From Pyrinomonadaceae bacterium (lineage in GTDB: Bacteria; Acidobacteriota; Blastocatellia; Pyrinomonadales; Pyrinomonadaceae), in assembly GCA_021228405.1 (NCBI GenBank), contig JAJQRF010000017.1, forward strand, positions 1-57,342: a stretch of DNA of 57,342 nt, read 5' to 3'. Both the position numbers and the translations under genes were made by a program. Under the pieces are notes generated by a model, which saw only the letters and a program-made list of their open reading frames with translations, ran no database searches and had not been told where the DNA came from. Below, in pieces: positions 1-57,342 of this stretch (within the stretch, counting starts at the first letter, position 1; the number at the start of each line of letters is the position of its first letter).

Positions 1-121
1 GCCTCTGAAACATTGCACGGAGCCTCTGAAACATTGCACGGAGCCTCTGAAACATTGCACGGAGCCTCTGAAACATTGCACGGAGCCTCTGAAACATTTT
101 CACTTCGCGAAAATGTTTCAG
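1..121. repeat. Tandem 21-bp repeat ending in a hairpin
   Basis: Four identical 21-bp units (gcctctgaaacattgcacgga) fill 1-84. A fifth copy starts at 85 and diverges at about 99. The diverging copy forms the left arm of a perfect 13-bp stem (89-101 with 109-121, loop 102-108), so the array ends in an inverted copy of its own core TGAAACATT. The array meets the window edge and may continue upstream. There are no spacers, so it is not a CRISPR. No gene is visible in 1-207. Confidence 0.95.
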
Positions 122-207
122 CTTAATTTTTATCAGATCAGTTCTTTTCTGCCGTTTATCAATTTCGGACGTGCAGACCGAACCTTAAAAATTATAAAAT
201 CAATTCA

Positions 208-951
208 ATGATCGAAGTTTTTCAAAATTCGGAAGAACTGAACAATTTCGCCGCCGATAAATTTGTCGAAATCGCCGCCGAATCGATCTCTGAGCGCGGC
301 AGGTTTACGGTTGCACTCGCGGGCGGTTCGACTCCGAAATCGCTTTATCGATTGCTTTCGGGCGATAAATTCAAAGATAAGATCGACTGGTCGAAAGTCT
401 TCTTTTTTTTCGGCGATGAAAGAAACGTATCGCCCGACGATGCGGAAAGCAATTTCCGAATGGCGCACGAAAATCTTTTCGCGCCGCTCGAAATAAATGT
501 CAACAGCATTTTTCCCTGGCTGACCCAAAGCGAAACGCCCGAAATTACGGCGGAAATCTATCAGGGCGAAATAAAAAGATTTTTCGACCTCGGCGAAACC
601 GAATTCCCGATCTTCGATCTGATCCTGCTCGGAATGGGCGCGGACGGTCACACGGCTTCGCTTTTCCCTTTTACAAAAGCGTTAGGCGAAACCGAAAAAA
701 TTGCGGTCGCCAATCCGGTCGAAAAACTGAACACAACACGGCTGACACTGACATTTCCGACCATTAACGTAGCGCGAAACATTATTTTTTTGGTCGCGGG
801 AGAAGATAAAGCCGAAACTTTGCGCGAAGTTCTGGAAGGCAAATTTCAGCCCGAAAGATTGCCTTCGCAAAATGTAAAGCCTGAAAATGGAAATCTTTAT
901 TGGCTGTTAGACGAAAACGTGGCAAAATTATTGAGAACTTATGGAAATTGA
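208..951 (+). CDS. pgl: 6-phosphogluconolactonase (Pgl/DevB type)
   Basis: Hydrolyses 6-phosphogluconolactone to 6-phosphogluconate in the oxidative pentose phosphate pathway; cytosolic. The 247 residues match the usual DevB/Pgl length. Visible family motifs are ALAGGSTPKSLY at residues 36-47, FGDER at 68-72 and the signature GMGADGHTASLFP at about 142-154. The ATG at 208 follows an AT-rich leader with no strong Shine-Dalgarno. Its 3' end overlaps the next gene by 11 bp, which suggests translational coupling. No zwf or gnd is in the window, so the other pentose phosphate genes lie elsewhere. Confidence 0.93.
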   Translation: MIEVFQNSEELNNFAADKFVEIAAESISERGRFTVALAGGSTPKSLYRLLSGDKFKDKIDWSKVFFFFGDERNVSPDDAESNFRMAHENLFAPLEINVNSIFPWLTQSETPEITAEIYQGEIKRFFDLGETEFPIFDLILLGMGADGHTASLFPFTKALGETEKIAVANPVEKLNTTRLTLTFPTINVARNIIFLVAGEDKAETLREVLEGKFQPERLPSQNVKPENGNLYWLLDENVAKLLRTYGN

Positions 952-2257
952 GATAGTCATCGCGCTGATTATTCTTTTCATTCTCGCTTTTTTGGCAACG
1001 ATCGATATGGCGTTTTCGCAACTTTCGGATGTGAGTCTGCGCCGCATTGCGCCCGAAGCGGACGAAAAGCCGAATTCGCGTGCCGCCGAATTTTTACGCG
1101 AAATTTTGGACAATCGCCCGCGTTTTCGTTTCGCACTTTCCTCAACGATGCAGGTGCTCCTGATCGTTTTCACGGTTTTGGTGACGCTCATCGTTTTAAG
1201 ATTTACCGCCAATCATACCGAACTTATTGGCTTTTCACTTTTGTTAAGCCTCGTGCTTTCGGTTTTTTTCCGCCAAATTTTTCCGCGCCTTATAATCTGG
1301 CGCAATCCTGAAGCAAAATTGATGTTTTTGCTTCCTTTCGTGCGTCCGCTTTACGGTATTTATTCGTTCGTTCTCGAACCGTTCGTTTCGCGCATCAAAT
1401 CGAAGGAACAGCAGAAACTCGAAATGACCGTCACGCCCGACGCGCCGGAAGATAAATCCGAGGACAATTCCGAAGATTTTCAGGCGTTAATGGAAGTCGG
1501 CGAAGCCGAAGGAATCATCGAAGAAAAAGAACGCGAACTGATCGAAACGATGGTCGAGTTTTCGGAAACACGCGCCGGGGAAATTATGACTCCGCGCACC
1601 GAGATTTGCGCGCTACCGACGAATTCGACCGTGAAAGCCGCCCGCGATCTCATTATCGGTGAAAAATATTCGCGTATTCCGGTTTACAAAGACAATATCG
1701 ACAACATCGAAGGCGTGATCTATGTGCGCGATCTGCTCAACGCGTGGGCGGAAGGCAAGGAAGAGCAAACGATCGAAAAACTTCTGCGTCCCGCGTTCTT
1801 TGTTCCCGAAACAAAATCCGCGTCCGAACTTCTAAAAAATATGCAGACGAGCCACGTGCAGGTCGCCATCGTCGTCGATGAATACGGCGGTGTTGCCGGA
1901 CTTGTGACGGTCGAAGACATTCTGGAAGAAATCGTCGGCGAGATCGAAGACGAAGATATTGAAGACGAGGAAATTATCGAGATAATCGAAGGCGAAGAAG
2001 GCTATTACGACGTGCTCGGCTCCACGGAGATCGGCAAGATCGAAAGGCTTTTCGACCTCGAGATCGAGGACGACGATTTCACGACAATTGCCGGATTGGT
2101 GACGAGCGAAGCGGGTTATGTTCCGAAAATCGGCGAAAAACTTCAGTTTCACGGCTTGAATGTCGAAATTTTACGTGCCGATGAAAAGAAGATTCTCCTT
2201 TTGCGTTTGAGAAGGGCGGACGAAGGCGGTTTGCCCGACACTGAAGCGGCGCAATAA
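941..2257 (+). CDS. CorC/HlyC family membrane protein with CBS pair
   Basis: A 438-residue protein of the CNNM/CorC (hemolysin C-like) family, associated with magnesium or cobalt homeostasis. The N-terminal DUF21-like part (about 1-150) has hydrophobic segments at the extreme N-terminus and around residues 65-105. Two CBS domains follow: the first contains the typical MTPRTEI and YSRIPVYKDNIDNIEGVIYV motifs, and the second ends in VVDEYGGVAGLVTVEDILEE. A C-terminal CorC_HlyC domain contains TIAGLV. An acidic run (about residues 325-350) joins the CBS pair to that domain. The start overlaps pgl by 11 bp. The transported ion cannot be read from the sequence. Confidence 0.9.
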   Translation: MEIEIVIALIILFILAFLATIDMAFSQLSDVSLRRIAPEADEKPNSRAAEFLREILDNRPRFRFALSSTMQVLLIVFTVLVTLIVLRFTANHTELIGFSLLLSLVLSVFFRQIFPRLIIWRNPEAKLMFLLPFVRPLYGIYSFVLEPFVSRIKSKEQQKLEMTVTPDAPEDKSEDNSEDFQALMEVGEAEGIIEEKERELIETMVEFSETRAGEIMTPRTEICALPTNSTVKAARDLIIGEKYSRIPVYKDNIDNIEGVIYVRDLLNAWAEGKEEQTIEKLLRPAFFVPETKSASELLKNMQTSHVQVAIVVDEYGGVAGLVTVEDILEEIVGEIEDEDIEDEEIIEIIEGEEGYYDVLGSTEIGKIERLFDLEIEDDDFTTIAGLVTSEAGYVPKIGEKLQFHGLNVEILRADEKKILLLRLRRADEGGLPDTEAAQ

Positions 2258-2361
2258 TTTTTCTTTTTTTTTATCGATTTCAAGCTGAATTTTTCCGAAA
2301 TCATTTGATAAATTTTTACAATTAGTTCATCTTTAATTTTACCTCAGGTTTTTCTATTTAA

Positions 2362-5300
2362 ATGCTGAAAGAATTAAGTCAAAATTCAACCGAAAGCGAT
2401 TTACTTCTGCAAAGAATTATCGATGCTTTGCCGGAAAATATCGTCATTCTCGACGCGGACGGGAATATCCTGCAGGTCAATAAATCGTGTCGTGATTTTT
2501 ATTCATTCAGCGGACAAAATCTGTCTATCGGCGAGAACTTTTTACAATTTCTCGCGCAAAAATCCGATCCCGTCTTTCAGCAGATCGGCAATGGAATCAA
2601 TGATCTGATCGCGGGTCGGAAAAATTTCTTTCAAATTCAATTTCTGCTTAACGTTAAGTCGAAGGATTTTTGGTTCAATTTACGTGCAACCAACATCGGA
2701 GAGGGCGATATGCCGCGCTTTATGCTCAATCTTGAAGATATTTCGACTTCCAAAGCGACGGAGATCGCCCTGCGCGAAAGTGAGCAAAGCTATCGCACGT
2801 TAGCCGAAACCGCTCTGGATGTAATTATCAAGATCGATGAAGACAATAAGATTTTGTTCATCAATCACGCGGGCGAGAAACTTTTCGGTTATCCGACGTA
2901 TGAAATAACCGGAAAGCCGTTTTCGGTTCTGATTCCCGACAATGATTTCAAGCACATCTTCAACGATTTCGCCAAAAATGTTCAAAGTGAGCAAAATCTG
3001 AACGGAATCGAAGTTCAGGCACAATATAAAAACGGGAATCGTTTTCCCTTCGAGATTTCGTTCGGCGATTATTCACAAAACGGAAGTCGTTATTTTATCG
3101 GGGTCGGACGCGATATTTCGCACCGGAAGATCATTGAAACGGCAAACGCTCTGCTTGCTTCCATTGTCGAATCGTCCGAAGATGCCATCGTCAGTAAAAA
3201 TCTGGACGGAGTCATCACCAGTTGGAATAAAGGCGCGGAAGTTTTATACGGCTACACGCCGGAAGAAGCCATCGGAAAACATATTTCAGTGGTCATTCCC
3301 TCATATCTGCTTGCCGAAGAAACCGTCATTCTCGACAACATCAAAAAAGGAAAGCGAATCGAACATTTTGAAACTCTCAGACAGCATAAAAACGGCACGA
3401 TCAAAAACATTTCGCTCACGGTTTCCCCGATCAAAAGCGAAAAAGGAGTGATCGTCGGCGCATCGAAGATCGCCCGCGACATCACCGAAAGACATAAATC
3501 CGCCGAAGAATTGAAGCAAAGCCAGTTGATGCTCTCGCTGGCGATGCAAAGCAGTAAAATGGGCGTTTGGGAAACCGATATAGTGACGGGAAAGGTGAAA
3601 TGGAGCAAGGAACTGGAACATATTTTCGGGCTTGAAGAAGGCGGATTCGGAAATTCGCGAGATGCTTTTTACGACTTGCTTTACGAAGCCGACCGAGCGC
3701 GAATCCGTGCCGAAGTTCAAAATGCGATCAACGAAAGACGCGATTACACCATCGAATTTCGTTTCTATCACTCCGACGGTTCGCTTCGCTGGATGGAAGG
3801 ACGCGGAAAAGCCGTCTATTCGGATAAAGGTGCGCCTATCAAAGTTTACGGCATCGGGATCGATGTCACGGACAGAAAGCTTGCCGAATCGAACCTGCGC
3901 GAATCCGAGGAAAGATACCGCACGCTTTTCAATTCGATCGACGAAGGATTTTGTATCCTCGAAATGATCTTCGATGAACGAAACAAACCGGTCGATTATC
4001 GTTTTATCGAAATCAACCCGATGTTCGGTCAGCTTACCGGCTTGGAAAATGCAACCGGCAAAACGGCGCGCGAGATGGTTCCCGATCTTGAATCTCATTG
4101 GTTTGAAATTTACGGGAAGGTCGCTCTGACAGGTGAATCGATTCGTTTTACACAAGGTTCCGACGCGTTGAAAAGCTGGTTTGACGTTTACGCGATCCGG
4201 CTCGGCGGTGAAGACAGCCGCCGCGTGGCACTTATTTTTACGAATATCACCGAACGCAAGCTTCTCGAACAGGAACGCGAAGAAATTTTACAGCGCGAGA
4301 TCGAATCGCGCAAAACCGCCGAAGAAGCAAACCGCGCCAAAGACGATTTTCTTTCGGTCTTATCGCACGAACTCCGCACGCCGCTGAATGCGATTCTGGG
4401 TTGGACACGCATTCTGAATATGAGTCCGCTCGATGAAGATCGAAAACTGAAAGCGGTTGAAACGATCGAAAGAAATGCCCGTTTGCAAAAAAATCTGATC
4501 GAAGATTTGCTCGATGTTTCGCGGATAATTTCCGGCAAAATGCGGATCGAATCCGAAGAAGTGGATTTCGTTTCGGTCGTCAGTTCGGCAGTCGAAATGG
4601 TGCGCCCGTTTTCCGAATCGAAAAATATCAGCATCGAATTCGTTTCGGAAATCGAAAATCAGAAAATTAACGGAGATTCGACCAGACTCAATCAGATCGT
4701 CATAAATCTGCTAAATAATGCCGTGAAATTCACTCCTGAAAACGGTAAAGTGTTCCTTTTTCTTTCCGTTGACCGGAACAAACTCAGATTAAATGTTTCG
4801 GATTCCGGAATCGGTATCTCCCCCGAATTTTTGCCTTTTATCTTTGACCGTTTTCGTCAAGCCGACAGCACGATTGTCAGAAATCACAGCGGTCTGGGTC
4901 TGGGATTGACCATTGTCAGCCATCTGACCGAGCTTCACGGCGGAACGATCAGAGCCGAAAGCGACGGCGCGGGTAAAGGTTCTTCCTTCATTCTCGAATT
5001 ACCGCTCCAAACCGCAGAAAGCGATAATGAAACAAGTAGCGACCCGGAAAATAACGAGAACTTTCAGACGACCGTTTTTTTGAACGGGAAACATATCTTA
5101 CTGGTTGACGACGATTGCGACGGGATCGAACCGATTCAGGTTTTACTGGAAAATCGCGGTGCCACAGCCGTTTGCGTAAATTCTGCGTTCGACGCGTTGA
5201 AGGAGATTGAAATCAATGATTTCGATTTAATTATCAGCGACATCGGGATGCCGGAAACGGACGGTTTTCAATTGGTGCGTCAAATCCGCGAGATCAAGAA

Positions 5301-5466
5301 ATCGGAGGTTTTGCCGGCGATCGCCCTGACAGCTTACGCCGGAGCCGAAGACCGTCAGCGGGCTTTGACGGCGGGCTTTCAATATCATCTCGCCAAACCT
5401 GTCGATTTTGAACTTTTACTGAAAACGATCTCAATCATTTTCAAACAAATGTATGACCAAAATTAG
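2362..5466 (+). CDS. Five-PAS hybrid histidine kinase with receiver
   Basis: A 1034-residue hybrid sensor kinase with no predicted membrane segment, so probably cytosolic. About five PAS units run from residue 15 to 640. Three of them have clear PAS cores, such as LFGYPTYEITGKPF and LYGYTPEEAIGKHI. The fourth looks like a PAS_3 fold ending in a PAC motif (WMEGRGKAVY). The HisKA motif SHELRTPLN carries the phospho-accepting His669. The HATPase_c domain shows N-box INLLNNAVKFTPENG, DSGIGI and a GLGLGL box. The C-terminal receiver has acidic DDD near its start, the phospho-acceptor Asp960 in SDIGMPE and Lys1012. No output regulator is adjacent, so it is an orphan. The last 14 bp overlap the next gene. 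Confidence 0.93.
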   Translation: MLKELSQNSTESDLLLQRIIDALPENIVILDADGNILQVNKSCRDFYSFSGQNLSIGENFLQFLAQKSDPVFQQIGNGINDLIAGRKNFFQIQFLLNVKSKDFWFNLRATNIGEGDMPRFMLNLEDISTSKATEIALRESEQSYRTLAETALDVIIKIDEDNKILFINHAGEKLFGYPTYEITGKPFSVLIPDNDFKHIFNDFAKNVQSEQNLNGIEVQAQYKNGNRFPFEISFGDYSQNGSRYFIGVGRDISHRKIIETANALLASIVESSEDAIVSKNLDGVITSWNKGAEVLYGYTPEEAIGKHISVVIPSYLLAEETVILDNIKKGKRIEHFETLRQHKNGTIKNISLTVSPIKSEKGVIVGASKIARDITERHKSAEELKQSQLMLSLAMQSSKMGVWETDIVTGKVKWSKELEHIFGLEEGGFGNSRDAFYDLLYEADRARIRAEVQNAINERRDYTIEFRFYHSDGSLRWMEGRGKAVYSDKGAPIKVYGIGIDVTDRKLAESNLRESEERYRTLFNSIDEGFCILEMIFDERNKPVDYRFIEINPMFGQLTGLENATGKTAREMVPDLESHWFEIYGKVALTGESIRFTQGSDALKSWFDVYAIRLGGEDSRRVALIFTNITERKLLEQEREEILQREIESRKTAEEANRAKDDFLSVLSHELRTPLNAILGWTRILNMSPLDEDRKLKAVETIERNARLQKNLIEDLLDVSRIISGKMRIESEEVDFVSVVSSAVEMVRPFSESKNISIEFVSEIENQKINGDSTRLNQIVINLLNNAVKFTPENGKVFLFLSVDRNKLRLNVSDSGIGISPEFLPFIFDRFRQADSTIVRNHSGLGLGLTIVSHLTELHGGTIRAESDGAGKGSSFILELPLQTAESDNETSSDPENNENFQTTVFLNGKHILLVDDDCDGIEPIQVLLENRGATAVCVNSAFDALKEIEINDFDLIISDIGMPETDGFQLVRQIREIKKSEVLPAIALTAYAGAEDRQRALTAGFQYHLAKPVDFELLLKTISIIFKQMYDQN

Positions 5467-5671
5467 AACTGCTTCCAAAGTATGCGAAGTCTGCGGAAAG
5501 GAATTTTCCTGCAATGCCGAAAACGGCAATTGCTGGTGTTTTGATCTACAATTAAAAGCCGAAACATTGCAAAAGTTGAAGGAAAATTATCAGGATTGTC
5601 TTTGTCCGACTTGTCTGAAGCCGGAAGAAACCGCCGATCGACACGATCAGGATCGATTCGATTTTTGCTAA
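5453..5671 (+). CDS. Cysteine-rich CWC family small protein
   Basis: A 72-residue protein with Cys11/Cys14 (CEVC), Cys20, the CWC motif at 27-29 and a C-terminal CLCPTC at 49-54. This is the Cys pattern of the Cys_rich_CWC family, a presumed metal-binding domain of unknown role. The ATG lies inside the last codons of the hybrid kinase (14-bp overlap in another frame), so its translation is probably coupled to the kinase. Whether it works with the kinase is not known. Confidence 0.8.
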   Translation: MTKIRTASKVCEVCGKEFSCNAENGNCWCFDLQLKAETLQKLKENYQDCLCPTCLKPEETADRHDQDRFDFC

Positions 5672-5723
5672 GATTTATCGGAAAATAGATACTAAATCTT
5701 TTTGAAATTTACAAATTAATTTA

Positions 5724-6212
5724 ATGAAACTGCAAGCCGAACTTAAAAACGAAAAATTCGACATCGACATCAAACGCGACGGCGAAAAGATTTTCGCCAG
5801 TGTCAACGACCGCGAATACGAACTCGAAGCATCGGAAGTCGAACCCGATGTTTTTCTTTTGAAATATAACAATCAGATCAGCCAGATTTACGTCGCGCCG
5901 AACGGCATCGTCAATCTTCATAATCATCAGTTGGAAGTGACCGTTACCGATCCGAAAAAGATTCGTTCAAAAGGAAGCGGTGACGAAACCGCCGACGGGG
6001 TTGTTGAGATCAAAACGGCGATGCCCGGAAAGATCGTCCGCATTCTGGTCGAAGAAGGTACGGAAGTCGTTCACGGTCAAGGTGTTATCGTCGTCGAAGC
6101 GATGAAGATGCAGAACGAAATGAAATCGCCGAAGGACGGAGTTATAAAAACCATTCGTCATCAGGAAGGCGTAAACGTCAACGCGGGCGAAGTTTTGGTA
6201 GTAATCGAATAA
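5724..6212 (+). CDS. Biotin/lipoyl carrier protein (acyl-CoA carboxylase BCCP-like)
   Basis: A 162-residue biotin carboxyl carrier-type protein. The last about 75 residues form a biotinyl domain with the biotinylation motif EAMKMQNE, and Lys128 is the expected modified residue. TAMPGKIVRILVEEGTEV is the leading half of the domain. The N-terminal half resembles the spacer of carriers used by propionyl/methylcrotonyl-CoA carboxylases or methylmalonyl-CoA decarboxylase rather than the Pro/Ala-rich linker of E. coli AccB. No carboxylase subunits are adjacent, so the enzyme it serves is unknown. Confidence 0.85.
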   Translation: MKLQAELKNEKFDIDIKRDGEKIFASVNDREYELEASEVEPDVFLLKYNNQISQIYVAPNGIVNLHNHQLEVTVTDPKKIRSKGSGDETADGVVEIKTAMPGKIVRILVEEGTEVVHGQGVIVVEAMKMQNEMKSPKDGVIKTIRHQEGVNVNAGEVLVVIE

Positions 6213-6224
6213 AATAGTTAAATT

Positions 6225-7328
6225 ATGGCTTTAAAGGAAGATTTAAAAACATTTCCCGACCTCTCGCATCATTCGTTTCAGCATCCGGCGGACAGCCAGG
6301 CGATCGCGGCTTTGCATAAAGTTCCGGGTTTGCCGAAAGTCGTCAAATTCATTTCCGAGCACAGCATCGAGCGCATTATCCTGATCGAGAAGGTTTCGAG
6401 CAATCTGCGCGTCAATGCCCAGCAATATCCTTCGCTTTACAAACAATATCTGAAAATGGCGGAAGTTCTGGACGTTAAAAAACTGCCGAATCTTTACATC
6501 GAAACGACGAACACGATCAATGCCTACGCGATGGGAATGGAAAATTACACGATCGTGCTTTGTTCGGGCTTGATCGACATTATGAACGAGGACGAAATGC
6601 TCGCGATTCTCGGACACGAACTCGGTCACGTCAAATGCGAACATCAGCTTTATAAAACGCTTGCTTATTTAATTTCAAACTTCGGAAATGAATTAATAAA
6701 ACAAGTTATGCCCGTAGTCGGCAATTTTTTGAGCATCGGTTTACAGCTTGCGATCCTGGATTGGAACCGCAAAGCCGAATTTTCGTGCGACCGCGCCGCG
6801 CTTTTGGCAACGCAGGAAGTCGATGTCGTCGCAAGCGCACTCGGAAAGCTCGCCGGATTTTCAAAGCGTTACAGCGAAGAATTTAACGTCGACGAGATCG
6901 AAGTGCAGGCGCAAAGCTATCACGAGCTCGGCGACGATTCGATGATAACGAAGGTTTTGAAACTTTATTCGATGATTCAAAACACGCATCCTTATCCGGT
7001 CGTGCGCGTCAAAGAGATCAGGCAATGGGTAAATTCGCCCGAATATAGCAATATTATGAGCGGAAACTATGCGCGCGGAACGCGTCAGTTAGCCGCCGCC
7101 GAACGAATGAATTATACGGTCGGAACGCCGCGTGCGCGGCAATGTCCGAACCCGAAATGTATGATGCTCTGTCCTGAAAATCATAATTTCTGTTCACATT
7201 GTCAGACCAATCTGCGCGAAGGCATTTTCGTCTGCGTGAATTGCCGTCAACAAGTCGAACAGACCTGGATGGTTTGCGCCGCTTGCGGCAATCCTCTGCA
7301 ACAATCGGCAGGCAGTCTGCCTCAATAA
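6225..7328 (+). CDS. M48 family metalloprotease with C-terminal zinc ribbons
   Basis: A 367-residue zinc metallopeptidase of the Ste24/HtpX-like M48 family. The catalytic motif HELGH is at residues 131-135 and the third zinc ligand is expected in KAEFSCDRAA. Hydrophobic stretches near residues 145-185 may associate with membrane. After the peptidase domain, about residues 305-360 carry four CxxC-type pairs (CPNPKC, CSHC, CVNC, CAAC), a double zinc-ribbon tail that is not part of the M48 fold. It starts 12 bp after the biotin carrier gene and is followed 2 bp later by the HAD gene, so it lies inside a compact operon. The substrate is unknown. Confidence 0.88.
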   Translation: MALKEDLKTFPDLSHHSFQHPADSQAIAALHKVPGLPKVVKFISEHSIERIILIEKVSSNLRVNAQQYPSLYKQYLKMAEVLDVKKLPNLYIETTNTINAYAMGMENYTIVLCSGLIDIMNEDEMLAILGHELGHVKCEHQLYKTLAYLISNFGNELIKQVMPVVGNFLSIGLQLAILDWNRKAEFSCDRAALLATQEVDVVASALGKLAGFSKRYSEEFNVDEIEVQAQSYHELGDDSMITKVLKLYSMIQNTHPYPVVRVKEIRQWVNSPEYSNIMSGNYARGTRQLAAAERMNYTVGTPRARQCPNPKCMMLCPENHNFCSHCQTNLREGIFVCVNCRQQVEQTWMVCAACGNPLQQSAGSLPQ

Positions 7329-7330
7329 CA

Positions 7331-8104
7331 ATGTCTTCTGAATCAAATTTATTTCAAACGAAAGCGGAAAATACGACCGAAATTCCGCTTTCCACACTTC
7401 GTATTCTGCTCTGGGACATCGACGGAACGCTGGTCCGTTCGCGGGTCAACGGCGCGTTCAAGGATTATTTTATTCCGACGATGAAAAAGGTCTTCGGAAG
7501 CGTCGGAAACTTTGAAAAAATGCAGTTTTCGGGAATGACCGATACGCAGATAATCTATGAATCACTGCGCGAAGAAGGTTTTACGCCCGAACAAATTTTC
7601 GAGAAAAAAGAAGAACTTTTGAAAGTCTTTCAAGCGGAAATGACGGCGATTTTTGAAAGAAATTTTGAACAGCACGAAATTTTGGCGGGTGTTCGCGGGA
7701 TTCTTGCCGCCGCCGCCGAAACTCCGCTTTTTTATAATTCGCTTTTAACGGGAAATTTGTCCGTCGCCGCCGAAATAAAATTAAGATCAGTCGATCTGTG
7801 GCATTATTTTTCGGACTCACCAAACGCTTTCGGCGAGATTTCGCACAACCGCAACGATCTCGCCACCGAAGCCGGAAAGCTCTTTAACGAGCGGTTCGAT
7901 TTTGAATTTGCCCCGTCACAATTCATCGTTATCGGCGACACGCCGAACGACATCATCTGCGCCCGTCATTTCGGCGCAAAAGCAGTTGCCGTCGGAACCG
8001 GTCGCGGACAATTCAAGCATAAATTACTTGCCGAAAAACCCGATGTTTTTCTCGACGATCTTTCAAATACGAACGAAGTTTTGAAGATTCTTTCAGCCTT
8101 ATAA
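7331..8104 (+). CDS. HAD family hydrolase (phosphoglycolate phosphatase-like)
   Basis: A 257-residue haloacid dehalogenase-type phosphatase. Motif I is LLWDIDGTLV, with Asp29 as nucleophile and Asp31 as acid/base. Motif II is in LLTGN and motif IV is GDTPND. The helical cap between residues about 40 and 120 is typical of subclass C1 (Gph/PGP-like). I take the ATG at 7331, immediately after the M48 stop, over upstream in-frame starts that would lie inside the M48 zinc-ribbon coding sequence. Its 3' end overlaps the convergent K+ channel gene by 6 bp. Confidence 0.85.
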   Translation: MSSESNLFQTKAENTTEIPLSTLRILLWDIDGTLVRSRVNGAFKDYFIPTMKKVFGSVGNFEKMQFSGMTDTQIIYESLREEGFTPEQIFEKKEELLKVFQAEMTAIFERNFEQHEILAGVRGILAAAAETPLFYNSLLTGNLSVAAEIKLRSVDLWHYFSDSPNAFGEISHNRNDLATEAGKLFNERFDFEFAPSQFIVIGDTPNDIICARHFGAKAVAVGTGRGQFKHKLLAEKPDVFLDDLSNTNEVLKILSAL

Positions 8105-8920
8105 TTTCGCACTGCAATACTTGCAGAAAACCGCGTCGGCATCGTGCCCGTAGGAATGACAATCGGGACAAACTTGGGTCGTAGCTTCCTTGCTCGAACG
8201 CGTCAGTTCGACCGTGACGATTCCTGTCGGAACCGCAATGATCGCGTAACCGGCGATCATCACGAGCGACGCAAGCGTTTTTCCCAGAGGGGTTTTCGGC
8301 GACAAATCACCGTAACCGACGGTCGTTAAAGTCACGATTGCCCAATAAATGCTCGTCGGAATGTCCGTAAATCCGTGTTCTTCGCCTTCGATCACGTAAA
8401 TCGCCGTTCCGACGATCGTTACCAAAGCCAGAATCGCCAGCAGAAAAACCGAGATTTTCCGTCGGCTCGCCCTCAATGCGGACGTAATAATGTTTGCTTC
8501 GGTCAGATAGGCGGTGAGTTTGAGAATTCGGAAAATGCGCAAAAGGCGCAGGATTCTGATAGTCAAAAGGAATTGCGTTCCGGGAATGAAAAGACTGATA
8601 TAAGTCGGTAAGATCGCGGTCAGATCGATCAAACCGTAAAAACTCAAAGCATACCGCAGAGGCTTTTTGACGCTGACGATTCGCAAAATATATTCGATTG
8701 AAAAAACTATCGTGAAAAACCATTCGGCAACGAAAATTATGTGACCGTAACTTTCGCGGATGCTTTTGACGCTTTCGAGCAAAACGACCAAAACGCTGAG
8801 TAAAATCAGTATAATAACGGTCAGATCAAAAGCTTTTCCGGCAGTCGTTTCCGCTTCAAATACGATCTCGTGCAGTTTACTGCGCCAATTTCCTTCCGGT
8901 CTTTCTCTTTCAAGATTCAT
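8099..8920 (-). CDS. Voltage-gated-type potassium channel with zinc-ribbon tail
   Basis: A 273-residue six-TM ion channel. The selectivity filter TVGYGD is at residues 200-205, between a pore helix (WAIVTLT) and S6 (VMIAGYAIIAVPTGI). S4 (about 118-137) has arginines at regular spacing, IRILRLLRIFRILKL, as in Kv-type voltage sensors. The last about 25 residues contain CPDC and CKYC, a zinc ribbon not usual in Kv channels. It is transcribed toward the HAD gene with a 6-bp 3' overlap. It probably acts in the inner membrane in K+ flux or membrane-potential control. Confidence 0.92.
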   Translation of the reverse strand: MNLERERPEGNWRSKLHEIVFEAETTAGKAFDLTVIILILLSVLVVLLESVKSIRESYGHIIFVAEWFFTIVFSIEYILRIVSVKKPLRYALSFYGLIDLTAILPTYISLFIPGTQFLLTIRILRLLRIFRILKLTAYLTEANIITSALRASRRKISVFLLAILALVTIVGTAIYVIEGEEHGFTDIPTSIYWAIVTLTTVGYGDLSPKTPLGKTLASLVMIAGYAIIAVPTGIVTVELTRSSKEATTQVCPDCHSYGHDADAVFCKYCSAKL

Positions 8921-9016
8921 AGTTAATTTTTAACAAACCTTGAACTAAACGCAAATAAAGTTTCCGTAGCCGCACGTAAACAAGGGCTAAAGATGATGTT
9001 TGCTAATAATAATTTT

Positions 9017-9697
9017 CTAAGAAATCTTCGTTCCGTTAGCGTTGATCGGCAAAACGCCCAACGACCAGTTTCCGCGTTTTATTTCGTCCTTGAAACATTG
9101 CGTGCGGTAGACGGTTTTCTGCACGACAGGTCGCGGATGTGTCGAAAGCCATTTATGCCGGGCATTGACATAAGCCGTTGTCCATTCGATCTCGTTTCCG
9201 CCTGAGATCGGCGGATTTTCGGCGAACATTTGCCGAATTATCCATAAAATTCCGCCGCTGTGAATGTATGAATCGTAAATGACGAGCGCGGAAAGCGGAA
9301 GAATAAAACCGTTGTCTTTTGCCCATTTTATCGCGGGTTTATAATATCTTTCGTCGAAAAAAGCGTCTTGTGTAGTTCGCATCTTCACGTCATCTTTTCC
9401 CGCTTTTTTGAGTAAATCCTTAAAAGTTTCGTCATCCGTCAACGGAACGCTTCCGACTTTTTCGGCAAACGGTTTCAGTTTTTTGCTGTAAATGCCGTTT
9501 GCCGCGACATATTTCTGCACAAGCTCGCGCAAATTTCCGTATTCGGTTGTCTGCGAACGCCCGTAAGTTATCTGTTTAATATCGTTCGGTCCGTCGTTAT
9601 AGATCGAGATCGCGCTGTAATTTCCTTCGGGTTTGCCCGTTTCAAAAACATTCAGGACACGTTCCAAAATGCGTTTTTGTCCGGCTGACAACTTCAT
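9017..9697 (-). CDS. GH46 chitosanase-like glycoside hydrolase, no signal peptide
   Basis: A 226-residue protein that resembles glycoside hydrolase family 46 chitosanases: it starts LSAGQKRILERVLNVFETG, where Glu19 corresponds to the general-acid Glu of GH46. An Asp-rich stretch (Asp35 or Asp39 in NDGPND) occupies the position of the catalytic Asp. ITYGRSQTTEYGNL follows, as expected for the family. There is no N-terminal signal peptide, although GH46 enzymes are usually secreted. A good Shine-Dalgarno (AGGAG, 8 nt spacing) fixes the start. An alternative reading is a lysozyme-fold enzyme acting on peptidoglycan. No chitin or glucosamine genes are adjacent. Confidence 0.75.
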   Translation of the reverse strand: MKLSAGQKRILERVLNVFETGKPEGNYSAISIYNDGPNDIKQITYGRSQTTEYGNLRELVQKYVAANGIYSKKLKPFAEKVGSVPLTDDETFKDLLKKAGKDDVKMRTTQDAFFDERYYKPAIKWAKDNGFILPLSALVIYDSYIHSGGILWIIRQMFAENPPISGGNEIEWTTAYVNARHKWLSTHPRPVVQKTVYRTQCFKDEIKRGNWSLGVLPINANGTKIS

Positions 9698-9740
9698 AAT
9701 TTTTGCTCCTGTATAAAATTCGGATTTGACTGGAAATCAT

Positions 9741-11219
9741 TTATGAAATTTTCCCGTCAACGATCTTTATAAGATTTTCCGAAGCATTTTTCAACTTTTC
9801 AATCGTTTCGCGAAACCATTGTTCATCATCGGCTTCACGCTCTCTTTCAACGCCCAGTGCGCGTTTAGTTTCGGCGGGCGCGGTTCCGCCGTAGATCGTT
9901 CTGATATTAACGAAATTTTCGGGCGAAAGCGTTTGTTTGAGTTCGGCTTCGGACATTGAAATTGCGTGTCCGAGAACTTCCCTGCACGAATTTTGCAAAA
10001 GTTCGTGAGTGATTTCCGTTTTATTTTGATAAGCGGTTTTCACGCAAATTCCGACGATTTTATGCGCGATGCGAAAAGGTAAATTTTCGCGCCGCACGAT
10101 CGTGTCGGCTAATTCGGTCACGGTAATAAATTGTTCGCCCGCCCGTTTCCGCAAGGTTTCGAGGTTGAAAGTTGCGGCTTTCATCGTTGCACCAAACAGC
10201 GAAACCGAACGGTGGGCATCGCGCAAGGCAGAATAAACGAGCGGCTGAAAATCGTCTTCAACGTCGTTTATGTCGCCGAACGGCGTGTTGTGAACGCTCG
10301 TAAATGCGCCCAGACATTGCCCGAGAGCCTTACTTCCGATGGCGCGAATATGTTCGAGCGCGACGGGATTTCGCTTTTGCGGCATGATCGAACTTCCCTG
10401 CACAAAACCGTCGGGCAGACGAATGACGTTAAATTCCATCATCGCCATCAGCAAAAATTCCTGCGCAAATTTGCCGATATTGACGAGCATCGCCGCCGTT
10501 GCGCCCAATAGTTCGGTAAAATAATCGACCGAAGCGATCGAAGCGTATGAATTTACGGTCGGCGCGGTAAACCCCAGAAGTTCGGCTACGCGGTGACGAT
10601 CGATTGGAAAACCCGTCGTCGTGATCGCACCCGAACCGAGCGGACAAAAATTCAAATTGTCGAAAGCGTTCTGTAAACGGCGGATGTCGCGCCCGACATT
10701 TTCTGCCATCGCCAACAGAAAATGCGCCAGTGTCGAAGGTTGCGCGGGTTGTGTATGCGTGTAAGCCGGCATCAGTGTTTCGTGATGTTGTGCCGCCAGA
10801 TCGAGAAAAACCTTGCGTAAATCCATCGCCGAGCGCAAAAGATTGAGCGTCGCGGGACGCAGATAAAGCCGGTAGATCGTCACGTCGATGTCGTTTCGGC
10901 TCCGCGCCGTGTGGAGTTTTCCGGCGGTGTCAGCATCACAGTTTTTCGTGATCTCGCGTTGCAGATAATAAAACAAGTCTTCAAAAGTTCCGTCGTATTC
11001 AGCTTTTGAGATAGCATCGAAATCCAGTTTTCTTAGCGATTTCAAAAGGCTTTCGAGTTCGGCTTCCGTAATTATTTTCTGCTCGGCAAGCATCACGGCG
11101 TGGGCGAAATCGACATCGACATAAGCCTGCAAAAAATACTTTTTGGCATCTTCAAAACAATCGGCGAGAACGTTTTCCTTGTAATTTCGAGCGGGAAATT
11201 TTTCTTCAATTTCTTTCAT
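9741..11219 (-). CDS. argH: Argininosuccinate lyase-like enzyme (divergent N-terminus)
   Basis: A 492-residue member of the fumarase/aspartase superfamily closest to ArgH, which splits argininosuccinate to arginine and fumarate. The superfamily signature GSSIMPQKRNP and the ArgH-like TARSRNDI and THTQPAQPST segments are present. The usual N-terminal LWGGRF motif is missing: the protein begins MKEIEEKFPARNYKENVLAD. I chose the ATG at 11219; a TTG six codons upstream would also be in frame. No argG or other arginine gene is in the window, so this could be an ArgH paralogue acting on another N-succinyl adduct. ArgH activity is likely but not certain. Confidence 0.8.
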   Translation of the reverse strand: MKEIEEKFPARNYKENVLADCFEDAKKYFLQAYVDVDFAHAVMLAEQKIITEAELESLLKSLRKLDFDAISKAEYDGTFEDLFYYLQREITKNCDADTAGKLHTARSRNDIDVTIYRLYLRPATLNLLRSAMDLRKVFLDLAAQHHETLMPAYTHTQPAQPSTLAHFLLAMAENVGRDIRRLQNAFDNLNFCPLGSGAITTTGFPIDRHRVAELLGFTAPTVNSYASIASVDYFTELLGATAAMLVNIGKFAQEFLLMAMMEFNVIRLPDGFVQGSSIMPQKRNPVALEHIRAIGSKALGQCLGAFTSVHNTPFGDINDVEDDFQPLVYSALRDAHRSVSLFGATMKAATFNLETLRKRAGEQFITVTELADTIVRRENLPFRIAHKIVGICVKTAYQNKTEITHELLQNSCREVLGHAISMSEAELKQTLSPENFVNIRTIYGGTAPAETKRALGVEREREADDEQWFRETIEKLKNASENLIKIVDGKIS

Positions 11220-11232
11220 ATTTTTGTAAATC

Positions 11233-11321
11233 AGCAAAAAACAAAGCGTATAGAGTCCCGCCTTCAGGCGGCATTTACTCAGATTAAAGCCTTCTAAACA
11301 GGGGACTCTAAGCTTTTTGCT
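11233..11321. repeat. Long imperfect inverted repeat between argH-like and PIG-L genes
   Basis: The outer arms AGCAAAAA (11233-11240) and TTTTTGCT (11314-11321), and the inner arms TAGAGTCCC (11251-11259) and GGGACTCTA (11302-11310), pair perfectly. A nested hairpin CCGCC-TTCA-GGCGG sits inside. It lies between two minus-strand genes (PIG-L upstream, start of argH-like downstream). It could act as a terminator or processing hairpin, or be a copy of a dispersed palindromic element. Confidence 0.7.
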
Positions 11322-11335
11322 TTTGAATTAATCGT

Positions 11336-13996
11336 TTATTTTTTCGCTCCCGCTTTCGGCAAGCTCAACATATTTGCAAAAATCCGGTATGCGCCCGCGT
11401 TTCCGACAGGCAATTGGCGAAACCACGAATATGAAGAGTAAATGTATTTCCCTTTCCCGATCTCGGCGTAAACCATTCCGCCGTTGCTTTCGGGTTCGCC
11501 TTCGTCGTGCGCTTCAAGCAACGCGGTATATTTTTCGTCAAAGGTCGAAAATGAATAAAGATTGCGTTCCTGCACCCAGTTTTCCCAATCTTCGTTCCCG
11601 ATCTTGTTCGGAAAATTAAAAACGGGATGATTCGGGACGAGAATCGTGACTTTTGCATTTTCATCGGTGACGCGGACGTTTGAAATTCTCTGTTGTCCGT
11701 TGATGACCGTATCCATTTTGGCGGGAAACGGCGGCAGATTTTTTTGCACGTATTCCTGTTGCTGATATTGAACGATCAAAGTTCCGCCGTTTTTGACGAA
11801 ATCGAGCAAACGCCCGTTGTTTGCGACAAAATCGGGACGAACCTGCGAGGCACGAATTCCGACCACGATGGTATCGAATTTCGACAGATCGCCCGTCGAA
11901 AGGTCTTTTTCTTCGAGCATCGTGACATTCAGACCGATTCGCTGAATCGCTTCGGGAACTTTGTCGCCGCTTCCCATAATGTAGCCGACGCGAACGGGCG
12001 CGGTTTTCAGATTCAAAACTTTTGCCGAAACTTCCGATCTTGCATATTTTCGATGCGTTTGAACGTGCGGATAAGCAATTTCCTGCATCGTCTGATCGTA
12101 GGTTTTGCCGTCAACGAGTGCATTTGCCGAAATTTTATAATCGTCGGGTTTTGCGTTTGCAGGAATCGTCACCGAAAACGAAACCGCCGTTTTTTCGCCT
12201 CTCGATTTCAGCGTAAAATCAGCCGCATCGGGCGAAGCCTTCCAACCGTTCGGCAGATTCAGTTTTAGCATCCCTTTCGTTTCTCGCGGCGCGTTGTTCG
12301 TCACCGAAACGACGATCTTTTGAGCAACGGCTTTTGCCGAAACGGGCGAGATCAGCAAATTTGAATCAGGCGCAACGCTAACGAGCGGAACGATCTGCAC
12401 ATCGCGACGAATCTCGCCGCGAATGTCGTCGGCATAACGATATTGGACATATTTCTCAAACGGGACTTCGATTCCTTCGATTTCGAGTTTGACGATTGTC
12501 TTCATCAAAGGTGACTGAAACGGCATATTTTTTTCCGCGTCTTCAGCTGTCCAATCGAAGGTGAAATTTTTGTTTCGCGGGCTTTCCAACCAATAAGGCG
12601 TGGTCGCTTTCGCATTCGCCGCCGCCGTGACCGTAAAAAATGAAGCGTTAAAAGCATTTTCGCGGCGCGGACGGAAAGCGTTTTCCTGCTGAAGCGGTTC
12701 GGGCGAAGGACTCGAACTCCAATCTTTCGGAACGGTCAGTTCGACGTTTTTGACTTTGATAGCGGTAGTTTCGGGCGCAAAAACCCGAACCGCAACGTTT
12801 GTCTGACCGCCCGCCACGATCGTTTCCGAATCACTCAAAGCATCGACCGTAATTCCCGCCGCCATTCGCAATGCGTTCGCAAATTCGTTCTGCTTGACGC
12901 GAAGCATTTCTTTTGAATCGGGATTTCTGGTTGACCATTCCGCGTCGTAGGCTTGCTTGTAGCCTTTCGCCAAAATCGGGATCAGTTTTTGCGGAGCATA
13001 AATTTCGTATTCCTTCAATGCTTTTTCCGCTGTTTCCTGCAAATCGTCGAGTTTATTTTTGAATGGTTCTTCGCTGTTGTTGGTGAGTTTTGCGATGCCC
13101 TTGATCGTAGTGTCGATGCCGTCGAAAACGCTCGCTTCCTTTTCGGTCTTTTCGACATTGCTTTCGACCAGACGCATTCCCGAATTCATCTTTCCGCGCA
13201 ATTCCAAAACGCCCATTTCCTGCGTTTTATGCTGACTTCTGCCTTCCATTGCGATCTCGAAATACGAACGCCCGATGAGCGGATCGTATTCGCCCGTATT
13301 CAAAACGAGCGTCGGAACGTTTTGTGTATTTTGCGTAAAACTCTGCGAAACATAGAGTTTTTTCGCTTGCCAAACGCTTAAACCTTCGGCAAGCTGTTCG
13401 GGAAACTGCTTCGGGTCGGCGGCGGCTTTGAAGGCGATCGGCGTTAAATATCCGGCAAGCTGATGCTGTCCGTGACCGTCGGCGGTTGTGCCCGTAAAAC
13501 GCGAAATGATGACGAGCGGTTTATATAATCTGATTGCCCGCACCATATCGCCGAGCGTTTTTTGTTCGCCCCAGATGCGGGCGGCTTCGGCGCGTGTCTT
13601 TGAAAATCCGTAATCCATCACGCTCGTGAAAAGCTGTTGTCCGCCGTCCAAACGCCGTGCTTGAAGCAATTCTTCGGCACGGATCACGCCGAGCGGTTCA
13701 AACAATTCGGTTCCGATCACGTTTTGCCCGCCTTCGCCGCGATTGAGCGAAAGATAGCTCGTCCGCGCCATTTCGCGCCGCGCCAGATAAGCGAGCAAGC
13801 CCGAATCTTCGTCGTCGGGATGCGCGCCCGTGTGCATCGCGCTTGCCGTCGTTTGCAGACGTTTCAATGCCTGTCCCAAGCCCGTCGCACCGTTGTCATA
13901 AATTGCCCGAACCTGCGCTCCGCCCGTCACAAAACCTGAACAGACCAAAATAAACAATAAGAAAAAAGCCGATATTTTATTAATTTGCCGCCGCAT
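11336..13996 (-). CDS. Secreted PIG-L (LmbE-like) deacetylase with NEW3-like domains
   Basis: An 886-residue secreted protein. A signal peptide/hydrophobic segment covers residues 9-27. The N-terminal catalytic domain has the PIG-L zinc motif AHPDD at 58-62, and a later HGQHQ supplies another His ligand; PIG-L enzymes remove N-acetyl groups from GlcNAc-type substrates. The middle and C-terminal parts (about 400-650) look like repeated beta-sandwich NEW3/NPCBM-associated domains, followed by a ThuA/GATase-like Rossmann region ([20 protein letters not shown] onward). I chose ATG 13996, preceded by GAGGA, over the GTG at 14008. It overlaps the 3' end of the symporter gene by 17 bp. The substrate is unknown; a link to bacillithiol (BshB-like) is possible but the size and export argue against it. 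Confidence 0.82.
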
Positions 13997-15653
13997 TATT
14001 TTCCTCACCCACCGTTAAACTTATCAAATAGCCCACGATCACCGTCACCAGACAGCCGATCACGTTAAACCATAAAAATTCGATCTTCGTGTAATGACTC
14101 GCCATCCAAACGGATGCGATACCAAACAGTAATCCCCAAAAAGCTCCACGCGCACGCGCTCTCTTGACCGCAAATGCCAGCACGAAAACGCCGAGCAATG
14201 AACCGTAAAAAAATGAACCGAATGTATTGACGACTTCGATCAACGAACCGAGCGAAGTTGCCTGTGTCGCCACAATACAGGCGAAAATCCCCCAAACGAG
14301 CGTTGCAACTCTGCCGAAAAATACATATTGTTTCTCGCTCGCGTTCTTTGCAAAATGACGTTTGTAAAAATCGATCGTCGAAGCCGTCGCCAACGCATTC
14401 AGTTCGGCTGAAATGGACGACATCGCCGCCGCAAAGATCGCCGCGATTATCAGACCGATCACGCCCATCGGCATATTTTGAAGCACGAAGGTCGGGAAAA
14501 CGTAATTGACATCATTGAACGAACTGTTATTCGTTTCATTTTTGACGAATTCCGTCGCGTTTTTTCTGACCGCGTTAAATTCCTTGTCGGCTTGAATGTA
14601 TGATTCTTTTTTTGCAGGATTTTCGTCCTTGACCATTTCGATCGCCGCCGTTTCGCGTTTTTGATGCGCTGTTTCGTATTGAGCTTTCAAGGTTTGATAC
14701 TGCGCCGCGCTGTTTACTTTTGCCTCTTCGACCGAATTAAAGATCATCGGCGGCGTGACGAATTGATAAAAAACGAAAACCAAAACACCGATCAGCAGAA
14801 TCATAAACTGCATCGGAATTTTCAGAAACGCGCTCATCAAAAGCGACGTGCGACCTTCGGAAACCGATTTTGCCGTCAAAAACCGCTGAACCTGACTCTG
14901 ATCGCATCCGAAATATGAAAGAAAAAGGAAAAGTGCCGCAATCGTCCCCGACCAGATCGTGTATTTTTCCTTGAGATCGAACGAAGTGTCGAAAGTATTC
15001 AGTTTCCCGACCGCGCCTGCCAAATGAAGCCCGTCAAACAATGAAACTCCTTCGGGAAATTTGCCGACGATCACGAAAAGACAGACGAAAAGCCCGAAAA
15101 ATATCACGAACATTTGTTTTACATCCGTCCACGTCACCGCCTGAACCCCGCCGACCATCGTATAAATCGTGGTCGAAAGTCCCATCACGAAGATCGTCGT
15201 GATTTCGTTCCATCCTAAAACGATCGATAAAATCACCGACGGCGCGGCGATAATCACCCCGACCCCGAGCCCGCGCGAGATCAAAAAACAAAAGCTCGTC
15301 AAAGTTCTGGTTTTTGCATCGAAACGCTTTTCCAGATATTCATACGCCGTAAAAACCCGCGCACGATAGAAAAACGGAACCGCCGTCACGCACAAAATGA
15401 CCATTGCGAGCGGCAGACCGTAGTAAAATTGGATAAAACGCATTCCGTCGGAATACGCCTGTCCGGTCGTCCCGACAAGCGTGATCGCAGAAAGCTGTGT
15501 TGCCATCACCGAAAGCCCGACCGCCCACCACGGCAGAGTCCGATTGGCTAAAAAATAACCGTCAATTCCGCTCGTATGTTTGGTCATTCTGATTCCGTCA
15601 AAAATCATAAACGCCAAATATCCGACGACAATCGCCCAATCTAAATAAGACAT
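13980..15653 (-). CDS. Sodium:solute symporter (SSS family)
   Basis: A 557-residue transporter of the SSF/SSS family with about 13 hydrophobic segments. Family-like segments include [20 protein letters not shown] and [17 protein letters not shown] (close to the Na+/solute SSF signature). An unusual hydrophilic insertion of about 85 residues (roughly 310-395) rich in Glu, Lys and Ala and with coiled-coil character splits two TM segments. It is in one transcript with the 46-residue membrane protein upstream (27-bp gap) and the PIG-L gene downstream (17-bp overlap), suggesting uptake of a product released by the PIG-L protein. The substrate cannot be read from the sequence. Confidence 0.9.
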
Positions 15654-15680
15654 TTTATTTTATTGTTTCCCGACTGAATT

Positions 15681-15821
15681 TTAAGAAAAGTAACGGCTGA
15701 AAGCCCATAACGCCGCGATCACGAAAATGGTTGTGATGATGACGGCTAAATAGACACGATACCACCAATTATCAGGCAGTTCTTCCCTTTGTTCGTCTGT
15801 CTTTGAATTTTCTTTTTCCAC
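15681..15821 (-). CDS. 46-residue single-pass membrane protein upstream of the symporter
   Basis: A short frame beginning with GTG: a charged N-terminus (about residues 1-17, many Glu/Lys/Gln), then WWYRVYLAVIITTIFVIAAL as a single transmembrane helix, and a short C-terminus ending AFSRYFS. The stop lies 27 bp before the symporter start on the same strand. Upstream is the terminator hairpin of the Oar-like receptor. The topology and position recall small accessory subunits of SSS/MctP-type symporters. No ATG and no strong Shine-Dalgarno are visible, but codon use and the amphipathic layout look coding. Confidence 0.65.
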   Translation of the reverse strand: MEKENSKTDEQREELPDNWWYRVYLAVIITTIFVIAALWAFSRYFS

Positions 15822-15832
15822 TTGTAAAAGGT

Positions 15833-15860
15833 GCAAAGAGGTTTTTGGAAACCTCTTTGC
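15833..15860 (-). terminator. Hairpin after the Oar-like receptor gene
   Basis: A perfect 12-bp stem (15833-15844 with 15849-15860, loop TTGG) 11 bp beyond the receptor stop on the minus strand, followed by CCTTTT. It is probably an intrinsic terminator or attenuator. The GTG of the small membrane protein begins only 11 nt past the hairpin. Confidence 0.7.
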
Positions 15861-15871
15861 GTAACGATTTT

Positions 15872-18847
15872 TTAGAATATGAATTTAAATCCGAGCTGAA
15901 ACTGACGGCTATCGAGCGAAGTCACCTGATTTAACAATTTCCTGTTTTCCGGTGTCGGCAAAACACCCGTCGGATTTCCCGCACCATCTGTGGTCACGTT
16001 CAAATTATTAAGCTGGAAAATGCTGTTAATATTAAAAATGTTGACAAATTCGCCGAAGGCTTCGATCTTAAATCGTTCGCTGAGATTGATAAAGCGCGAA
16101 TATCGCAGATCGACGTTAAATTGCTTCGGCGTAACGCCCGAATTTCTCCTAATTCCGACCGGATTATCCGAACCGATAAAACCGTCGAAATTTATATCCG
16201 TTGCCGCGACAATATTATATCTTTCGCCGCTGTTGGCAGTCGTCACGATCCCGAATTGATTATCGTTCACCAGATGTTTCAGGATTTTGTTTTCAAAATT
16301 GAATTGCGGACGACCGACAAAGCTCATCACGAACGTGTGGCGTTGATCGGCTAAGGACGGACCGAAATCGCGTTGCCGATTCGTCGGGTCTTGCACGACG
16401 AGGTTTCCGACCTGCGTTGCGACCAGATTTTGTTCGGGCGCATCGTCTTCGGATTTCGACAACGTGTAGTTGACGCTGAATTGATAGCCTTTCGCGAAAC
16501 GCTTGTTAAGCTGGAACGTCAGCGCATTGTATTTTGAATTTCCGACCGATTCAGCCAGCAAAATATTGTTGAATCTCGGATCGACACGCGTTGCCGCACT
16601 GACCGTGCTGCTGAAGATCGGTCTGCCGTCTGCAAGCGTCGCGCCCGTCGGAATACGATTGATATTTCGGTATAAAGGAATGTGGCGACCGCTCGAATGA
16701 ATAAATCCGGCAGTGATGGAAATATCGTTCGTGATCGCTTGTTCGATCTGGAAATTTCCGTGAACGGCATACATATTATCAAAGTCAGGCGAAATCGCTT
16801 CGATGCTCTGAACGGGCAAAGCCGCGCCCGCCGGAAGTGAACCGAGCGTGCTTGGAAAACCCGGAGCACCCGCCGTTGTCGGATTGAAGATAAAGTTGAA
16901 ATAAACGGGACTGCCGTTATTTTGAATCGCGCGCTGGTAAAAATCGAGATAAACCGTGTCGTAATAAATGCCTGCGCTGGCACGAATCACGGTCGGCAGA
17001 TCGCCTTCGCGAAGCCCGTAAACGACTCCCAAACGCGGCGCGAAATTGTTTTTGTCGATCTTAAAATCTTGCGACGCGCTGAAAAGCGAACTCGCATTTG
17101 CTTCGGGAATGTCATAAAGATCGTAGCGAACGCCGAAATTGATCTTTAGTTTGCGGGTCGCCTTCCAATCGTCCTGTGCAAAGAGATTGTAAAAACTGGA
17201 AGTATATTCGATGTCGGGATTGCCGAAAGCTTCGACATAGTTTGTATAGCAACGTGACAAATCGCTTGTCGGACAAGTAGCATCGGTCTGCAAAATCCCG
17301 GTCTTCGCGGAAAGATAATTCGGAAGCGTGGCAAACGTATATCGGGCAAACTGGTTGGAGCGACGTGTGTCGTCGATTCTGTTCATTCCGCCGCCGAACT
17401 TCATGGCGTGACTTCCGCGTGTCCAAGTCAGATTGTTCTGAAATTGATTCGTGACCTGCAAAGGTGCGATCGTGTCGTCGTTTTCAGGCGCGCCGAAGTT
17501 GGCAACTCCCGTAATGACGATACTTATGCCCGTTCCCGAATTACCGTTGGCAATGTTGCGCGAATCGCGTTTTGCGTATTGATAGCGGAATTCGTTCAGA
17601 ATATTGTTGCTGAAGATCGAGGCAAGCTGAATGCCGACCGAATAGGATTTATCGTCGAAATCGATGCTTCTCTGCAAAGTATTGAAAGCACCGGCGATGT
17701 TGTCGGGCGAAAGATTTTTGAAATAATTGAAACGTCCGGTCAAACGATTATTGTCATTCAACTGGGCATCCGTTCTGAAGATGTAAAAGTTAACTTTTTG
17801 CTTGGTCGGAATTGCTGTCGGGAAAGCATCGGCAGGAACCCCGTTGGCGATCAGAGCGGCTTTGGTCGCCGCCGAAATCGTGAGCGTGCGTTGCGGTTCG
17901 CCGCCGAGATCGCGGTTTACCCATTCCGTTCCGCCGTAATAATGCCAGCGGTCTTTAATGATCGGTCCGCCGATCGCGCCCGTGATGTTATCGACCTTTG
18001 TTTCAGGCTTAACAGCGGTCGGAGCAATGTTGAAAGGACGCGACGAAAAAGGCGTTCGGCGGAAACGGTAGCTGACCGAACCGTGAATGCCATTCGTGCC
18101 CGAAGGCGTGACGGCGTTCATAATCAAGCCCGGTGTGTTGCCGAATTCAGCCGAAAAACCGTTCGTGACCAATTGAACTTCCGAAACGAATGTATCGGAG
18201 ATCGGCATTAATCTGATGCCGCCACGGTCGGCTTGCGTGTTATTGTTTCCGTCAAGTTGATAATTCGTGCGGCGCGTATAGCCGTTTGCATTGATGCGCG
18301 GAACGCCGAATTCGGCATTCGGGCGACCCGTCACGTTTGCCTGTAACAGCGCGAAATTGTATGGATTGCGCGAAACGTTCGGCAGATTTTGCACTTCTCT
18401 CGTATTCATCACGCGCCCGAGATCGATCTTTCCGGCATCGGCGATCGGCGCATCGGATGTGACCGTCACCGTTGCTGAAACGTCGCCTGTTTCAAGCTGC
18501 ATACTGACCGTCGCGATCTGCCCGGTCGTCAATGTGATTCCTTCACGAATCAGTTTTTTGAAATTCGGTGCTTCGACCGTCAGTCGATAATTGCCGAGAG
18601 GAAGTAGCGGAAAACGGTAAAAACCGCTTTCGTCAGTCGTCGCAGTGCGTTCCGCACCTGTTTGAATGTTGGTTGCCTTAATATTTGCATTCAAAACCGA
18701 TGCGCCATTGGAATCGGTAACAATGCCCTCAATCTGACCGTTCAAAGCCTGAGATTGAGCCTTTGATTGATACACGTCGCCCGCAAAAAGCGCGAGTGAC
18801 ACCAGAACAATTGACAAATATTTTGCCAACACGGATGTCTTGCACAT
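15872..18847 (-). CDS. Oar-like TonB-dependent receptor
   Basis: A 991-residue outer-membrane receptor. The signal peptide ends near residue 30 (…SKAQSQA). A CarboxypepD_reg-like beta-sandwich follows (about 35-120, GQIEGIVTDSNGASVLNANI). A plug domain then shows INANGYTRRTNYQLDGNNNT and an Ala/Gly-poor TonB-receptor barrel with many Tyr/Phe-rich strands. The final FQLGFKFIF ends in Phe, as required for BAM insertion. This domain order is the expanded Oar/TonB family of Acidobacteria, thought to import oligosaccharides or peptides. It precedes the small-protein/symporter/PIG-L group, so outer- and inner-membrane uptake may be linked. The ligand is unknown. Confidence 0.92.
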   Translation of the reverse strand: MCKTSVLAKYLSIVLVSLALFAGDVYQSKAQSQALNGQIEGIVTDSNGASVLNANIKATNIQTGAERTATTDESGFYRFPLLPLGNYRLTVEAPNFKKLIREGITLTTGQIATVSMQLETGDVSATVTVTSDAPIADAGKIDLGRVMNTREVQNLPNVSRNPYNFALLQANVTGRPNAEFGVPRINANGYTRRTNYQLDGNNNTQADRGGIRLMPISDTFVSEVQLVTNGFSAEFGNTPGLIMNAVTPSGTNGIHGSVSYRFRRTPFSSRPFNIAPTAVKPETKVDNITGAIGGPIIKDRWHYYGGTEWVNRDLGGEPQRTLTISAATKAALIANGVPADAFPTAIPTKQKVNFYIFRTDAQLNDNNRLTGRFNYFKNLSPDNIAGAFNTLQRSIDFDDKSYSVGIQLASIFSNNILNEFRYQYAKRDSRNIANGNSGTGISIVITGVANFGAPENDDTIAPLQVTNQFQNNLTWTRGSHAMKFGGGMNRIDDTRRSNQFARYTFATLPNYLSAKTGILQTDATCPTSDLSRCYTNYVEAFGNPDIEYTSSFYNLFAQDDWKATRKLKINFGVRYDLYDIPEANASSLFSASQDFKIDKNNFAPRLGVVYGLREGDLPTVIRASAGIYYDTVYLDFYQRAIQNNGSPVYFNFIFNPTTAGAPGFPSTLGSLPAGAALPVQSIEAISPDFDNMYAVHGNFQIEQAITNDISITAGFIHSSGRHIPLYRNINRIPTGATLADGRPIFSSTVSAATRVDPRFNNILLAESVGNSKYNALTFQLNKRFAKGYQFSVNYTLSKSEDDAPEQNLVATQVGNLVVQDPTNRQRDFGPSLADQRHTFVMSFVGRPQFNFENKILKHLVNDNQFGIVTTANSGERYNIVAATDINFDGFIGSDNPVGIRRNSGVTPKQFNVDLRYSRFINLSERFKIEAFGEFVNIFNINSIFQLNNLNVTTDGAGNPTGVLPTPENRKLLNQVTSLDSRQFQLGFKFIF

Positions 18848-18962
18848 ATTAGATAAAATTCTCCAGATTTTGCTAAATTGTAAAAAAAGTCGGGATGTTG
18901 TCTACAAATATTACATTTTCGTTACCAAAAATGATAGGGCAATTTTATAATTTTACAAAAAT

Positions 18963-21020
18963 TTACGTTCTGTGAAATCCGCGCTCGATGTCCTTCATCG
19001 TCAGCCGCAAAATGACCGGGCGACCGTGCGGGCAAGTCGTTGGCGAGGAAGTAATTAAGAGCCGATCAATGAGCCACTGCATTTTCTCGGGCGTTAATTT
19101 CATATTTATCTTCACCGCCGCTTTGCACGCCAGACTTGCCGCAATATCGTCGCGCAGACTTGCCTTCGCCTGTCCGCGTTTCTCATTGTCAACCGTATCG
19201 AGAATTTCCGCCAGCAGATTTCGCGCTTCTGCGGGCGGCAAATCGGTCGGAACGCTTTTTATCGCCACCGTTCTGCCCGAAAGCCGCATCAACCCGAAAC
19301 CCAGATTTTCCAATTCTTCTTCAACCACGGAAAAAGACTGCGATTGCGCCGGAGTCAGATCGAATGTTTCCGGCAAAAGCAGATTTTGCGATTCGATCTT
19401 GCGTTCGGTTTCCTTTTTGCGAAATTTATCGAACAAAATCCTTTCGTGCGCGACGTGCTGATCGATCAAAAGCATTCCTTCATCATCGACGGCAATAATA
19501 AAGCTATTATGAAGTTGTCCGATCGGACGAATCTTTGAAGCCGAAAAATCCGCAACTTCCGCTGCTTTAACTACTTTTTCCGCCGAATTTACGGGCGGCA
19601 TCACAACCGCCGATCGATCGTAATTTTTGACTCTTTCTTCATTGAGATCATTCGATCTGAAAACCGGATTTTCAATGTTTTCGTTTTCAATCCGGAAATT
19701 TTCCGTTTCTATATTGTTCGCTTTTTGCTCGAAATCATTCGAGAAAACTTCGCTCGCAAACTCCGTTTCGGTTGGCAAAACCTGTTCTGTGATAGACAGA
19801 GTTTCGGTCGTCAGTTTATCTTCGATCCGAACCGTATCATTCAGTGAAAAATCCGTCGATTCGTTCTGAAAAGTCTGAAAATTTATTTCGGTTTGCGTGT
19901 AATTAGGATTTATATCTGCCACGACTGAGTTTGAAATCGTGGTTTCATTTTGAATGTTTTCAAATTGCAGTTTTGCCGATGTTTCTTCGCTTTCACGATT
20001 TCGCCTTTCTTCTTCGGCGCGAACGATTCCGGCTCTTGCCAACGCTTCGCGGACGGCTTCGGCAATCGTTTCCTTGACCGCTTCGGAGCGTCGAAAACGC
20101 ACTTCGGTTTTAGCGGGATGAACGTTGACATCAATCTCGTCGTGCGGAATGTCGAGAAACAAAAACGCGACCGGGTAAACACCGTGCGGCAAAACGGCGC
20201 GAAAACCTTCAAGAAGTCCGCCCGCTACGACTTTATCTTTCACAAAACGTTGATTTACAAAGAAATATTGCGAATCGCGAGTCGTGCGGCGTTCGCGCGG
20301 CGCAGAAACAAATCCGCTAACTTTTGCGATAAATTCGCGTCCGCCCGAAACGGGCAAAAGGCTTTCGATCAAATTCCCGCCGAAAATCTGGTAAGCCCGT
20401 TCGCGTAAATCTCTGGCGGGCGAAACACGCAAAACTTCGCGCCCGTTGCTCGTTAAAGTGAAAGCGATTTCGGGATGCGCCAACGCGTAATGCTGGATAA
20501 TTGCGGTCAGGTGATAATTTTCCGTCGCTTCCGAACGCATAAATTTGCGCCGCGCCGGAGTATTAAAAAACAGATCGCGCACGTTCAAAGTCGTCCCCGT
20601 GTTTCGCGCCGCTTCTTTTACGTCGATCAGTTTCCCGCCTTCGATCACAACTCTGGTCGCGGCAAGATCGTTTTCGGTTTTCGTAATCAATTCTATTTTT
20701 GCGACCGACGCAATCGAAGCCAGAGCTTCACCGCGAAAACCGAGCGTCGAGATCGCGCCTAAATCCTCAAGACTTTTTATTTTCGAGGTTGCGTGCCGTT
20801 CAAACGCCAAAATCGCGTCATCGCGCAACATTCCTTCGCCGTCGTCCGAAACGCGCATCAAACGTCTTCCGCCGAGTTCAATATCGACCTGAATCCGCTT
20901 TGCGCCCGCATCGATCGAATTTTCGACCAATTCCTTGATGACGGACGCAGGACGTTCGACAACTTCGCCGGCGGCGATCTGATTTGCCAAATTGTCGGAA
21001 AGTATCTTGATCTTGTTCAT
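18963..21020 (-). CDS. mutL: DNA mismatch repair protein MutL (endonuclease type)
   Basis: A 685-residue MutL. The GHKL ATPase N-terminus is canonical: LANQIAAGEVVERPASVIKE, then DDGEGM and TLGFRGEAL. The central part (about 350-500) is a low-complexity Glu/Asn-rich linker. The C-terminal domain has DQHVAHERILFD, close to the DQHA(X)2E(X)4E endonuclease motif but with Val for Ala and Asp for the last Glu. CKAAVK and CPHGRP, the other metal-site motifs of nicking MutL, are present. The start is taken at ATG 21020 because MNKIKILSDNLANQIAAGEV matches family starts; ATG 21038, with a G-rich run before it, is an alternative. It lies 71 bp downstream of bshC. Confidence 0.95.
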   Translation of the reverse strand: MNKIKILSDNLANQIAAGEVVERPASVIKELVENSIDAGAKRIQVDIELGGRRLMRVSDDGEGMLRDDAILAFERHATSKIKSLEDLGAISTLGFRGEALASIASVAKIELITKTENDLAATRVVIEGGKLIDVKEAARNTGTTLNVRDLFFNTPARRKFMRSEATENYHLTAIIQHYALAHPEIAFTLTSNGREVLRVSPARDLRERAYQIFGGNLIESLLPVSGGREFIAKVSGFVSAPRERRTTRDSQYFFVNQRFVKDKVVAGGLLEGFRAVLPHGVYPVAFLFLDIPHDEIDVNVHPAKTEVRFRRSEAVKETIAEAVREALARAGIVRAEEERRNRESEETSAKLQFENIQNETTISNSVVADINPNYTQTEINFQTFQNESTDFSLNDTVRIEDKLTTETLSITEQVLPTETEFASEVFSNDFEQKANNIETENFRIENENIENPVFRSNDLNEERVKNYDRSAVVMPPVNSAEKVVKAAEVADFSASKIRPIGQLHNSFIIAVDDEGMLLIDQHVAHERILFDKFRKKETERKIESQNLLLPETFDLTPAQSQSFSVVEEELENLGFGLMRLSGRTVAIKSVPTDLPPAEARNLLAEILDTVDNEKRGQAKASLRDDIAASLACKAAVKINMKLTPEKMQWLIDRLLITSSPTTCPHGRPVILRLTMKDIERGFHRT

Positions 21021-21074
21021 ATTTTCGTCGTGCGTCATTCGCCCCCGTTGCTGTAAAATACAACTGACAACCAA

Positions 21075-21089
21075 CAACTAACCACGAAC
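21075..21089. repeat. Copy of a CAACTAACCACGAAC intergenic motif
   Basis: This 15-mer lies in the short bshC-mutL spacer and recurs exactly between gcvT and gcvH (37166-37180), where it is half of an inverted repeat. It marks a dispersed intergenic repeat family. Confidence 0.6.
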
Positions 21090-21091
21090 AT

Positions 21092-22774
21092 TTACAAATA
21101 AATAACGCGATGTCCTTTATCGTCGAGATCGATTGCCTGGTAAATCCAATCGATAAAATAGAAACCGTATCGATTGAGAAAATAATTGACGTTGAGCGTC
21201 CTTTCCTGCAAATTTTTGTGCGGCAACAGCGCGGAAAACATCGTTTCGATCTGCCTTTTCAACGTTTCGTCCTTGCGAACCTGCGCGTGATGAAATTTCG
21301 TCCGCATCGTGCCGATATGATACAGAATCTTGCGGCGGCGTTTGGCGAGATTTTCCGCCAGAGTCGGTTCGATATTCGACAAATTTTGATCCAAACGATT
21401 CAGTTCGATATTTATTTTTTCTTCCGCATCGGCGAAAAGTTTCGCGGTGCCGGAATTTAAATATTTCTCGACGATTTCAGGCAAAATATTTTCATACCCC
21501 GCGAACAAATCCTTTAATTCCAAGTCGTATTTTTCCAAAGTCTTTTTGTGTTTGGATTCGATGATTGAAAAACTCTGACGGTGAAAGATCGTCGTTTGCG
21601 GACGATTCAGGATGCGATAAACTTCGCCGCTTTGGGCGAAATACGCAATTTCCGCCGCGCCGCCGAAATAGCAAACCGTCGGTAAAATATAATCCTGCAC
21701 GACCGAACGCAAAACGACGCTCGGCGAAAAACGCGTCGGTTCGGTTTCGGCAATCGAAGCAAGTTCATCCAAACTGAATTCGCGTGAATTATCCTTTGTC
21801 TTAAAAGTTCCCTGCGCGCTTTTTTTCAAAGCGTTGCGCGTTTTGTCCTTCGCCTGCCAGAAAAGCGGAAAATAATCTTCGCCGACCAAAACCTGCGCGT
21901 GATAGCCTTTTTCCTGCAATTCGGTGCTCCGCGCCCGCAAAGCATCGACGATCTCCGCCGATTTCTCGATTGCTTCCTTATAGACCGGCGCGGCAAGCCG
22001 TTTCAAACGCGGGTCAAGCGGGCAAAGAATAATCAGACCGTATTTGTCGAAAAGTTTTGAGATGAGCTTGGCGAAAGCATCGCCGAAATATGTTTCGGGA
22101 TTCCAGCTTTTTTCGATCAAATCCTTTAATTCGGGCGTGAATTCGGTCGAAGAAAGTTCTTCAAAAAGTTCCGAAACCGTTTCCTTGATCGAATCATCGA
22201 GTTGGACGGTTCCGACGGGAAGATTTTCATAACATCGTTTCGGTTCGTTTTTCAGTTCGGCAAGTTCGCCCGTCCGTTCGATCACAAATGTTTTGGAAAC
22301 TTCCTCAAAATCGTGGTCTTCGGTCGCGATCCAGAAAACCGGAACGGCATTGAAACCGCGCCCGCGCAAACATTCCGTCATTTTTACCGCCGACAACGCT
22401 TTATAGATCGTGTAAAGCGGACCCGAAAAAAGTCCGGCTTGCTGTCCTGTCACGACCGCAACGCAATCGTCCTTACGCAACAGTTCAATATTTTCAAGCG
22501 TTTTCGCACCCGCACCGCAGGAAGAATTCATTTCTTCGAGCGCATCGCAAAGCAGATTTCGGTCGGCTTTATGATTTGCCAAAACTTCGGGAATCCGCGC
22601 CGCGATCTGTGTGTGCGATTCGACAATATTAGGATAATAATTTTTCAGCGAAAGCGGATTTTGCTGGTATTCGATGAAAAGTTTCGATTGATGCGGGATT
22701 TCCGAAAACGGTAAACTTTCGGTTTCTAAAACGACTGTCCCACCCGGACACGGACACACGATTTCTTGCTTCAC
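21092..22774 (-). CDS. bshC: Putative bacillithiol cysteine ligase BshC
   Basis: A 560-residue BshC, which in bacillithiol synthesis joins cysteine to glucosaminyl-malate. The strongly conserved block VVTGQQAGLFSGPLYTIYKA at about residues 107-126, followed by PVFWIATEDHDFEEV, is diagnostic. A coiled-coil region near residues 450-520 is also typical. The GTG start is supported by AGGAG upstream. bshA and bshB are not in the window. Bacillithiol is known from Firmicutes, Bacteroidota and Acidobacteriota, so its presence helps placement. It is probably co-transcribed with mutL. Confidence 0.93.
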   Translation of the reverse strand: MKQEIVCPCPGGTVVLETESLPFSEIPHQSKLFIEYQQNPLSLKNYYPNIVESHTQIAARIPEVLANHKADRNLLCDALEEMNSSCGAGAKTLENIELLRKDDCVAVVTGQQAGLFSGPLYTIYKALSAVKMTECLRGRGFNAVPVFWIATEDHDFEEVSKTFVIERTGELAELKNEPKRCYENLPVGTVQLDDSIKETVSELFEELSSTEFTPELKDLIEKSWNPETYFGDAFAKLISKLFDKYGLIILCPLDPRLKRLAAPVYKEAIEKSAEIVDALRARSTELQEKGYHAQVLVGEDYFPLFWQAKDKTRNALKKSAQGTFKTKDNSREFSLDELASIAETEPTRFSPSVVLRSVVQDYILPTVCYFGGAAEIAYFAQSGEVYRILNRPQTTIFHRQSFSIIESKHKKTLEKYDLELKDLFAGYENILPEIVEKYLNSGTAKLFADAEEKINIELNRLDQNLSNIEPTLAENLAKRRRKILYHIGTMRTKFHHAQVRKDETLKRQIETMFSALLPHKNLQERTLNVNYFLNRYGFYFIDWIYQAIDLDDKGHRVIYL

Positions 22775-22836
22775 GTTTTTTTGACTCCTAAGTTCCGATT
22801 ATAGTTTTCTAAATGATAACTTCAAAGTTAAAACAC

Positions 22837-22871
22837 AAAAAAAGAAACGGAAATTATCCGTTTCTTTTTTT
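22837..22871 (-). terminator. Intrinsic terminator after the Asp-box propeller gene
   Basis: A 15-bp stem (AAAAAAAGAAACGGA at 22837-22851 pairing with 22857-22871), loop AATTA, with A and T tracts on both sides, so it can act on either strand. It is 20 bp beyond the stop of the 22891-25059 gene and upstream of bshC. Confidence 0.85.
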
Positions 22872-22890
22872 ATTACGCTTTGATTGAAAT

Positions 22891-25059
22891 TTAGTTTCCG
22901 GTCGAAGCCACGCGCGGACGCGAAATACCATCTTCTTTCGCCGCAACCGCTTTTCTTTCGATCACATAAACGCCCGAAGAATGCGAACCCGCGTAGATTT
23001 TGTTCGGATCGTTCGGGTCAAAAGTCATCGACCAGACGCGACGGCTCGGAACCTTCATATTCTTGTTATCGACGCGTTTCCAACTGTTTCCCGCATCGCT
23101 CGAATAATAAATTCCGCCGTCGCTTTCAAGCGCACTCGAAACAAAAATTTCATCCGAATTGTTCGGGTTGACTAAAATGCTCGTGTAATTTCCGAGCGGA
23201 AGATTTCCGCCGCGCCGAACCCACGTCTTTCCGCCATCGCGTGTCAAGTAAAGCGTTTGCGTCGTGCCGACATAAACATAATCCGAACGTTTCGGATCGA
23301 TCGTGATCGAACTGACTGGAACGCTCGAAGGAATCGTGTCAACTTTATTCCAGCTTGCGCCGTTATCGCGCGAAAATAAAACACCCGATGTCGTGGTTCC
23401 GACCCAAATTGTCTGCGGCTGTTCGGGATTTGTGGTTATAACGAATATATTGTCGTCTACACCGGCACCCAAATTGATTTTTTCCCAACCTTTTGAAAGA
23501 TCGTAACTGCGATACAATCCGGTATCGGTTCCGGCATAAAATCCGTTTTTCCCGTCTTCCGTGTATGCCAGAACCTTGACCTTTTCCGTCAAAGCAGGGA
23601 TGAGTTTCGGACCTGCCGCAACCGTTTCGGCAGGAGCCGCAACCGTCTTTTTAGCGGTCGTTTTTCTGGCGACAGCTTTCTTTACGGGTTTCTTGACAGG
23701 CGGTTTCGGAGCAACGATCTGTTTCCAGCTTGCGCCGCGATCGATCGAACTGAAAATGCCGATATTCGTGGCAAGATACAAATTGTTTGTATTAACTTTG
23801 TCCTGAATGATCGAATAAGGAGAAATACGGTTTATGTCCAGACTCTTGGTCGGTTTCCACGTTTTTCCGCCGTCGTCGCTGACGAAAACGAAGCCGCCGC
23901 CCGTTGCAGTGTTATGCGTTGTAGCATAAAGACGGTTCGGTTTTTCGATGTCGGCAGTTACCGAATAAGTAAAACGACTGGTAAAATTATCATTTGTCGT
24001 GACAAAATTTTTGCCGCCGTCATTTGAAACCATCACGCCGTAATTATTTGTGCCGATATAAACGCGGTTAGGTTCATCGGGATGAACGGCAATCGAATTT
24101 ATTTCCAAATCTCTTTGTGTCGTCAATGCCCAGGTCTTTCCGCCGTTGGTGGTCATCCAAAACCCCTCGGTCGTGGCGGCATAAACCGTTCCGGCAATGG
24201 TCGGATGCTGTAAAATGTCGCGCGTTCGGCGAGATTGCGAGGGAATTCCCTGAATTTTCGCCCATTTTTCGCCGCCATTGGAGGATTCGTAGATACCACT
24301 GCAAGCCGATGCAATAATATGATTCGGATTACGCGGATCGATAGTTACCGCAAAAACGTCTGAATCGTCGATCATTCCATCTTTAATCAACCGCCAGCTT
24401 TTACCGCTGTCGGTCGTTTTATAAGCGCGCCACCAGGTTCCTGCATAAATCGTGCTTGTGTTACGCGGGTCGATTGCCATTGAATCGATATTTATCGGCA
24501 TTGTATCGGATGAGATTTTCTCCCAGTTGTCGCCCGAATCAACCGACCGCCAGACACCGTTCGTGGTTCCTACCAACAAAACCTTCGTATCGAGCGAAGA
24601 TTGAGTCATCGCGTGGATAGATTCATTTTTCAATTCCTTTGCTTCCTTCCAGGTTACTCCGCCATCGCTCGACTTAAAAAATCCGCCCGGTGCTTTGTGG
24701 CGATGCCCTGAAGTATAGATGATTTTTGAATCGTTGGCATCAACCATCAGTTGGTCAAGAATCAACTGCGAACGGTTCAGATTTACCAATAACCGCCACG
24801 TTTTTCCGCCGTCAGCAGAAGTGTGAATCTGTCCGTCCAAAGTGCTGATGTAAATTCTGTTTTTGTCTTTCGGGTCGAGAGCAATGACCCGAACATCACC
24901 GCCGCTCGGTCCGACCACTTCCCATTCGCTGAACTTCTCAGGATCGGAAATCACGTTTCCATCAGCAAATACGGGCATCATTCCGCTCAATAAAATCGAC
25001 AGAGCGGTAAAACAAAATCCAACTTTTAATGCGATGCTTTTAATAAATCTTGACTTCAT
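22891..25059 (-). CDS. Secreted Asp-box (BNR/sortilin-like) beta-propeller protein
   Basis: A 722-residue exported protein with a signal peptide (ends near residue 32). It has about 13 Asp-box motifs of the SxDxGxxW type, for example TSADGGKTW, KSSDGGVTW, YKTTDSGKSW and YYSSDAGNSW. This predicts one or two multi-bladed propellers of the VPS10/sortilin or Ycf48-like superfamily. No glycosidase active site is evident. Between the ninth and tenth motif (about residues 455-490) is a Lys/Ala/Pro-rich linker with repeated VKK/KKP/AKK, like a histone-H1 tail, dividing the protein into two propeller halves. The role is unknown; extracellular binding or scaffolding is a reasonable guess. Confidence 0.85.
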   Translation of the reverse strand: MKSRFIKSIALKVGFCFTALSILLSGMMPVFADGNVISDPEKFSEWEVVGPSGGDVRVIALDPKDKNRIYISTLDGQIHTSADGGKTWRLLVNLNRSQLILDQLMVDANDSKIIYTSGHRHKAPGGFFKSSDGGVTWKEAKELKNESIHAMTQSSLDTKVLLVGTTNGVWRSVDSGDNWEKISSDTMPINIDSMAIDPRNTSTIYAGTWWRAYKTTDSGKSWRLIKDGMIDDSDVFAVTIDPRNPNHIIASACSGIYESSNGGEKWAKIQGIPSQSRRTRDILQHPTIAGTVYAATTEGFWMTTNGGKTWALTTQRDLEINSIAVHPDEPNRVYIGTNNYGVMVSNDGGKNFVTTNDNFTSRFTYSVTADIEKPNRLYATTHNTATGGGFVFVSDDGGKTWKPTKSLDINRISPYSIIQDKVNTNNLYLATNIGIFSSIDRGASWKQIVAPKPPVKKPVKKAVARKTTAKKTVAAPAETVAAGPKLIPALTEKVKVLAYTEDGKNGFYAGTDTGLYRSYDLSKGWEKINLGAGVDDNIFVITTNPEQPQTIWVGTTTSGVLFSRDNGASWNKVDTIPSSVPVSSITIDPKRSDYVYVGTTQTLYLTRDGGKTWVRRGGNLPLGNYTSILVNPNNSDEIFVSSALESDGGIYYSSDAGNSWKRVDNKNMKVPSRRVWSMTFDPNDPNKIYAGSHSSGVYVIERKAVAAKEDGISRPRVASTGN

Positions 25060-25264
25060 ATTTTATGAATAATACAGGGTAGAAAATTTGAAATAATAGC
25101 CGAAAGAACAATGCTACCTGCTCAGATGACGTGAAAGAGGCAGACGTTTGCATCAATTCTTAAAAAATATTGAGTTGTGTGGATTAAAGATTCGCCAATC
25201 GCCATTGGCATTCTTATTTTACACAATCGAAATCAATAGTCAAAATCTTTTGTTCAACAATACG

Positions 25265-25302
25265 AAAGCGGATGAAACTCCCGAAAGAATTTCATCCGCT
25301 TT
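25265..25302 (-). terminator. Hairpin downstream of the large outer-membrane protein gene
   Basis: A perfect 13-bp stem (AAAGCGGATGAAA at 25265-25277 with 25290-25302), 12-nt loop, 39 bp beyond the stop of the 25341-27785 gene. No long T-run follows on the minus strand, so it may stabilise the 3' end rather than terminate. The rest of the 25060-25340 spacer shows no gene. Confidence 0.65.
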
Positions 25303-25340
25303 GGAAATTAACATCTTTAGAAAAGATGCCGAGTTAGTTA

Positions 25341-27785
25341 TTACGGAGTCGGCGGCGTTGCACCTTGCGGAACAAGCCAGAACTTCGTATTTACTCCCGT
25401 GCCCTGATCTCCACCGTCGACCAAGGTGATGCGGCTCTTATCATATTTGCGGAAATTAATCGCTTTATTGATCTGAGCAACACGTTTCTTGATCTGTGCC
25501 GGTGTGCCGTAGTTAATGATATAACCTTGAGCATTCGGATTGTTGTTAAGTTCGATATAGAAATTGTCGATACGAGCTTTAACATCATCATCCGGTGCTG
25601 CGCCAAATTCATCAACGGGTGTCGGCTCAGGCGTGGTTCCTGTAACAGGTGCCGTTTCAGAAGCGGTGTTCTGGCAATTTGCCGCACAAAGTCCGCCAAC
25701 TTCGACAGATGCTGTTACGTTGCCGTCCTGACCCGGTGCACGAACCGTAATTGAAGGAGTTCCCTGTCCGGAGATGATTTCACCCGCAGAAACTGTCCAA
25801 TTGTAGGTCGGCGCATCCTGAGTTCCGCCACTCAAGTTAGCAGTAAATGTCATTTCGCCGTTAGGTGCCGTGATTCCTGCCGGACCTGAAACTGAAAGCG
25901 TCGGACATTCGCAAACATCTACACAATTCGGGCATTCCTGAACCGTAATCGTTTCCGTTTTTGTTTGTCCGCAGACACCGCAACCGTCATCAACGCCGGC
26001 GGTAATGGTATATGTTCCGGGTCTTACTCCGGTCATATCCCACGTAACATTTGCACCGCTTCCGCTGATTTTACCGCCTGAAACAGTGTAGTTGTAAACC
26101 AACGTATCATTTTCAGGATCGACTGCGGTAGTCGAAACACTAAGTGTCTGACTGTCTGCGCAGGTTTGTCCTTCAGCCGGACGTTTGCCCGGTGCGCACG
26201 GCAGACTGATAAGTTTGTTGCTGACCGTCAAAGCAGTTACGTTAGCAACCTGGTTGACAATTTCACCTTTACGATCGTCACGTCTTCCGATAAACGCCTG
26301 GAACATAAATCCGTGCGGGTCGGTTGACGCTCTGAATCCCGGAGGAATTCCGGTAAACGTGTTTGTAAATGTCGCCGGGGTGCAAGCCGTTTGTCCCGGA
26401 CGGCAAGGAACCAAAACACTTGCGGTTACGCTTCTTTCATCATCAAAGCTTTCTGTATCCTGCTGATTTGCGTGATAGCGGTAAGCAAAGCTGAAGCCCA
26501 TCCAACGTGCCGGGAAAATTCTGACACCTGCCAAACCATCCAAAGGATTGTTTTCAAAAGCATTCGGAGTACGTCCGCCAACGAATTGTTGTGAACGGAA
26601 TTCCAAAATCGGCTGGAAATATCTGTTAACCGGGAAATCAACCCCGATACCTGCCAATATTTCGTCCCCGCGATCCAGAAGGGTCACTTCGCCACCCGGA
26701 AACTCGGCTTTTACGTCACTGTTGTAAATGTATCCGACGTTACCCGAAATATTGATCCATTTGCGTAAACGTGCATCTCCGAAAAGAATAGCACCGATGT
26801 CGCCGCGATTACCGCCCGGGCTTGATCCGCGTTGCATCTGGTTAAATCCGCTGATGTCGGATGCTTTGTCAGCATACCAACGATAGAACGGAATGATACC
26901 GACTCCGATCGGATTATCGACGCTCGTCCATCTCCATTTGACACCGGCTGTAAAGGTATTGAAAGCCGACTCTCCGTAAGTTCTGTTAATAAACGGAGCA
27001 TCGTTCAGATAGCTCGGAGCCAAAGTGTAAACCAAAGGAGCTTCACCTGCCGGTTGATTGGCGGCGTTGCGTAACGTAGTTGTTTGTAGAACTACGCCCG
27101 GCAAAATACTTCCGTAAACCGAACCGATTCCGGGGAAGTTATCCGCACCGTTTCCGCCTGCACGAACCGGTCCCAAGGTCGCAACGGATGTCGGGAAACC
27201 GAACACTCCGCCTGCCGTAAACGGCAGTTGCAATCCGAAATTTCCGGCATTACCGCCGATATACGGAAACGGAATAAACGGTTGCGATCCGGTCGGACGG
27301 AAAACCGCCGCATTCGGGTATTGGCTTGCGCCGGGTCCTTGCGGTGCTAAAACAATCGCCGGTCCGCTTCGCAAAGCATTGTTAATAAAAAATTGTGAAT
27401 TGGGAAGATAAAAACTTGAAAGATTACGCGGCGAATTTACTTTAATCGCGCGATAAGCGTCCGTGTTAAAGAAAAGTTCGACATTATTCGTCAAACCAAA
27501 CTGAAAACTGACGGGCACTTCAACAATATTCACATCACCCGGATCACGGGCAAAACTGCTGTAAGCAATACTAAATGTATATTCACCCTTTCTTAAGGTC
27601 TGTCCATCATAAACTGTAAAAAGCCCAGTAGGACCACCCGGAGAACCGCCGGTGCCGATTGTCGGTGCCGTGTTTCTCGGATCCTTTTCTGGTCTTGCAT
27701 CATCATCTGCTGTCTGTGCCGACACCGTAAAAACCAATGTCAACAATAAAAGCGTAAACAAATACGCTCTAATAGCGAGTTTCAT
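25341..27785 (-). CDS. Outer-membrane beta-barrel protein with PKD/Ig-like and OmpA-like C-terminal domains
   Basis: An 814-residue exported protein with signal peptide (cleavage near VSAQ). Residues about 50-500 alternate short hydrophobic strands and Gly/Asn loops, as in an outer-membrane barrel. Residues about 520-720 hold Ig/PKD-like repeats with CPNC and CEC pairs. The last about 85 residues (ARIDNFYIELNNNPNAQGYI) resemble an OmpA-like peptidoglycan-associated domain. Two starts are adjacent, GTG 27788 and ATG 27785; the latter has GGAGGA at good spacing. A strong sigma70-like promoter lies about 180 bp upstream. It probably links outer membrane and cell wall; the specific function is unknown. 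Confidence 0.78.
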   Translation of the reverse strand: MKLAIRAYLFTLLLLTLVFTVSAQTADDDARPEKDPRNTAPTIGTGGSPGGPTGLFTVYDGQTLRKGEYTFSIAYSSFARDPGDVNIVEVPVSFQFGLTNNVELFFNTDAYRAIKVNSPRNLSSFYLPNSQFFINNALRSGPAIVLAPQGPGASQYPNAAVFRPTGSQPFIPFPYIGGNAGNFGLQLPFTAGGVFGFPTSVATLGPVRAGGNGADNFPGIGSVYGSILPGVVLQTTTLRNAANQPAGEAPLVYTLAPSYLNDAPFINRTYGESAFNTFTAGVKWRWTSVDNPIGVGIIPFYRWYADKASDISGFNQMQRGSSPGGNRGDIGAILFGDARLRKWINISGNVGYIYNSDVKAEFPGGEVTLLDRGDEILAGIGVDFPVNRYFQPILEFRSQQFVGGRTPNAFENNPLDGLAGVRIFPARWMGFSFAYRYHANQQDTESFDDERSVTASVLVPCRPGQTACTPATFTNTFTGIPPGFRASTDPHGFMFQAFIGRRDDRKGEIVNQVANVTALTVSNKLISLPCAPGKRPAEGQTCADSQTLSVSTTAVDPENDTLVYNYTVSGGKISGSGANVTWDMTGVRPGTYTITAGVDDGCGVCGQTKTETITVQECPNCVDVCECPTLSVSGPAGITAPNGEMTFTANLSGGTQDAPTYNWTVSAGEIISGQGTPSITVRAPGQDGNVTASVEVGGLCAANCQNTASETAPVTGTTPEPTPVDEFGAAPDDDVKARIDNFYIELNNNPNAQGYIINYGTPAQIKKRVAQINKAINFRKYDKSRITLVDGGDQGTGVNTKFWLVPQGATPPTP

Positions 27786-28092
27786 CACATTCCTCCGCCG
27801 AAAATAATTTAAAATTAAATTTCAATTTGTAGCTTATATTAAAACACAATAATACCTAATTTTCTCAATAAGCTACTCAATTATTACATACACTAAAAAA
27901 CTTTCAAACTAATTTTATTTAAAAATTCCTTAATGTAACCGCAAACAATTAAGTTCTATAGTTGTAAATTTATAAGGGAGTATGGTTTAAAAGTCAATAA
28001 AAACTTTCTAAAACTTCAATACTCCCTCGTTAGACATTAACGCAATCAACGCGGAAAATCAAGCATTTTTAATAAATTACCTTAAATTTTCT
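27786..28092. other. Intergenic region, promoter and long leader of the outer-membrane protein gene
   Basis: About 300 bp of AT-rich non-coding DNA between gdhA (stop 28093) and the outer-membrane gene. It holds the promoter at 27969-27997 and a leader of about 170 nt. Inverted arms AGGGAGTAT (27975-27983) and ATACTCCCT (28019-28027) flank the -35 element. No gene is visible. Confidence 0.7.
27969..27997 (-). promoter_or_regulatory. Sigma70-like promoter for the outer-membrane protein gene
   Basis: On the minus strand, TTGACT (27997-27992) is followed after exactly 17 bp by TATAAA (27974-27969). Both hexamers are one or two bases from consensus. The spacer overlaps the 9-bp arm AGGGAGTAT, whose inverted partner lies just upstream at 28019-28027, a possible operator. 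Confidence 0.6.
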
Positions 28093-29385
28093 CTACGCAT
28101 AGATACCACGCATCCGTGTATCGTAAGCAACGCGGTCAATTGCAAGCATATACGCCGCCGTTCTCGAATCGACATTATGCAATTGTGCAAAGTGCGACAG
28201 TTCGTTAAAACTGGCAACCATTTTTTCTTCGAGCCTTTGATTCACCACATCTTCGCTCCAGAAATATCCCATTCTGTCCTGCACCCATTCAAAATATGAA
28301 ACGGTCACGCCCCCGGCATTGGCGAGAATATCGGGAATCACGAAAACGCCTTTGTCGTGCAGAATTTGATCGGCTTTCGGAGTCGTCGGACCGTTTGCGC
28401 CTTCGGCTAAAATTTTACAATTCAGTCTTTCCGCATTTTCCGAAGTGATCTGATTTTCCGTGGCACAAGGCGCAAGCACGTCGCATTCGAGTTCGAGAAT
28501 TTCCGAATTTGAAACGGTGTCGGCTTCTTTGTAGCCTTCGAGAGTTTTGTTCATCTGCAAATAGCTTAACACTTCGGGAATATCCAGACCGTTTTTGTTG
28601 TAAATTCCGCCGTTGATGTCGGAAATCGCGGTAATTTTATACCCGTATTCGTGCATTAACGAAGCACCTAATCCGCCGACGTTTCCTGACCCCTGAACGA
28701 CAACCGAAGTTTGTTCGGGGGTTAAATTAAAACGTTTGATTGCTTCATTGACGGTAAACATCAAACCGCGTCCGGTCGCTTCGCGTCTGCCGAGCGAACC
28801 GCCGATGGGCACGGGTTTTCCCGTCACTACTGCCGTCACCGTGTGACGTGCGTGCATCGAATAGGTGTCCATAATCCACGCCATCGTTTGCTCGTTGGTG
28901 TTCATATCCGGCGCGGGAACGTCTTTGTCGGGACCGATGAAATCGATCAATTCCGCCGTATAACGGCGGGTTAATCTTTCCAGTTCACCAATCGACATCT
29001 GATGCGGGTTACAGATAATTCCGCCTTTACCGCCACCGAACGGAACGTTTACGACCGCGCATTTCCAGGTCATCCACGCCGAAAGTGCTTTAACTTCATC
29101 GAGCGTGACATCGGGCGCGTAACGGATTCCGCCTTTTGCCGGACCGCGTGCAAAGTTGTGCTGAACGCGAAAACCTTCAAAAACTTCAATATGTCCCGAA
29201 TCCATTCTGACGGGAATATAAACTTTGATCTCGCGGCTCGGAACACGCATCACTGCATATAAATCCGGGTCTAAACCTAATAATTGGGCAGCGCGGTCAA
29301 AGCGTTCGCTCATCGCTTCAAACGGATTTTTTTCATCCGTTCCCTTAAAACGCCGCATTTCATCTGCCATTGGATTTTTAATCAT
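28093..29385 (-). CDS. gdhA: Glu/Leu/Phe/Val dehydrogenase family glutamate dehydrogenase
   Basis: A 430-residue amino-acid dehydrogenase, most likely glutamate dehydrogenase, interconverting glutamate and 2-oxoglutarate plus ammonia. The catalytic region [10 protein letters not shown] and the upstream [14 protein letters not shown] are intact. [19 protein letters not shown] is typical of hexameric GDH. The Rossmann motif QGSGNVGG (GxGNVG) is present. Length and motifs fit the bacterial/archaeal small hexameric class. Cofactor preference cannot be settled by eye. The start ATG has GGAG upstream. The next gene on the same strand, larE, ends 52 bp upstream. Confidence 0.94.
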
Positions 29386-29437
29386 ATATTTTCTCCAAAA
29401 TATCTATTTACGATAGCTTTATTTTAAATTTTAAAAA

Positions 29438-30286
29438 TCAATTTTCGATTCCCTCGTTCATCGCGCCGCTTCTGTAACCTTGCAGATCAAGCGTTACATA
29501 ACGGAAACCGAGCTTTTTGAATTTTTCGTTGAGGCGACCTATCAACTCAAAATTCAAAGTCTGCGTCAATTCCTGCGGAGCGATCTCCAAACGAACGAGT
29601 TCATCGTGTAATCTAACCCGAAATTCCTTAAAACCCGATTTTCGCAAAATCTCTTCGCCGCGCTCGATCTTTGAAAGTCTTTCGATCGTGACCGGAATGC
29701 CGTAAGCGATCCTTGAAGAAAGGCACGGACTCGCTGCTTTATCCCACGTCGGCAGATTTTGCGATTTGCTTAAGTTTCTGATTTCGCTTTTACTTAACCC
29801 GACTTCGACCAACGGACTGCGAACGAGATTTTCATTCGCCGCAAGTCTTCCCGGACGATAATCTCCAATATCGTCCGCGTTCGTTCCGTCGATCACAAAG
29901 TTAAGATTTTTTTGTCCGGCAATTTGCCGTAGCTTCCCGTAGAGTTCCGTTTTGCAAAAGTAACAACGGTTTGTCGGGTTTGCCTGATAGTTCGGGTCTT
30001 TTATTTCATCGGTCGAAATTTTTTCAAAGTTGAAATTGAATTTTCCGGCGATATTTTCGGCTTCTTCACGCTGAAACTGCGAAACACTCGGTGAAACGCC
30101 CAAAATACAAACTGCATTTTCCTTTAATTCCTGCGTGGCGATCAAAGCCAGATATGCACTGTCAACTCCGCCCGAATAGGCAACCAACACCGTTTCCATT
30201 TCACGCATCAAATCACGCAAATTTTGTTCTTTCTCGGCGGCGGTCAGTTTTGCCTTTTGTGTTTTAAGTGCTTGAGTATTTACCAT
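29438..30286 (-). CDS. larE: ATP-dependent sacrificial sulfur transferase LarE-like
   Basis: A 282-residue PP-loop enzyme. The P-loop is VAYSGGVDSAYLALIA and the middle has the family motifs CYFCKTELY and TNADDIGDYRPG. AASPCLSSRIAYG carries a Cys at the place where LarE donates its sulfur. LarE makes the nickel-pincer cofactor of lactate racemase with LarB and LarC, but neither is in the window, so the target may differ. I prefer ATG 30286. A TTG start 16 codons upstream would translate hairpin-rich leader sequence. Confidence 0.87.
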   Translation of the reverse strand: MVNTQALKTQKAKLTAAEKEQNLRDLMREMETVLVAYSGGVDSAYLALIATQELKENAVCILGVSPSVSQFQREEAENIAGKFNFNFEKISTDEIKDPNYQANPTNRCYFCKTELYGKLRQIAGQKNLNFVIDGTNADDIGDYRPGRLAANENLVRSPLVEVGLSKSEIRNLSKSQNLPTWDKAASPCLSSRIAYGIPVTIERLSKIERGEEILRKSGFKEFRVRLHDELVRLEIAPQELTQTLNFELIGRLNEKFKKLGFRYVTLDLQGYRSGAMNEGIEN

Positions 30287-30459
30287 TATTTTACGGCTTT
30301 TGATGCCGTGTTTTTTGAGCGCAGGCTCAAACAAAAATCTTAGCTTACGGCAAACGGCTAAAGCAAATACGGGAAACTAAAATTTATCCTCTTATAAGCG
30401 AAAAGAAATAGACTGTTTAGGCGGAAAGTGCTAAAGTTTTTCTGCCTCTTTATCAACAA

Positions 30460-31896
30460 ATGAATTTATTCCTGCAATATAAATTATTAAATGGGCGGCA
30501 AAAATATCTGGTATTTATTTTTGCGGTTGTTTTATTCATCTCGTCGATCGTTCAAGTATCTGCGCAAGAAAATGCTGAAGCAGAGGCGGACGACCCGGTG
30601 GCGATCTTTAATCGGGGGCAGGACGCGCACGAAAAAGGCGATTTCGCCGAAGCGATCAAATTTTACGACAAAGCCTTGGCGATTTTGCCCGAATTTCCCG
30701 AAGCCGAATATCAGAAAGGAAACGCCCTGATCTCGCTCAATAAACCGCTCGAAGCCGAAAAATCGTTTCGCAAAGCCGTCGAGCTTCGCGATGATTGGAC
30801 TTTGGCTTTGGCGAGTCACGGCGCGGTTTTGGTTCGTCTGAATCAATTCAAAGAAGCCGAAACCGTTCTGCTCAAAGCCGTCGAACTCGATGAGCAAAAT
30901 TTTCCCGCTTACGCCGCATTAACCGAGCTTCGTTTGAAAACCAAAGCCAAACCCGAAGTTTTGCAGGAAATGCTTGCGAAGATAAAAGTTTTAACGACGG
31001 GTAAGGTCAAACCGACAGCTTCGATCTGGGCGGCGCGGGCGGCTTTGGAAAATGCTCTGGGTGATCGGGTTGCGGCAAAAACAAGCCTGAATCAGGCTTT
31101 GGAAATCGAGCCGAAAAATCAATTCGCCTTGTCCGAACGCGCCGATATTGCCTTGAACGAAGGCGATTCCGAACGCGCCGCCGGGCTTTTGAAAATGCTT
31201 TTACAGCTTGCGCCCGATTCGGAAAACGTGAAAATACTTCAGGCGCGGAGCATTTTATTGAACGGTAAAGTCGATGAAGCCTTGAAAATTCTCGATTCTG
31301 TCACGAACCCGACAGAAAACCTCTTGACATTCCGTGCTAAAATTATTGCAAATAATTCGCTTAACGCTTCTGAACTTGAAGAAAAGCTTGTAAAAGACGA
31401 AAAAAATGCGATAATCCTTTCACGTCTTTGTTCTCTCTTGCGCCGGGACAATCCGATGAAGGCATTGGATTACTGCCGCCGCGCATCCGAAGCCGAACCG
31501 TCGAATATCAATCACGCGATCGGTTACGGTGCGGCACTCGTGCAGGCGCAGAAATTTAATGAAGCGGTTGCGCTTTTGACGCGATTGAAAGGATTTGCGC
31601 CGGACAATTACACGATTCACGCAAATCTGGCGACGGCTCTTTTTCAAATGAAACGTCTTCCGGAAGCCAAAGCGGAATATCAATGGCTGACGGAAAAACA
31701 GCCGAACTTGGCGATCACGTATTTTTTGCTCGGCGTAACGCACGATCAATTGAGCGAATATATGGATGCGATGGCAAATTACCAGCAGTTTTTGCGGCTT
31801 GCCGATGCACAAGTAAATCAGGTCGAGATCGAAAAAGTAAATCTGCGGCTTCCGGCATTGCAGAAATTGATAAAGGAAAAGAAGGGGAAAAAATAA
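30460..31896 (+). CDS. Exported tetratricopeptide repeat protein
   Basis: A 478-residue TPR protein. A signal peptide or N-terminal TM (about residues 17-36, ending SAQ) targets it to the periplasm. Multiple 34-residue TPR-like units follow, for example AIKFYDKALAILPEFPEAEY and AEKSFRKAVELRDDWTLALA near the start and AMANYQQFLRL near the end. TPR solenoids mediate protein contacts; no enzymatic domain is present. It leads a run of three exported proteins with short gaps and may scaffold them. Confidence 0.87.
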   Translation: MNLFLQYKLLNGRQKYLVFIFAVVLFISSIVQVSAQENAEAEADDPVAIFNRGQDAHEKGDFAEAIKFYDKALAILPEFPEAEYQKGNALISLNKPLEAEKSFRKAVELRDDWTLALASHGAVLVRLNQFKEAETVLLKAVELDEQNFPAYAALTELRLKTKAKPEVLQEMLAKIKVLTTGKVKPTASIWAARAALENALGDRVAAKTSLNQALEIEPKNQFALSERADIALNEGDSERAAGLLKMLLQLAPDSENVKILQARSILLNGKVDEALKILDSVTNPTENLLTFRAKIIANNSLNASELEEKLVKDEKNAIILSRLCSLLRRDNPMKALDYCRRASEAEPSNINHAIGYGAALVQAQKFNEAVALLTRLKGFAPDNYTIHANLATALFQMKRLPEAKAEYQWLTEKQPNLAITYFLLGVTHDQLSEYMDAMANYQQFLRLADAQVNQVEIEKVNLRLPALQKLIKEKKGKK

Positions 31897-31924
31897 ATTA
31901 ATCGAGAGTTTAGGAGGAACGAAA

Positions 31925-32500
31925 TTGAAAATGTATTACAAAAAAAATGACGGAAAATTATTTATCGATGTTCAAAAGTTTACTTTGCTGAAGTTTTTGA
32001 TTTTGTCTTTCGCCTTGACGTTTTTCGCTTCTCTTTCCGTGCGGGCGCAGGAGCTTTCGCCGACCGAAATCGCGCCGCCGCCTTTGAAGATTTTGTCGAA
32101 GGGCGAAAAAGACCGGCTCGATGCCGAAGACGATGTCAAGAAACGCACCAAGCTCGCGCTCGAACTGATGGACGCGCGTTTGAAGAAAGCCGAGGAACTC
32201 GACACGCAAAACCAATTTGTCGAGATGTATGACGAACTCGGCAAATTTCACGCGCTGATCGATTACACTCTGACTTTTTTGAACAACGCGAATATGGGCG
32301 CGGGCAAATCGCTCAACAACATCAAGCGTTTCGAGATCGGACTGCGCGCCTATCCGCCGCGCCTCGAAGCCGTCCGCCGCAATCTGCCGATCAGATATGA
32401 AAAATACGTCAGATTTTTGATCCAATCCATCCGCGACACGCGCAGTAAAGCCGTTGACAACTTTTTTGCCGATTCGGTCGTGCCGAACGTCCAAAGTTAG
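31925..32500 (+). CDS. Secreted helical protein of unknown function
   Basis: A 191-residue protein with a signal peptide (VRAQ cleavage near residue 42). The mature part is mostly helical and charged, with repeated Leu/Glu/Lys heptads (about 60-110). Translation probably starts at TTG 31925, because AGGAGG (31912-31917) is exactly 7 nt upstream. An in-frame ATG two codons later is 13 nt away. I do not recognise a family. It sits 28 bp after the TPR gene and shares a gene-by-gene layout with the next secreted protein, to which its central helices look distantly similar. Confidence 0.7.
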   Translation: MKMYYKKNDGKLFIDVQKFTLLKFLILSFALTFFASLSVRAQELSPTEIAPPPLKILSKGEKDRLDAEDDVKKRTKLALELMDARLKKAEELDTQNQFVEMYDELGKFHALIDYTLTFLNNANMGAGKSLNNIKRFEIGLRAYPPRLEAVRRNLPIRYEKYVRFLIQSIRDTRSKAVDNFFADSVVPNVQS

Positions 32501-32526
32501 CTTTTTATTACCGAGTTATTACCGAG

Positions 32527-33066
32527 ATGAAGTATTCGATTCTTTTACTTTTTGTTTTTCCCCTGTTCTTTTTCACTTCCGACGCAAACGCACAGCGGCG
32601 CGATTATATGACCGATGCGGAGATCGAGATCGTCCGCGATTCGCAGGAGATAGATTTGCGCGTCGATGTGCTCGTGAAAATGATCGACCGCCGTTTCGCG
32701 GTTTTGAACAACGAACCGTCGCCGATCAAGAAAAACGCCGAACTTTGGGGCGACGCGCCGAAAGGAACGCGGCTCGAACTGCTTTCCGACATCAACAAAA
32801 TTCTGATGAAAGCCATCGACGACATCGATCAGGTTGCCGAACGCAAATCTGTCGATGCGAAGATGTTTCCGAAGGCGGTCAAAAATCTCGCCGCTTCGTG
32901 CACTGTCTACCACACGAAATTAAAAATGGAATACGACAAAGCCGCCGACGAAAAGGAAAAAGGCGTAATCATCGGCGCGCTCGAATCCTGCGATCAGGTC
33001 AATCAAGCCGTCGCCAAACTCGCCGACATCGTGCCGAAGGAAGAAAAGAAAAAGAAATCTAATTGA
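32527..33066 (+). CDS. Secreted helical protein of unknown function
   Basis: A 179-residue protein with signal peptide (ends DANAQ) and a charged helical body ending in a Lys-rich tail (KEEKKKKSN). The pattern LLSDINKILMKAIDDIDQVA recalls the MYDELGKFHALIDYTL region of the preceding gene, so the two may be diverged paralogues. The 26-bp gap between them holds a tandem copy of TTATTACCGAG (32507-32525). No known domain is recognised. Confidence 0.68.
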   Translation: MKYSILLLFVFPLFFFTSDANAQRRDYMTDAEIEIVRDSQEIDLRVDVLVKMIDRRFAVLNNEPSPIKKNAELWGDAPKGTRLELLSDINKILMKAIDDIDQVAERKSVDAKMFPKAVKNLAASCTVYHTKLKMEYDKAADEKEKGVIIGALESCDQVNQAVAKLADIVPKEEKKKKSN

Positions 33067-33411
33067 GTTTCAACCTCTTAAGTAATCACGCAAAACGATA
33101 TGACAAAAAAACTCCCCTCCTTCAAAAGGAGAGGAGTTTTTGTTCAAGCTAACTTTTTATATTTAATTGTAATGCTCATTGAGGACACTTTATCTTGAAA
33201 ATAAATAGTAAAAAAAAATTGCACAAAAACCCTGCCGTTATGTGCTATTATATAAGAGCGAGTCGTCCTAACCTCTACTGACGGCTCATTTACTCCGATC
33301 TGTTTTCTATCGAAAATCTAAATATTTCCGAACTCCCGCCCAAATTTCAGACAGGTTTGACGGCGGAAGTTTAGAAAAATCCATAAGAGAATCGAATTAA
33401 TAATTTAAGCG
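33067..33411. other. Intergenic region with terminator
   Basis: About 345 bp without a gene between the secreted-protein group and 33412. It contains the terminator at 33105-33142, an A-rich run near 33215, and TATTATATAAG near 33246 that could serve as a -10 region for the next gene. The paired -35 is unclear. No RNA gene is recognised. Confidence 0.5.
33105..33142 (+). terminator. Terminator of the TPR/secreted-protein group
   Basis: Stem ACTCCCCTCCTT/AAGGAGAGGAGT with one mismatch, flanked by A6 before and T5 after. The 16-mer ctcccctccttcaaaa at its core (33112-33127) is identical to part of the MITE-like repeat near 57025, so the terminator may be derived from that element. Confidence 0.8.
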
Positions 33412-33984
33412 ATGAACGATTATCAAACATTGATGAGTGCCCTCCACAATGCTCATCAGGATTTTCAGCGAAAATGTCAGAAATGGAAGGACAGCGAACA
33501 TTACCGCCCTGAAAACATCGCGGCGGTCAAAGTTCAGGAGCCGATGAGCATTTCAATGGCGCGGCAGGATTTCTGGGACGCGTTCAACCGTCTTTTCGAC
33601 GGCAAACTCATCCCGCTCGAATCCCGTTTCAAGATCAACCCGCAATCGGCGATCGACGAGATCATCGATTTTCTGGCGGTCGATATTCCCGCGTTCCGCT
33701 GCGTCAATTACAAGGAATTTTTTCTCGAAAAACTCAAAAACACCAAAATGACACCCGCGCAGGAACAACGCCTCATCAACGTTTTCATCCGTCTGTGCAA
33801 AACGCGCACGATGCCCCGCGAATTTCAAAAATGGTGCGAACTCGTCCTGTCCTTTGCCGACCTCGACATCGTTGACGACCTGATGGTTTTATCAAAAAGC
33901 AGTAACAATTACACGAAAACCAAATCGAAACTGATGATGGAAATGATCTTCAAAGACCGCAAGGAAGTCCCGAATTATACCTAA
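33412..33984 (+). CDS. Conserved-looking protein of unknown function
   Basis: A 190-residue soluble, mostly helical protein with no signal peptide. It has several Cys and aromatic residues (FRCVNYKEFF, QKWCELVL), many Lys and Met residues, and no motif I recognise. Codon use looks coding and ATG 33412 is the obvious start, though the Shine-Dalgarno is weak. A good terminator follows at 34022. It is a single-gene transcript. Confidence 0.65.
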   Translation: MNDYQTLMSALHNAHQDFQRKCQKWKDSEHYRPENIAAVKVQEPMSISMARQDFWDAFNRLFDGKLIPLESRFKINPQSAIDEIIDFLAVDIPAFRCVNYKEFFLEKLKNTKMTPAQEQRLINVFIRLCKTRTMPREFQKWCELVLSFADLDIVDDLMVLSKSSNNYTKTKSKLMMEMIFKDRKEVPNYT

Positions 33985-34021
33985 GGATTTTGGATTTTAG
34001 ATTTTGGATTTGATTCAATAA

Positions 34022-34053
34022 AAAAAACGCAGACTGAAAAGCCTGCGTTTTTT
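34022..34053 (+). terminator. Terminator of the 33412 gene
   Basis: An 11-bp stem AAAAAACGCAG/CTGCGTTTTTT with a 10-nt loop and a T6 tract, about 37 bp beyond the stop. Confidence 0.85.
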
Positions 34054-34205
34054 ATTGTCGAACAAACTGAAGTTTGTTCCTTCAACAGCCGGTCGAACAT
34101 CTCGAAAGTGATGGAGCGAACGGTTAAGCAGGGAAACAAATTGAAGTTTGTTTTACTTTGAATATTTAACCGTCTGAAACCTTCTCCACATTAAAAATTG
34201 TTCGG

Positions 34206-34414
34206 TTTATAATTTCTAAACTGTAGTTTAGAAATTATAAACTTAAGTTTAGAAATTATTAATTTAGGTTTAGAAAATAAAAACTTTAGTTTAGAAGTTA
34301 TTTTACTCGGTATGGAAATTATTTACCGAAGTTTATAATTTCTAAATTTAAGTTTAGAAATTATTTACTTTGGTTTGGAAATTATTTACTTTGGTTTAGA
34401 AATTATTTACAATC
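34206..34414. repeat. Array of about nine degenerate 20-24-bp AT-rich repeats led by a palindrome
   Basis: The left end is a perfect palindrome: 17-bp arms (34206-34222 and 34225-34241) with a 2-bp GT centre. Then AGTTTAGAAATTATTTACTTTG-like units follow head to tail up to 34414. One copy near 34332-34353 is inverted. The unit core TTTAGAAATTAT is about one to two helical turns apart from copy to copy. The array lies directly before the ribosome binding site of the next gene. It is neither a CRISPR nor coding; a multi-site operator or an AT-rich nucleoid or phase-variable element is possible. Confidence 0.85.
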
Positions 34415-34449
34415 CATTTAATCAATTATTTCCGGCAAAGGAGGATTTT

Positions 34450-35136
34450 ATGGCATCAGTTTTTCCGAATAAGAATTCAGATAAAACCGTCTGGTTGAGA
34501 ACTTTTTCATCGCAGTTTGCGTTGGTCGCGGCGGATTTTAATTTCAGTCCGGCAAGGGTTGCGGAAGTGCAAAGAGCTTGCGAAACGGTTGTTTATTCAA
34601 TCCGGCTGGCGGCACAGGCGAAGCAATATGCAAAGGCTTGCCATGAGTTTCGCGATACTTTTTTGAGGAAAAAAAGCAATTTGCCGCAGACTGCGCCCGA
34701 ATTTAAAGAAATCACGCCGCCTGCCGAATTATTTCCCTCGAATGCGCTCGCATATATCGAAGAAACGATCAATTTGCTGAAAGCGCAGAGCAATTACACA
34801 TCCGCGACAGGCGCGTTGCTCGGCATCGTTTCGGCAAAAGCGGACAAAATTCAGCCGACCGACAAACCGAAAGTAAAGCTGATCTCCCTGATAAACAGCG
34901 TCATCCGCATCAACTGGAAAAAAGGCAAAGCGCAAGCCGTTCTGGTCGAATCGAAACGCGGTGAGGAAGAAAATTTCACCGAGATCGGACGCGATCAATA
35001 TTCGCCGTTCATCGATGCCCGTCCGCCGCTCGAACACGGTAAACCCGAACTCCGCTTTTACCGTCTGACCTATCTCGACCACGATAAACCCGTCGGGATG
35101 ACTTCGGAGATTTATTCGGTCACGACGAATCCTTAA
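34450..35136 (+). CDS. Two-domain protein of unknown function with FN3-like C-terminus
   Basis: A 228-residue protein. The N-terminal about 140 residues are helical (LVAADFNFSPARVAEVQRAC). The C-terminal about 90 residues, from VKLISLINSVIRINWKKGK through the final strand (MTSEIYSVT), alternate strands like an FN3 domain. I recall similar two-part hypothetical proteins in environmental bacteria, but no function is assigned. The start is set by AAAGGAGG 5 nt before ATG 34450. The gene stops 4 bp before the stop of the convergent small gene at 35141. The unusual repeat array just upstream suggests specific regulation. Confidence 0.75.
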   Translation: MASVFPNKNSDKTVWLRTFSSQFALVAADFNFSPARVAEVQRACETVVYSIRLAAQAKQYAKACHEFRDTFLRKKSNLPQTAPEFKEITPPAELFPSNALAYIEETINLLKAQSNYTSATGALLGIVSAKADKIQPTDKPKVKLISLINSVIRINWKKGKAQAVLVESKRGEEENFTEIGRDQYSPFIDARPPLEHGKPELRFYRLTYLDHDKPVGMTSEIYSVTTNP

Positions 35137-35140
35137 ATTG

Positions 35141-35332
35141 TTATGATATTTTAACGCGAATCTTTTCAGAAGAGTTTTTACGAATAGAGCGGGTTTTCGC
35201 AACACTTTTTCGGCGTTTGTTTTTGAGTTTTATCTCTTTTATCAAAAGACTGAAATCCGCCAAATCCTTTTCCGTCCAGGGTTCGGATTTGATGACGAAA
35301 TCTATTTCTTTCGGTTCTTTAGCGAGCTTCAT
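35141..35332 (-). CDS. Small basic protein, candidate antitoxin of a GNAT-like pair
   Basis: A 63-residue protein. The N-terminus MKLAKEPKEIDFVIKSEPWT is acidic and hydrophobic, and the C-terminus is strongly Lys/Arg-rich. It begins 5 bp after the stop of the GNAT-like gene on the same strand, so it is the second gene of a tight pair. Size, charge split and pairing fit an antitoxin or a small regulatory partner. The family is not recognised with certainty. Confidence 0.6.
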   Translation of the reverse strand: MKLAKEPKEIDFVIKSEPWTEKDLADFSLLIKEIKLKNKRRKSVAKTRSIRKNSSEKIRVKIS

Positions 35333-35337
35333 AATTT

Positions 35338-35859
35338 TTAAGATGCAAAATATTTTACTACGAGTTGTTCGGCGGCGCGGGTTTCGATAAACATTCGCTG
35401 TCCGCGAAAATACTTTGCGCCCAATGATCTTTCGTAATGTTTTATCAATGCCGTTTTTGAATCGAAGGCTACAAAGCCTTCATAATTTTTTTCAAAGGAA
35501 ATCTTGCAAGCGAAAGCAACTAAATTTCCGGCGACTCCCAAATAAAGTTTGTCTTTACCTTTGTTAAATTTCGCGCTTTCCAGAAGATGTATAAATATAT
35601 GATCTTTTTTATCTTCTAAAGCAATCAGACCTTGTATTATATCAAAATTATTAAGGGTCGTGAGTTTGAAAACTTCTTTGAATGATACTTTTAATTCAAG
35701 ATGCCAATCGAAAACCCAATCCGATTTTTTTATCAAACGCTTATCTTGCCGAGTAATTTTTGTAATTTCCGTATCGAATATTTCTCCCGTGAGCGAGTTT
35801 TCAATCGAATTTGTAAGTTTATCGATTTCAAAATCAAGTAGATTGTTTGAAGTTTCCAT
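35338..35859 (-). CDS. GNAT-like acetyltransferase, candidate toxin
   Basis: A 173-residue protein read from ATG 35859. A start 11 codons upstream gives a weakly supported extension. The C-terminal half has the GNAT layout: strand LYLGVAGNLVAFACKISFEK, then GFVAFDSKTALIKHYERSLG (helix before the typical Y..LG turn), AKYF and MFIET. An upstream strand (GLIALEDKKDHIFIHLLESA) fits GNAT beta-strands 2-4. The N-terminal about 60 residues are charged. With the 63-residue gene 5 bp downstream it forms a compact two-gene module, transcribed divergently from gcvT. I infer an acetyltransferase toxin-antitoxin or a protein-modification pair; the target is unknown. Confidence 0.6.
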   Translation of the reverse strand: METSNNLLDFEIDKLTNSIENSLTGEIFDTEITKITRQDKRLIKKSDWVFDWHLELKVSFKEVFKLTTLNNFDIIQGLIALEDKKDHIFIHLLESAKFNKGKDKLYLGVAGNLVAFACKISFEKNYEGFVAFDSKTALIKHYERSLGAKYFRGQRMFIETRAAEQLVVKYFAS

Positions 35860-35967
35860 ATTTTTGGAAATGATAATTAAGGTTTCGGTCAAAATTAAAA
35901 TATTTCATAAACATTTTCAAATTAGTTTCCCGAAAGCCGCTAAAAAGTATTTCTTATGCGGACAATC

Positions 35968-35996
35968 TTGACGCGTCTGGTTGTGAATGGTAGCTT
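35968..35996 (+). promoter_or_regulatory. Candidate gcvT promoter
   Basis: TTGACG (35968-35973) and TAGCTT (35991-35996) are separated by 17 bp and lie 25 bp before the gcvT ATG. The -35 is good and the -10 weak. I looked for a glycine riboswitch here and saw none. Confidence 0.3.
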
Positions 35997-36020
35997 TTTT
36001 CCTTTACACTTCAAAATATT

Positions 36021-37127
36021 ATGTCCGATACAAATTTAAAGAAAACGCCGCTCAATGAAGTTCATCGCAATTCGGGCGGGAAAATGGTCGATTTCGGCGG
36101 TTGGGATATGCCGGTGCAATACACGGCGGGCGTGATCGCCGAGCATTTGGCGACGCGTGAAAAGGTCGGTCTGTTCGACGTTTCGCATATGGGCGAAATC
36201 TGGGTCGAAGGCGCGGACGCGATCGCGTTCGTCAACAAACTGACGACCAACGATGTCACGAAATTGGTTGATGGTCAGGCGCATTATTCGGCTTTGACGA
36301 ATGATAACGGCGGCGTGGTTGACGATTTATTGGTTTACCGTTTCGATCAGGACAAACTTTTGCTCGTCGTCAATGCCGGCACGACCGACAAGGATTGGGA
36401 CTGGATTACCTCGCACAAGGCGGACGAAAACATCACGCTGACCAATGCGAGCGCGGATTATTGCCAGATTGCGATTCAAGGTCCGAAGGCGTTGGAAATC
36501 GCGCAGAAATTTACCGATATTAATTTGTCGGAAATCAAATATTATCATTTCACGGTCGGCACGTTTAACGGCGTTGACGCGATCATTTCGCGGACGGGCT
36601 ACACGGGCGAGGACGGTTTCGAGATTTATGCGAACAAAGATTTTGCCGAAAAGTTGTGGAACGATTTTATCGAAGCGGGTGCGGAACACGGAATTTTGCC
36701 GTGCGGTCTGGCGGCGCGGAACACTTTAAGACTGGAAGCCGCGATGTCGCTTTACGGTCACGAGCTTTCGGACGACATTTCACCGCTCGAAGCGGGTTTG
36801 GGCTGGATTTGCAAATTGAACAAAGGCGACTTTACGGGACGCGAACATCTTGCAAAACTCAAGGAAGACGGCGTGAAACGCAAGATCGTCGGGTTTGAAG
36901 TGATCGATCGCGGCATTGCACGCGACGAAATGGAAGTCTACGTCGGCGATGAAAAAGTCGGTGTGGTCACGTCGGGTTCGCCCGCGCCTTTCCTGAAGAA
37001 AAATATCGGTTTGGCTTTTTTACCAACCGAGTTTGCAAAAAACGGGCAAGAAATTAAAATTGATGTCAGAGGTAAAAAATTAGCGGCGGTCGTTGTGCCG
37101 ACACCATTTTATAAAAGAAATCGTTAG
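36021..37127 (+). CDS. gcvT: Aminomethyltransferase, glycine cleavage T protein
   Basis: A 368-residue GcvT, which releases ammonia from the aminomethyl-lipoyl H protein and passes the methylene group to tetrahydrofolate. Typical segments include LNEVHRNSGGKMVDFGGWDMPVQY near the start (shown in part: GGKMVDFGGWDMPVQY), FDVSHMGEI, ISRTGYTGEDGFEIY and LEAGLGWICKLNKGDFTGRE. Length is standard. It heads the gcvT-gcvH-gcvPA group and is divergent from the GNAT-like pair. Confidence 0.95.
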   Translation: MSDTNLKKTPLNEVHRNSGGKMVDFGGWDMPVQYTAGVIAEHLATREKVGLFDVSHMGEIWVEGADAIAFVNKLTTNDVTKLVDGQAHYSALTNDNGGVVDDLLVYRFDQDKLLLVVNAGTTDKDWDWITSHKADENITLTNASADYCQIAIQGPKALEIAQKFTDINLSEIKYYHFTVGTFNGVDAIISRTGYTGEDGFEIYANKDFAEKLWNDFIEAGAEHGILPCGLAARNTLRLEAAMSLYGHELSDDISPLEAGLGWICKLNKGDFTGREHLAKLKEDGVKRKIVGFEVIDRGIARDEMEVYVGDEKVGVVTSGSPAPFLKKNIGLAFLPTEFAKNGQEIKIDVRGKKLAAVVVPTPFYKRNR

Positions 37128-37195
37128 TGGTTAGTTGTTCGTAGTTCGTTGATATTTTGTTCCCGCAACTAACCACGAACAACCGACAACGAACA
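37127..37195. repeat. Inverted repeat in the gcvT-gcvH spacer
   Basis: GTGGTTAGTTG (37127-37137) pairs with CAACTAACCAC (37166-37176), and further CGAAC/GTTCG-type complementarity continues. The right arm contains the 15-mer also seen between bshC and mutL. The hairpin may stabilise or process the polycistronic RNA. Confidence 0.65.
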
Positions 37196-37209
37196 AATTG
37201 CAAAATATT

Positions 37210-37599
37210 ATGTCAAACAACATTCCAGAAAATTTACGTTATTCAAAAGACCACGAATGGGTTTTGGTCGAAGGCGATATTGCGACGATCGGCATTACCG
37301 ATTATGCACAGCATTCGCTCGGTGATGTCGTCTATATCGATATGCCGCGTGTCGGCGATTCGTTCGGCGCGCACGAAGCTTTCGGCTCGGTCGAATCGGT
37401 CAAAGCCGTTTCCGAAGTTTTCACGCCGATCGCGGGCGAGATCACCGAAGTCAACGAAGGCTTGAACGACACGCCCGAAACGGTCAACTCCGACCCATAC
37501 GGCGGCGCGTGGTTCATCAAAGTCAAGATGGAAAATCCGCTCGAAGCCGACGGCTTGCTTTCATCCGAAGAATACGAAGAATACCTTTCAAATCAGTGA
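37210..37599 (+). CDS. gcvH: Glycine cleavage system H protein
   Basis: A 129-residue lipoyl carrier shuttling the aminomethyl group between P, T and L proteins. The lipoylation site is Lys65 in FGSVESVKAVSEV. The N-terminus LRYSKDHEWVLVEGDIATIG and PYGGAWFIKVKM near the C-terminus are typical. ATG 37210 is preferred over an in-frame TTG at 37198. Inverted repeats flank the gene on both sides. Confidence 0.95.
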   Translation: MSNNIPENLRYSKDHEWVLVEGDIATIGITDYAQHSLGDVVYIDMPRVGDSFGAHEAFGSVESVKAVSEVFTPIAGEITEVNEGLNDTPETVNSDPYGGAWFIKVKMENPLEADGLLSSEEYEEYLSNQ

Positions 37600-37605
37600 A
37601 TAACT

Positions 37606-37658
37606 GATAACGGATAACGGATAATTGAAATTTATTAACTATTCGTTATCCGTTATCC
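37606..37658. repeat. Inverted repeat in the gcvH-gcvPA spacer
   Basis: GATAACGGATAACG (37606-37619) pairs perfectly with CGTTATCCGTTATC (37644-37657). A second register shifted by 6 bp also pairs over 13 bp. The hairpin lies 7 bp after the gcvH stop and 15 bp before the gcvPA start. Confidence 0.75.
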
Positions 37659-37672
37659 ACTATCAACTAAAT

Positions 37673-39013
37673 ATGCGTTATATACCAAATTCACCCGAAG
37701 AGCGCGAAGAAATGCTCGAAGTCGTCGGGTTAAAGTCGGCTGATGAACTTTTCCGTTCGATTCCGTCCGACGTTCAGCTTAATCGTGCGTTGAACATTAC
37801 CGAACCGCTTGCCGAACCCGAAGTGATCGCGGCGATGGAAGCGATGGCGGACAAAAACACGGCATCGAAAAAGCCTTCGTTTTTAGGCGCGGGCGTTTAT
37901 TCGCATTACTCGCCGACGATCGTTGACCATCTGCTTCAGCGTTCGGAGTTTTTTACGAGCTACACGCCGTATCAGCCCGAAATTTCGCAAGGAACTCTGC
38001 AATATATTTTTGAGTTTCAAACGCTGATCGCGCAATTAACCGGAATGGACGTTGCCAACGCTTCGATGTATGACGGTTCGACCGCGACCGCCGAAGCCGT
38101 TTTGATGGCACAACGCGTCACGCGCCGCGACAAGGTTTTAATCGCCGAATCGGTTCATCCCGAATATATCGAGGTTACGAAAACTTACACGCAACACGGC
38201 GATACCGCGATTGAAACGATTTCATTCGACAAGGAATCGGGTCGCGTGGGCAAGCTCGACAAACTTGACGACAAAACCGCTTGCGTCGTCGTTCAATCGC
38301 CCAACTTTTTCGGCTGTGTCGAAGATTTACAGAGTTTGGCGGATAAAGTTCACGCAGTCGGCGCACTGCTGATCGTTGTCGTGACGGAAGCGATCTCGTT
38401 CGGACTTCTCAAAACGCCGGGCGAATGCGGTGCGGATATTGTTGTCGGCGAAGGACAGAGTTTCGGAATCCCGATGTCGTTCGGCGGTCCGCATCTCGGA
38501 CTTTTTGCCTGTAAAGAAAAATACGTCCGCAATATGCCGGGCAGACTCGCCGGAATCGCTTACGACAAAAACGGAAATCGCGGTTTCGTGTTGACTTTGG
38601 CAACCCGCGAACAGCACATCCGCCGCGAAAAAGCGACCTCGAACATCTGCACGAATCAGGGCTTGATCGCGCTCGCCGCGACGATCTATATGGAAGCGAT
38701 GGGCAAAAAAGGCTTGCAGGAAGTTGCCGCGCAAAACGCGCAGAAAGCCGCTTACGCGAAAAAGAAAATTGCCGGGATCGAAGGATTCGAGATCGCTTAT
38801 TCCGCGCCGACGTTCAACGAATTTGTCGTCCGTGCACCGAAAAACGCGGCTGAAATCCTTGAAAAACTCCGCACCGAAAACGGAATCGTCGGCGGTTTTG
38901 CCGTGTCGAAATATTACAGCGAAAGCGAAAACGATTTTCTCGTTTGCGTGACAGAAACGAATACGAAAGCACAGATCGACAGCCTGGTTGAAGCACTTGG
39001 TAAAAATTCATAA
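37673..39013 (+). CDS. gcvPA: Glycine dehydrogenase subunit 1 (P protein, alpha)
   Basis: A 446-residue first half of the split glycine decarboxylase. The start MRYIPNSPEEREEMLEVVGL is characteristic. SHYSPTIVDHLLQRSEFFTS (shown within limits), DGSTATAEAVLMAQRVTRR and GVGEGQSFGIPMSFGGPHLG-like segments match the family. The PLP lysine is on GcvPB. I use ATG 37673 rather than an upstream in-frame start inside the spacer hairpin. Confidence 0.94.
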   Translation: MRYIPNSPEEREEMLEVVGLKSADELFRSIPSDVQLNRALNITEPLAEPEVIAAMEAMADKNTASKKPSFLGAGVYSHYSPTIVDHLLQRSEFFTSYTPYQPEISQGTLQYIFEFQTLIAQLTGMDVANASMYDGSTATAEAVLMAQRVTRRDKVLIAESVHPEYIEVTKTYTQHGDTAIETISFDKESGRVGKLDKLDDKTACVVVQSPNFFGCVEDLQSLADKVHAVGALLIVVVTEAISFGLLKTPGECGADIVVGEGQSFGIPMSFGGPHLGLFACKEKYVRNMPGRLAGIAYDKNGNRGFVLTLATREQHIRREKATSNICTNQGLIALAATIYMEAMGKKGLQEVAAQNAQKAAYAKKKIAGIEGFEIAYSAPTFNEFVVRAPKNAAEILEKLRTENGIVGGFAVSKYYSESENDFLVCVTETNTKAQIDSLVEALGKNS

Positions 39014-39021
39014 TTAATTTT

Positions 39022-39224
39022 ATGGATACGTTTGGTCTAAACAATTTTGCCAAAATCTATTTTGCAGGGCTTTGCGTCATTGTAATTGCGGTTTTGGGAT
39101 TAGGTGTTTGGAGCATCAGATATTACATAAATAAAAACCGACTGAAAAGCGTTGCCCAAATTGTGCTGAGATTTTGAAGTTTGAAGATAATTTTTGCGAT
39201 CATTGCGGCAGAGATTTACCCTGA
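39022..39224 (+). pseudogene. Frameshifted membrane-anchored zinc-ribbon small protein
   Basis: Beginning at ATG 39022 (8 bp after gcvPA) the frame encodes FAKIYFAGLCVIVIAVLG, a single TM segment, then runs to a stop at 39175-39177 (51 residues). In the adjacent frame, just after the A5 run at 39133-39137, the sequence reads KRCPNCAEILKFEDNFCDHC and then GRDLP-stop (stop 39222-39224), a classic CxxC-CxxC zinc ribbon. One extra A in the run would join both parts into a protein of about 66 residues. So this is either a real frameshift, a sequencing indel, or a slippage event. AAA AAC is partly slippery but lacks the canonical A before it. Confidence 0.75.
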
Positions 39225-39253
39225 TTTTTTATCCAATGGAGCGTTTATAAGTA

Positions 39254-40576
39254 ATGGAAAACCCATTCGCTCGTGATTTTGATCGGCGAAAATTCTTGAG
39301 TTCGGTCGGCAAAGGTTTCGGAATGATGGCTTTGTCATCAACTCTGGTCGGTTCGTTATTTGAAAAATTACAGGCAAAAACCCGTGAGGTTGAGCATCTT
39401 TCGGCTGAACAAGCCGCAATGGATGAAGATTACTGGGCTGGCGTTCAGCAGGCGTTTTCGGTTACACGCGGAATCGTTAATCTGAATAACGGCGGCGTTT
39501 CGCCTTCTCCGCGAATGGTCACGGAAGCGTTTGTCCGTTACACGTGGCAACAGGAAGATGCGACGGCTTATACGATGTGGCAGCTTCTTGAACCGCAATC
39601 GGAAACGATCAGAACGGGACTCGCGGAAATTTTCGGTTGCGACGCGGAAGAGATCGCCATTACGCGCAACGCTTCGGAATCGCTCGAAACTTTGCTGATG
39701 GGAATGGATTTTAAAGCGGGCGACGAGATTCTTTCGACGACACAGGATTATCCGCGAATGCTGACGACCTTGCGCCAACGCGAAATGCGCGAGGGTTTGA
39801 AGCTGAATTTAATAAAAGTTCCCGTCGCGCCGAAGGATGTCGACGATCTGGCAACGCCGTTTGAACGCGCGATCACGCCGAAAACGAAATTGATTTTGAT
39901 TTCGCATCAGATAAATCTGACGGGACAGATTATGCCCGTCAAAAAAGTTTGCGAAATGGCGCGAAGCAAAGGCATCGAAACGATCGTTGACGGCGCGCAT
40001 TCGTTCGCGCAATTCGATTTTAAACAGTCCGATCTCGGTTGCGATTATTTCGGGACTTCCCTGCACAAATGGCTTTACGCTCCGAAAGGAACGGGAATGC
40101 TTTACGTCAAAAAAGATAAAATTCCGAAAATCTGGGCGTTGATGGCTTCGGAAGACAGAAATAAAAACGATATTAGAAAATTTGAAGAGATCGGCACACA
40201 TTCCGCCGCGATGCGGCTGGCAATCGGTGAAGCGGTTTTGTTCCACAACGCAATCGGCGGAAAACGCAAGGAAGCGCGTCTGCGATATTTGTCGCGTTAT
40301 TGGATGAACAAATTGAAAGACGTTCCGAAAGTTGGTTTTAATACTTCGTTCGACGACGCGCAAAGCTGTGCGATCGGAAATTTCAAAATTGAAGGCATCG
40401 ATCCCGTGCAGATCGGCAGTTATCTGATGGCGAAGCACAAGATTTTTACAACGCCGATCGTGCACGAAGAATTTACGGGCATTCGCATCACGCCGAACGT
40501 TTACACGACGCTTTGGGAACTCGACAGATTTTGCGAAATCGTCGCAGGAATTGCGAAAAACGGTTTGCCGAAATGA
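39254..40576 (+). CDS. Tat-exported class V aminotransferase-like protein
   Basis: A 440-residue PLP-dependent fold-type I protein. The N-terminus has a twin-arginine signal (FDRRKFLSSVGKGFGMMALS), so it is probably exported folded by the Tat system. The aminotransferase/isopenicillin-N-epimerase-like domain has NNGGVSPSP, TRNASESLETLLMG, IVDGAHSFAQFDF and the PLP lysine Lys272 in TSLHKWLYAPKGTG. Exported class V aminotransferases are uncommon outside this lineage. It lies between gcvPA and gcvPB, so its reaction could touch an amine metabolite, but no substrate is evident. Confidence 0.85.
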   Translation: MENPFARDFDRRKFLSSVGKGFGMMALSSTLVGSLFEKLQAKTREVEHLSAEQAAMDEDYWAGVQQAFSVTRGIVNLNNGGVSPSPRMVTEAFVRYTWQQEDATAYTMWQLLEPQSETIRTGLAEIFGCDAEEIAITRNASESLETLLMGMDFKAGDEILSTTQDYPRMLTTLRQREMREGLKLNLIKVPVAPKDVDDLATPFERAITPKTKLILISHQINLTGQIMPVKKVCEMARSKGIETIVDGAHSFAQFDFKQSDLGCDYFGTSLHKWLYAPKGTGMLYVKKDKIPKIWALMASEDRNKNDIRKFEEIGTHSAAMRLAIGEAVLFHNAIGGKRKEARLRYLSRYWMNKLKDVPKVGFNTSFDDAQSCAIGNFKIEGIDPVQIGSYLMAKHKIFTTPIVHEEFTGIRITPNVYTTLWELDRFCEIVAGIAKNGLPK

Positions 40577-40599
40577 TAAAATGATTTCGAGGTAATATT

Positions 40600-40821
40600 A
40601 TGCCAGCAAGCACTTTAATAAAAATTGAAATGCCTTTTTCGAGCAGTCAATTTGCATTACCGAAAGGTGTAAGCAATCGTCTTCAAGAATTACTCGATCG
40701 GCAGGATCGCGGTGAAAAATTGACCAAAGCTGAAAAAAAAGAAGCCGAAGGATTAGTTGATTTAGCAGAAATGCTTTCGCTTTTGCGTTTACGTTCGGAG
40801 CGAGTCGGGCGCAAACCGTAA
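40600..40821 (+). CDS. Small protein paired with an HNH nuclease
   Basis: A 73-residue charged helical protein (LPKGVSNRLQELLDRQDRGE, then EGLVDLAEMLSLLRLRSERV). It is followed 3 bp later by an HNH nuclease. I recall similar short proteins beside HNH genes in cyanobacteria, which suggests a conserved pair, possibly an inhibitor or regulator of the nuclease. No domain is recognised. Confidence 0.65.
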   Translation: MPASTLIKIEMPFSSSQFALPKGVSNRLQELLDRQDRGEKLTKAEKKEAEGLVDLAEMLSLLRLRSERVGRKP

Positions 40822-40824
40822 GCG

Positions 40825-41235
40825 ATGAGAAATATTCCGACATTTTTGCGAAAACTCGTTATTCGCCGAGCCGGAAATATTTGTGAATACTGTCATCTGT
40901 CGCAGAAAGGTCAGGAAGCAACTTTTCATATTGACCATATAACTCCGATAGCTTCCGGCGGTGTAACAATCGCAGAAAATCTTGCTTTGGCTTGTGTTTC
41001 CTGTTCACTTCGTAAAAGTGCTAAGGAAACTGTTATTGATATTGAAACATCGCAGAAAGTAAAATTATTTCATCCGAGAATCGATATTTGGAATGAACAT
41101 TTTGAATGGCACGGCGTTGAAATAAAAGGTTTGACGGCTAAAGGTCGGGCAACTATCGAAACATTAAAACTAAATCGCCGTTTAATTTTAGCAATCAGAG
41201 AAGAAGAAACATTATTGGGGCGACACCCGAAATAG
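40825..41235 (+). CDS. HNH endonuclease family protein
   Basis: A 136-residue HNH nuclease. Cys20/Cys23 (CEYC) and a later CVSC form the structural zinc site. HIDH at residues 35-38 carries the catalytic His, and ENLALAC the HNH Asn. It starts 3 bp after the small protein and ends 6 bp before gcvPB, so the pair is embedded in the gcv transcript. A mobile or defence origin is possible but not shown; there are no flanking repeats. Confidence 0.85.
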   Translation: MRNIPTFLRKLVIRRAGNICEYCHLSQKGQEATFHIDHITPIASGGVTIAENLALACVSCSLRKSAKETVIDIETSQKVKLFHPRIDIWNEHFEWHGVEIKGLTAKGRATIETLKLNRRLILAIREEETLLGRHPK

Positions 41236-41241
41236 AATAAA

Positions 41242-42765
41242 ATGAGCATTAAAAAAGTTACACAGCATCCGACCCAGAACGAAGGATTGATCTTTGAGCG
41301 TTCGCAAACGGGACGCGTCGGTTATCGTCTGCCGAAACTGGACGTTGAAGAAACGAATCTCGATGAAATTCTTCCCGCTGAACTGCGCCGGACGGACGAT
41401 CTCGAAGGCGTGCCCGAAGTTTCCGAAGTTGACGTGATTCGTCATTTTACGCGCATTTCGACGTGGAATTATTCGATCGATCTCGGAATGTATCCGCTCG
41501 GTTCGTGCACGATGAAATACAATTCGCGTTTGAACGAAAAAACGGCGCGAATCGGCGGATTTACGGGACTTCATCCGCTTGCGCCCGAAACGGAATCGCA
41601 AGGTGCACTCGAATTGATCTATAAATTGCAGGAAGATTTGGCGGAAATCACCGGACTTCCGGGCGTTTCCCTGCAACCTGCCGCCGGAGCGCAAGGCGAA
41701 ATGACGGGCGTTTTGCTCATCCGCGCATTTTTGGACAAACGCGACGGCGAGGAATCGAAAAACCGCCGCGTGATGCTCATTCCCGACTCGGCGCACGGCA
41801 CGAATCCCGCCTCCGCCGCGCTTGCGGGTTTTACCGTTAAAACGATTAAATCGACCGCCGAAGGTCTGACCGATATGGAGCATCTCAAACAACTCTGCGA
41901 CGAAGGCGGAGTGGCGGGCTTGATGCTGACGAATCCGAACACGGTCGGAACTTTCGAGAAAAACATCAAGGAAATCTGCGAAATTATTCACGGTGCGGGC
42001 GGTCTGGTTTATATGGACGGCGCGAATATGAACGCGCTCGTCGGCGTAGCGCGTCCGGGCGATATGGGCGTTGACGTGATTCATCTGAATCTGCATAAAA
42101 CATTTTCGACTCCGCACGGCGGCGGCGGTCCGGGTTGCGGTCCGTGCTGTTGTTCGGCGGAACTCAAACCGTTTTTGCCGACTCCGCACATTGTCAAAGA
42201 CGGGGAAAATTACAAGCTTGAATACGACGTTCCCGAATCGATCGGTCGCGTCAAGGCATTTTTCGGAAACTTCGGAATGATGATCCGCGCGCTTTCATAC
42301 ATTTACACGCACGGCGCGGAAGGTTTGAAGGAGGCGACCGAAGCCGCCGTTTTGAATGCGCGTTACGTCGGCGAAATGCTCAAGGAAGATTTCGACAAAC
42401 CGTTCGATTCAGACCCGATGCACGAAGTCATTTTGTCGCACAAAAAACAATCGCGCAAAGGCGTTCACACGCTCGATATTGCGAAACGCCTGATCGATTA
42501 CGGTTTTCACCCGATGACGATCTATTTCCCGTTGATCGTCGAAGGCGCGATGCTCATCGAACCGACCGAATCGGTCGGCAGACAGGATTTGGATTCCTTT
42601 ATCGAAGCGATGAGGGACATCGCAAAAGAAGCGCAAGAAAACCCGCAACTCGTCATCGATGCGCCGCATTCGACCAGAATCGGGCGGCTCGACGAAGCGA
42701 CGGCGGCGAGAAAACCCGTTCTGCGCTGGAAACCCGATATGGAAACTTTGTCGAAAACCGCATAA
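41242..42765 (+). CDS. gcvPB: Glycine dehydrogenase subunit 2 (P protein, beta)
   Basis: A 507-residue second half of split glycine decarboxylase, carrying the PLP lysine. Lys286 in HLNLHKTFSTPHGGGGPGCG is the expected Schiff-base residue. SLQPAAGAQGEMTG and HGTNPASAALAGF are typical. Length matches the family. A terminator begins within its stop codon. Separation from gcvPA by about 2.2 kb of unrelated genes is unusual. Confidence 0.95.
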   Translation: MSIKKVTQHPTQNEGLIFERSQTGRVGYRLPKLDVEETNLDEILPAELRRTDDLEGVPEVSEVDVIRHFTRISTWNYSIDLGMYPLGSCTMKYNSRLNEKTARIGGFTGLHPLAPETESQGALELIYKLQEDLAEITGLPGVSLQPAAGAQGEMTGVLLIRAFLDKRDGEESKNRRVMLIPDSAHGTNPASAALAGFTVKTIKSTAEGLTDMEHLKQLCDEGGVAGLMLTNPNTVGTFEKNIKEICEIIHGAGGLVYMDGANMNALVGVARPGDMGVDVIHLNLHKTFSTPHGGGGPGCGPCCCSAELKPFLPTPHIVKDGENYKLEYDVPESIGRVKAFFGNFGMMIRALSYIYTHGAEGLKEATEAAVLNARYVGEMLKEDFDKPFDSDPMHEVILSHKKQSRKGVHTLDIAKRLIDYGFHPMTIYFPLIVEGAMLIEPTESVGRQDLDSFIEAMRDIAKEAQENPQLVIDAPHSTRIGRLDEATAARKPVLRWKPDMETLSKTA

Positions 42766-42819
42766 ATGCAAGCTATCTCAAAAACACTTATTTTTGAGAT
42801 AGCTTGCATTTTTATTTTA
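42764..42819 (+). terminator. Terminator overlapping the gcvPB stop codon
   Basis: A perfect 21-bp stem (42764-42784 with 42791-42811), 6-nt loop, followed by TTTATTTT. The stem starts inside the TAA stop. It makes the next gene's apparent upstream extension (from 42766) untenable. Confidence 0.92.
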
Positions 42820-42834
42820 AGAAAGAGGGAAAGA

Positions 42835-43245
42835 ATGATGGGAAATTTTGAAAATAATGACGAATGCGTAGAGTTTTTTTGTAGAGCCGTCAGTCATCTG
42901 GATGCGATTTCAGCGGCACATATCGAACGATTACTCAATATCGCCGCAATAGCGGCGAGAGAGTCGAATAACAACACGACCGCGCCCGAAAAGCTCATCG
43001 AGCAGCTTAAAACAACTGCCGAAGAAGCAAACCAAAATGCGCAAAAGCAGAAGAATGAACTTTACGAGAACGTAAAAAATTCGCTTGCCGATGAATCGGA
43101 AAATTCTTTCTGTAAAGTCGTCGAACGAAAAGTGCTCGTAGTGTTGGATAATAGCATCGCCAACCAACAACAATTAAACGTAATAGGAAACGCGATCTTG
43201 TCGCAAGCCGCGACGTTGCTTCTTACACCGAAAACGAAAGAATAA
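42835..43245 (+). CDS. Small helical protein of unknown function, weak RebB resemblance
   Basis: A 136-residue helical protein. I take ATG 42835 (ATGATG, preceded by GAGGGA), after the terminator, instead of the upstream extension through the hairpin. The C-terminal segment VLDNSIANQQQLNVIGNAIL, with a run of Ala/Gln and a final hydrophobic patch, loosely resembles RebB/R-body structural proteins. The match is short and uncertain. There is no signal peptide. The next gene, 14 bp downstream, is a secreted protein. Confidence 0.55.
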   Translation: MMGNFENNDECVEFFCRAVSHLDAISAAHIERLLNIAAIAARESNNNTTAPEKLIEQLKTTAEEANQNAQKQKNELYENVKNSLADESENSFCKVVERKVLVVLDNSIANQQQLNVIGNAILSQAATLLLTPKTKE

Positions 43246-43258
43246 TTTTATCAATAAT

Positions 43259-44449
43259 ATGAAAGCAGTAAGATTTTTTTCACTCTTGATGTCGGTAAGT
43301 CTTTTGACTTTACCGGCATTTATTTTTGCTCAATCGGGCAAAAAAATCGAGCAACCCGTGCCTGTCGTCGAAGCAGTTGCGCCAAAAACTTCCGACGAAG
43401 CCAAACCCGCCACGCAACTGGTAATAGCAAATGATTTTTCGCGTTATATCGAAGAATTGAACAAGCTCGGCAGTCTTAAGTATCGTGTCGAAAAGGCTTT
43501 TAATTATGGCGGCGACGCGGCGGATTCGCAAAAATTTGCGGCGGTGATGCGTTTGGACGAAGCGACTTACGAATATGACTGGCTGACCAGCCCGAACAAA
43601 AAATTTATCGAATCGCGCCTCAACGCCAAAGCCGAACAAGGATTTAATGCCGTTCAGATACTTCCGCTCAGTTCGTGCATCGACGGCATCACGCTCGACA
43701 GTGACCGAGTAGCCGTTCCCGCCGCCAACGAAGCCCTTTTACGGCTAACGAAAGGTGACGTTTTTTTGCTCGAACGACGCAACGGGAAAACAGCAAAAAC
43801 CAAGGAATACAAAGTAATCATCGGTAAAATCGGGCTTGGAAAAAGTCCGACGACCGAAATTCAAACCGCACTCGACAATGTTCCGGCGGGCTTTCAACCG
43901 TTCAGGATTTTGTTCGATAAATCGGGCACCTTTGACTTTGCCGTGTCGGTTTTGCTCGAAAAGGATTTGCAGAAAGAGAACAACGAAAAAGTGGAATATC
44001 GTTTTATCAAGGACGTGAACGGTTTTGAAAAGGAGATCAATACGTCAGCAAGCAACGGTTTCCAACTGATCGTGGGCAGAAGAATCGGGTTAGTGAAATT
44101 TGCCTTACTCGCCAAAGTTCCCGGCGACGCGGTTTCTTACATTTTGATCGATGCCGACAAATACGAAAAGGAAATGGCGAAAAAAGTAACGCCCGCCAAT
44201 ATTTACAAAGGAATGTTTCTCGGCGATACTTCGTGCGACGAACCCGAAACTAAAGGCGGTAAGCTCGTTTTTGCGCAAACTGCCGACGCGAATAAGAAAT
44301 TCGATTATAAATTTTTAAAATTGAGCGGCAAAAACCTTTATCCGACCGACGGCGATATGGTTGCCGCATTGAATAAACTATTGGCTCAAAACTACCGCAT
44401 CCGCGATATTTTTTACGCCGACGGCGCGACTTTAATTTTAGAGAAATAA
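43259..44449 (+). CDS. Secreted repeat protein (DUF4177-like units)
   Basis: A 396-residue protein with signal peptide (ends FIFAQS). The mature part consists of about four to five repeats of roughly 60-80 residues. Each has a strand-rich YxY/YRF start, a short helix (FIESRLNAKAEQGFNAVQIL, or EKEINTSASNGFQLIVG) and a strand end. This is the same motif as in 47508-48068, so the two are family members. The motif resembles the DUF4177 fold. Function unknown; it probably sits in the periplasm or is exported. Confidence 0.7.
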   Translation: MKAVRFFSLLMSVSLLTLPAFIFAQSGKKIEQPVPVVEAVAPKTSDEAKPATQLVIANDFSRYIEELNKLGSLKYRVEKAFNYGGDAADSQKFAAVMRLDEATYEYDWLTSPNKKFIESRLNAKAEQGFNAVQILPLSSCIDGITLDSDRVAVPAANEALLRLTKGDVFLLERRNGKTAKTKEYKVIIGKIGLGKSPTTEIQTALDNVPAGFQPFRILFDKSGTFDFAVSVLLEKDLQKENNEKVEYRFIKDVNGFEKEINTSASNGFQLIVGRRIGLVKFALLAKVPGDAVSYILIDADKYEKEMAKKVTPANIYKGMFLGDTSCDEPETKGGKLVFAQTADANKKFDYKFLKLSGKNLYPTDGDMVAALNKLLAQNYRIRDIFYADGATLILEK

Positions 44450-44486
44450 GTTTATATTTTTTTTAAGTGCCATAAACACAAAAACG

Positions 44487-44828
44487 TTGAAAATTTTCTG
44501 CTTCATCTTGAGTATTTATATTTTACTGCTGTCGCTCGCGCCGTGCAGTGAAATGATCGGGTTTGCAGAATCGCTCAATGAAAAATCCTCGCCGCAAACC
44601 GTCTTGCAAACACAGCACGAAACAAATGAGAACGGTGAAGACTGTTCGCCGTTCTGCATCTGTTCGTGCTGTCATTTTTCGACGGTTTACCAATTCAAAA
44701 CTTTTACGATTACGAGAAAAATAACCGTTTCACCGATTTCACGCCACGAAAATCTTTATTTGAATCCATATTCAAACACTTTCAAAAATTCCGTTTGGCA
44801 ACCGCCGAAATTTAATTCAAAAGGATAA
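44487..44828 (+). CDS. DUF6660-like small exported Cys-rich protein
   Basis: A 113-residue protein from a TTG start with an N-terminal hydrophobic segment (FCFILSIYILLLSLAPC) and a Cys/His cluster CSPFCICSCCHFST at about residues 53-66. This layout is typical of small proteins encoded just upstream of TonB-dependent receptors in Bacteroidota (DUF6660-like), usually in heavy-metal or copper contexts. Here a TonB receptor follows. The cluster suggests metal binding. The TTG start is not certain. Confidence 0.65.
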   Translation: MKIFCFILSIYILLLSLAPCSEMIGFAESLNEKSSPQTVLQTQHETNENGEDCSPFCICSCCHFSTVYQFKTFTITRKITVSPISRHENLYLNPYSNTFKNSVWQPPKFNSKG

Positions 44829-44832
44829 CTGC

Positions 44833-44857
44833 GCCTTTTTTTGCGAAAGGCTTTTTT
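44833..44857 (+). terminator. Weak terminator or attenuator before the TonB receptor gene
   Basis: Stem GCCTTT/AAAGGC (44833-44838, 44846-44851) followed by T6, 4 bp after the DUF6660-like stop and 65 bp before the receptor ATG. It could attenuate receptor expression relative to the small protein. Confidence 0.6.
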
Positions 44858-44922
44858 CACATCGAACGGCTTCCTTTTCGGAGCCTGTTGCGATCTTTAT
44901 TGAATTAAATTAAGGAGTTTTT

Positions 44923-47097
44923 ATGTATAAATTTTTACTTTTTATGGCTGTCGTTCTGACGGCACAGAACGTTTTCGCGCAAACGCAAAACGTTTTAGAA
45001 ATAATTGTTCAAAACGGAGAAACCAAAGAAAATATTGCCGAAGCAAGCGTTTCGGTCAAAGATTCCGGGCTTTCCGCAGTGACGGAGGCAAACGGCAAAG
45101 CCGAACTGAATAGCATTCCCGACGGCGAGCGAACGATCGTGATTTTCTCGCCCGGATATGAAACCGTCGAGCTAAAATTGACCTTTCCGCTGACCGATCA
45201 AAAAACGCGGACGGTTTTTCTGAAGATCAATAATGAAGTCGGCGAGGTAACGATAAGTTCGACACGGACGGGACGCGAGATCGACGACGAACCGACGCGC
45301 GTTGAGGCGATCGACGAAGAAGAGGTTGATGAAAAAATCAATATGCGTCCCGCCAATGTTTCGATGGTTTTGCACGAAAGCACAGGGATTCAGGTTCAGC
45401 AGACTTCCGCCACGTCAAACACGCAAAGCGTGCGGATTCAGGGACTCGACGGACGTTATACGCAAATCTTGAAAGACGGATTCCCCGCTTTCGGCGGATT
45501 TTCGGGAAGCCTCAGCATTCTGGAGATTCCGCCGCTCGATCTGAAGCAGGTCGAAATTATCAAAGGACCTTCGGCGACGTTTTACGGCGGCGGCGCGATC
45601 GCCGGAGTCGTCAATTTCATCAGCAAAGAACCGCAGGAAAAGCCCGTTATTTCACTCATCTTCAACCAGACTTCCGCGCTCGGAACGGATTTTTCCGTCT
45701 TTCGTTCGCAGAAACTCAAATCCTTCGGTTATACGTTTCTCGGCTCGGTCAATTATCAGAAGGAATACGACGTTGACGACAACGATTTTACCGAACTTCC
45801 GCACACAAATTCCTTTAACTTAAATCCGCGTTTCTTTTTCAGCATCAACGAAAAAACGCGCCTGACCCTCGGGAATTCGACTTCATATCAAAAAAGACAA
45901 GGCGGCGATATTTTTGCGATTCGCGGACAAGCAGACGATTTTCACCGCTATTTTGAAAATAACGATTCCTTTCGCAACGTCACGACCTTTAATTTCGAGC
46001 GCGATCTGGCGGACGGAAGCAAGCTCGTCGCAAAACAAAGTCTGGCTTTTTACAACCGCGAGATCGAAACGCCCGATTATCTTTTCAAAGGTCGGCAATT
46101 CAATTCCTACACCGACGTTTCCTTTTTCAAACCGCTCGAAAAACACACGCTCGTTTTCGGATTTAATGCGGTTTACGACCAGTTTCGTGAAAATCTCAAT
46201 CCGACGAATCCGTTCAAACGCGACGAAACGCGCACGACTTTCGGCGTTTTTGTGCAGGACGGTTTTCAGATCAGCGGTAAACTGTCGCTCGAAGCCGGAT
46301 TGCGGCTCGATTCCGTTAAGGATTACGGCACATTTGCCCTGCCGCGGGTTTCGCTTTTGTATAAATTTACCGAAAACCTGACGAGCCGAATCGGGTTCGG
46401 GTTCGGCTATAAAACGCCGAGTATTTTCACGGAAGACGCGGAAACTTTGTTGTTCGAGAACGTTTTCCCGATCGGCAATTCGCTCAAAACTGAAAAAAGC
46501 AAGGGCGGAACTTTCGATTTGAATTACCGCAACACGGTCGGCGAAACATTTTCATACAGCATCAACCAGATGTTTTTCTACACGGAAATTAGCGATCCGC
46601 TCGTTCTGCAAAGCGACACGGCGGGCATTTTCCGTTTCGCGAACGCGCTTCGACCGATCAAAAGCGCGGGTTTTGAAACCAACGCGAGATTCCAGTATGA
46701 AATTGCGAAGCTCTTCGTCGGATACACTTACACCGATGCAAGGGCGAAATATTTAAGCGGAAATCAGTTTTTGCCGCTTCTGCCCAAACACAAGATAAAT
46801 TCCGCGCTCATTTTTGAAAAGGAAGACGCGTTCAAAACCGGGATCGAGGCTTATTATTCGGGCAGTCAGTTTTTAAGCAACGGTTTCAAGACGAAAGACT
46901 TTACCGAGGTCGGGCTTTTCGCGGAAAAGATTTTCGGCAAATTCAGTCTTTTTATCAATGCCGAAAATATCACCGACGTGCGCCAGAGCCGTTTCGGTCA
47001 AGTCGTTTTCCCGCCGTATCAAAACCCGACCTTCAGCGAAATCTACACGCACACCGAAGGTCGCATCTTCAACGGCGGCATCAAGATCAGACTTTGA
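44923..47097 (+). CDS. TonB-dependent outer-membrane receptor
   Basis: A 724-residue receptor. The signal peptide ends near residue 20 (FAQT). A short CarboxypepD_reg-like domain (about 25-105) precedes the plug, which has VRIQGLDGRYTQILKDGFPA, VEIIKGPSATFYGGGAIAGV and VVNFISKEP. The 22-strand barrel follows, and the end GGIKIRL closes it. Unlike the Oar-like receptor at 15.9 kb it has a classic FepA/CirA-type plug. With the DUF6660-like gene upstream, a metal or metallophore ligand is plausible. Preceded by AAGGAG. Confidence 0.93.
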   Translation: MYKFLLFMAVVLTAQNVFAQTQNVLEIIVQNGETKENIAEASVSVKDSGLSAVTEANGKAELNSIPDGERTIVIFSPGYETVELKLTFPLTDQKTRTVFLKINNEVGEVTISSTRTGREIDDEPTRVEAIDEEEVDEKINMRPANVSMVLHESTGIQVQQTSATSNTQSVRIQGLDGRYTQILKDGFPAFGGFSGSLSILEIPPLDLKQVEIIKGPSATFYGGGAIAGVVNFISKEPQEKPVISLIFNQTSALGTDFSVFRSQKLKSFGYTFLGSVNYQKEYDVDDNDFTELPHTNSFNLNPRFFFSINEKTRLTLGNSTSYQKRQGGDIFAIRGQADDFHRYFENNDSFRNVTTFNFERDLADGSKLVAKQSLAFYNREIETPDYLFKGRQFNSYTDVSFFKPLEKHTLVFGFNAVYDQFRENLNPTNPFKRDETRTTFGVFVQDGFQISGKLSLEAGLRLDSVKDYGTFALPRVSLLYKFTENLTSRIGFGFGYKTPSIFTEDAETLLFENVFPIGNSLKTEKSKGGTFDLNYRNTVGETFSYSINQMFFYTEISDPLVLQSDTAGIFRFANALRPIKSAGFETNARFQYEIAKLFVGYTYTDARAKYLSGNQFLPLLPKHKINSALIFEKEDAFKTGIEAYYSGSQFLSNGFKTKDFTEVGLFAEKIFGKFSLFINAENITDVRQSRFGQVVFPPYQNPTFSEIYTHTEGRIFNGGIKIRL

Positions 47098-47507
47098 TCG
47101 AACCCTTAATTTTTCGGATTTTTCAGATTTTAATTTAAGCGGGATGACAGGATGGACAGGGATAAAACATTTAAATTTACCCTGTCTATCCGATTATTCC
47201 CGTCAATTTTCTTCGCAATGATTGTGACACCGTCAAAAGTGTCCTGCTCAGGCGGATGGCGAAAACTTTTTTTGATTACCATTAGCGCAGATGTTTCAGC
47301 CCTTTGTATGCGGTATCGCGCCGCTTGCAGGAAAAATAAATTAGAATTTTTTCAAAAAAAAGTAGCTTTTTTTTAAGCTTCAAGTTAAATTTATATTTGA
47401 AAATCTCGCTCTTATTTACTTTTTTTCGGCTTACGCAACTTATTCTCAAATAGGCTGCATCTTAAGGCTGAAACTCTTCCAATCAATACAATTTAGAGGA
47501 TTTACCA
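47098..47507. other. Intergenic region with inverted repeat and no gene
   Basis: About 410 bp. GGATGGACAGGG (47150-47161) pairs with CCCTGTCTATCC (47180-47191) with one G-T wobble and is probably the receptor terminator or a dispersed repeat. The rest is AT-rich, with a run of A8 and T8 around 47355-47375. In-frame stretches here show no coding character. Confidence 0.6.
47150..47191 (+). terminator. Hairpin downstream of the TonB receptor gene
   Basis: A 12-bp stem with one G-T wobble, about 50 bp after the stop, with an 18-nt loop and no T-run. It resembles dispersed intergenic inverted repeats more than a classic terminator. Confidence 0.5.
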
Positions 47508-48068
47508 ATGAAAAAACACTTATTTGCGCTTTTTTTTATTTTTGCGGCAGCCGTTTCCTTTTATGCACAGGACAAAGTGCCGCTCGATGCAGAACAGAAC
47601 TATCTCATTCTTTCGACGAAAAAGATCGGCACGATGGAAAAGGAACTGGACGAGGTCGCGGCAAAAGGTTTCCGCGTTCTTTACGGTGCGCCGACACAGC
47701 AGTTTGATATGGCACTTTTTCTCGACAAGATCGGAAAAAACGAATCGCCCTATTCATATAAAATTCTGGCGACCTCGCGCAACAAAACGATGGAAAAAGA
47801 GCTGAACGAATTTGCCTCGCAAGGCTACCGTCTGCTCCCGCGCACGATCGTTTTCAAGCAGGGCTTTCTGACCGCCGAACTCGTGATGGTGATGGAACGC
47901 GCCGCTAATTCCAATAAAAAATATGAATATAAATTAGTCGAAGCCTTCAAGGAAACCAAGCTTCACAAAAAGATCGAAGAATCGATCGCCGCCGGATTTA
48001 ATCCGATAACGATGATTACCATCGGCAATCACATCATCGTCACCGAGAAGGAAACGCTCGAAAGATAA
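47508..48068 (+). CDS. Secreted triple-repeat protein (DUF4177-like units)
   Basis: A 186-residue protein with signal peptide (ends SFYAQ). Three repeats of about 55 residues: YLILSTKKIGTMEKELDEVA, YSYKILATSRNKTMEKELNE and YEYKLVEAFKETKLHKKIEE, each followed by a GF/GY-R-L strand. It matches the repeat of the 43259-44449 protein, so both belong to one exported family, seen on either side of the TonB receptor gene. A GAGGA Shine-Dalgarno supports ATG 47508. Function unknown. Confidence 0.72.
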   Translation: MKKHLFALFFIFAAAVSFYAQDKVPLDAEQNYLILSTKKIGTMEKELDEVAAKGFRVLYGAPTQQFDMALFLDKIGKNESPYSYKILATSRNKTMEKELNEFASQGYRLLPRTIVFKQGFLTAELVMVMERAANSNKKYEYKLVEAFKETKLHKKIEESIAAGFNPITMITIGNHIIVTEKETLER

Positions 48069-48199
48069 ATTTATGAACGGATTTCCGTTTTATTTCATTT
48101 CAAAAATGAAGCTGTTTTTGATATAAATTACAATTTGAAATTTTCGACATACTTGTTTGGAATTTCCCCGAAATAAAACTTAAAAATCAGGTAAGAAAT

Positions 48200-49543
48200 A
48201 TGAATTATAAAAAATCTTCATTTAGATTTTGTTTTGCAAATCTGCGGCATTTTTGCTTCTTAATTGCACTTTGCTTCTGCTTTGGTCAGACGGTTTTTCC
48301 GCAAAGCCTCGACCGGGTTCAGCGCGGTAAGGCGAAAGATATGCTCAATGCCGTCAAAAATGCGATCAAGGACGATTACTACGACACGAATTATCACGGC
48401 GTAGACCTTGACGCAAAATTTAAGGAAGCCGAAGCAAAACTCGACAAGGCGACGACGCTCGGACAAGCCTGGGGCATCATTGCGCAGGCTGTGCTGGAAT
48501 TGAAAGACTCGCACACGATCTTTTATCCGCCGAACACAACCGCCGAAGTCAGATACGGCTGGACGATGAAAATGGTCGGCGACAAATGTTTCGTGACTGC
48601 CGTCCGCCCGAAAGACGATGCCGAGAAAAAAGGATTAAAGCCCGGCGACGAAGTTCTCGAAATTGAAGGATTCAAACCGAACAAAAAAGAATTCTGGAAA
48701 ATGAATTATTACTATCGCATCTTGAGTCCGAGAACCAATCTGACCTTAAAAGTTATCAGCCCGACCGATAAGGAACCGCGGGTTTTGACAGTCGCTTCAA
48801 AAGTCATTTCGCAAAAACCGCTCGTCGAATTTGCCGATATTATCAGGGAATACGAGATCGGAAGAGGCGTTGAGGTAGAACACAGATTTGTCCAACTCGG
48901 TCCGACAATGGTCTGGAAAATGCCGAGCTTTTCGACCGACCCCGCTCTGATGGATTCGATCATGAACGGACGCATCAAACAAGCCACGAATCTGATCCTG
49001 GATTTACGCGGGAACGGCGGCGGATACGTCGAAACCCTCGAACGACTCGCCGGGTATTTTGTCGAAAAAGACACGGTCATCGCAGAATTGAAGGGACGCA
49101 AGAAAATGAAGCCGCAAAAAGCCAAAACCGCCGGAAAGGACGTTTTCAAAGGTAGATTGATCGTCCTGATCGATTCCGATTCGGGTTCGGCTTCCGAAAT
49201 CTTCGCCAGATTTATTCAGCTCGAACAACGCGGAATCGTGATGGGAGATTATTCGGCGGGCGCGGTGATGCAGTCAATCGGCTACCCGCTGACGATGGGA
49301 AGCATCGAAGTTTCGCAGACACAGTATGGAATTTCAATGACTAACGCCGATGTCATTATGAGCGACGGCAAGAGTCTGGAGCACGTCGGCGTTACCCCGC
49401 AACTCATTCTGTTGCCGAAAGCGAGCGATCTGGCAAACGAACGCGATCCCGTTCTGGCGGCGGCGTTCCAACTCTTTGAACAAACCGTCACGCCCGAACA
49501 AGCCGGAAAATTCTTTCCCGTTAAATGGCGAAACGATTTTTAG
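48200..49543 (+). CDS. S41 family C-terminal processing-type protease
   Basis: A 447-residue exported serine peptidase. A signal peptide/TM covers about residues 15-35. A PDZ-like domain (about 110-190) contains GLKPGDEVLEIEG. The S41 catalytic core has LILDLRGNGGGYVE and SDSGSASEIFARF with Ser330 as nucleophile. The usual Lys general base of CtpA/Prc is replaced by a YSAGAV context (GDYSAGAV), as in the S41B/tricorn-like group. Such proteases cleave C-terminal regions of exported proteins. Confidence 0.9.
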   Translation: MNYKKSSFRFCFANLRHFCFLIALCFCFGQTVFPQSLDRVQRGKAKDMLNAVKNAIKDDYYDTNYHGVDLDAKFKEAEAKLDKATTLGQAWGIIAQAVLELKDSHTIFYPPNTTAEVRYGWTMKMVGDKCFVTAVRPKDDAEKKGLKPGDEVLEIEGFKPNKKEFWKMNYYYRILSPRTNLTLKVISPTDKEPRVLTVASKVISQKPLVEFADIIREYEIGRGVEVEHRFVQLGPTMVWKMPSFSTDPALMDSIMNGRIKQATNLILDLRGNGGGYVETLERLAGYFVEKDTVIAELKGRKKMKPQKAKTAGKDVFKGRLIVLIDSDSGSASEIFARFIQLEQRGIVMGDYSAGAVMQSIGYPLTMGSIEVSQTQYGISMTNADVIMSDGKSLEHVGVTPQLILLPKASDLANERDPVLAAAFQLFEQTVTPEQAGKFFPVKWRNDF

Positions 49544-49570
49544 ACAAACTTAATTTCAATAAAATTCAAT

Positions 49571-49611
49571 AAAAAAGGAAGATATTATTTTCGGATAATT
49601 CTTTCTTTTTT
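49571..49611. terminator. Bidirectional terminator between convergent genes
   Basis: The A-rich arm 49571-49588 pairs with 49595-49611 (AAAAAAGGAAGA against TCTTTCTTTTTT plus ATTAT/ATAAT, one bulge and one wobble). It lies between the S41 gene and the convergent membrane protein gene. Confidence 0.65.
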
Positions 49612-49627
49612 TATTTGCCGGCTATCA

Positions 49628-50695
49628 TTATTTCGGCTTTCTCAAATAGCGCGTTAAAATCCAAACCACGAGCCAGAGCACGATCCCCAAAACGAAACCG
49701 CCGACGGCGAACATCGCCATAGCGATCACACTGCCGACATCGCCGTAGCCGTAATTTGCCTGTTGCACCTGCGGAATCGAACTTTCACTTGAAAATTCGT
49801 GAAAATACAGCGACACTACCAGCAAAAATGCCCACAAAGGTCCAAACACGAATCCGCCTGTCCAACCGAACTTATATTTTGCAAGGACAAAGACGCATAC
49901 GGCGAGCCCGATCAAAGGAAAGCCGAACAGCACGAACATAAAAACATTTCCGGCGAAATCCTTGACGCGGTTGTAATTTCCGGGAATCGGATACTTCGTC
50001 GTGATTAAAAACGCTTTCGGCGTGAGATTGGCGATATTTCCCTTCCAAACTCCGTTTTCGTTTTTCATTTCCGGATTGATGACCGTTTCCCAGTTCTGCG
50101 GAGTTTTTACTTCGATGTCGGTTTTGACGATATTTTTGCGGTTTTCGGGCGGAAGCGTGACAAACGAGAATTGCCAGTATTTCGTCAGCGCGCCGCTCAC
50201 GTTGTAGGACGGCGCGAGATTTTGTTTGATCTTGAGCGTGTGTTTGCCTTTCGGAATTTTAATGCTGACGCTCTGCGTCTGCCGGTTGTTGACGCGGTAG
50301 CCGAGCGATTTTCCGTCAAGCCAGAAAGTTTCGTTCGGAATCTGCCAGCTGATCGTTTTTTCGCTGTCCGCAACGGCTTTCAGCTCCAGATTTACGTCGT
50401 CGAGAAAAATCTGATAATCCTTGTCGAAAGGCATTAATAATTTGATCGTTTTTTCGGCGTTTTTGTTTTCAAATTCAAAAACGTTTTCGAGTTTGACGCG
50501 GTTATCCTGCGTGTATTCCGAATAATTTTCTAAATTCGTCAGATCGATGAAAATCTTCTCGCTGATCGCCTCGAATTCTTCCAACCCGCCCGGCTCGAAA
50601 CCCGCACTGCCGCCCTGAAACGGTGCGGGAACATTTGCCGAAACAACCGCCGACAAAAGAAAAATGCTCAAAACCAACCAAATTATCTGCTTCAT
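49628..50695 (-). CDS. Exported membrane protein of unknown function
   Basis: A 355-residue protein with N-terminal signal peptide (VVSANVPAP). A periplasmic beta-rich domain covers about residues 25-235. There are three C-terminal TM helices: VFMFVLFGFPLIGLAVCVFV, FVFGPLWAFLLVVSLYF and SVIAMAMFAVGGFVLGIVLW. No motif is recognised. Its ATG immediately follows the TAA of the [2Fe-2S] protein gene, indicating translational coupling. Confidence 0.8.
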   Translation of the reverse strand: MKQIIWLVLSIFLLSAVVSANVPAPFQGGSAGFEPGGLEEFEAISEKIFIDLTNLENYSEYTQDNRVKLENVFEFENKNAEKTIKLLMPFDKDYQIFLDDVNLELKAVADSEKTISWQIPNETFWLDGKSLGYRVNNRQTQSVSIKIPKGKHTLKIKQNLAPSYNVSGALTKYWQFSFVTLPPENRKNIVKTDIEVKTPQNWETVINPEMKNENGVWKGNIANLTPKAFLITTKYPIPGNYNRVKDFAGNVFMFVLFGFPLIGLAVCVFVLAKYKFGWTGGFVFGPLWAFLLVVSLYFHEFSSESSIPQVQQANYGYGDVGSVIAMAMFAVGGFVLGIVLWLVVWILTRYLRKPK

Positions 50696-51094
50696 TTAAT
50701 CATCACCAAATTTTTCGATCAACGCCAACCGTTCGACGACATTTCCCTTTTCGAGATGTTCCTCGATAATCTCGCTCACGTCTTCGGCGCGCACCTGAGC
50801 ATACCAGACACCTTCGGGATAAACCAGAACCGCCGCACCGACCGAGCAAAAACCGACCGAACCGCAATCCGTCAGAACGACTTCGCCGGCGGGATTTCTG
50901 CCCTTCGACGCTTTCCCGTAACGCATATTTTTCGCTTCGAGTTGTTTTTCAAATTCGGCTTTTACTTCCGCGCCGCCGACGGCTAAACAGGATTTCCCGT
51001 TGCAAACGAAAACCTGCCGTTTGACGGGTGCTATGGAAACGGGCGCAAGTTTTTCGAGTTTTTCGCGGTCTTCGATAAATTTAGGTTCACTCAT
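50696..51094 (-). CDS. Thioredoxin-like [2Fe-2S] ferredoxin
   Basis: A 132-residue thioredoxin-fold ferredoxin. The cluster cysteines are Cys31 and Cys36 in FVCNGKSCLAVGG and the later Cys pair in TDCGSVGFCSVG. VLVYPEGVWYAQV is the conserved C-terminal strand. Such proteins are stand-alone relatives of NuoE or HoxE-type subunits and carry electrons to unknown partners. The gene stops directly before the ATG of the membrane protein, so the two are likely co-regulated. Confidence 0.9.
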   Translation of the reverse strand: MSEPKFIEDREKLEKLAPVSIAPVKRQVFVCNGKSCLAVGGAEVKAEFEKQLEAKNMRYGKASKGRNPAGEVVLTDCGSVGFCSVGAAVLVYPEGVWYAQVRAEDVSEIIEEHLEKGNVVERLALIEKFGDD

Positions 51095-51262
51095 AATTTT
51101 TTATGCTAACAAAATTTGAAAATTCCGTGTATCGGTTCGCTCAAATTCTCCGTTTATTTCGGATTTCGGTTCGTAATTTATTTGCAAGAACTATTTGAGC
51201 AGACTGATTTTACATTTCATTTATGGTAAAATCTCCACTTGTTTATCAGCTTTTTATAGAAA

Positions 51263-52909
51263 ATGGCAGCAGGTATTATCATTCACATCTCAATCGGCAC
51301 GGAAAAACGCACCGAGTTTTTCTCTGAGGATAATATCCGCATCGGCACAACTTCCTTTTGCGACCTGCAAATTCACACGAAAAAGATCGAAAAAGATTCG
51401 GTTTGGCTCGAAATGGAAAATAACGACGGAATTTACCGCGTGATAAATTTTGACATTTCGCTCGACATCAAGCTGAACCAGACCGCGCTCCGCCGCTTTG
51501 TCGCGATCGGCGACGGCGACGTGATCTCCATCGGCGACACCGATATTTCCTTCTCGTTTTTCTCGCTCGCGTCGAAATCCGCGTTAATCACGACCAACCG
51601 CGAACAGCCGCATTTCGCCCAGTTTATCGAAACCGCCGCGCTCGAATCGGCTTCGTCGGAAAAACGCGACGACGCGAAAATTTTCCTGCGCGAATTCGTC
51701 CGCGAATTGATGCGCGAGATAAGCTGGACATCGAAACTCATCGCGCTCGTCCTGATCGCGGGATTTCTGACGGGAATTTTGTATCTCGGTTTTGCGGTCA
51801 ACAAAGAGCTTCGCGCCAGCCGTCAGCAATCCGAACAGCAAGGCGAGATCATCCGCAAGCTCGAAGAAAAACTCGGGCAAACCAGCGATCAGCTCGGCGA
51901 ATTGGACAAAACCAACAAGGATTTGCTGAAAACCGTTTCGCTTGCACCGAATCTGCGCGTCGAATACGGAAACGGTGTGTGTCTGATCGTCGGCGTTTAC
52001 GATCTGATCGATAAAAAAAGCGGGAAGGTTTTGCGCTACCCCGATCCGCAGGCATTTCAGCCGAATCCGTATGAACCGCAACCGATGGAAGGCGAAATTC
52101 CGCAGGATGCCGCGCCGCAGACGGGTTTGACAACCGAAGGCAACGGTTCACCCGTCGAATACGATTTTATCGGCACGGGTTTTCACGTCGGAAGCGGTTA
52201 CATCGTCACCAACCGCCACGTTTTACAGCCTTGGGAAGAAGATGATCTTGTCAAACAAATGATGCGTGAAGCCGACGGACGCGCACGAATCAAGCGTCTG
52301 GTCATTTATTTTCCGAATATTCCGCAACCGTTCACGCTGAAAATCAGGCAAATTTCCTATCAGGAAGACGTGGCGGTTGCGTCGATCGATTTAAGTGCGG
52401 TTTCGCCCGACATTCCCGTTCTGCCGCTCGAAGAAGATACGAACACGGTCGCGGTCGGCAAAACGGTTGTGACGATGGGCTATCCGAACGGACCTGATAG
52501 ACTTCTGGCGATGGTTGACGATGCTGAGGCGAAATCGATCAATGCCCGTTTCGGCGGTTCGCGCCAGGCTCTGATAAATTTTCTCGCGCAATCGCGCAAG
52601 ATCGTGCCGCTCACGACGCAGGGAGCCGTGACCGATCTTGATTCGCGGCGCATCGTGCACGATGCGAAAACTGCCGAGGGCGGTTCGGGCGCGCCGCTTT
52701 TCGGACAATCGGGTAAAGTCATCGGCGTAAATTTCGGCGTTTTCACCGAAAGCAACGCGGCAAATATGGCGGTTCCGATTTCGTTCGCGCGCGACCTGCT
52801 GAAAAAAGCGGGTTGGAAATCGCCTGAAGAATTAAAGCAGGAGCAGAGTCCGCCGCCACAGATCGCCAACGCGGAAACACCGCCCGATAAAGGCACGAAA
52901 GCGCAGTAG
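51263..52909 (+). CDS. FHA-TM-trypsin-like serine protease fusion
   Basis: A 548-residue protein. Residues about 5-110 look like an FHA or FHA-like beta-sandwich (TEFFSEDNIRIGTTSFCDLQ), a single TM (about 158-177, LIALVLIAGFLTGILYLGFA) and a coiled coil (about 180-225) follow. A trypsin-like domain (about 240-510) has the triad His319 (TNRHVL), Asp369 (QEDVAV) and Ser475 (GGSGAPLFG). The C-terminus is Pro/Gln-rich. The FHA part should face the cytosol and sense phospho-Thr, and the protease should act outside. It starts 15 bp before a MacB-type permease gene. Confidence 0.85.
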   Translation: MAAGIIIHISIGTEKRTEFFSEDNIRIGTTSFCDLQIHTKKIEKDSVWLEMENNDGIYRVINFDISLDIKLNQTALRRFVAIGDGDVISIGDTDISFSFFSLASKSALITTNREQPHFAQFIETAALESASSEKRDDAKIFLREFVRELMREISWTSKLIALVLIAGFLTGILYLGFAVNKELRASRQQSEQQGEIIRKLEEKLGQTSDQLGELDKTNKDLLKTVSLAPNLRVEYGNGVCLIVGVYDLIDKKSGKVLRYPDPQAFQPNPYEPQPMEGEIPQDAAPQTGLTTEGNGSPVEYDFIGTGFHVGSGYIVTNRHVLQPWEEDDLVKQMMREADGRARIKRLVIYFPNIPQPFTLKIRQISYQEDVAVASIDLSAVSPDIPVLPLEEDTNTVAVGKTVVTMGYPNGPDRLLAMVDDAEAKSINARFGGSRQALINFLAQSRKIVPLTTQGAVTDLDSRRIVHDAKTAEGGSGAPLFGQSGKVIGVNFGVFTESNAANMAVPISFARDLLKKAGWKSPEELKQEQSPPPQIANAETPPDKGTKAQ

Positions 52910-52924
52910 CCCTAAATTTTTATA

Positions 52925-54025
52925 ATGGATAATCTGGTTTTCTCAAATATGTTTCATCGTCCGGCACGGACGGTGGTAAGTATTCTCGGAATCGCCATCG
53001 GCGTTTTGCTGATCGTTTTCACGGTCGGGCTTTCAAACGGCAGTTTGCGCGAACGCGCTTCGCGTGAAGCGAACGTCGGCGCGGAAATATTTTTTCGCGC
53101 TTCGGGTTCGCTCGGAATGAGCGGCAACGAAGCATTCAGACTTCCCGTTTCGTTCGCTTCCGAAATCGCTAAAGCGGAAGGCGTGCAGATCGTCGTTCCG
53201 ATCGGGCAAACTTCAGTCGCGGCGGACAGCAATACCGGAAGCCGTCTGATCGACGGCGTAAATTACGACGAATATGCGAAGATCACGGGCTTGAAGATAA
53301 TCGAAGGCAAAGCCGTTACTAATGCCGACAACGAAGCGATCATCGACACGGGTTTTCAAAAGCAGAAAAAACTCAAACTCGGCGACAAAATGAAAATGTG
53401 GGAACGCGATTTTACCGTCGTCGGCACCTACGAACCGGCGGCGGGCGCACGAATCAAAATTCCGCTCAACGTGATGCAGAATCAGCTCGGAAGCGAGGAA
53501 AAAGTTTCCGCTTTTCTCATCAAAGTAAAGGAAGGATTCACCCCCGAACAGGTTGCCGAAACGCTTCACGCCAAATTTCCCGACAATCAGATTCTGCTCA
53601 CGAAAGAACTCGAAGAGCTTTATATGTCGAGCATTCCCGCGCTCGGCGTGTTTCTGAACGTCGTCATCGGGGTCGCGGCGGTCATTTCCGCGCTCGTCAT
53701 TTTGCTGACGATGTATACGACCGTGACCGAACGCACACGGCAGATCGGGATTATGAAATCGCTCGGGATGAGCAATCCGAACATCGCTTGGATCATCACG
53801 CAGGAAGCCCTTTTGATAAGTTTCAGCGGGATCGTTTTGGGCGTTATTTTAACGGTTGTTCTGCGGTTTTTACTGACCCGCGTGACGACGCTCGAAGTCG
53901 AGATCAGTCCGCTGGTTTTGGCGATCACGACCGTTGTCGGCTTGATCGGCGGCGCACTCGGCGCACTTTACCCGGCGATTCGCGCCGCGCGTCTCGATGC
54001 CGTCGAAGCTCTAAGTTACGAATAA
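52925..54025 (+). CDS. MacB/FtsX-type ABC permease
   Basis: A 366-residue permease. TM1 lies at about 17-38 (TVVSILGIAIGVLLIVFTVG), followed by a large periplasmic MacB-type domain (40-240). Then come three further TMs with the FtsX pattern (ITQEALLISFSGIVLGVIL, LGALYPAIRAARLDAVEAL). The C-terminal motif LYPAIRAARLDAVEAL is standard for MacB/LolCE-like permeases. No ATPase or fusion partner is adjacent, so partners are elsewhere. Confidence 0.88.
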   Translation: MDNLVFSNMFHRPARTVVSILGIAIGVLLIVFTVGLSNGSLRERASREANVGAEIFFRASGSLGMSGNEAFRLPVSFASEIAKAEGVQIVVPIGQTSVAADSNTGSRLIDGVNYDEYAKITGLKIIEGKAVTNADNEAIIDTGFQKQKKLKLGDKMKMWERDFTVVGTYEPAAGARIKIPLNVMQNQLGSEEKVSAFLIKVKEGFTPEQVAETLHAKFPDNQILLTKELEELYMSSIPALGVFLNVVIGVAAVISALVILLTMYTTVTERTRQIGIMKSLGMSNPNIAWIITQEALLISFSGIVLGVILTVVLRFLLTRVTTLEVEISPLVLAITTVVGLIGGALGALYPAIRAARLDAVEALSYE

Positions 54026-54029
54026 AATA

Positions 54030-54114
54030 TTTGCCCACGAAATACACGAAAGGACACGAAAATAAAACAAAATCATTTTCTTTTTTCGTTTATTTCGTGT
54101 ATTTCGTGGGCAAA
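54030..54114. repeat. Long perfect inverted repeat (TTTGCCCACGAAATACACGAAA)
   Basis: A 22-bp perfect stem (54030-54051 with 54093-54114) enclosing about 40 bp. It lies between the permease and proC and could end transcription. The words CACGAAATACACGAAA and TTTCGTGTATTTCGTG recur in many environmental genomes, so it may be a dispersed element. Confidence 0.85.
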
Positions 54115-54128
54115 TTAAAAAATTAAAG

Positions 54129-54971
54129 ATGAGTCACGAACTTCTTAAAAATTCAAAGTTATCTTTTATCGGTTGCGGCGTTATGGCGGAATCGATCGTG
54201 GCGGGGCTTTTGCGGCAGGAATTGGTTGACGCATCGCAGGTTTCGGCTTCGCATCCGCGCAGGAACCGGCGCGAGGAATTAGAGAGCAAATATCAAATTC
54301 AGACTTTTGAATCGAACGCCGAAGCCGTTCGTGCCTTGCCCGACGAAGATGCGCTCGTCGTTCTTTGCGTCAAACCGCAACGCATCGGCGGAGTTCTGGA
54401 AGAAATAAAGGATTTTGTCAAACCGACGCAAATGATCGTTTCGATCATTGCGGGCGCGACGATCGAAACGATCTCCGACGCATTGACCAACCAATTCGTC
54501 GTGCGCACGATGCCGAACACGCCTTCGCAGATCGGGGCGGGAATGACGGCTTGGACTTGCTCGAAAGCGGTTTCGGACGTGCAGAGAGCACAGGTGAAAA
54601 CGCTTCTCACGGCTTTGGGCAAAGAGCTTTACGTCGAGAACGAACATCAGATCGATATGGCGACCGCGCTTTCGGCGACGGGTCCGACCTATATTTTTAT
54701 GATGATGGAAGCGATGACGGATGCGGGCGTGCACCTCGGTTTTTCGCGCGAAGTTTCCAAAGAACTGGTTCAGCAGACGATGTTGGGTTCGACGCTGTTT
54801 GCCATCGAATCGCACAAACACCCGGCGGAACTTCGCAATATGGTCACGTCGCCCGGCGGAACTTCGGCGGAAGCGATCTACCAGATGGAAAAAGGCTCGC
54901 TCCGCACGGTTTTATCGAAGGCGATCTACGCGGCATACAAACGCGCCGTCGAACTCGGCAAGCGCAAATAA
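54129..54971 (+). CDS. proC: Pyrroline-5-carboxylate reductase
   Basis: A 280-residue ProC, reducing 1-pyrroline-5-carboxylate to proline with NAD(P)H. The N-terminal Rossmann motif is FIGCGVMAESIVAGLL, the inner signature is TALSATGPTYIFMMMEAMTD and the C-terminal motif is VTSPGGTSAEAIYQME. Length is usual. ATG 54129 has no strong Shine-Dalgarno. proA/proB are not in the window. Confidence 0.95.
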   Translation: MSHELLKNSKLSFIGCGVMAESIVAGLLRQELVDASQVSASHPRRNRREELESKYQIQTFESNAEAVRALPDEDALVVLCVKPQRIGGVLEEIKDFVKPTQMIVSIIAGATIETISDALTNQFVVRTMPNTPSQIGAGMTAWTCSKAVSDVQRAQVKTLLTALGKELYVENEHQIDMATALSATGPTYIFMMMEAMTDAGVHLGFSREVSKELVQQTMLGSTLFAIESHKHPAELRNMVTSPGGTSAEAIYQMEKGSLRTVLSKAIYAAYKRAVELGKRK

Positions 54972-55009
54972 TCTGCAAAAAATTCAATTCTAAAAATATT
55001 TCTGCGGTT

Positions 55010-55135
55010 GTTATTGTCAATTCGGGGAACTCAATAGTCAATCATGGCGGTGTCATTGTCAATTTGGGGAAGTCAGTTGTCAATTGTGGCGGTGTCATTG
55101 TCAATCGGTGCGGTCTGGTAGTCAATTGCGGTTTA
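55010..55135. repeat. Six 21-bp repeats with GTCAAT at exact 21-bp spacing
   Basis: Units start at 55010, 55031, 55052, 55073, 55094 and 55115. Each holds GTCAAT at its positions 7-12 (55016, 55037, 55058, 55079, 55100, 55121). Alternate units share GGGGAA or GGCGGT tails, so a 42-bp super-repeat is also visible. The period equals two helical turns. It lies between proC and the convergent transporter gene. Confidence 0.9.
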
Positions 55136-55181
55136 GCATTTGCGCTAAAATTTTGAGATTTTAAGTAATTCCGCTGCAATC

Positions 55182-55217
55182 CGTTCAGAGTTCAAACTTT
55201 AGTTTGAACTCTGAACG
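55182..55217. terminator. Perfect palindromic hairpin, probable bidirectional terminator
   Basis: A 17-bp stem (55182-55198 with 55201-55217) and a 2-bp TT centre (CGTTCAGAGTTCAAACT/AGTTTGAACTCTGAACG). It lies 40 bp from the stop of the DHA2 transporter. It lacks a T-run. The shape matches the palindrome at 34206-34241. Confidence 0.65.
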
Positions 55218-55256
55218 CGTTCGGGTTAACTCAAATATATCGATCAATCCTCATTA

Positions 55257-56906
55257 TCAACCCGTTGTATGCGGCTGGTTGCGGGCGTTGATGTTGGTTT
55301 GCTGGGCGAGAATCGTTTTTTCGCCGACATCGTCATCGGTTTTGTTTTCGAGTTCGATCTTCTGTTTCGGCAGGAAAAAGAAAATGACGAGCAGGGCGAA
55401 AACCGAGATGACCGCGCCGACCCAAAAGACCGTGTGGATCGAGCTTGCCATCGCTTGCTGGAGCACGTCGAGCGTTTCGGGCGAGATGGCGGCTTTGGCT
55501 TGCGGGTCGATCAGCGCGTTCGGGTTTGAAGCAAATTCGGCGGCGCGTTCGACCGTCAGGCTCGTATTTCCCTGCAAAGCTATTTCGTTTAGGTTTGCCG
55601 CCAATCCTGACGACAAAACCGTGCCCATAATCGCCACGCCGAACGCGCCTCCGATCGAGCGCGAAAATTGATTGAGCGAAGTCGCTACGCCCAGTTTCGT
55701 CCGTTCGACCGCTTGCTGAACGGCGATCAAAAGCGTCAGCATCGTTAATCCCAAACCGCAACCGATCAATACCAAATCGAAATAAAGCCAGAAACGCGGC
55801 GTTTCGCGCCCGAAAAGCGCAAGCAGAACAAAACCGACGGTTAAAATGACGAAACCGACGACCGTGATCGGACGATACCCGACGCGAAGCAGTAATCTGC
55901 CGCCGATGATCGACATCGAAACCCAACTCAGCATCAGTGGCGTAAGCAGTGAACCCGCTTCCGTCGCGGTCGAACCGAGCGCGCCCTGCGCGAAAAGCGG
56001 GATGAACGAGATCGCGCCGAACATCGCCACGCCCGCCAGAAATCCCGCAATGACCGAAACGGAAACGGTTTTATTCTGAAACAGGTCGAACGGAATGATC
56101 GGGTCGGAAGCGCGTTTTTCGACGATGTAGAAAATTACCAGCAAAATGATCGAACCGCCGATGAGCAGGATATTATGCAACTGCAAAAGCACGGTCAGCG
56201 AGCTTCCGCCTTCGACGAGCGCGAGCATCAGCAAACTGATCGCCGTCATCAAAAGAGCCGCGCCCGCGTAATCGATCTTCGGTTTCGCCGTCAGTTTCGG
56301 TTCCTTTAATGCAAAACCGATGATCGCCGCCGCGACGATGCCGACCGGAATATTGATAAAGAAAACCCACTGCCACGAAAGCTGATCGGTAATAAATCCG
56401 CCGACGACCGGACCGACGACGCTCGAAAGTCCCCACACACCGCTGAAAAACGCCTGCATTTTGGCGCGTTCCTGCACGGTGTAAATATCCCCGATGATCG
56501 TCATCCCGAGCGGCACGAGCGCGCCTGCGCCGAGTCCCTGAATCGCCCGGAAGATAATCAACTGCGTCATCGTGCCCGAAAGTCCCGAGAGCAGAGTGCC
56601 GAGCAGAAAAACACCGATGCCGATCTGATATAAAAGCCGGCGACCGTAAAGATCGGACAATTTTCCCCACACGGGAACGGTCACGGTCGAGGTCACGAGA
56701 TAAGCCGAAAACACCCAACTGTAATGATTTAAACCGCCAAGGCTGGAAATAACGGTCGGCATCGCCGTCCCCACCACCGTCGCTTCGAGCGCGGCAATGA
56801 ACATTCCCGTCATCACGCCGAGCGTGACCGCCCACCGTCTGCGCGAAGACATTTCCAAAATTGGTCTTATTTGATTTTCCGTATGATTATTTGCTACTGC
56901 TTCCAC
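55257..56906 (-). CDS. DHA2 family MFS multidrug transporter (14 TMS)
   Basis: A 549-residue major facilitator of the DHA2 (EmrB/QacA) group, proton-driven drug efflux. Motif A is GKLSDLYGRR, and motif C-like GPVVGGFITDQLSWQWVFFI follows. TM1 has MFIAALEATVVGTAMPTVIS, typical of QacA/EmrB. About 14 hydrophobic segments are present. An alternative start at residue 19 (MSSRRRW) would drop a polar tail. No EmrA-like partner or TetR regulator is adjacent. Substrates are unknown. Confidence 0.92.
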   Translation of the reverse strand: MEAVANNHTENQIRPILEMSSRRRWAVTLGVMTGMFIAALEATVVGTAMPTVISSLGGLNHYSWVFSAYLVTSTVTVPVWGKLSDLYGRRLLYQIGIGVFLLGTLLSGLSGTMTQLIIFRAIQGLGAGALVPLGMTIIGDIYTVQERAKMQAFFSGVWGLSSVVGPVVGGFITDQLSWQWVFFINIPVGIVAAAIIGFALKEPKLTAKPKIDYAGAALLMTAISLLMLALVEGGSSLTVLLQLHNILLIGGSIILLVIFYIVEKRASDPIIPFDLFQNKTVSVSVIAGFLAGVAMFGAISFIPLFAQGALGSTATEAGSLLTPLMLSWVSMSIIGGRLLLRVGYRPITVVGFVILTVGFVLLALFGRETPRFWLYFDLVLIGCGLGLTMLTLLIAVQQAVERTKLGVATSLNQFSRSIGGAFGVAIMGTVLSSGLAANLNEIALQGNTSLTVERAAEFASNPNALIDPQAKAAISPETLDVLQQAMASSIHTVFWVGAVISVFALLVIFFFLPKQKIELENKTDDDVGEKTILAQQTNINARNQPHTTG

Positions 56907-57022
56907 CCTTGCTCGTTCTCCGTTTGACTCGTTTCAATACAATTTTATCAAAATTTTCAAAATTTTATTTAGTTCGCAATTATTAAGCCAAAAAGTTAGG
57001 CAAAGTAGAATCAAAAAAGAAG

Positions 57023-57163
57023 CTCCCCTCCTTCAAAAAGAGGGGTGGACGCGCTTCGCGGACGGGGTGGTTTTATTTCAAGACTAGACATTCGATATAT
57101 TGACGGTTTAATGACCACCCCGTCGCTTTGCGCCACCCCTCCTTTGTAAGGAGGGGAGCCTTT
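57023..57163. mobile_element. MITE-like non-coding element with long inverted repeats
   Basis: The left arm (57023-57073, CTCCCCTCC…GGGGTGG) and the right arm (about 57113-57163, CCACCCCGTCGC to GGAGGGGAGC) are imperfect inverted repeats. Each arm is itself partly palindromic (AAGGAGGGGAG). About 140 bp in total, no open frame, and no target-site duplication I can see. It looks like a dispersed palindromic element (MITE or REP type). The 16-mer ctcccctccttcaaaa is also in the terminator at 33112. Confidence 0.7.
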
Positions 57164-57178
57164 TTACTTCCTTCGCTT

Positions 57179-57342
57179 TTAGTCTTGTTTTTTGTTCCAG
57201 CCGAAGTTGCTTTTTATGACATCGAGCATCCAATGTAAATCTTCAAACACGCGTTTATTTTCAAATCTTAAATGTGAATCAGTAGTTAAAAGACAGACAA
57301 ACCGGCTGATTGGTAGAATTTTCTTACCATGGAAAATCAACT
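57179..57342 (-). CDS. 3' end of a gene leaving the window
   Basis: About 53 codons of an open minus-strand frame run from the right edge to TAA at 57179-57181. The visible segment includes RFVCLLTTDSHLRFENKRVF, then DLHWMLDVIKSNFGWN and a Lys/Gln/Asp tail. It has no internal stop and a coding-like composition. The family is not recognised, and the product cannot be named from the fragment. Confidence 0.55.
   Translation of the reverse strand, partial: LIFHGKKILPISRFVCLLTTDSHLRFENKRVFEDLHWMLDVIKSNFGWNKKQD

Follow-up and report, generated by a model that had tools for sequence, protein, structure and literature searches.

Arrays of 21-bp repeats stand upstream of orphan gene families in Acidobacteriota

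The window analysed here (57,342 nucleotides) is a whole contig of the draft genome of a Pyrinomonadaceae bacterium (class Blastocatellia), which comprises 5.72 Mb in 20 contigs. Between an ORF of 190 aa and one of 228 aa lies an array of repeat units approximating RGTTTAGAAATTATTTACTTT, with an A+T content of 81% across positions 34204-34410 (Table 1). Its best lag score, 0.68, exceeded that of all 500 first-order Markov versions of this stretch, which reached no more than 0.57. A sequence-only reading of this DNA had reported a repeat array and a perfect palindrome at this place, and the observation as a whole was confirmed, with its measures revised. The repeat proved to be present as ten units with a period of 21 bp and not 20 bp, and the palindrome, given as 36 bp, extends to 38 bp with 18-bp arms around the same 2-bp centre. 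Where a single inverted copy had been described, two units (beginning at 34204 and 34330) have their core reversed, both in register, as read from the printed units. The palindrome formed by the first two units is the longest perfect one found in the window when arms of at least 13 bp and loops of at most 4 bp are considered. In-register core reversal did not emerge as a general trait, a strict criterion calling it in 2 of 51 arrays and in 1 of 153 permuted ones; in the focal array it is visible by eye and fails that strict criterion. An Rfam search returned 14 matches, all below gathering, and a tRNA search found none.

Table 1. Positions of the repeat arrays, palindrome, focal gene and its candidate signals in the window
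Feature	Position	Strand	Remarks
Perfect 21-bp array, unit GCCTCTGAAACATTGCACGGA, 4.7 copies	1..98	.	contig start
Promoter-like TCCACA-17-TATAAT, upstream array edge	34185..34213	+	candidate
Focal array, ten 21-bp units in one register	34204..34413	.	best lag 21/42
Perfect palindrome, 38 bp, 18-bp arms, 2-bp centre	34205..34242	.	units 1 and 2, core of unit 1 reversed
Unit 7, core reversed in register	34330..34350	.	from printed units; inverted matches 34325-34374
Promoter-like TTTACT-17-TACAAT, built by last two units	34385..34413	+	candidate, 37 bp before ATG
Ribosome binding site AAAGGAGG	34437..34444	+	from sequence
Family 1 gene, 228 aa	34450..35136	+	predicted helices 9-123, FN3-like beta sandwich 142-225
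Degenerate period-21 array	55004..55131	.	between convergent genes, no family member adjoining

The ORF of 228 aa was taken to start at ATG 34450, because AAAGGAGG lies directly upstream and the alignments of its homologs begin there. The in-frame start within the repeats, TTG 34375, had been called spurious and is indeed an ORF artefact. Two promoter-like sites, one at either end of the array, are candidates only, since four such sites were found in a 601-bp region where 2.0 were expected.

The 228-aa protein had no Pfam or NCBIfam match. Its AlphaFold2 model (mean pLDDT 92.7) consists of helices followed by a beta sandwich, and Foldseek matches to the model were to FN3 domains only; a sequence search for relatives of solved structure gave a best E of 0.084, which is unconvincing. 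Neither did 28 members of the same group have any Pfam or NCBIfam match worth the name. The focal protein belongs to an undescribed multicopy family (family 1), of which its own genome holds nine members. Matches to this family, some of them partial, were found in 37 of 119 genomes of the window's bacterial family, and a narrower profile applied across the phylum found it in 9 of 297 genomes, all within that bacterial family. A wide contig look-up gave no match with a first query and 10 loci with a second, all in Acidobacteria/Acidobacteriota MAGs. The queries used gave no match to family members in plasmids, phages or viral contigs.

Two further families were defined from genes that follow arrays elsewhere. 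Family 2, from the gene after the array in L038, is multicopy, encodes a protein of 224 aa with an all-helical model, and was aligned from 22 members. Profile comparison of families 1 and 2 gave no homology (probability 0.3%), and a fold search with family 2 gave nothing at E 0.001 or better. Family 3, from the gene after the L032 array, has four matches starting at residue 1 (three in the focal bacterium's own genome and one in G023), the remaining matches examined being short, to its C-terminal part, and within other large proteins. One genome, G013, has two partial family 1 matches with a wider profile and also carries family 2.

The 1.5 kb on each side of a family gene were scored for self-matching at lags 10-50 across 126 bp. 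An array was called where the best lag was 20-22 or 40-42 with a score of at least 0.5. Loci with less than 200 bp upstream (L146, L153, L042 and L216) were set aside. Of the family 1 genes tested, 45 of 52 had an array upstream and 1 of 49 had one downstream. The idea was formed on a first set of 34 loci, in which 31 had an upstream array (all except L133, L154 and L155) and none of 33 a downstream one; a later set of 18 loci, fetched afterwards, gave 14 upstream (all except L204, L205, L217 and L218) and 1 of 16 downstream. Grouping of members that share at least 60% identity left 36 groups, 32 of them with the array upstream. Family 2 displayed the same arrangement, with arrays upstream of 24 of 29 genes (missing at L220, L223, L226, L228 and L234), downstream of 0 of 30, and in 22 of 26 groups at the same identity limit; at its loci outside the window's bacterial family (L226 and L234 in G030, L228 in G032) no array was found with the criterion as used. 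Three of the four family 3 members were scored, and all three had the array upstream and none downstream. Across the three families the array was thus upstream at 72 of 84 loci and downstream at 1 of 82, being absent by the criterion at 12 of the 84. The possibility raised earlier, that the array is unique and not kept in relatives that retain the gene, does not hold, because 45 of the 52 family 1 members have it, and to the question whether the FN3-like gene is always preceded by the array the answer is nearly yes. An architecture in which arrays lie on the upstream side of orphan gene families is strongly supported.

Control genes, ORFs of at least 150 aa in sampled stretches, were given the same score. 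In G211 and G203, which carry family 1, arrays were found at 0 of 109 control ORFs, so that in these genomes they are seen only at the family genes; a survey of 200 kb elsewhere in the two genomes revealed no such array. The controls were likewise without arrays (0 of 108) in G306 and G276, both of which have partial family 2 matches and the latter one weak family 1 match, and in four genomes from other families of the class (0 of 195). In the window's bacterial family, seven genomes lacking a match to the focal protein, with G013 counted among them despite its partial family 1 matches and its family 2, gave 2 of 241, and G012, G006, G008 and G023 together 5 of 150. The focal bacterium's own genome stood apart, with arrays upstream of 21 and downstream of 26 of 237 control ORFs. 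Dispersed arrays near other genes thus occur there, and to a lesser extent in G012, G006 and G023.

The abundance of arrays in this genome was analysed in a sample of 400 kb in 20 evenly placed stretches, which contained 14 arrays of at least 4.5 copies with a period of 20-21 or about double. Twelve lay outside long ORFs; the two within long ORFs (L022:14275-14513 and L040:10579-10705) indicate that some period-21 repeats may be coding. Over 470 kb, a total that includes two stretches chosen for their arrays, 19 of 21 arrays of at least 4.5 copies and a period of at least 12 had a period of 20-21 or about double, and a third-order Markov version contained no array of 4.5 copies. The window itself has two arrays besides the focal one. 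This contradicts the claim that the architecture before the focal gene is found at no other gene of the window: the perfect array at 1-98 precedes the gene at 208 by 110 bp, and a further array occupies 55004-55131. An array related to the focal one (68%) was found on another contig, and the units of the arrays at 1-98, at 55004-55131 and in L005 are unrelated. The dispersed arrays of this genome, several of which lie between convergent genes, are not explained by a promoter element. The contig starts inside the array at 1-98, which is probably the cause of the assembly break there.

We then considered what is conserved among the arrays. The best lag of called arrays was 20, 21, 22 or 40-42, and mostly 21 or 42; these lags are the calling criterion itself, yet all lags from 10 to 50 competed. 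The arrays of family genes contain about 6 to 21 units, generally 21 bp long and occasionally 20 or 22 bp. A motif common to 35 arrays was not found: the information was 5.09 bits, and 12 permuted sets gave 4.63-5.12 bits. The arrays thus lack the shared motif by which a sequence-specific operator array of one regulator would be defined. Units are homogeneous within an array and unrelated between arrays, and 15 of 34 arrays had a self-complementary unit (p<0.05).

Comparison of orthologs showed how unit and period behave. In the close orthologs L193 and L194 the units agree at 19 of 21 positions and the arrays have 9.9 and 14.9 copies, bearing out the earlier suggestion that copy number may vary among relatives. 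L187, L185 and L186 keep related units, and their distances to the start are 612, 650 and 1317 bp. The more distant homologs L188 and L189 (57% and 49% identical to L187) also have an array of period 21, built from a different unit. At L190-L192 arrays were weak or short only, and in the close orthologs L142, L145 and L149 the unit sequence tracks the gene. The period is thus retained among orthologs that differ in unit and copy number. A sister gene is preceded by a GC-rich array with the unit GGAACGGTTTGACGGCTTGGC, and since such GC-rich arrays exist and no motif is shared, the idea of an AT-rich target for a nucleoid protein is not supported in general.

Intrinsic curvature was predicted with a wedge model. 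In this model 21 is the period with the greatest mean curvature among 18-24, and the predicted curvature of the arrays exceeded that of full shuffles (mean z -2.07). Against column-permuted arrays there was no excess (mean z -0.20), and curvature chosen by the unit sequence was rejected on this ground. The focal array was not more curved than its own shuffles.

A comparison between G203 and G179 bears on the inheritance of the array. The flanks of a family 1 gene and its array in G203 (L159) continue in G179 (L250) at 90.6% and 84% identity. G179 is without the piece of about 1,150 bp that holds gene and array, and has about 270 bp of unrelated DNA in its place. The block ends about 30 bp past the stop codon on one side and, on the other, about 40 bp outside the distal end of the array. 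In this one case array and gene were gained or lost together as a block, which does not imply transposition; the orthologs in G203, G179 and G211 are syntenic. The replacing DNA in G179 (L250:1227-1500) contains an imperfect inverted repeat. A 96-bp sequence beyond the G203 array (L159:2661-2756) has partial or full matches at three G179 sites and shorter ones in G211 and G137.

An A-run followed by TTG and a -10-like hexamer stood no more than 250 bp from the start codon in 16 of 52 genes of family 1, compared with 13 of 263 and 4 of 260 control genes, and was not enriched in family 2 (2 of 29). Where both could be placed, the array ended between 18 bp past and 421 bp before the -35 element. 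This search, which gave 15 of 44 with L188 and L206 (identical output) taken as one locus, began 30 bp before the array end and is blind to promoters deep inside arrays, so it could not show that the array always lies upstream of the promoter.

These properties suggest that what is recognised in the element is its spacing and not its sequence. Our preferred reading, to which we give slightly less than even confidence, is that the array is a helically phased upstream element, probably a same-face platform for protein binding or bending at the promoters of orphan genes prone to gain and loss. Twenty-one base pairs are two turns of B-DNA, and every copy of the unit would thus face the same side, whatever its letters. 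Such a platform might be a row of sites for a cooperatively binding protein, or might act by phased bending or flexibility, and would set the activity of the adjoining promoter, for which the focal gene offers a candidate within the last two units. Array and gene would be inherited together and at least once would have been gained or lost together. Several results speak against this reading: the dispersed arrays of the own genome, no rarer downstream of genes than upstream, the A-run promoter that is not enriched in family 2, a predicted curvature that does not exceed that of column-permuted arrays, and the 12 of 84 loci at which the array is absent by the criterion. Several same-face copies for a putative regulator appear the best remaining mechanism; from the earlier interpretation, the nearly constant upstream array and the varying copy number are retained and the AT-rich target is dropped. 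A wider proposal, possible but doubtful in our estimate, is that the element is recognised by its period, any 21-bp unit serving, and marks a recurrent module of Acidobacteriota, which would consist of an array and a stand-alone orphan gene from one of several unrelated families and be gained and lost as one piece. Such arrays would be made, kept in register and used by a dedicated putative machinery.

The arrays might instead be a by-product of mutation, functionless minisatellites that grow by a duplication step of two helical turns in young or unconstrained intergenic regions. This would account for the own-genome arrays, 12 of 14 of which are outside long ORFs, beside varied genes and without orientation bias, and for units that are alike inside an array and unrelated between arrays. 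It would not lead one to expect the restriction to the upstream side (72 of 84 loci, with 1 of 82 downstream), the survival of the period through turnover of the unit, or the state of G211 and G203, where 200 kb away from the genes held no array and yet family 1 has arrays upstream; we consider it unlikely. Still less probable to us is a cassette or mobile module, in which array and gene move or recombine together and the array is an attachment or pairing site. The block missing from the syntenic G179 site, with about 270 bp of other DNA instead, the patchy distribution in 37 of 119 genomes of the bacterial family and the several copies per genome would suit it. However, the block is a single comparison that loss explains equally well, the module has no integrase or transposase, the orthologs in G203, G179 and G211 are syntenic, and the queries used found no family member in plasmids, phages or viral contigs. 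Transposon ends of the IS21 or Tn7 type carry several sites of about 20 bp, and the arrays could be remains of such ends with repeated transposase sites, an origin to which we give almost no credence. Those repeated sites speak for it. Against it, the unit differs from array to array, the array stands on one side of the orphan gene only, and the own genome has no rve match over the cut-off (one below it); matches to IstB-like ATPases were unspecific, being present in 13 of 14 control genomes too.

Plasmid iterons are the nearest known arrangement, and a system of their kind would have each protein bind its own array, with protein and unit coevolving. According to PMC4980987, iterons are direct repeats 17-22 bp long, and cooperative binding to them depends on helical phase, a half-turn offset abolishing cooperativity. 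The arrays share with them direct repeats of iteron size beside a gene and a unit particular to the replicon or gene, and the adjoining gene and the unit that follows it in L142, L145 and L149 would agree with autoregulation. We nevertheless hold such autoregulation to be very unlikely, as 19 of 28 family 1 proteins have a pI below 6, the family 1 fold is predicted to be helices and FN3 without a known DNA-binding domain, family 2 has a different, all-helical predicted fold, and arrays in the own genome far outnumber such genes. Unlike iterons, the arrays are chromosomal, many per genome, have up to about 21 copies, and differ in unit even between paralogs; in place of a winged-helix Rep there is a focal protein with no Pfam or NCBIfam match. 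The arrays are therefore not filed as iterons, the families not being Rep, family 1 being mostly acidic and each array having its own unit.

Other known classes share some features with the arrays. Phased curved DNA and multi-site activator regions, such as Fis sites or phased A-tracts, occur upstream of strong promoters and resemble the arrays in position and helical phasing; the arrays differ in having no common motif or A-tract rule, in using GC-rich and AT-rich units alike, and in showing no curvature beyond that given by the period (z -0.20 in the wedge model). Promoter VNTRs and minisatellites are tandem, homogenised and variable in copy number, as are the arrays (9.9 and 14.9 copies between relatives), whereas here three families and many genomes keep to a period of 20-22 bp with the sequence free. 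CRISPR loci also place repeats beside a gene, but the arrays are head-to-tail 21-bp units with no spacers, and no cas gene was among the proteins examined. A search of the open-access literature found no description of such helix-phased arrays. Within that scope, and as no known class tested fits, we regard this kind of array as new; if the platform were demonstrated, it could also be counted as a variant of phased upstream sites.

Were the preferred reading true, these would be cis elements defined by helical phase and free in sequence, tied to orphan families that lack functional leads. As they can be detected in any genome by autocorrelation alone, they provide a handle for further array-associated genes and allow a direct test of whether bacterial regulation or DNA upkeep reads a period instead of a motif. 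If they are a by-product of mutation, they would expose a duplication process that steps exactly two helical turns, which is apparently also new.

Other repeats were seen in the window. A second perfect palindrome with 17-bp arms (55182-55217) lies just past the array at 55004-55131, and its core, which resembles AACAAACTGAAGTTTGTT palindromes at 34061-34078 and 34135-34152 and a repeat in L050:479-583, is perhaps a dispersed REP-like element. Tandem repeats of a 7-bp unit, intergenic or nearby, occur in the own genome (window positions 33985-34011, 37166-37196 and 37600-37624) and in G203, with examples at L173:5701-5849 and L174:6878-6953, and form a separate repeat class of fixed short period.
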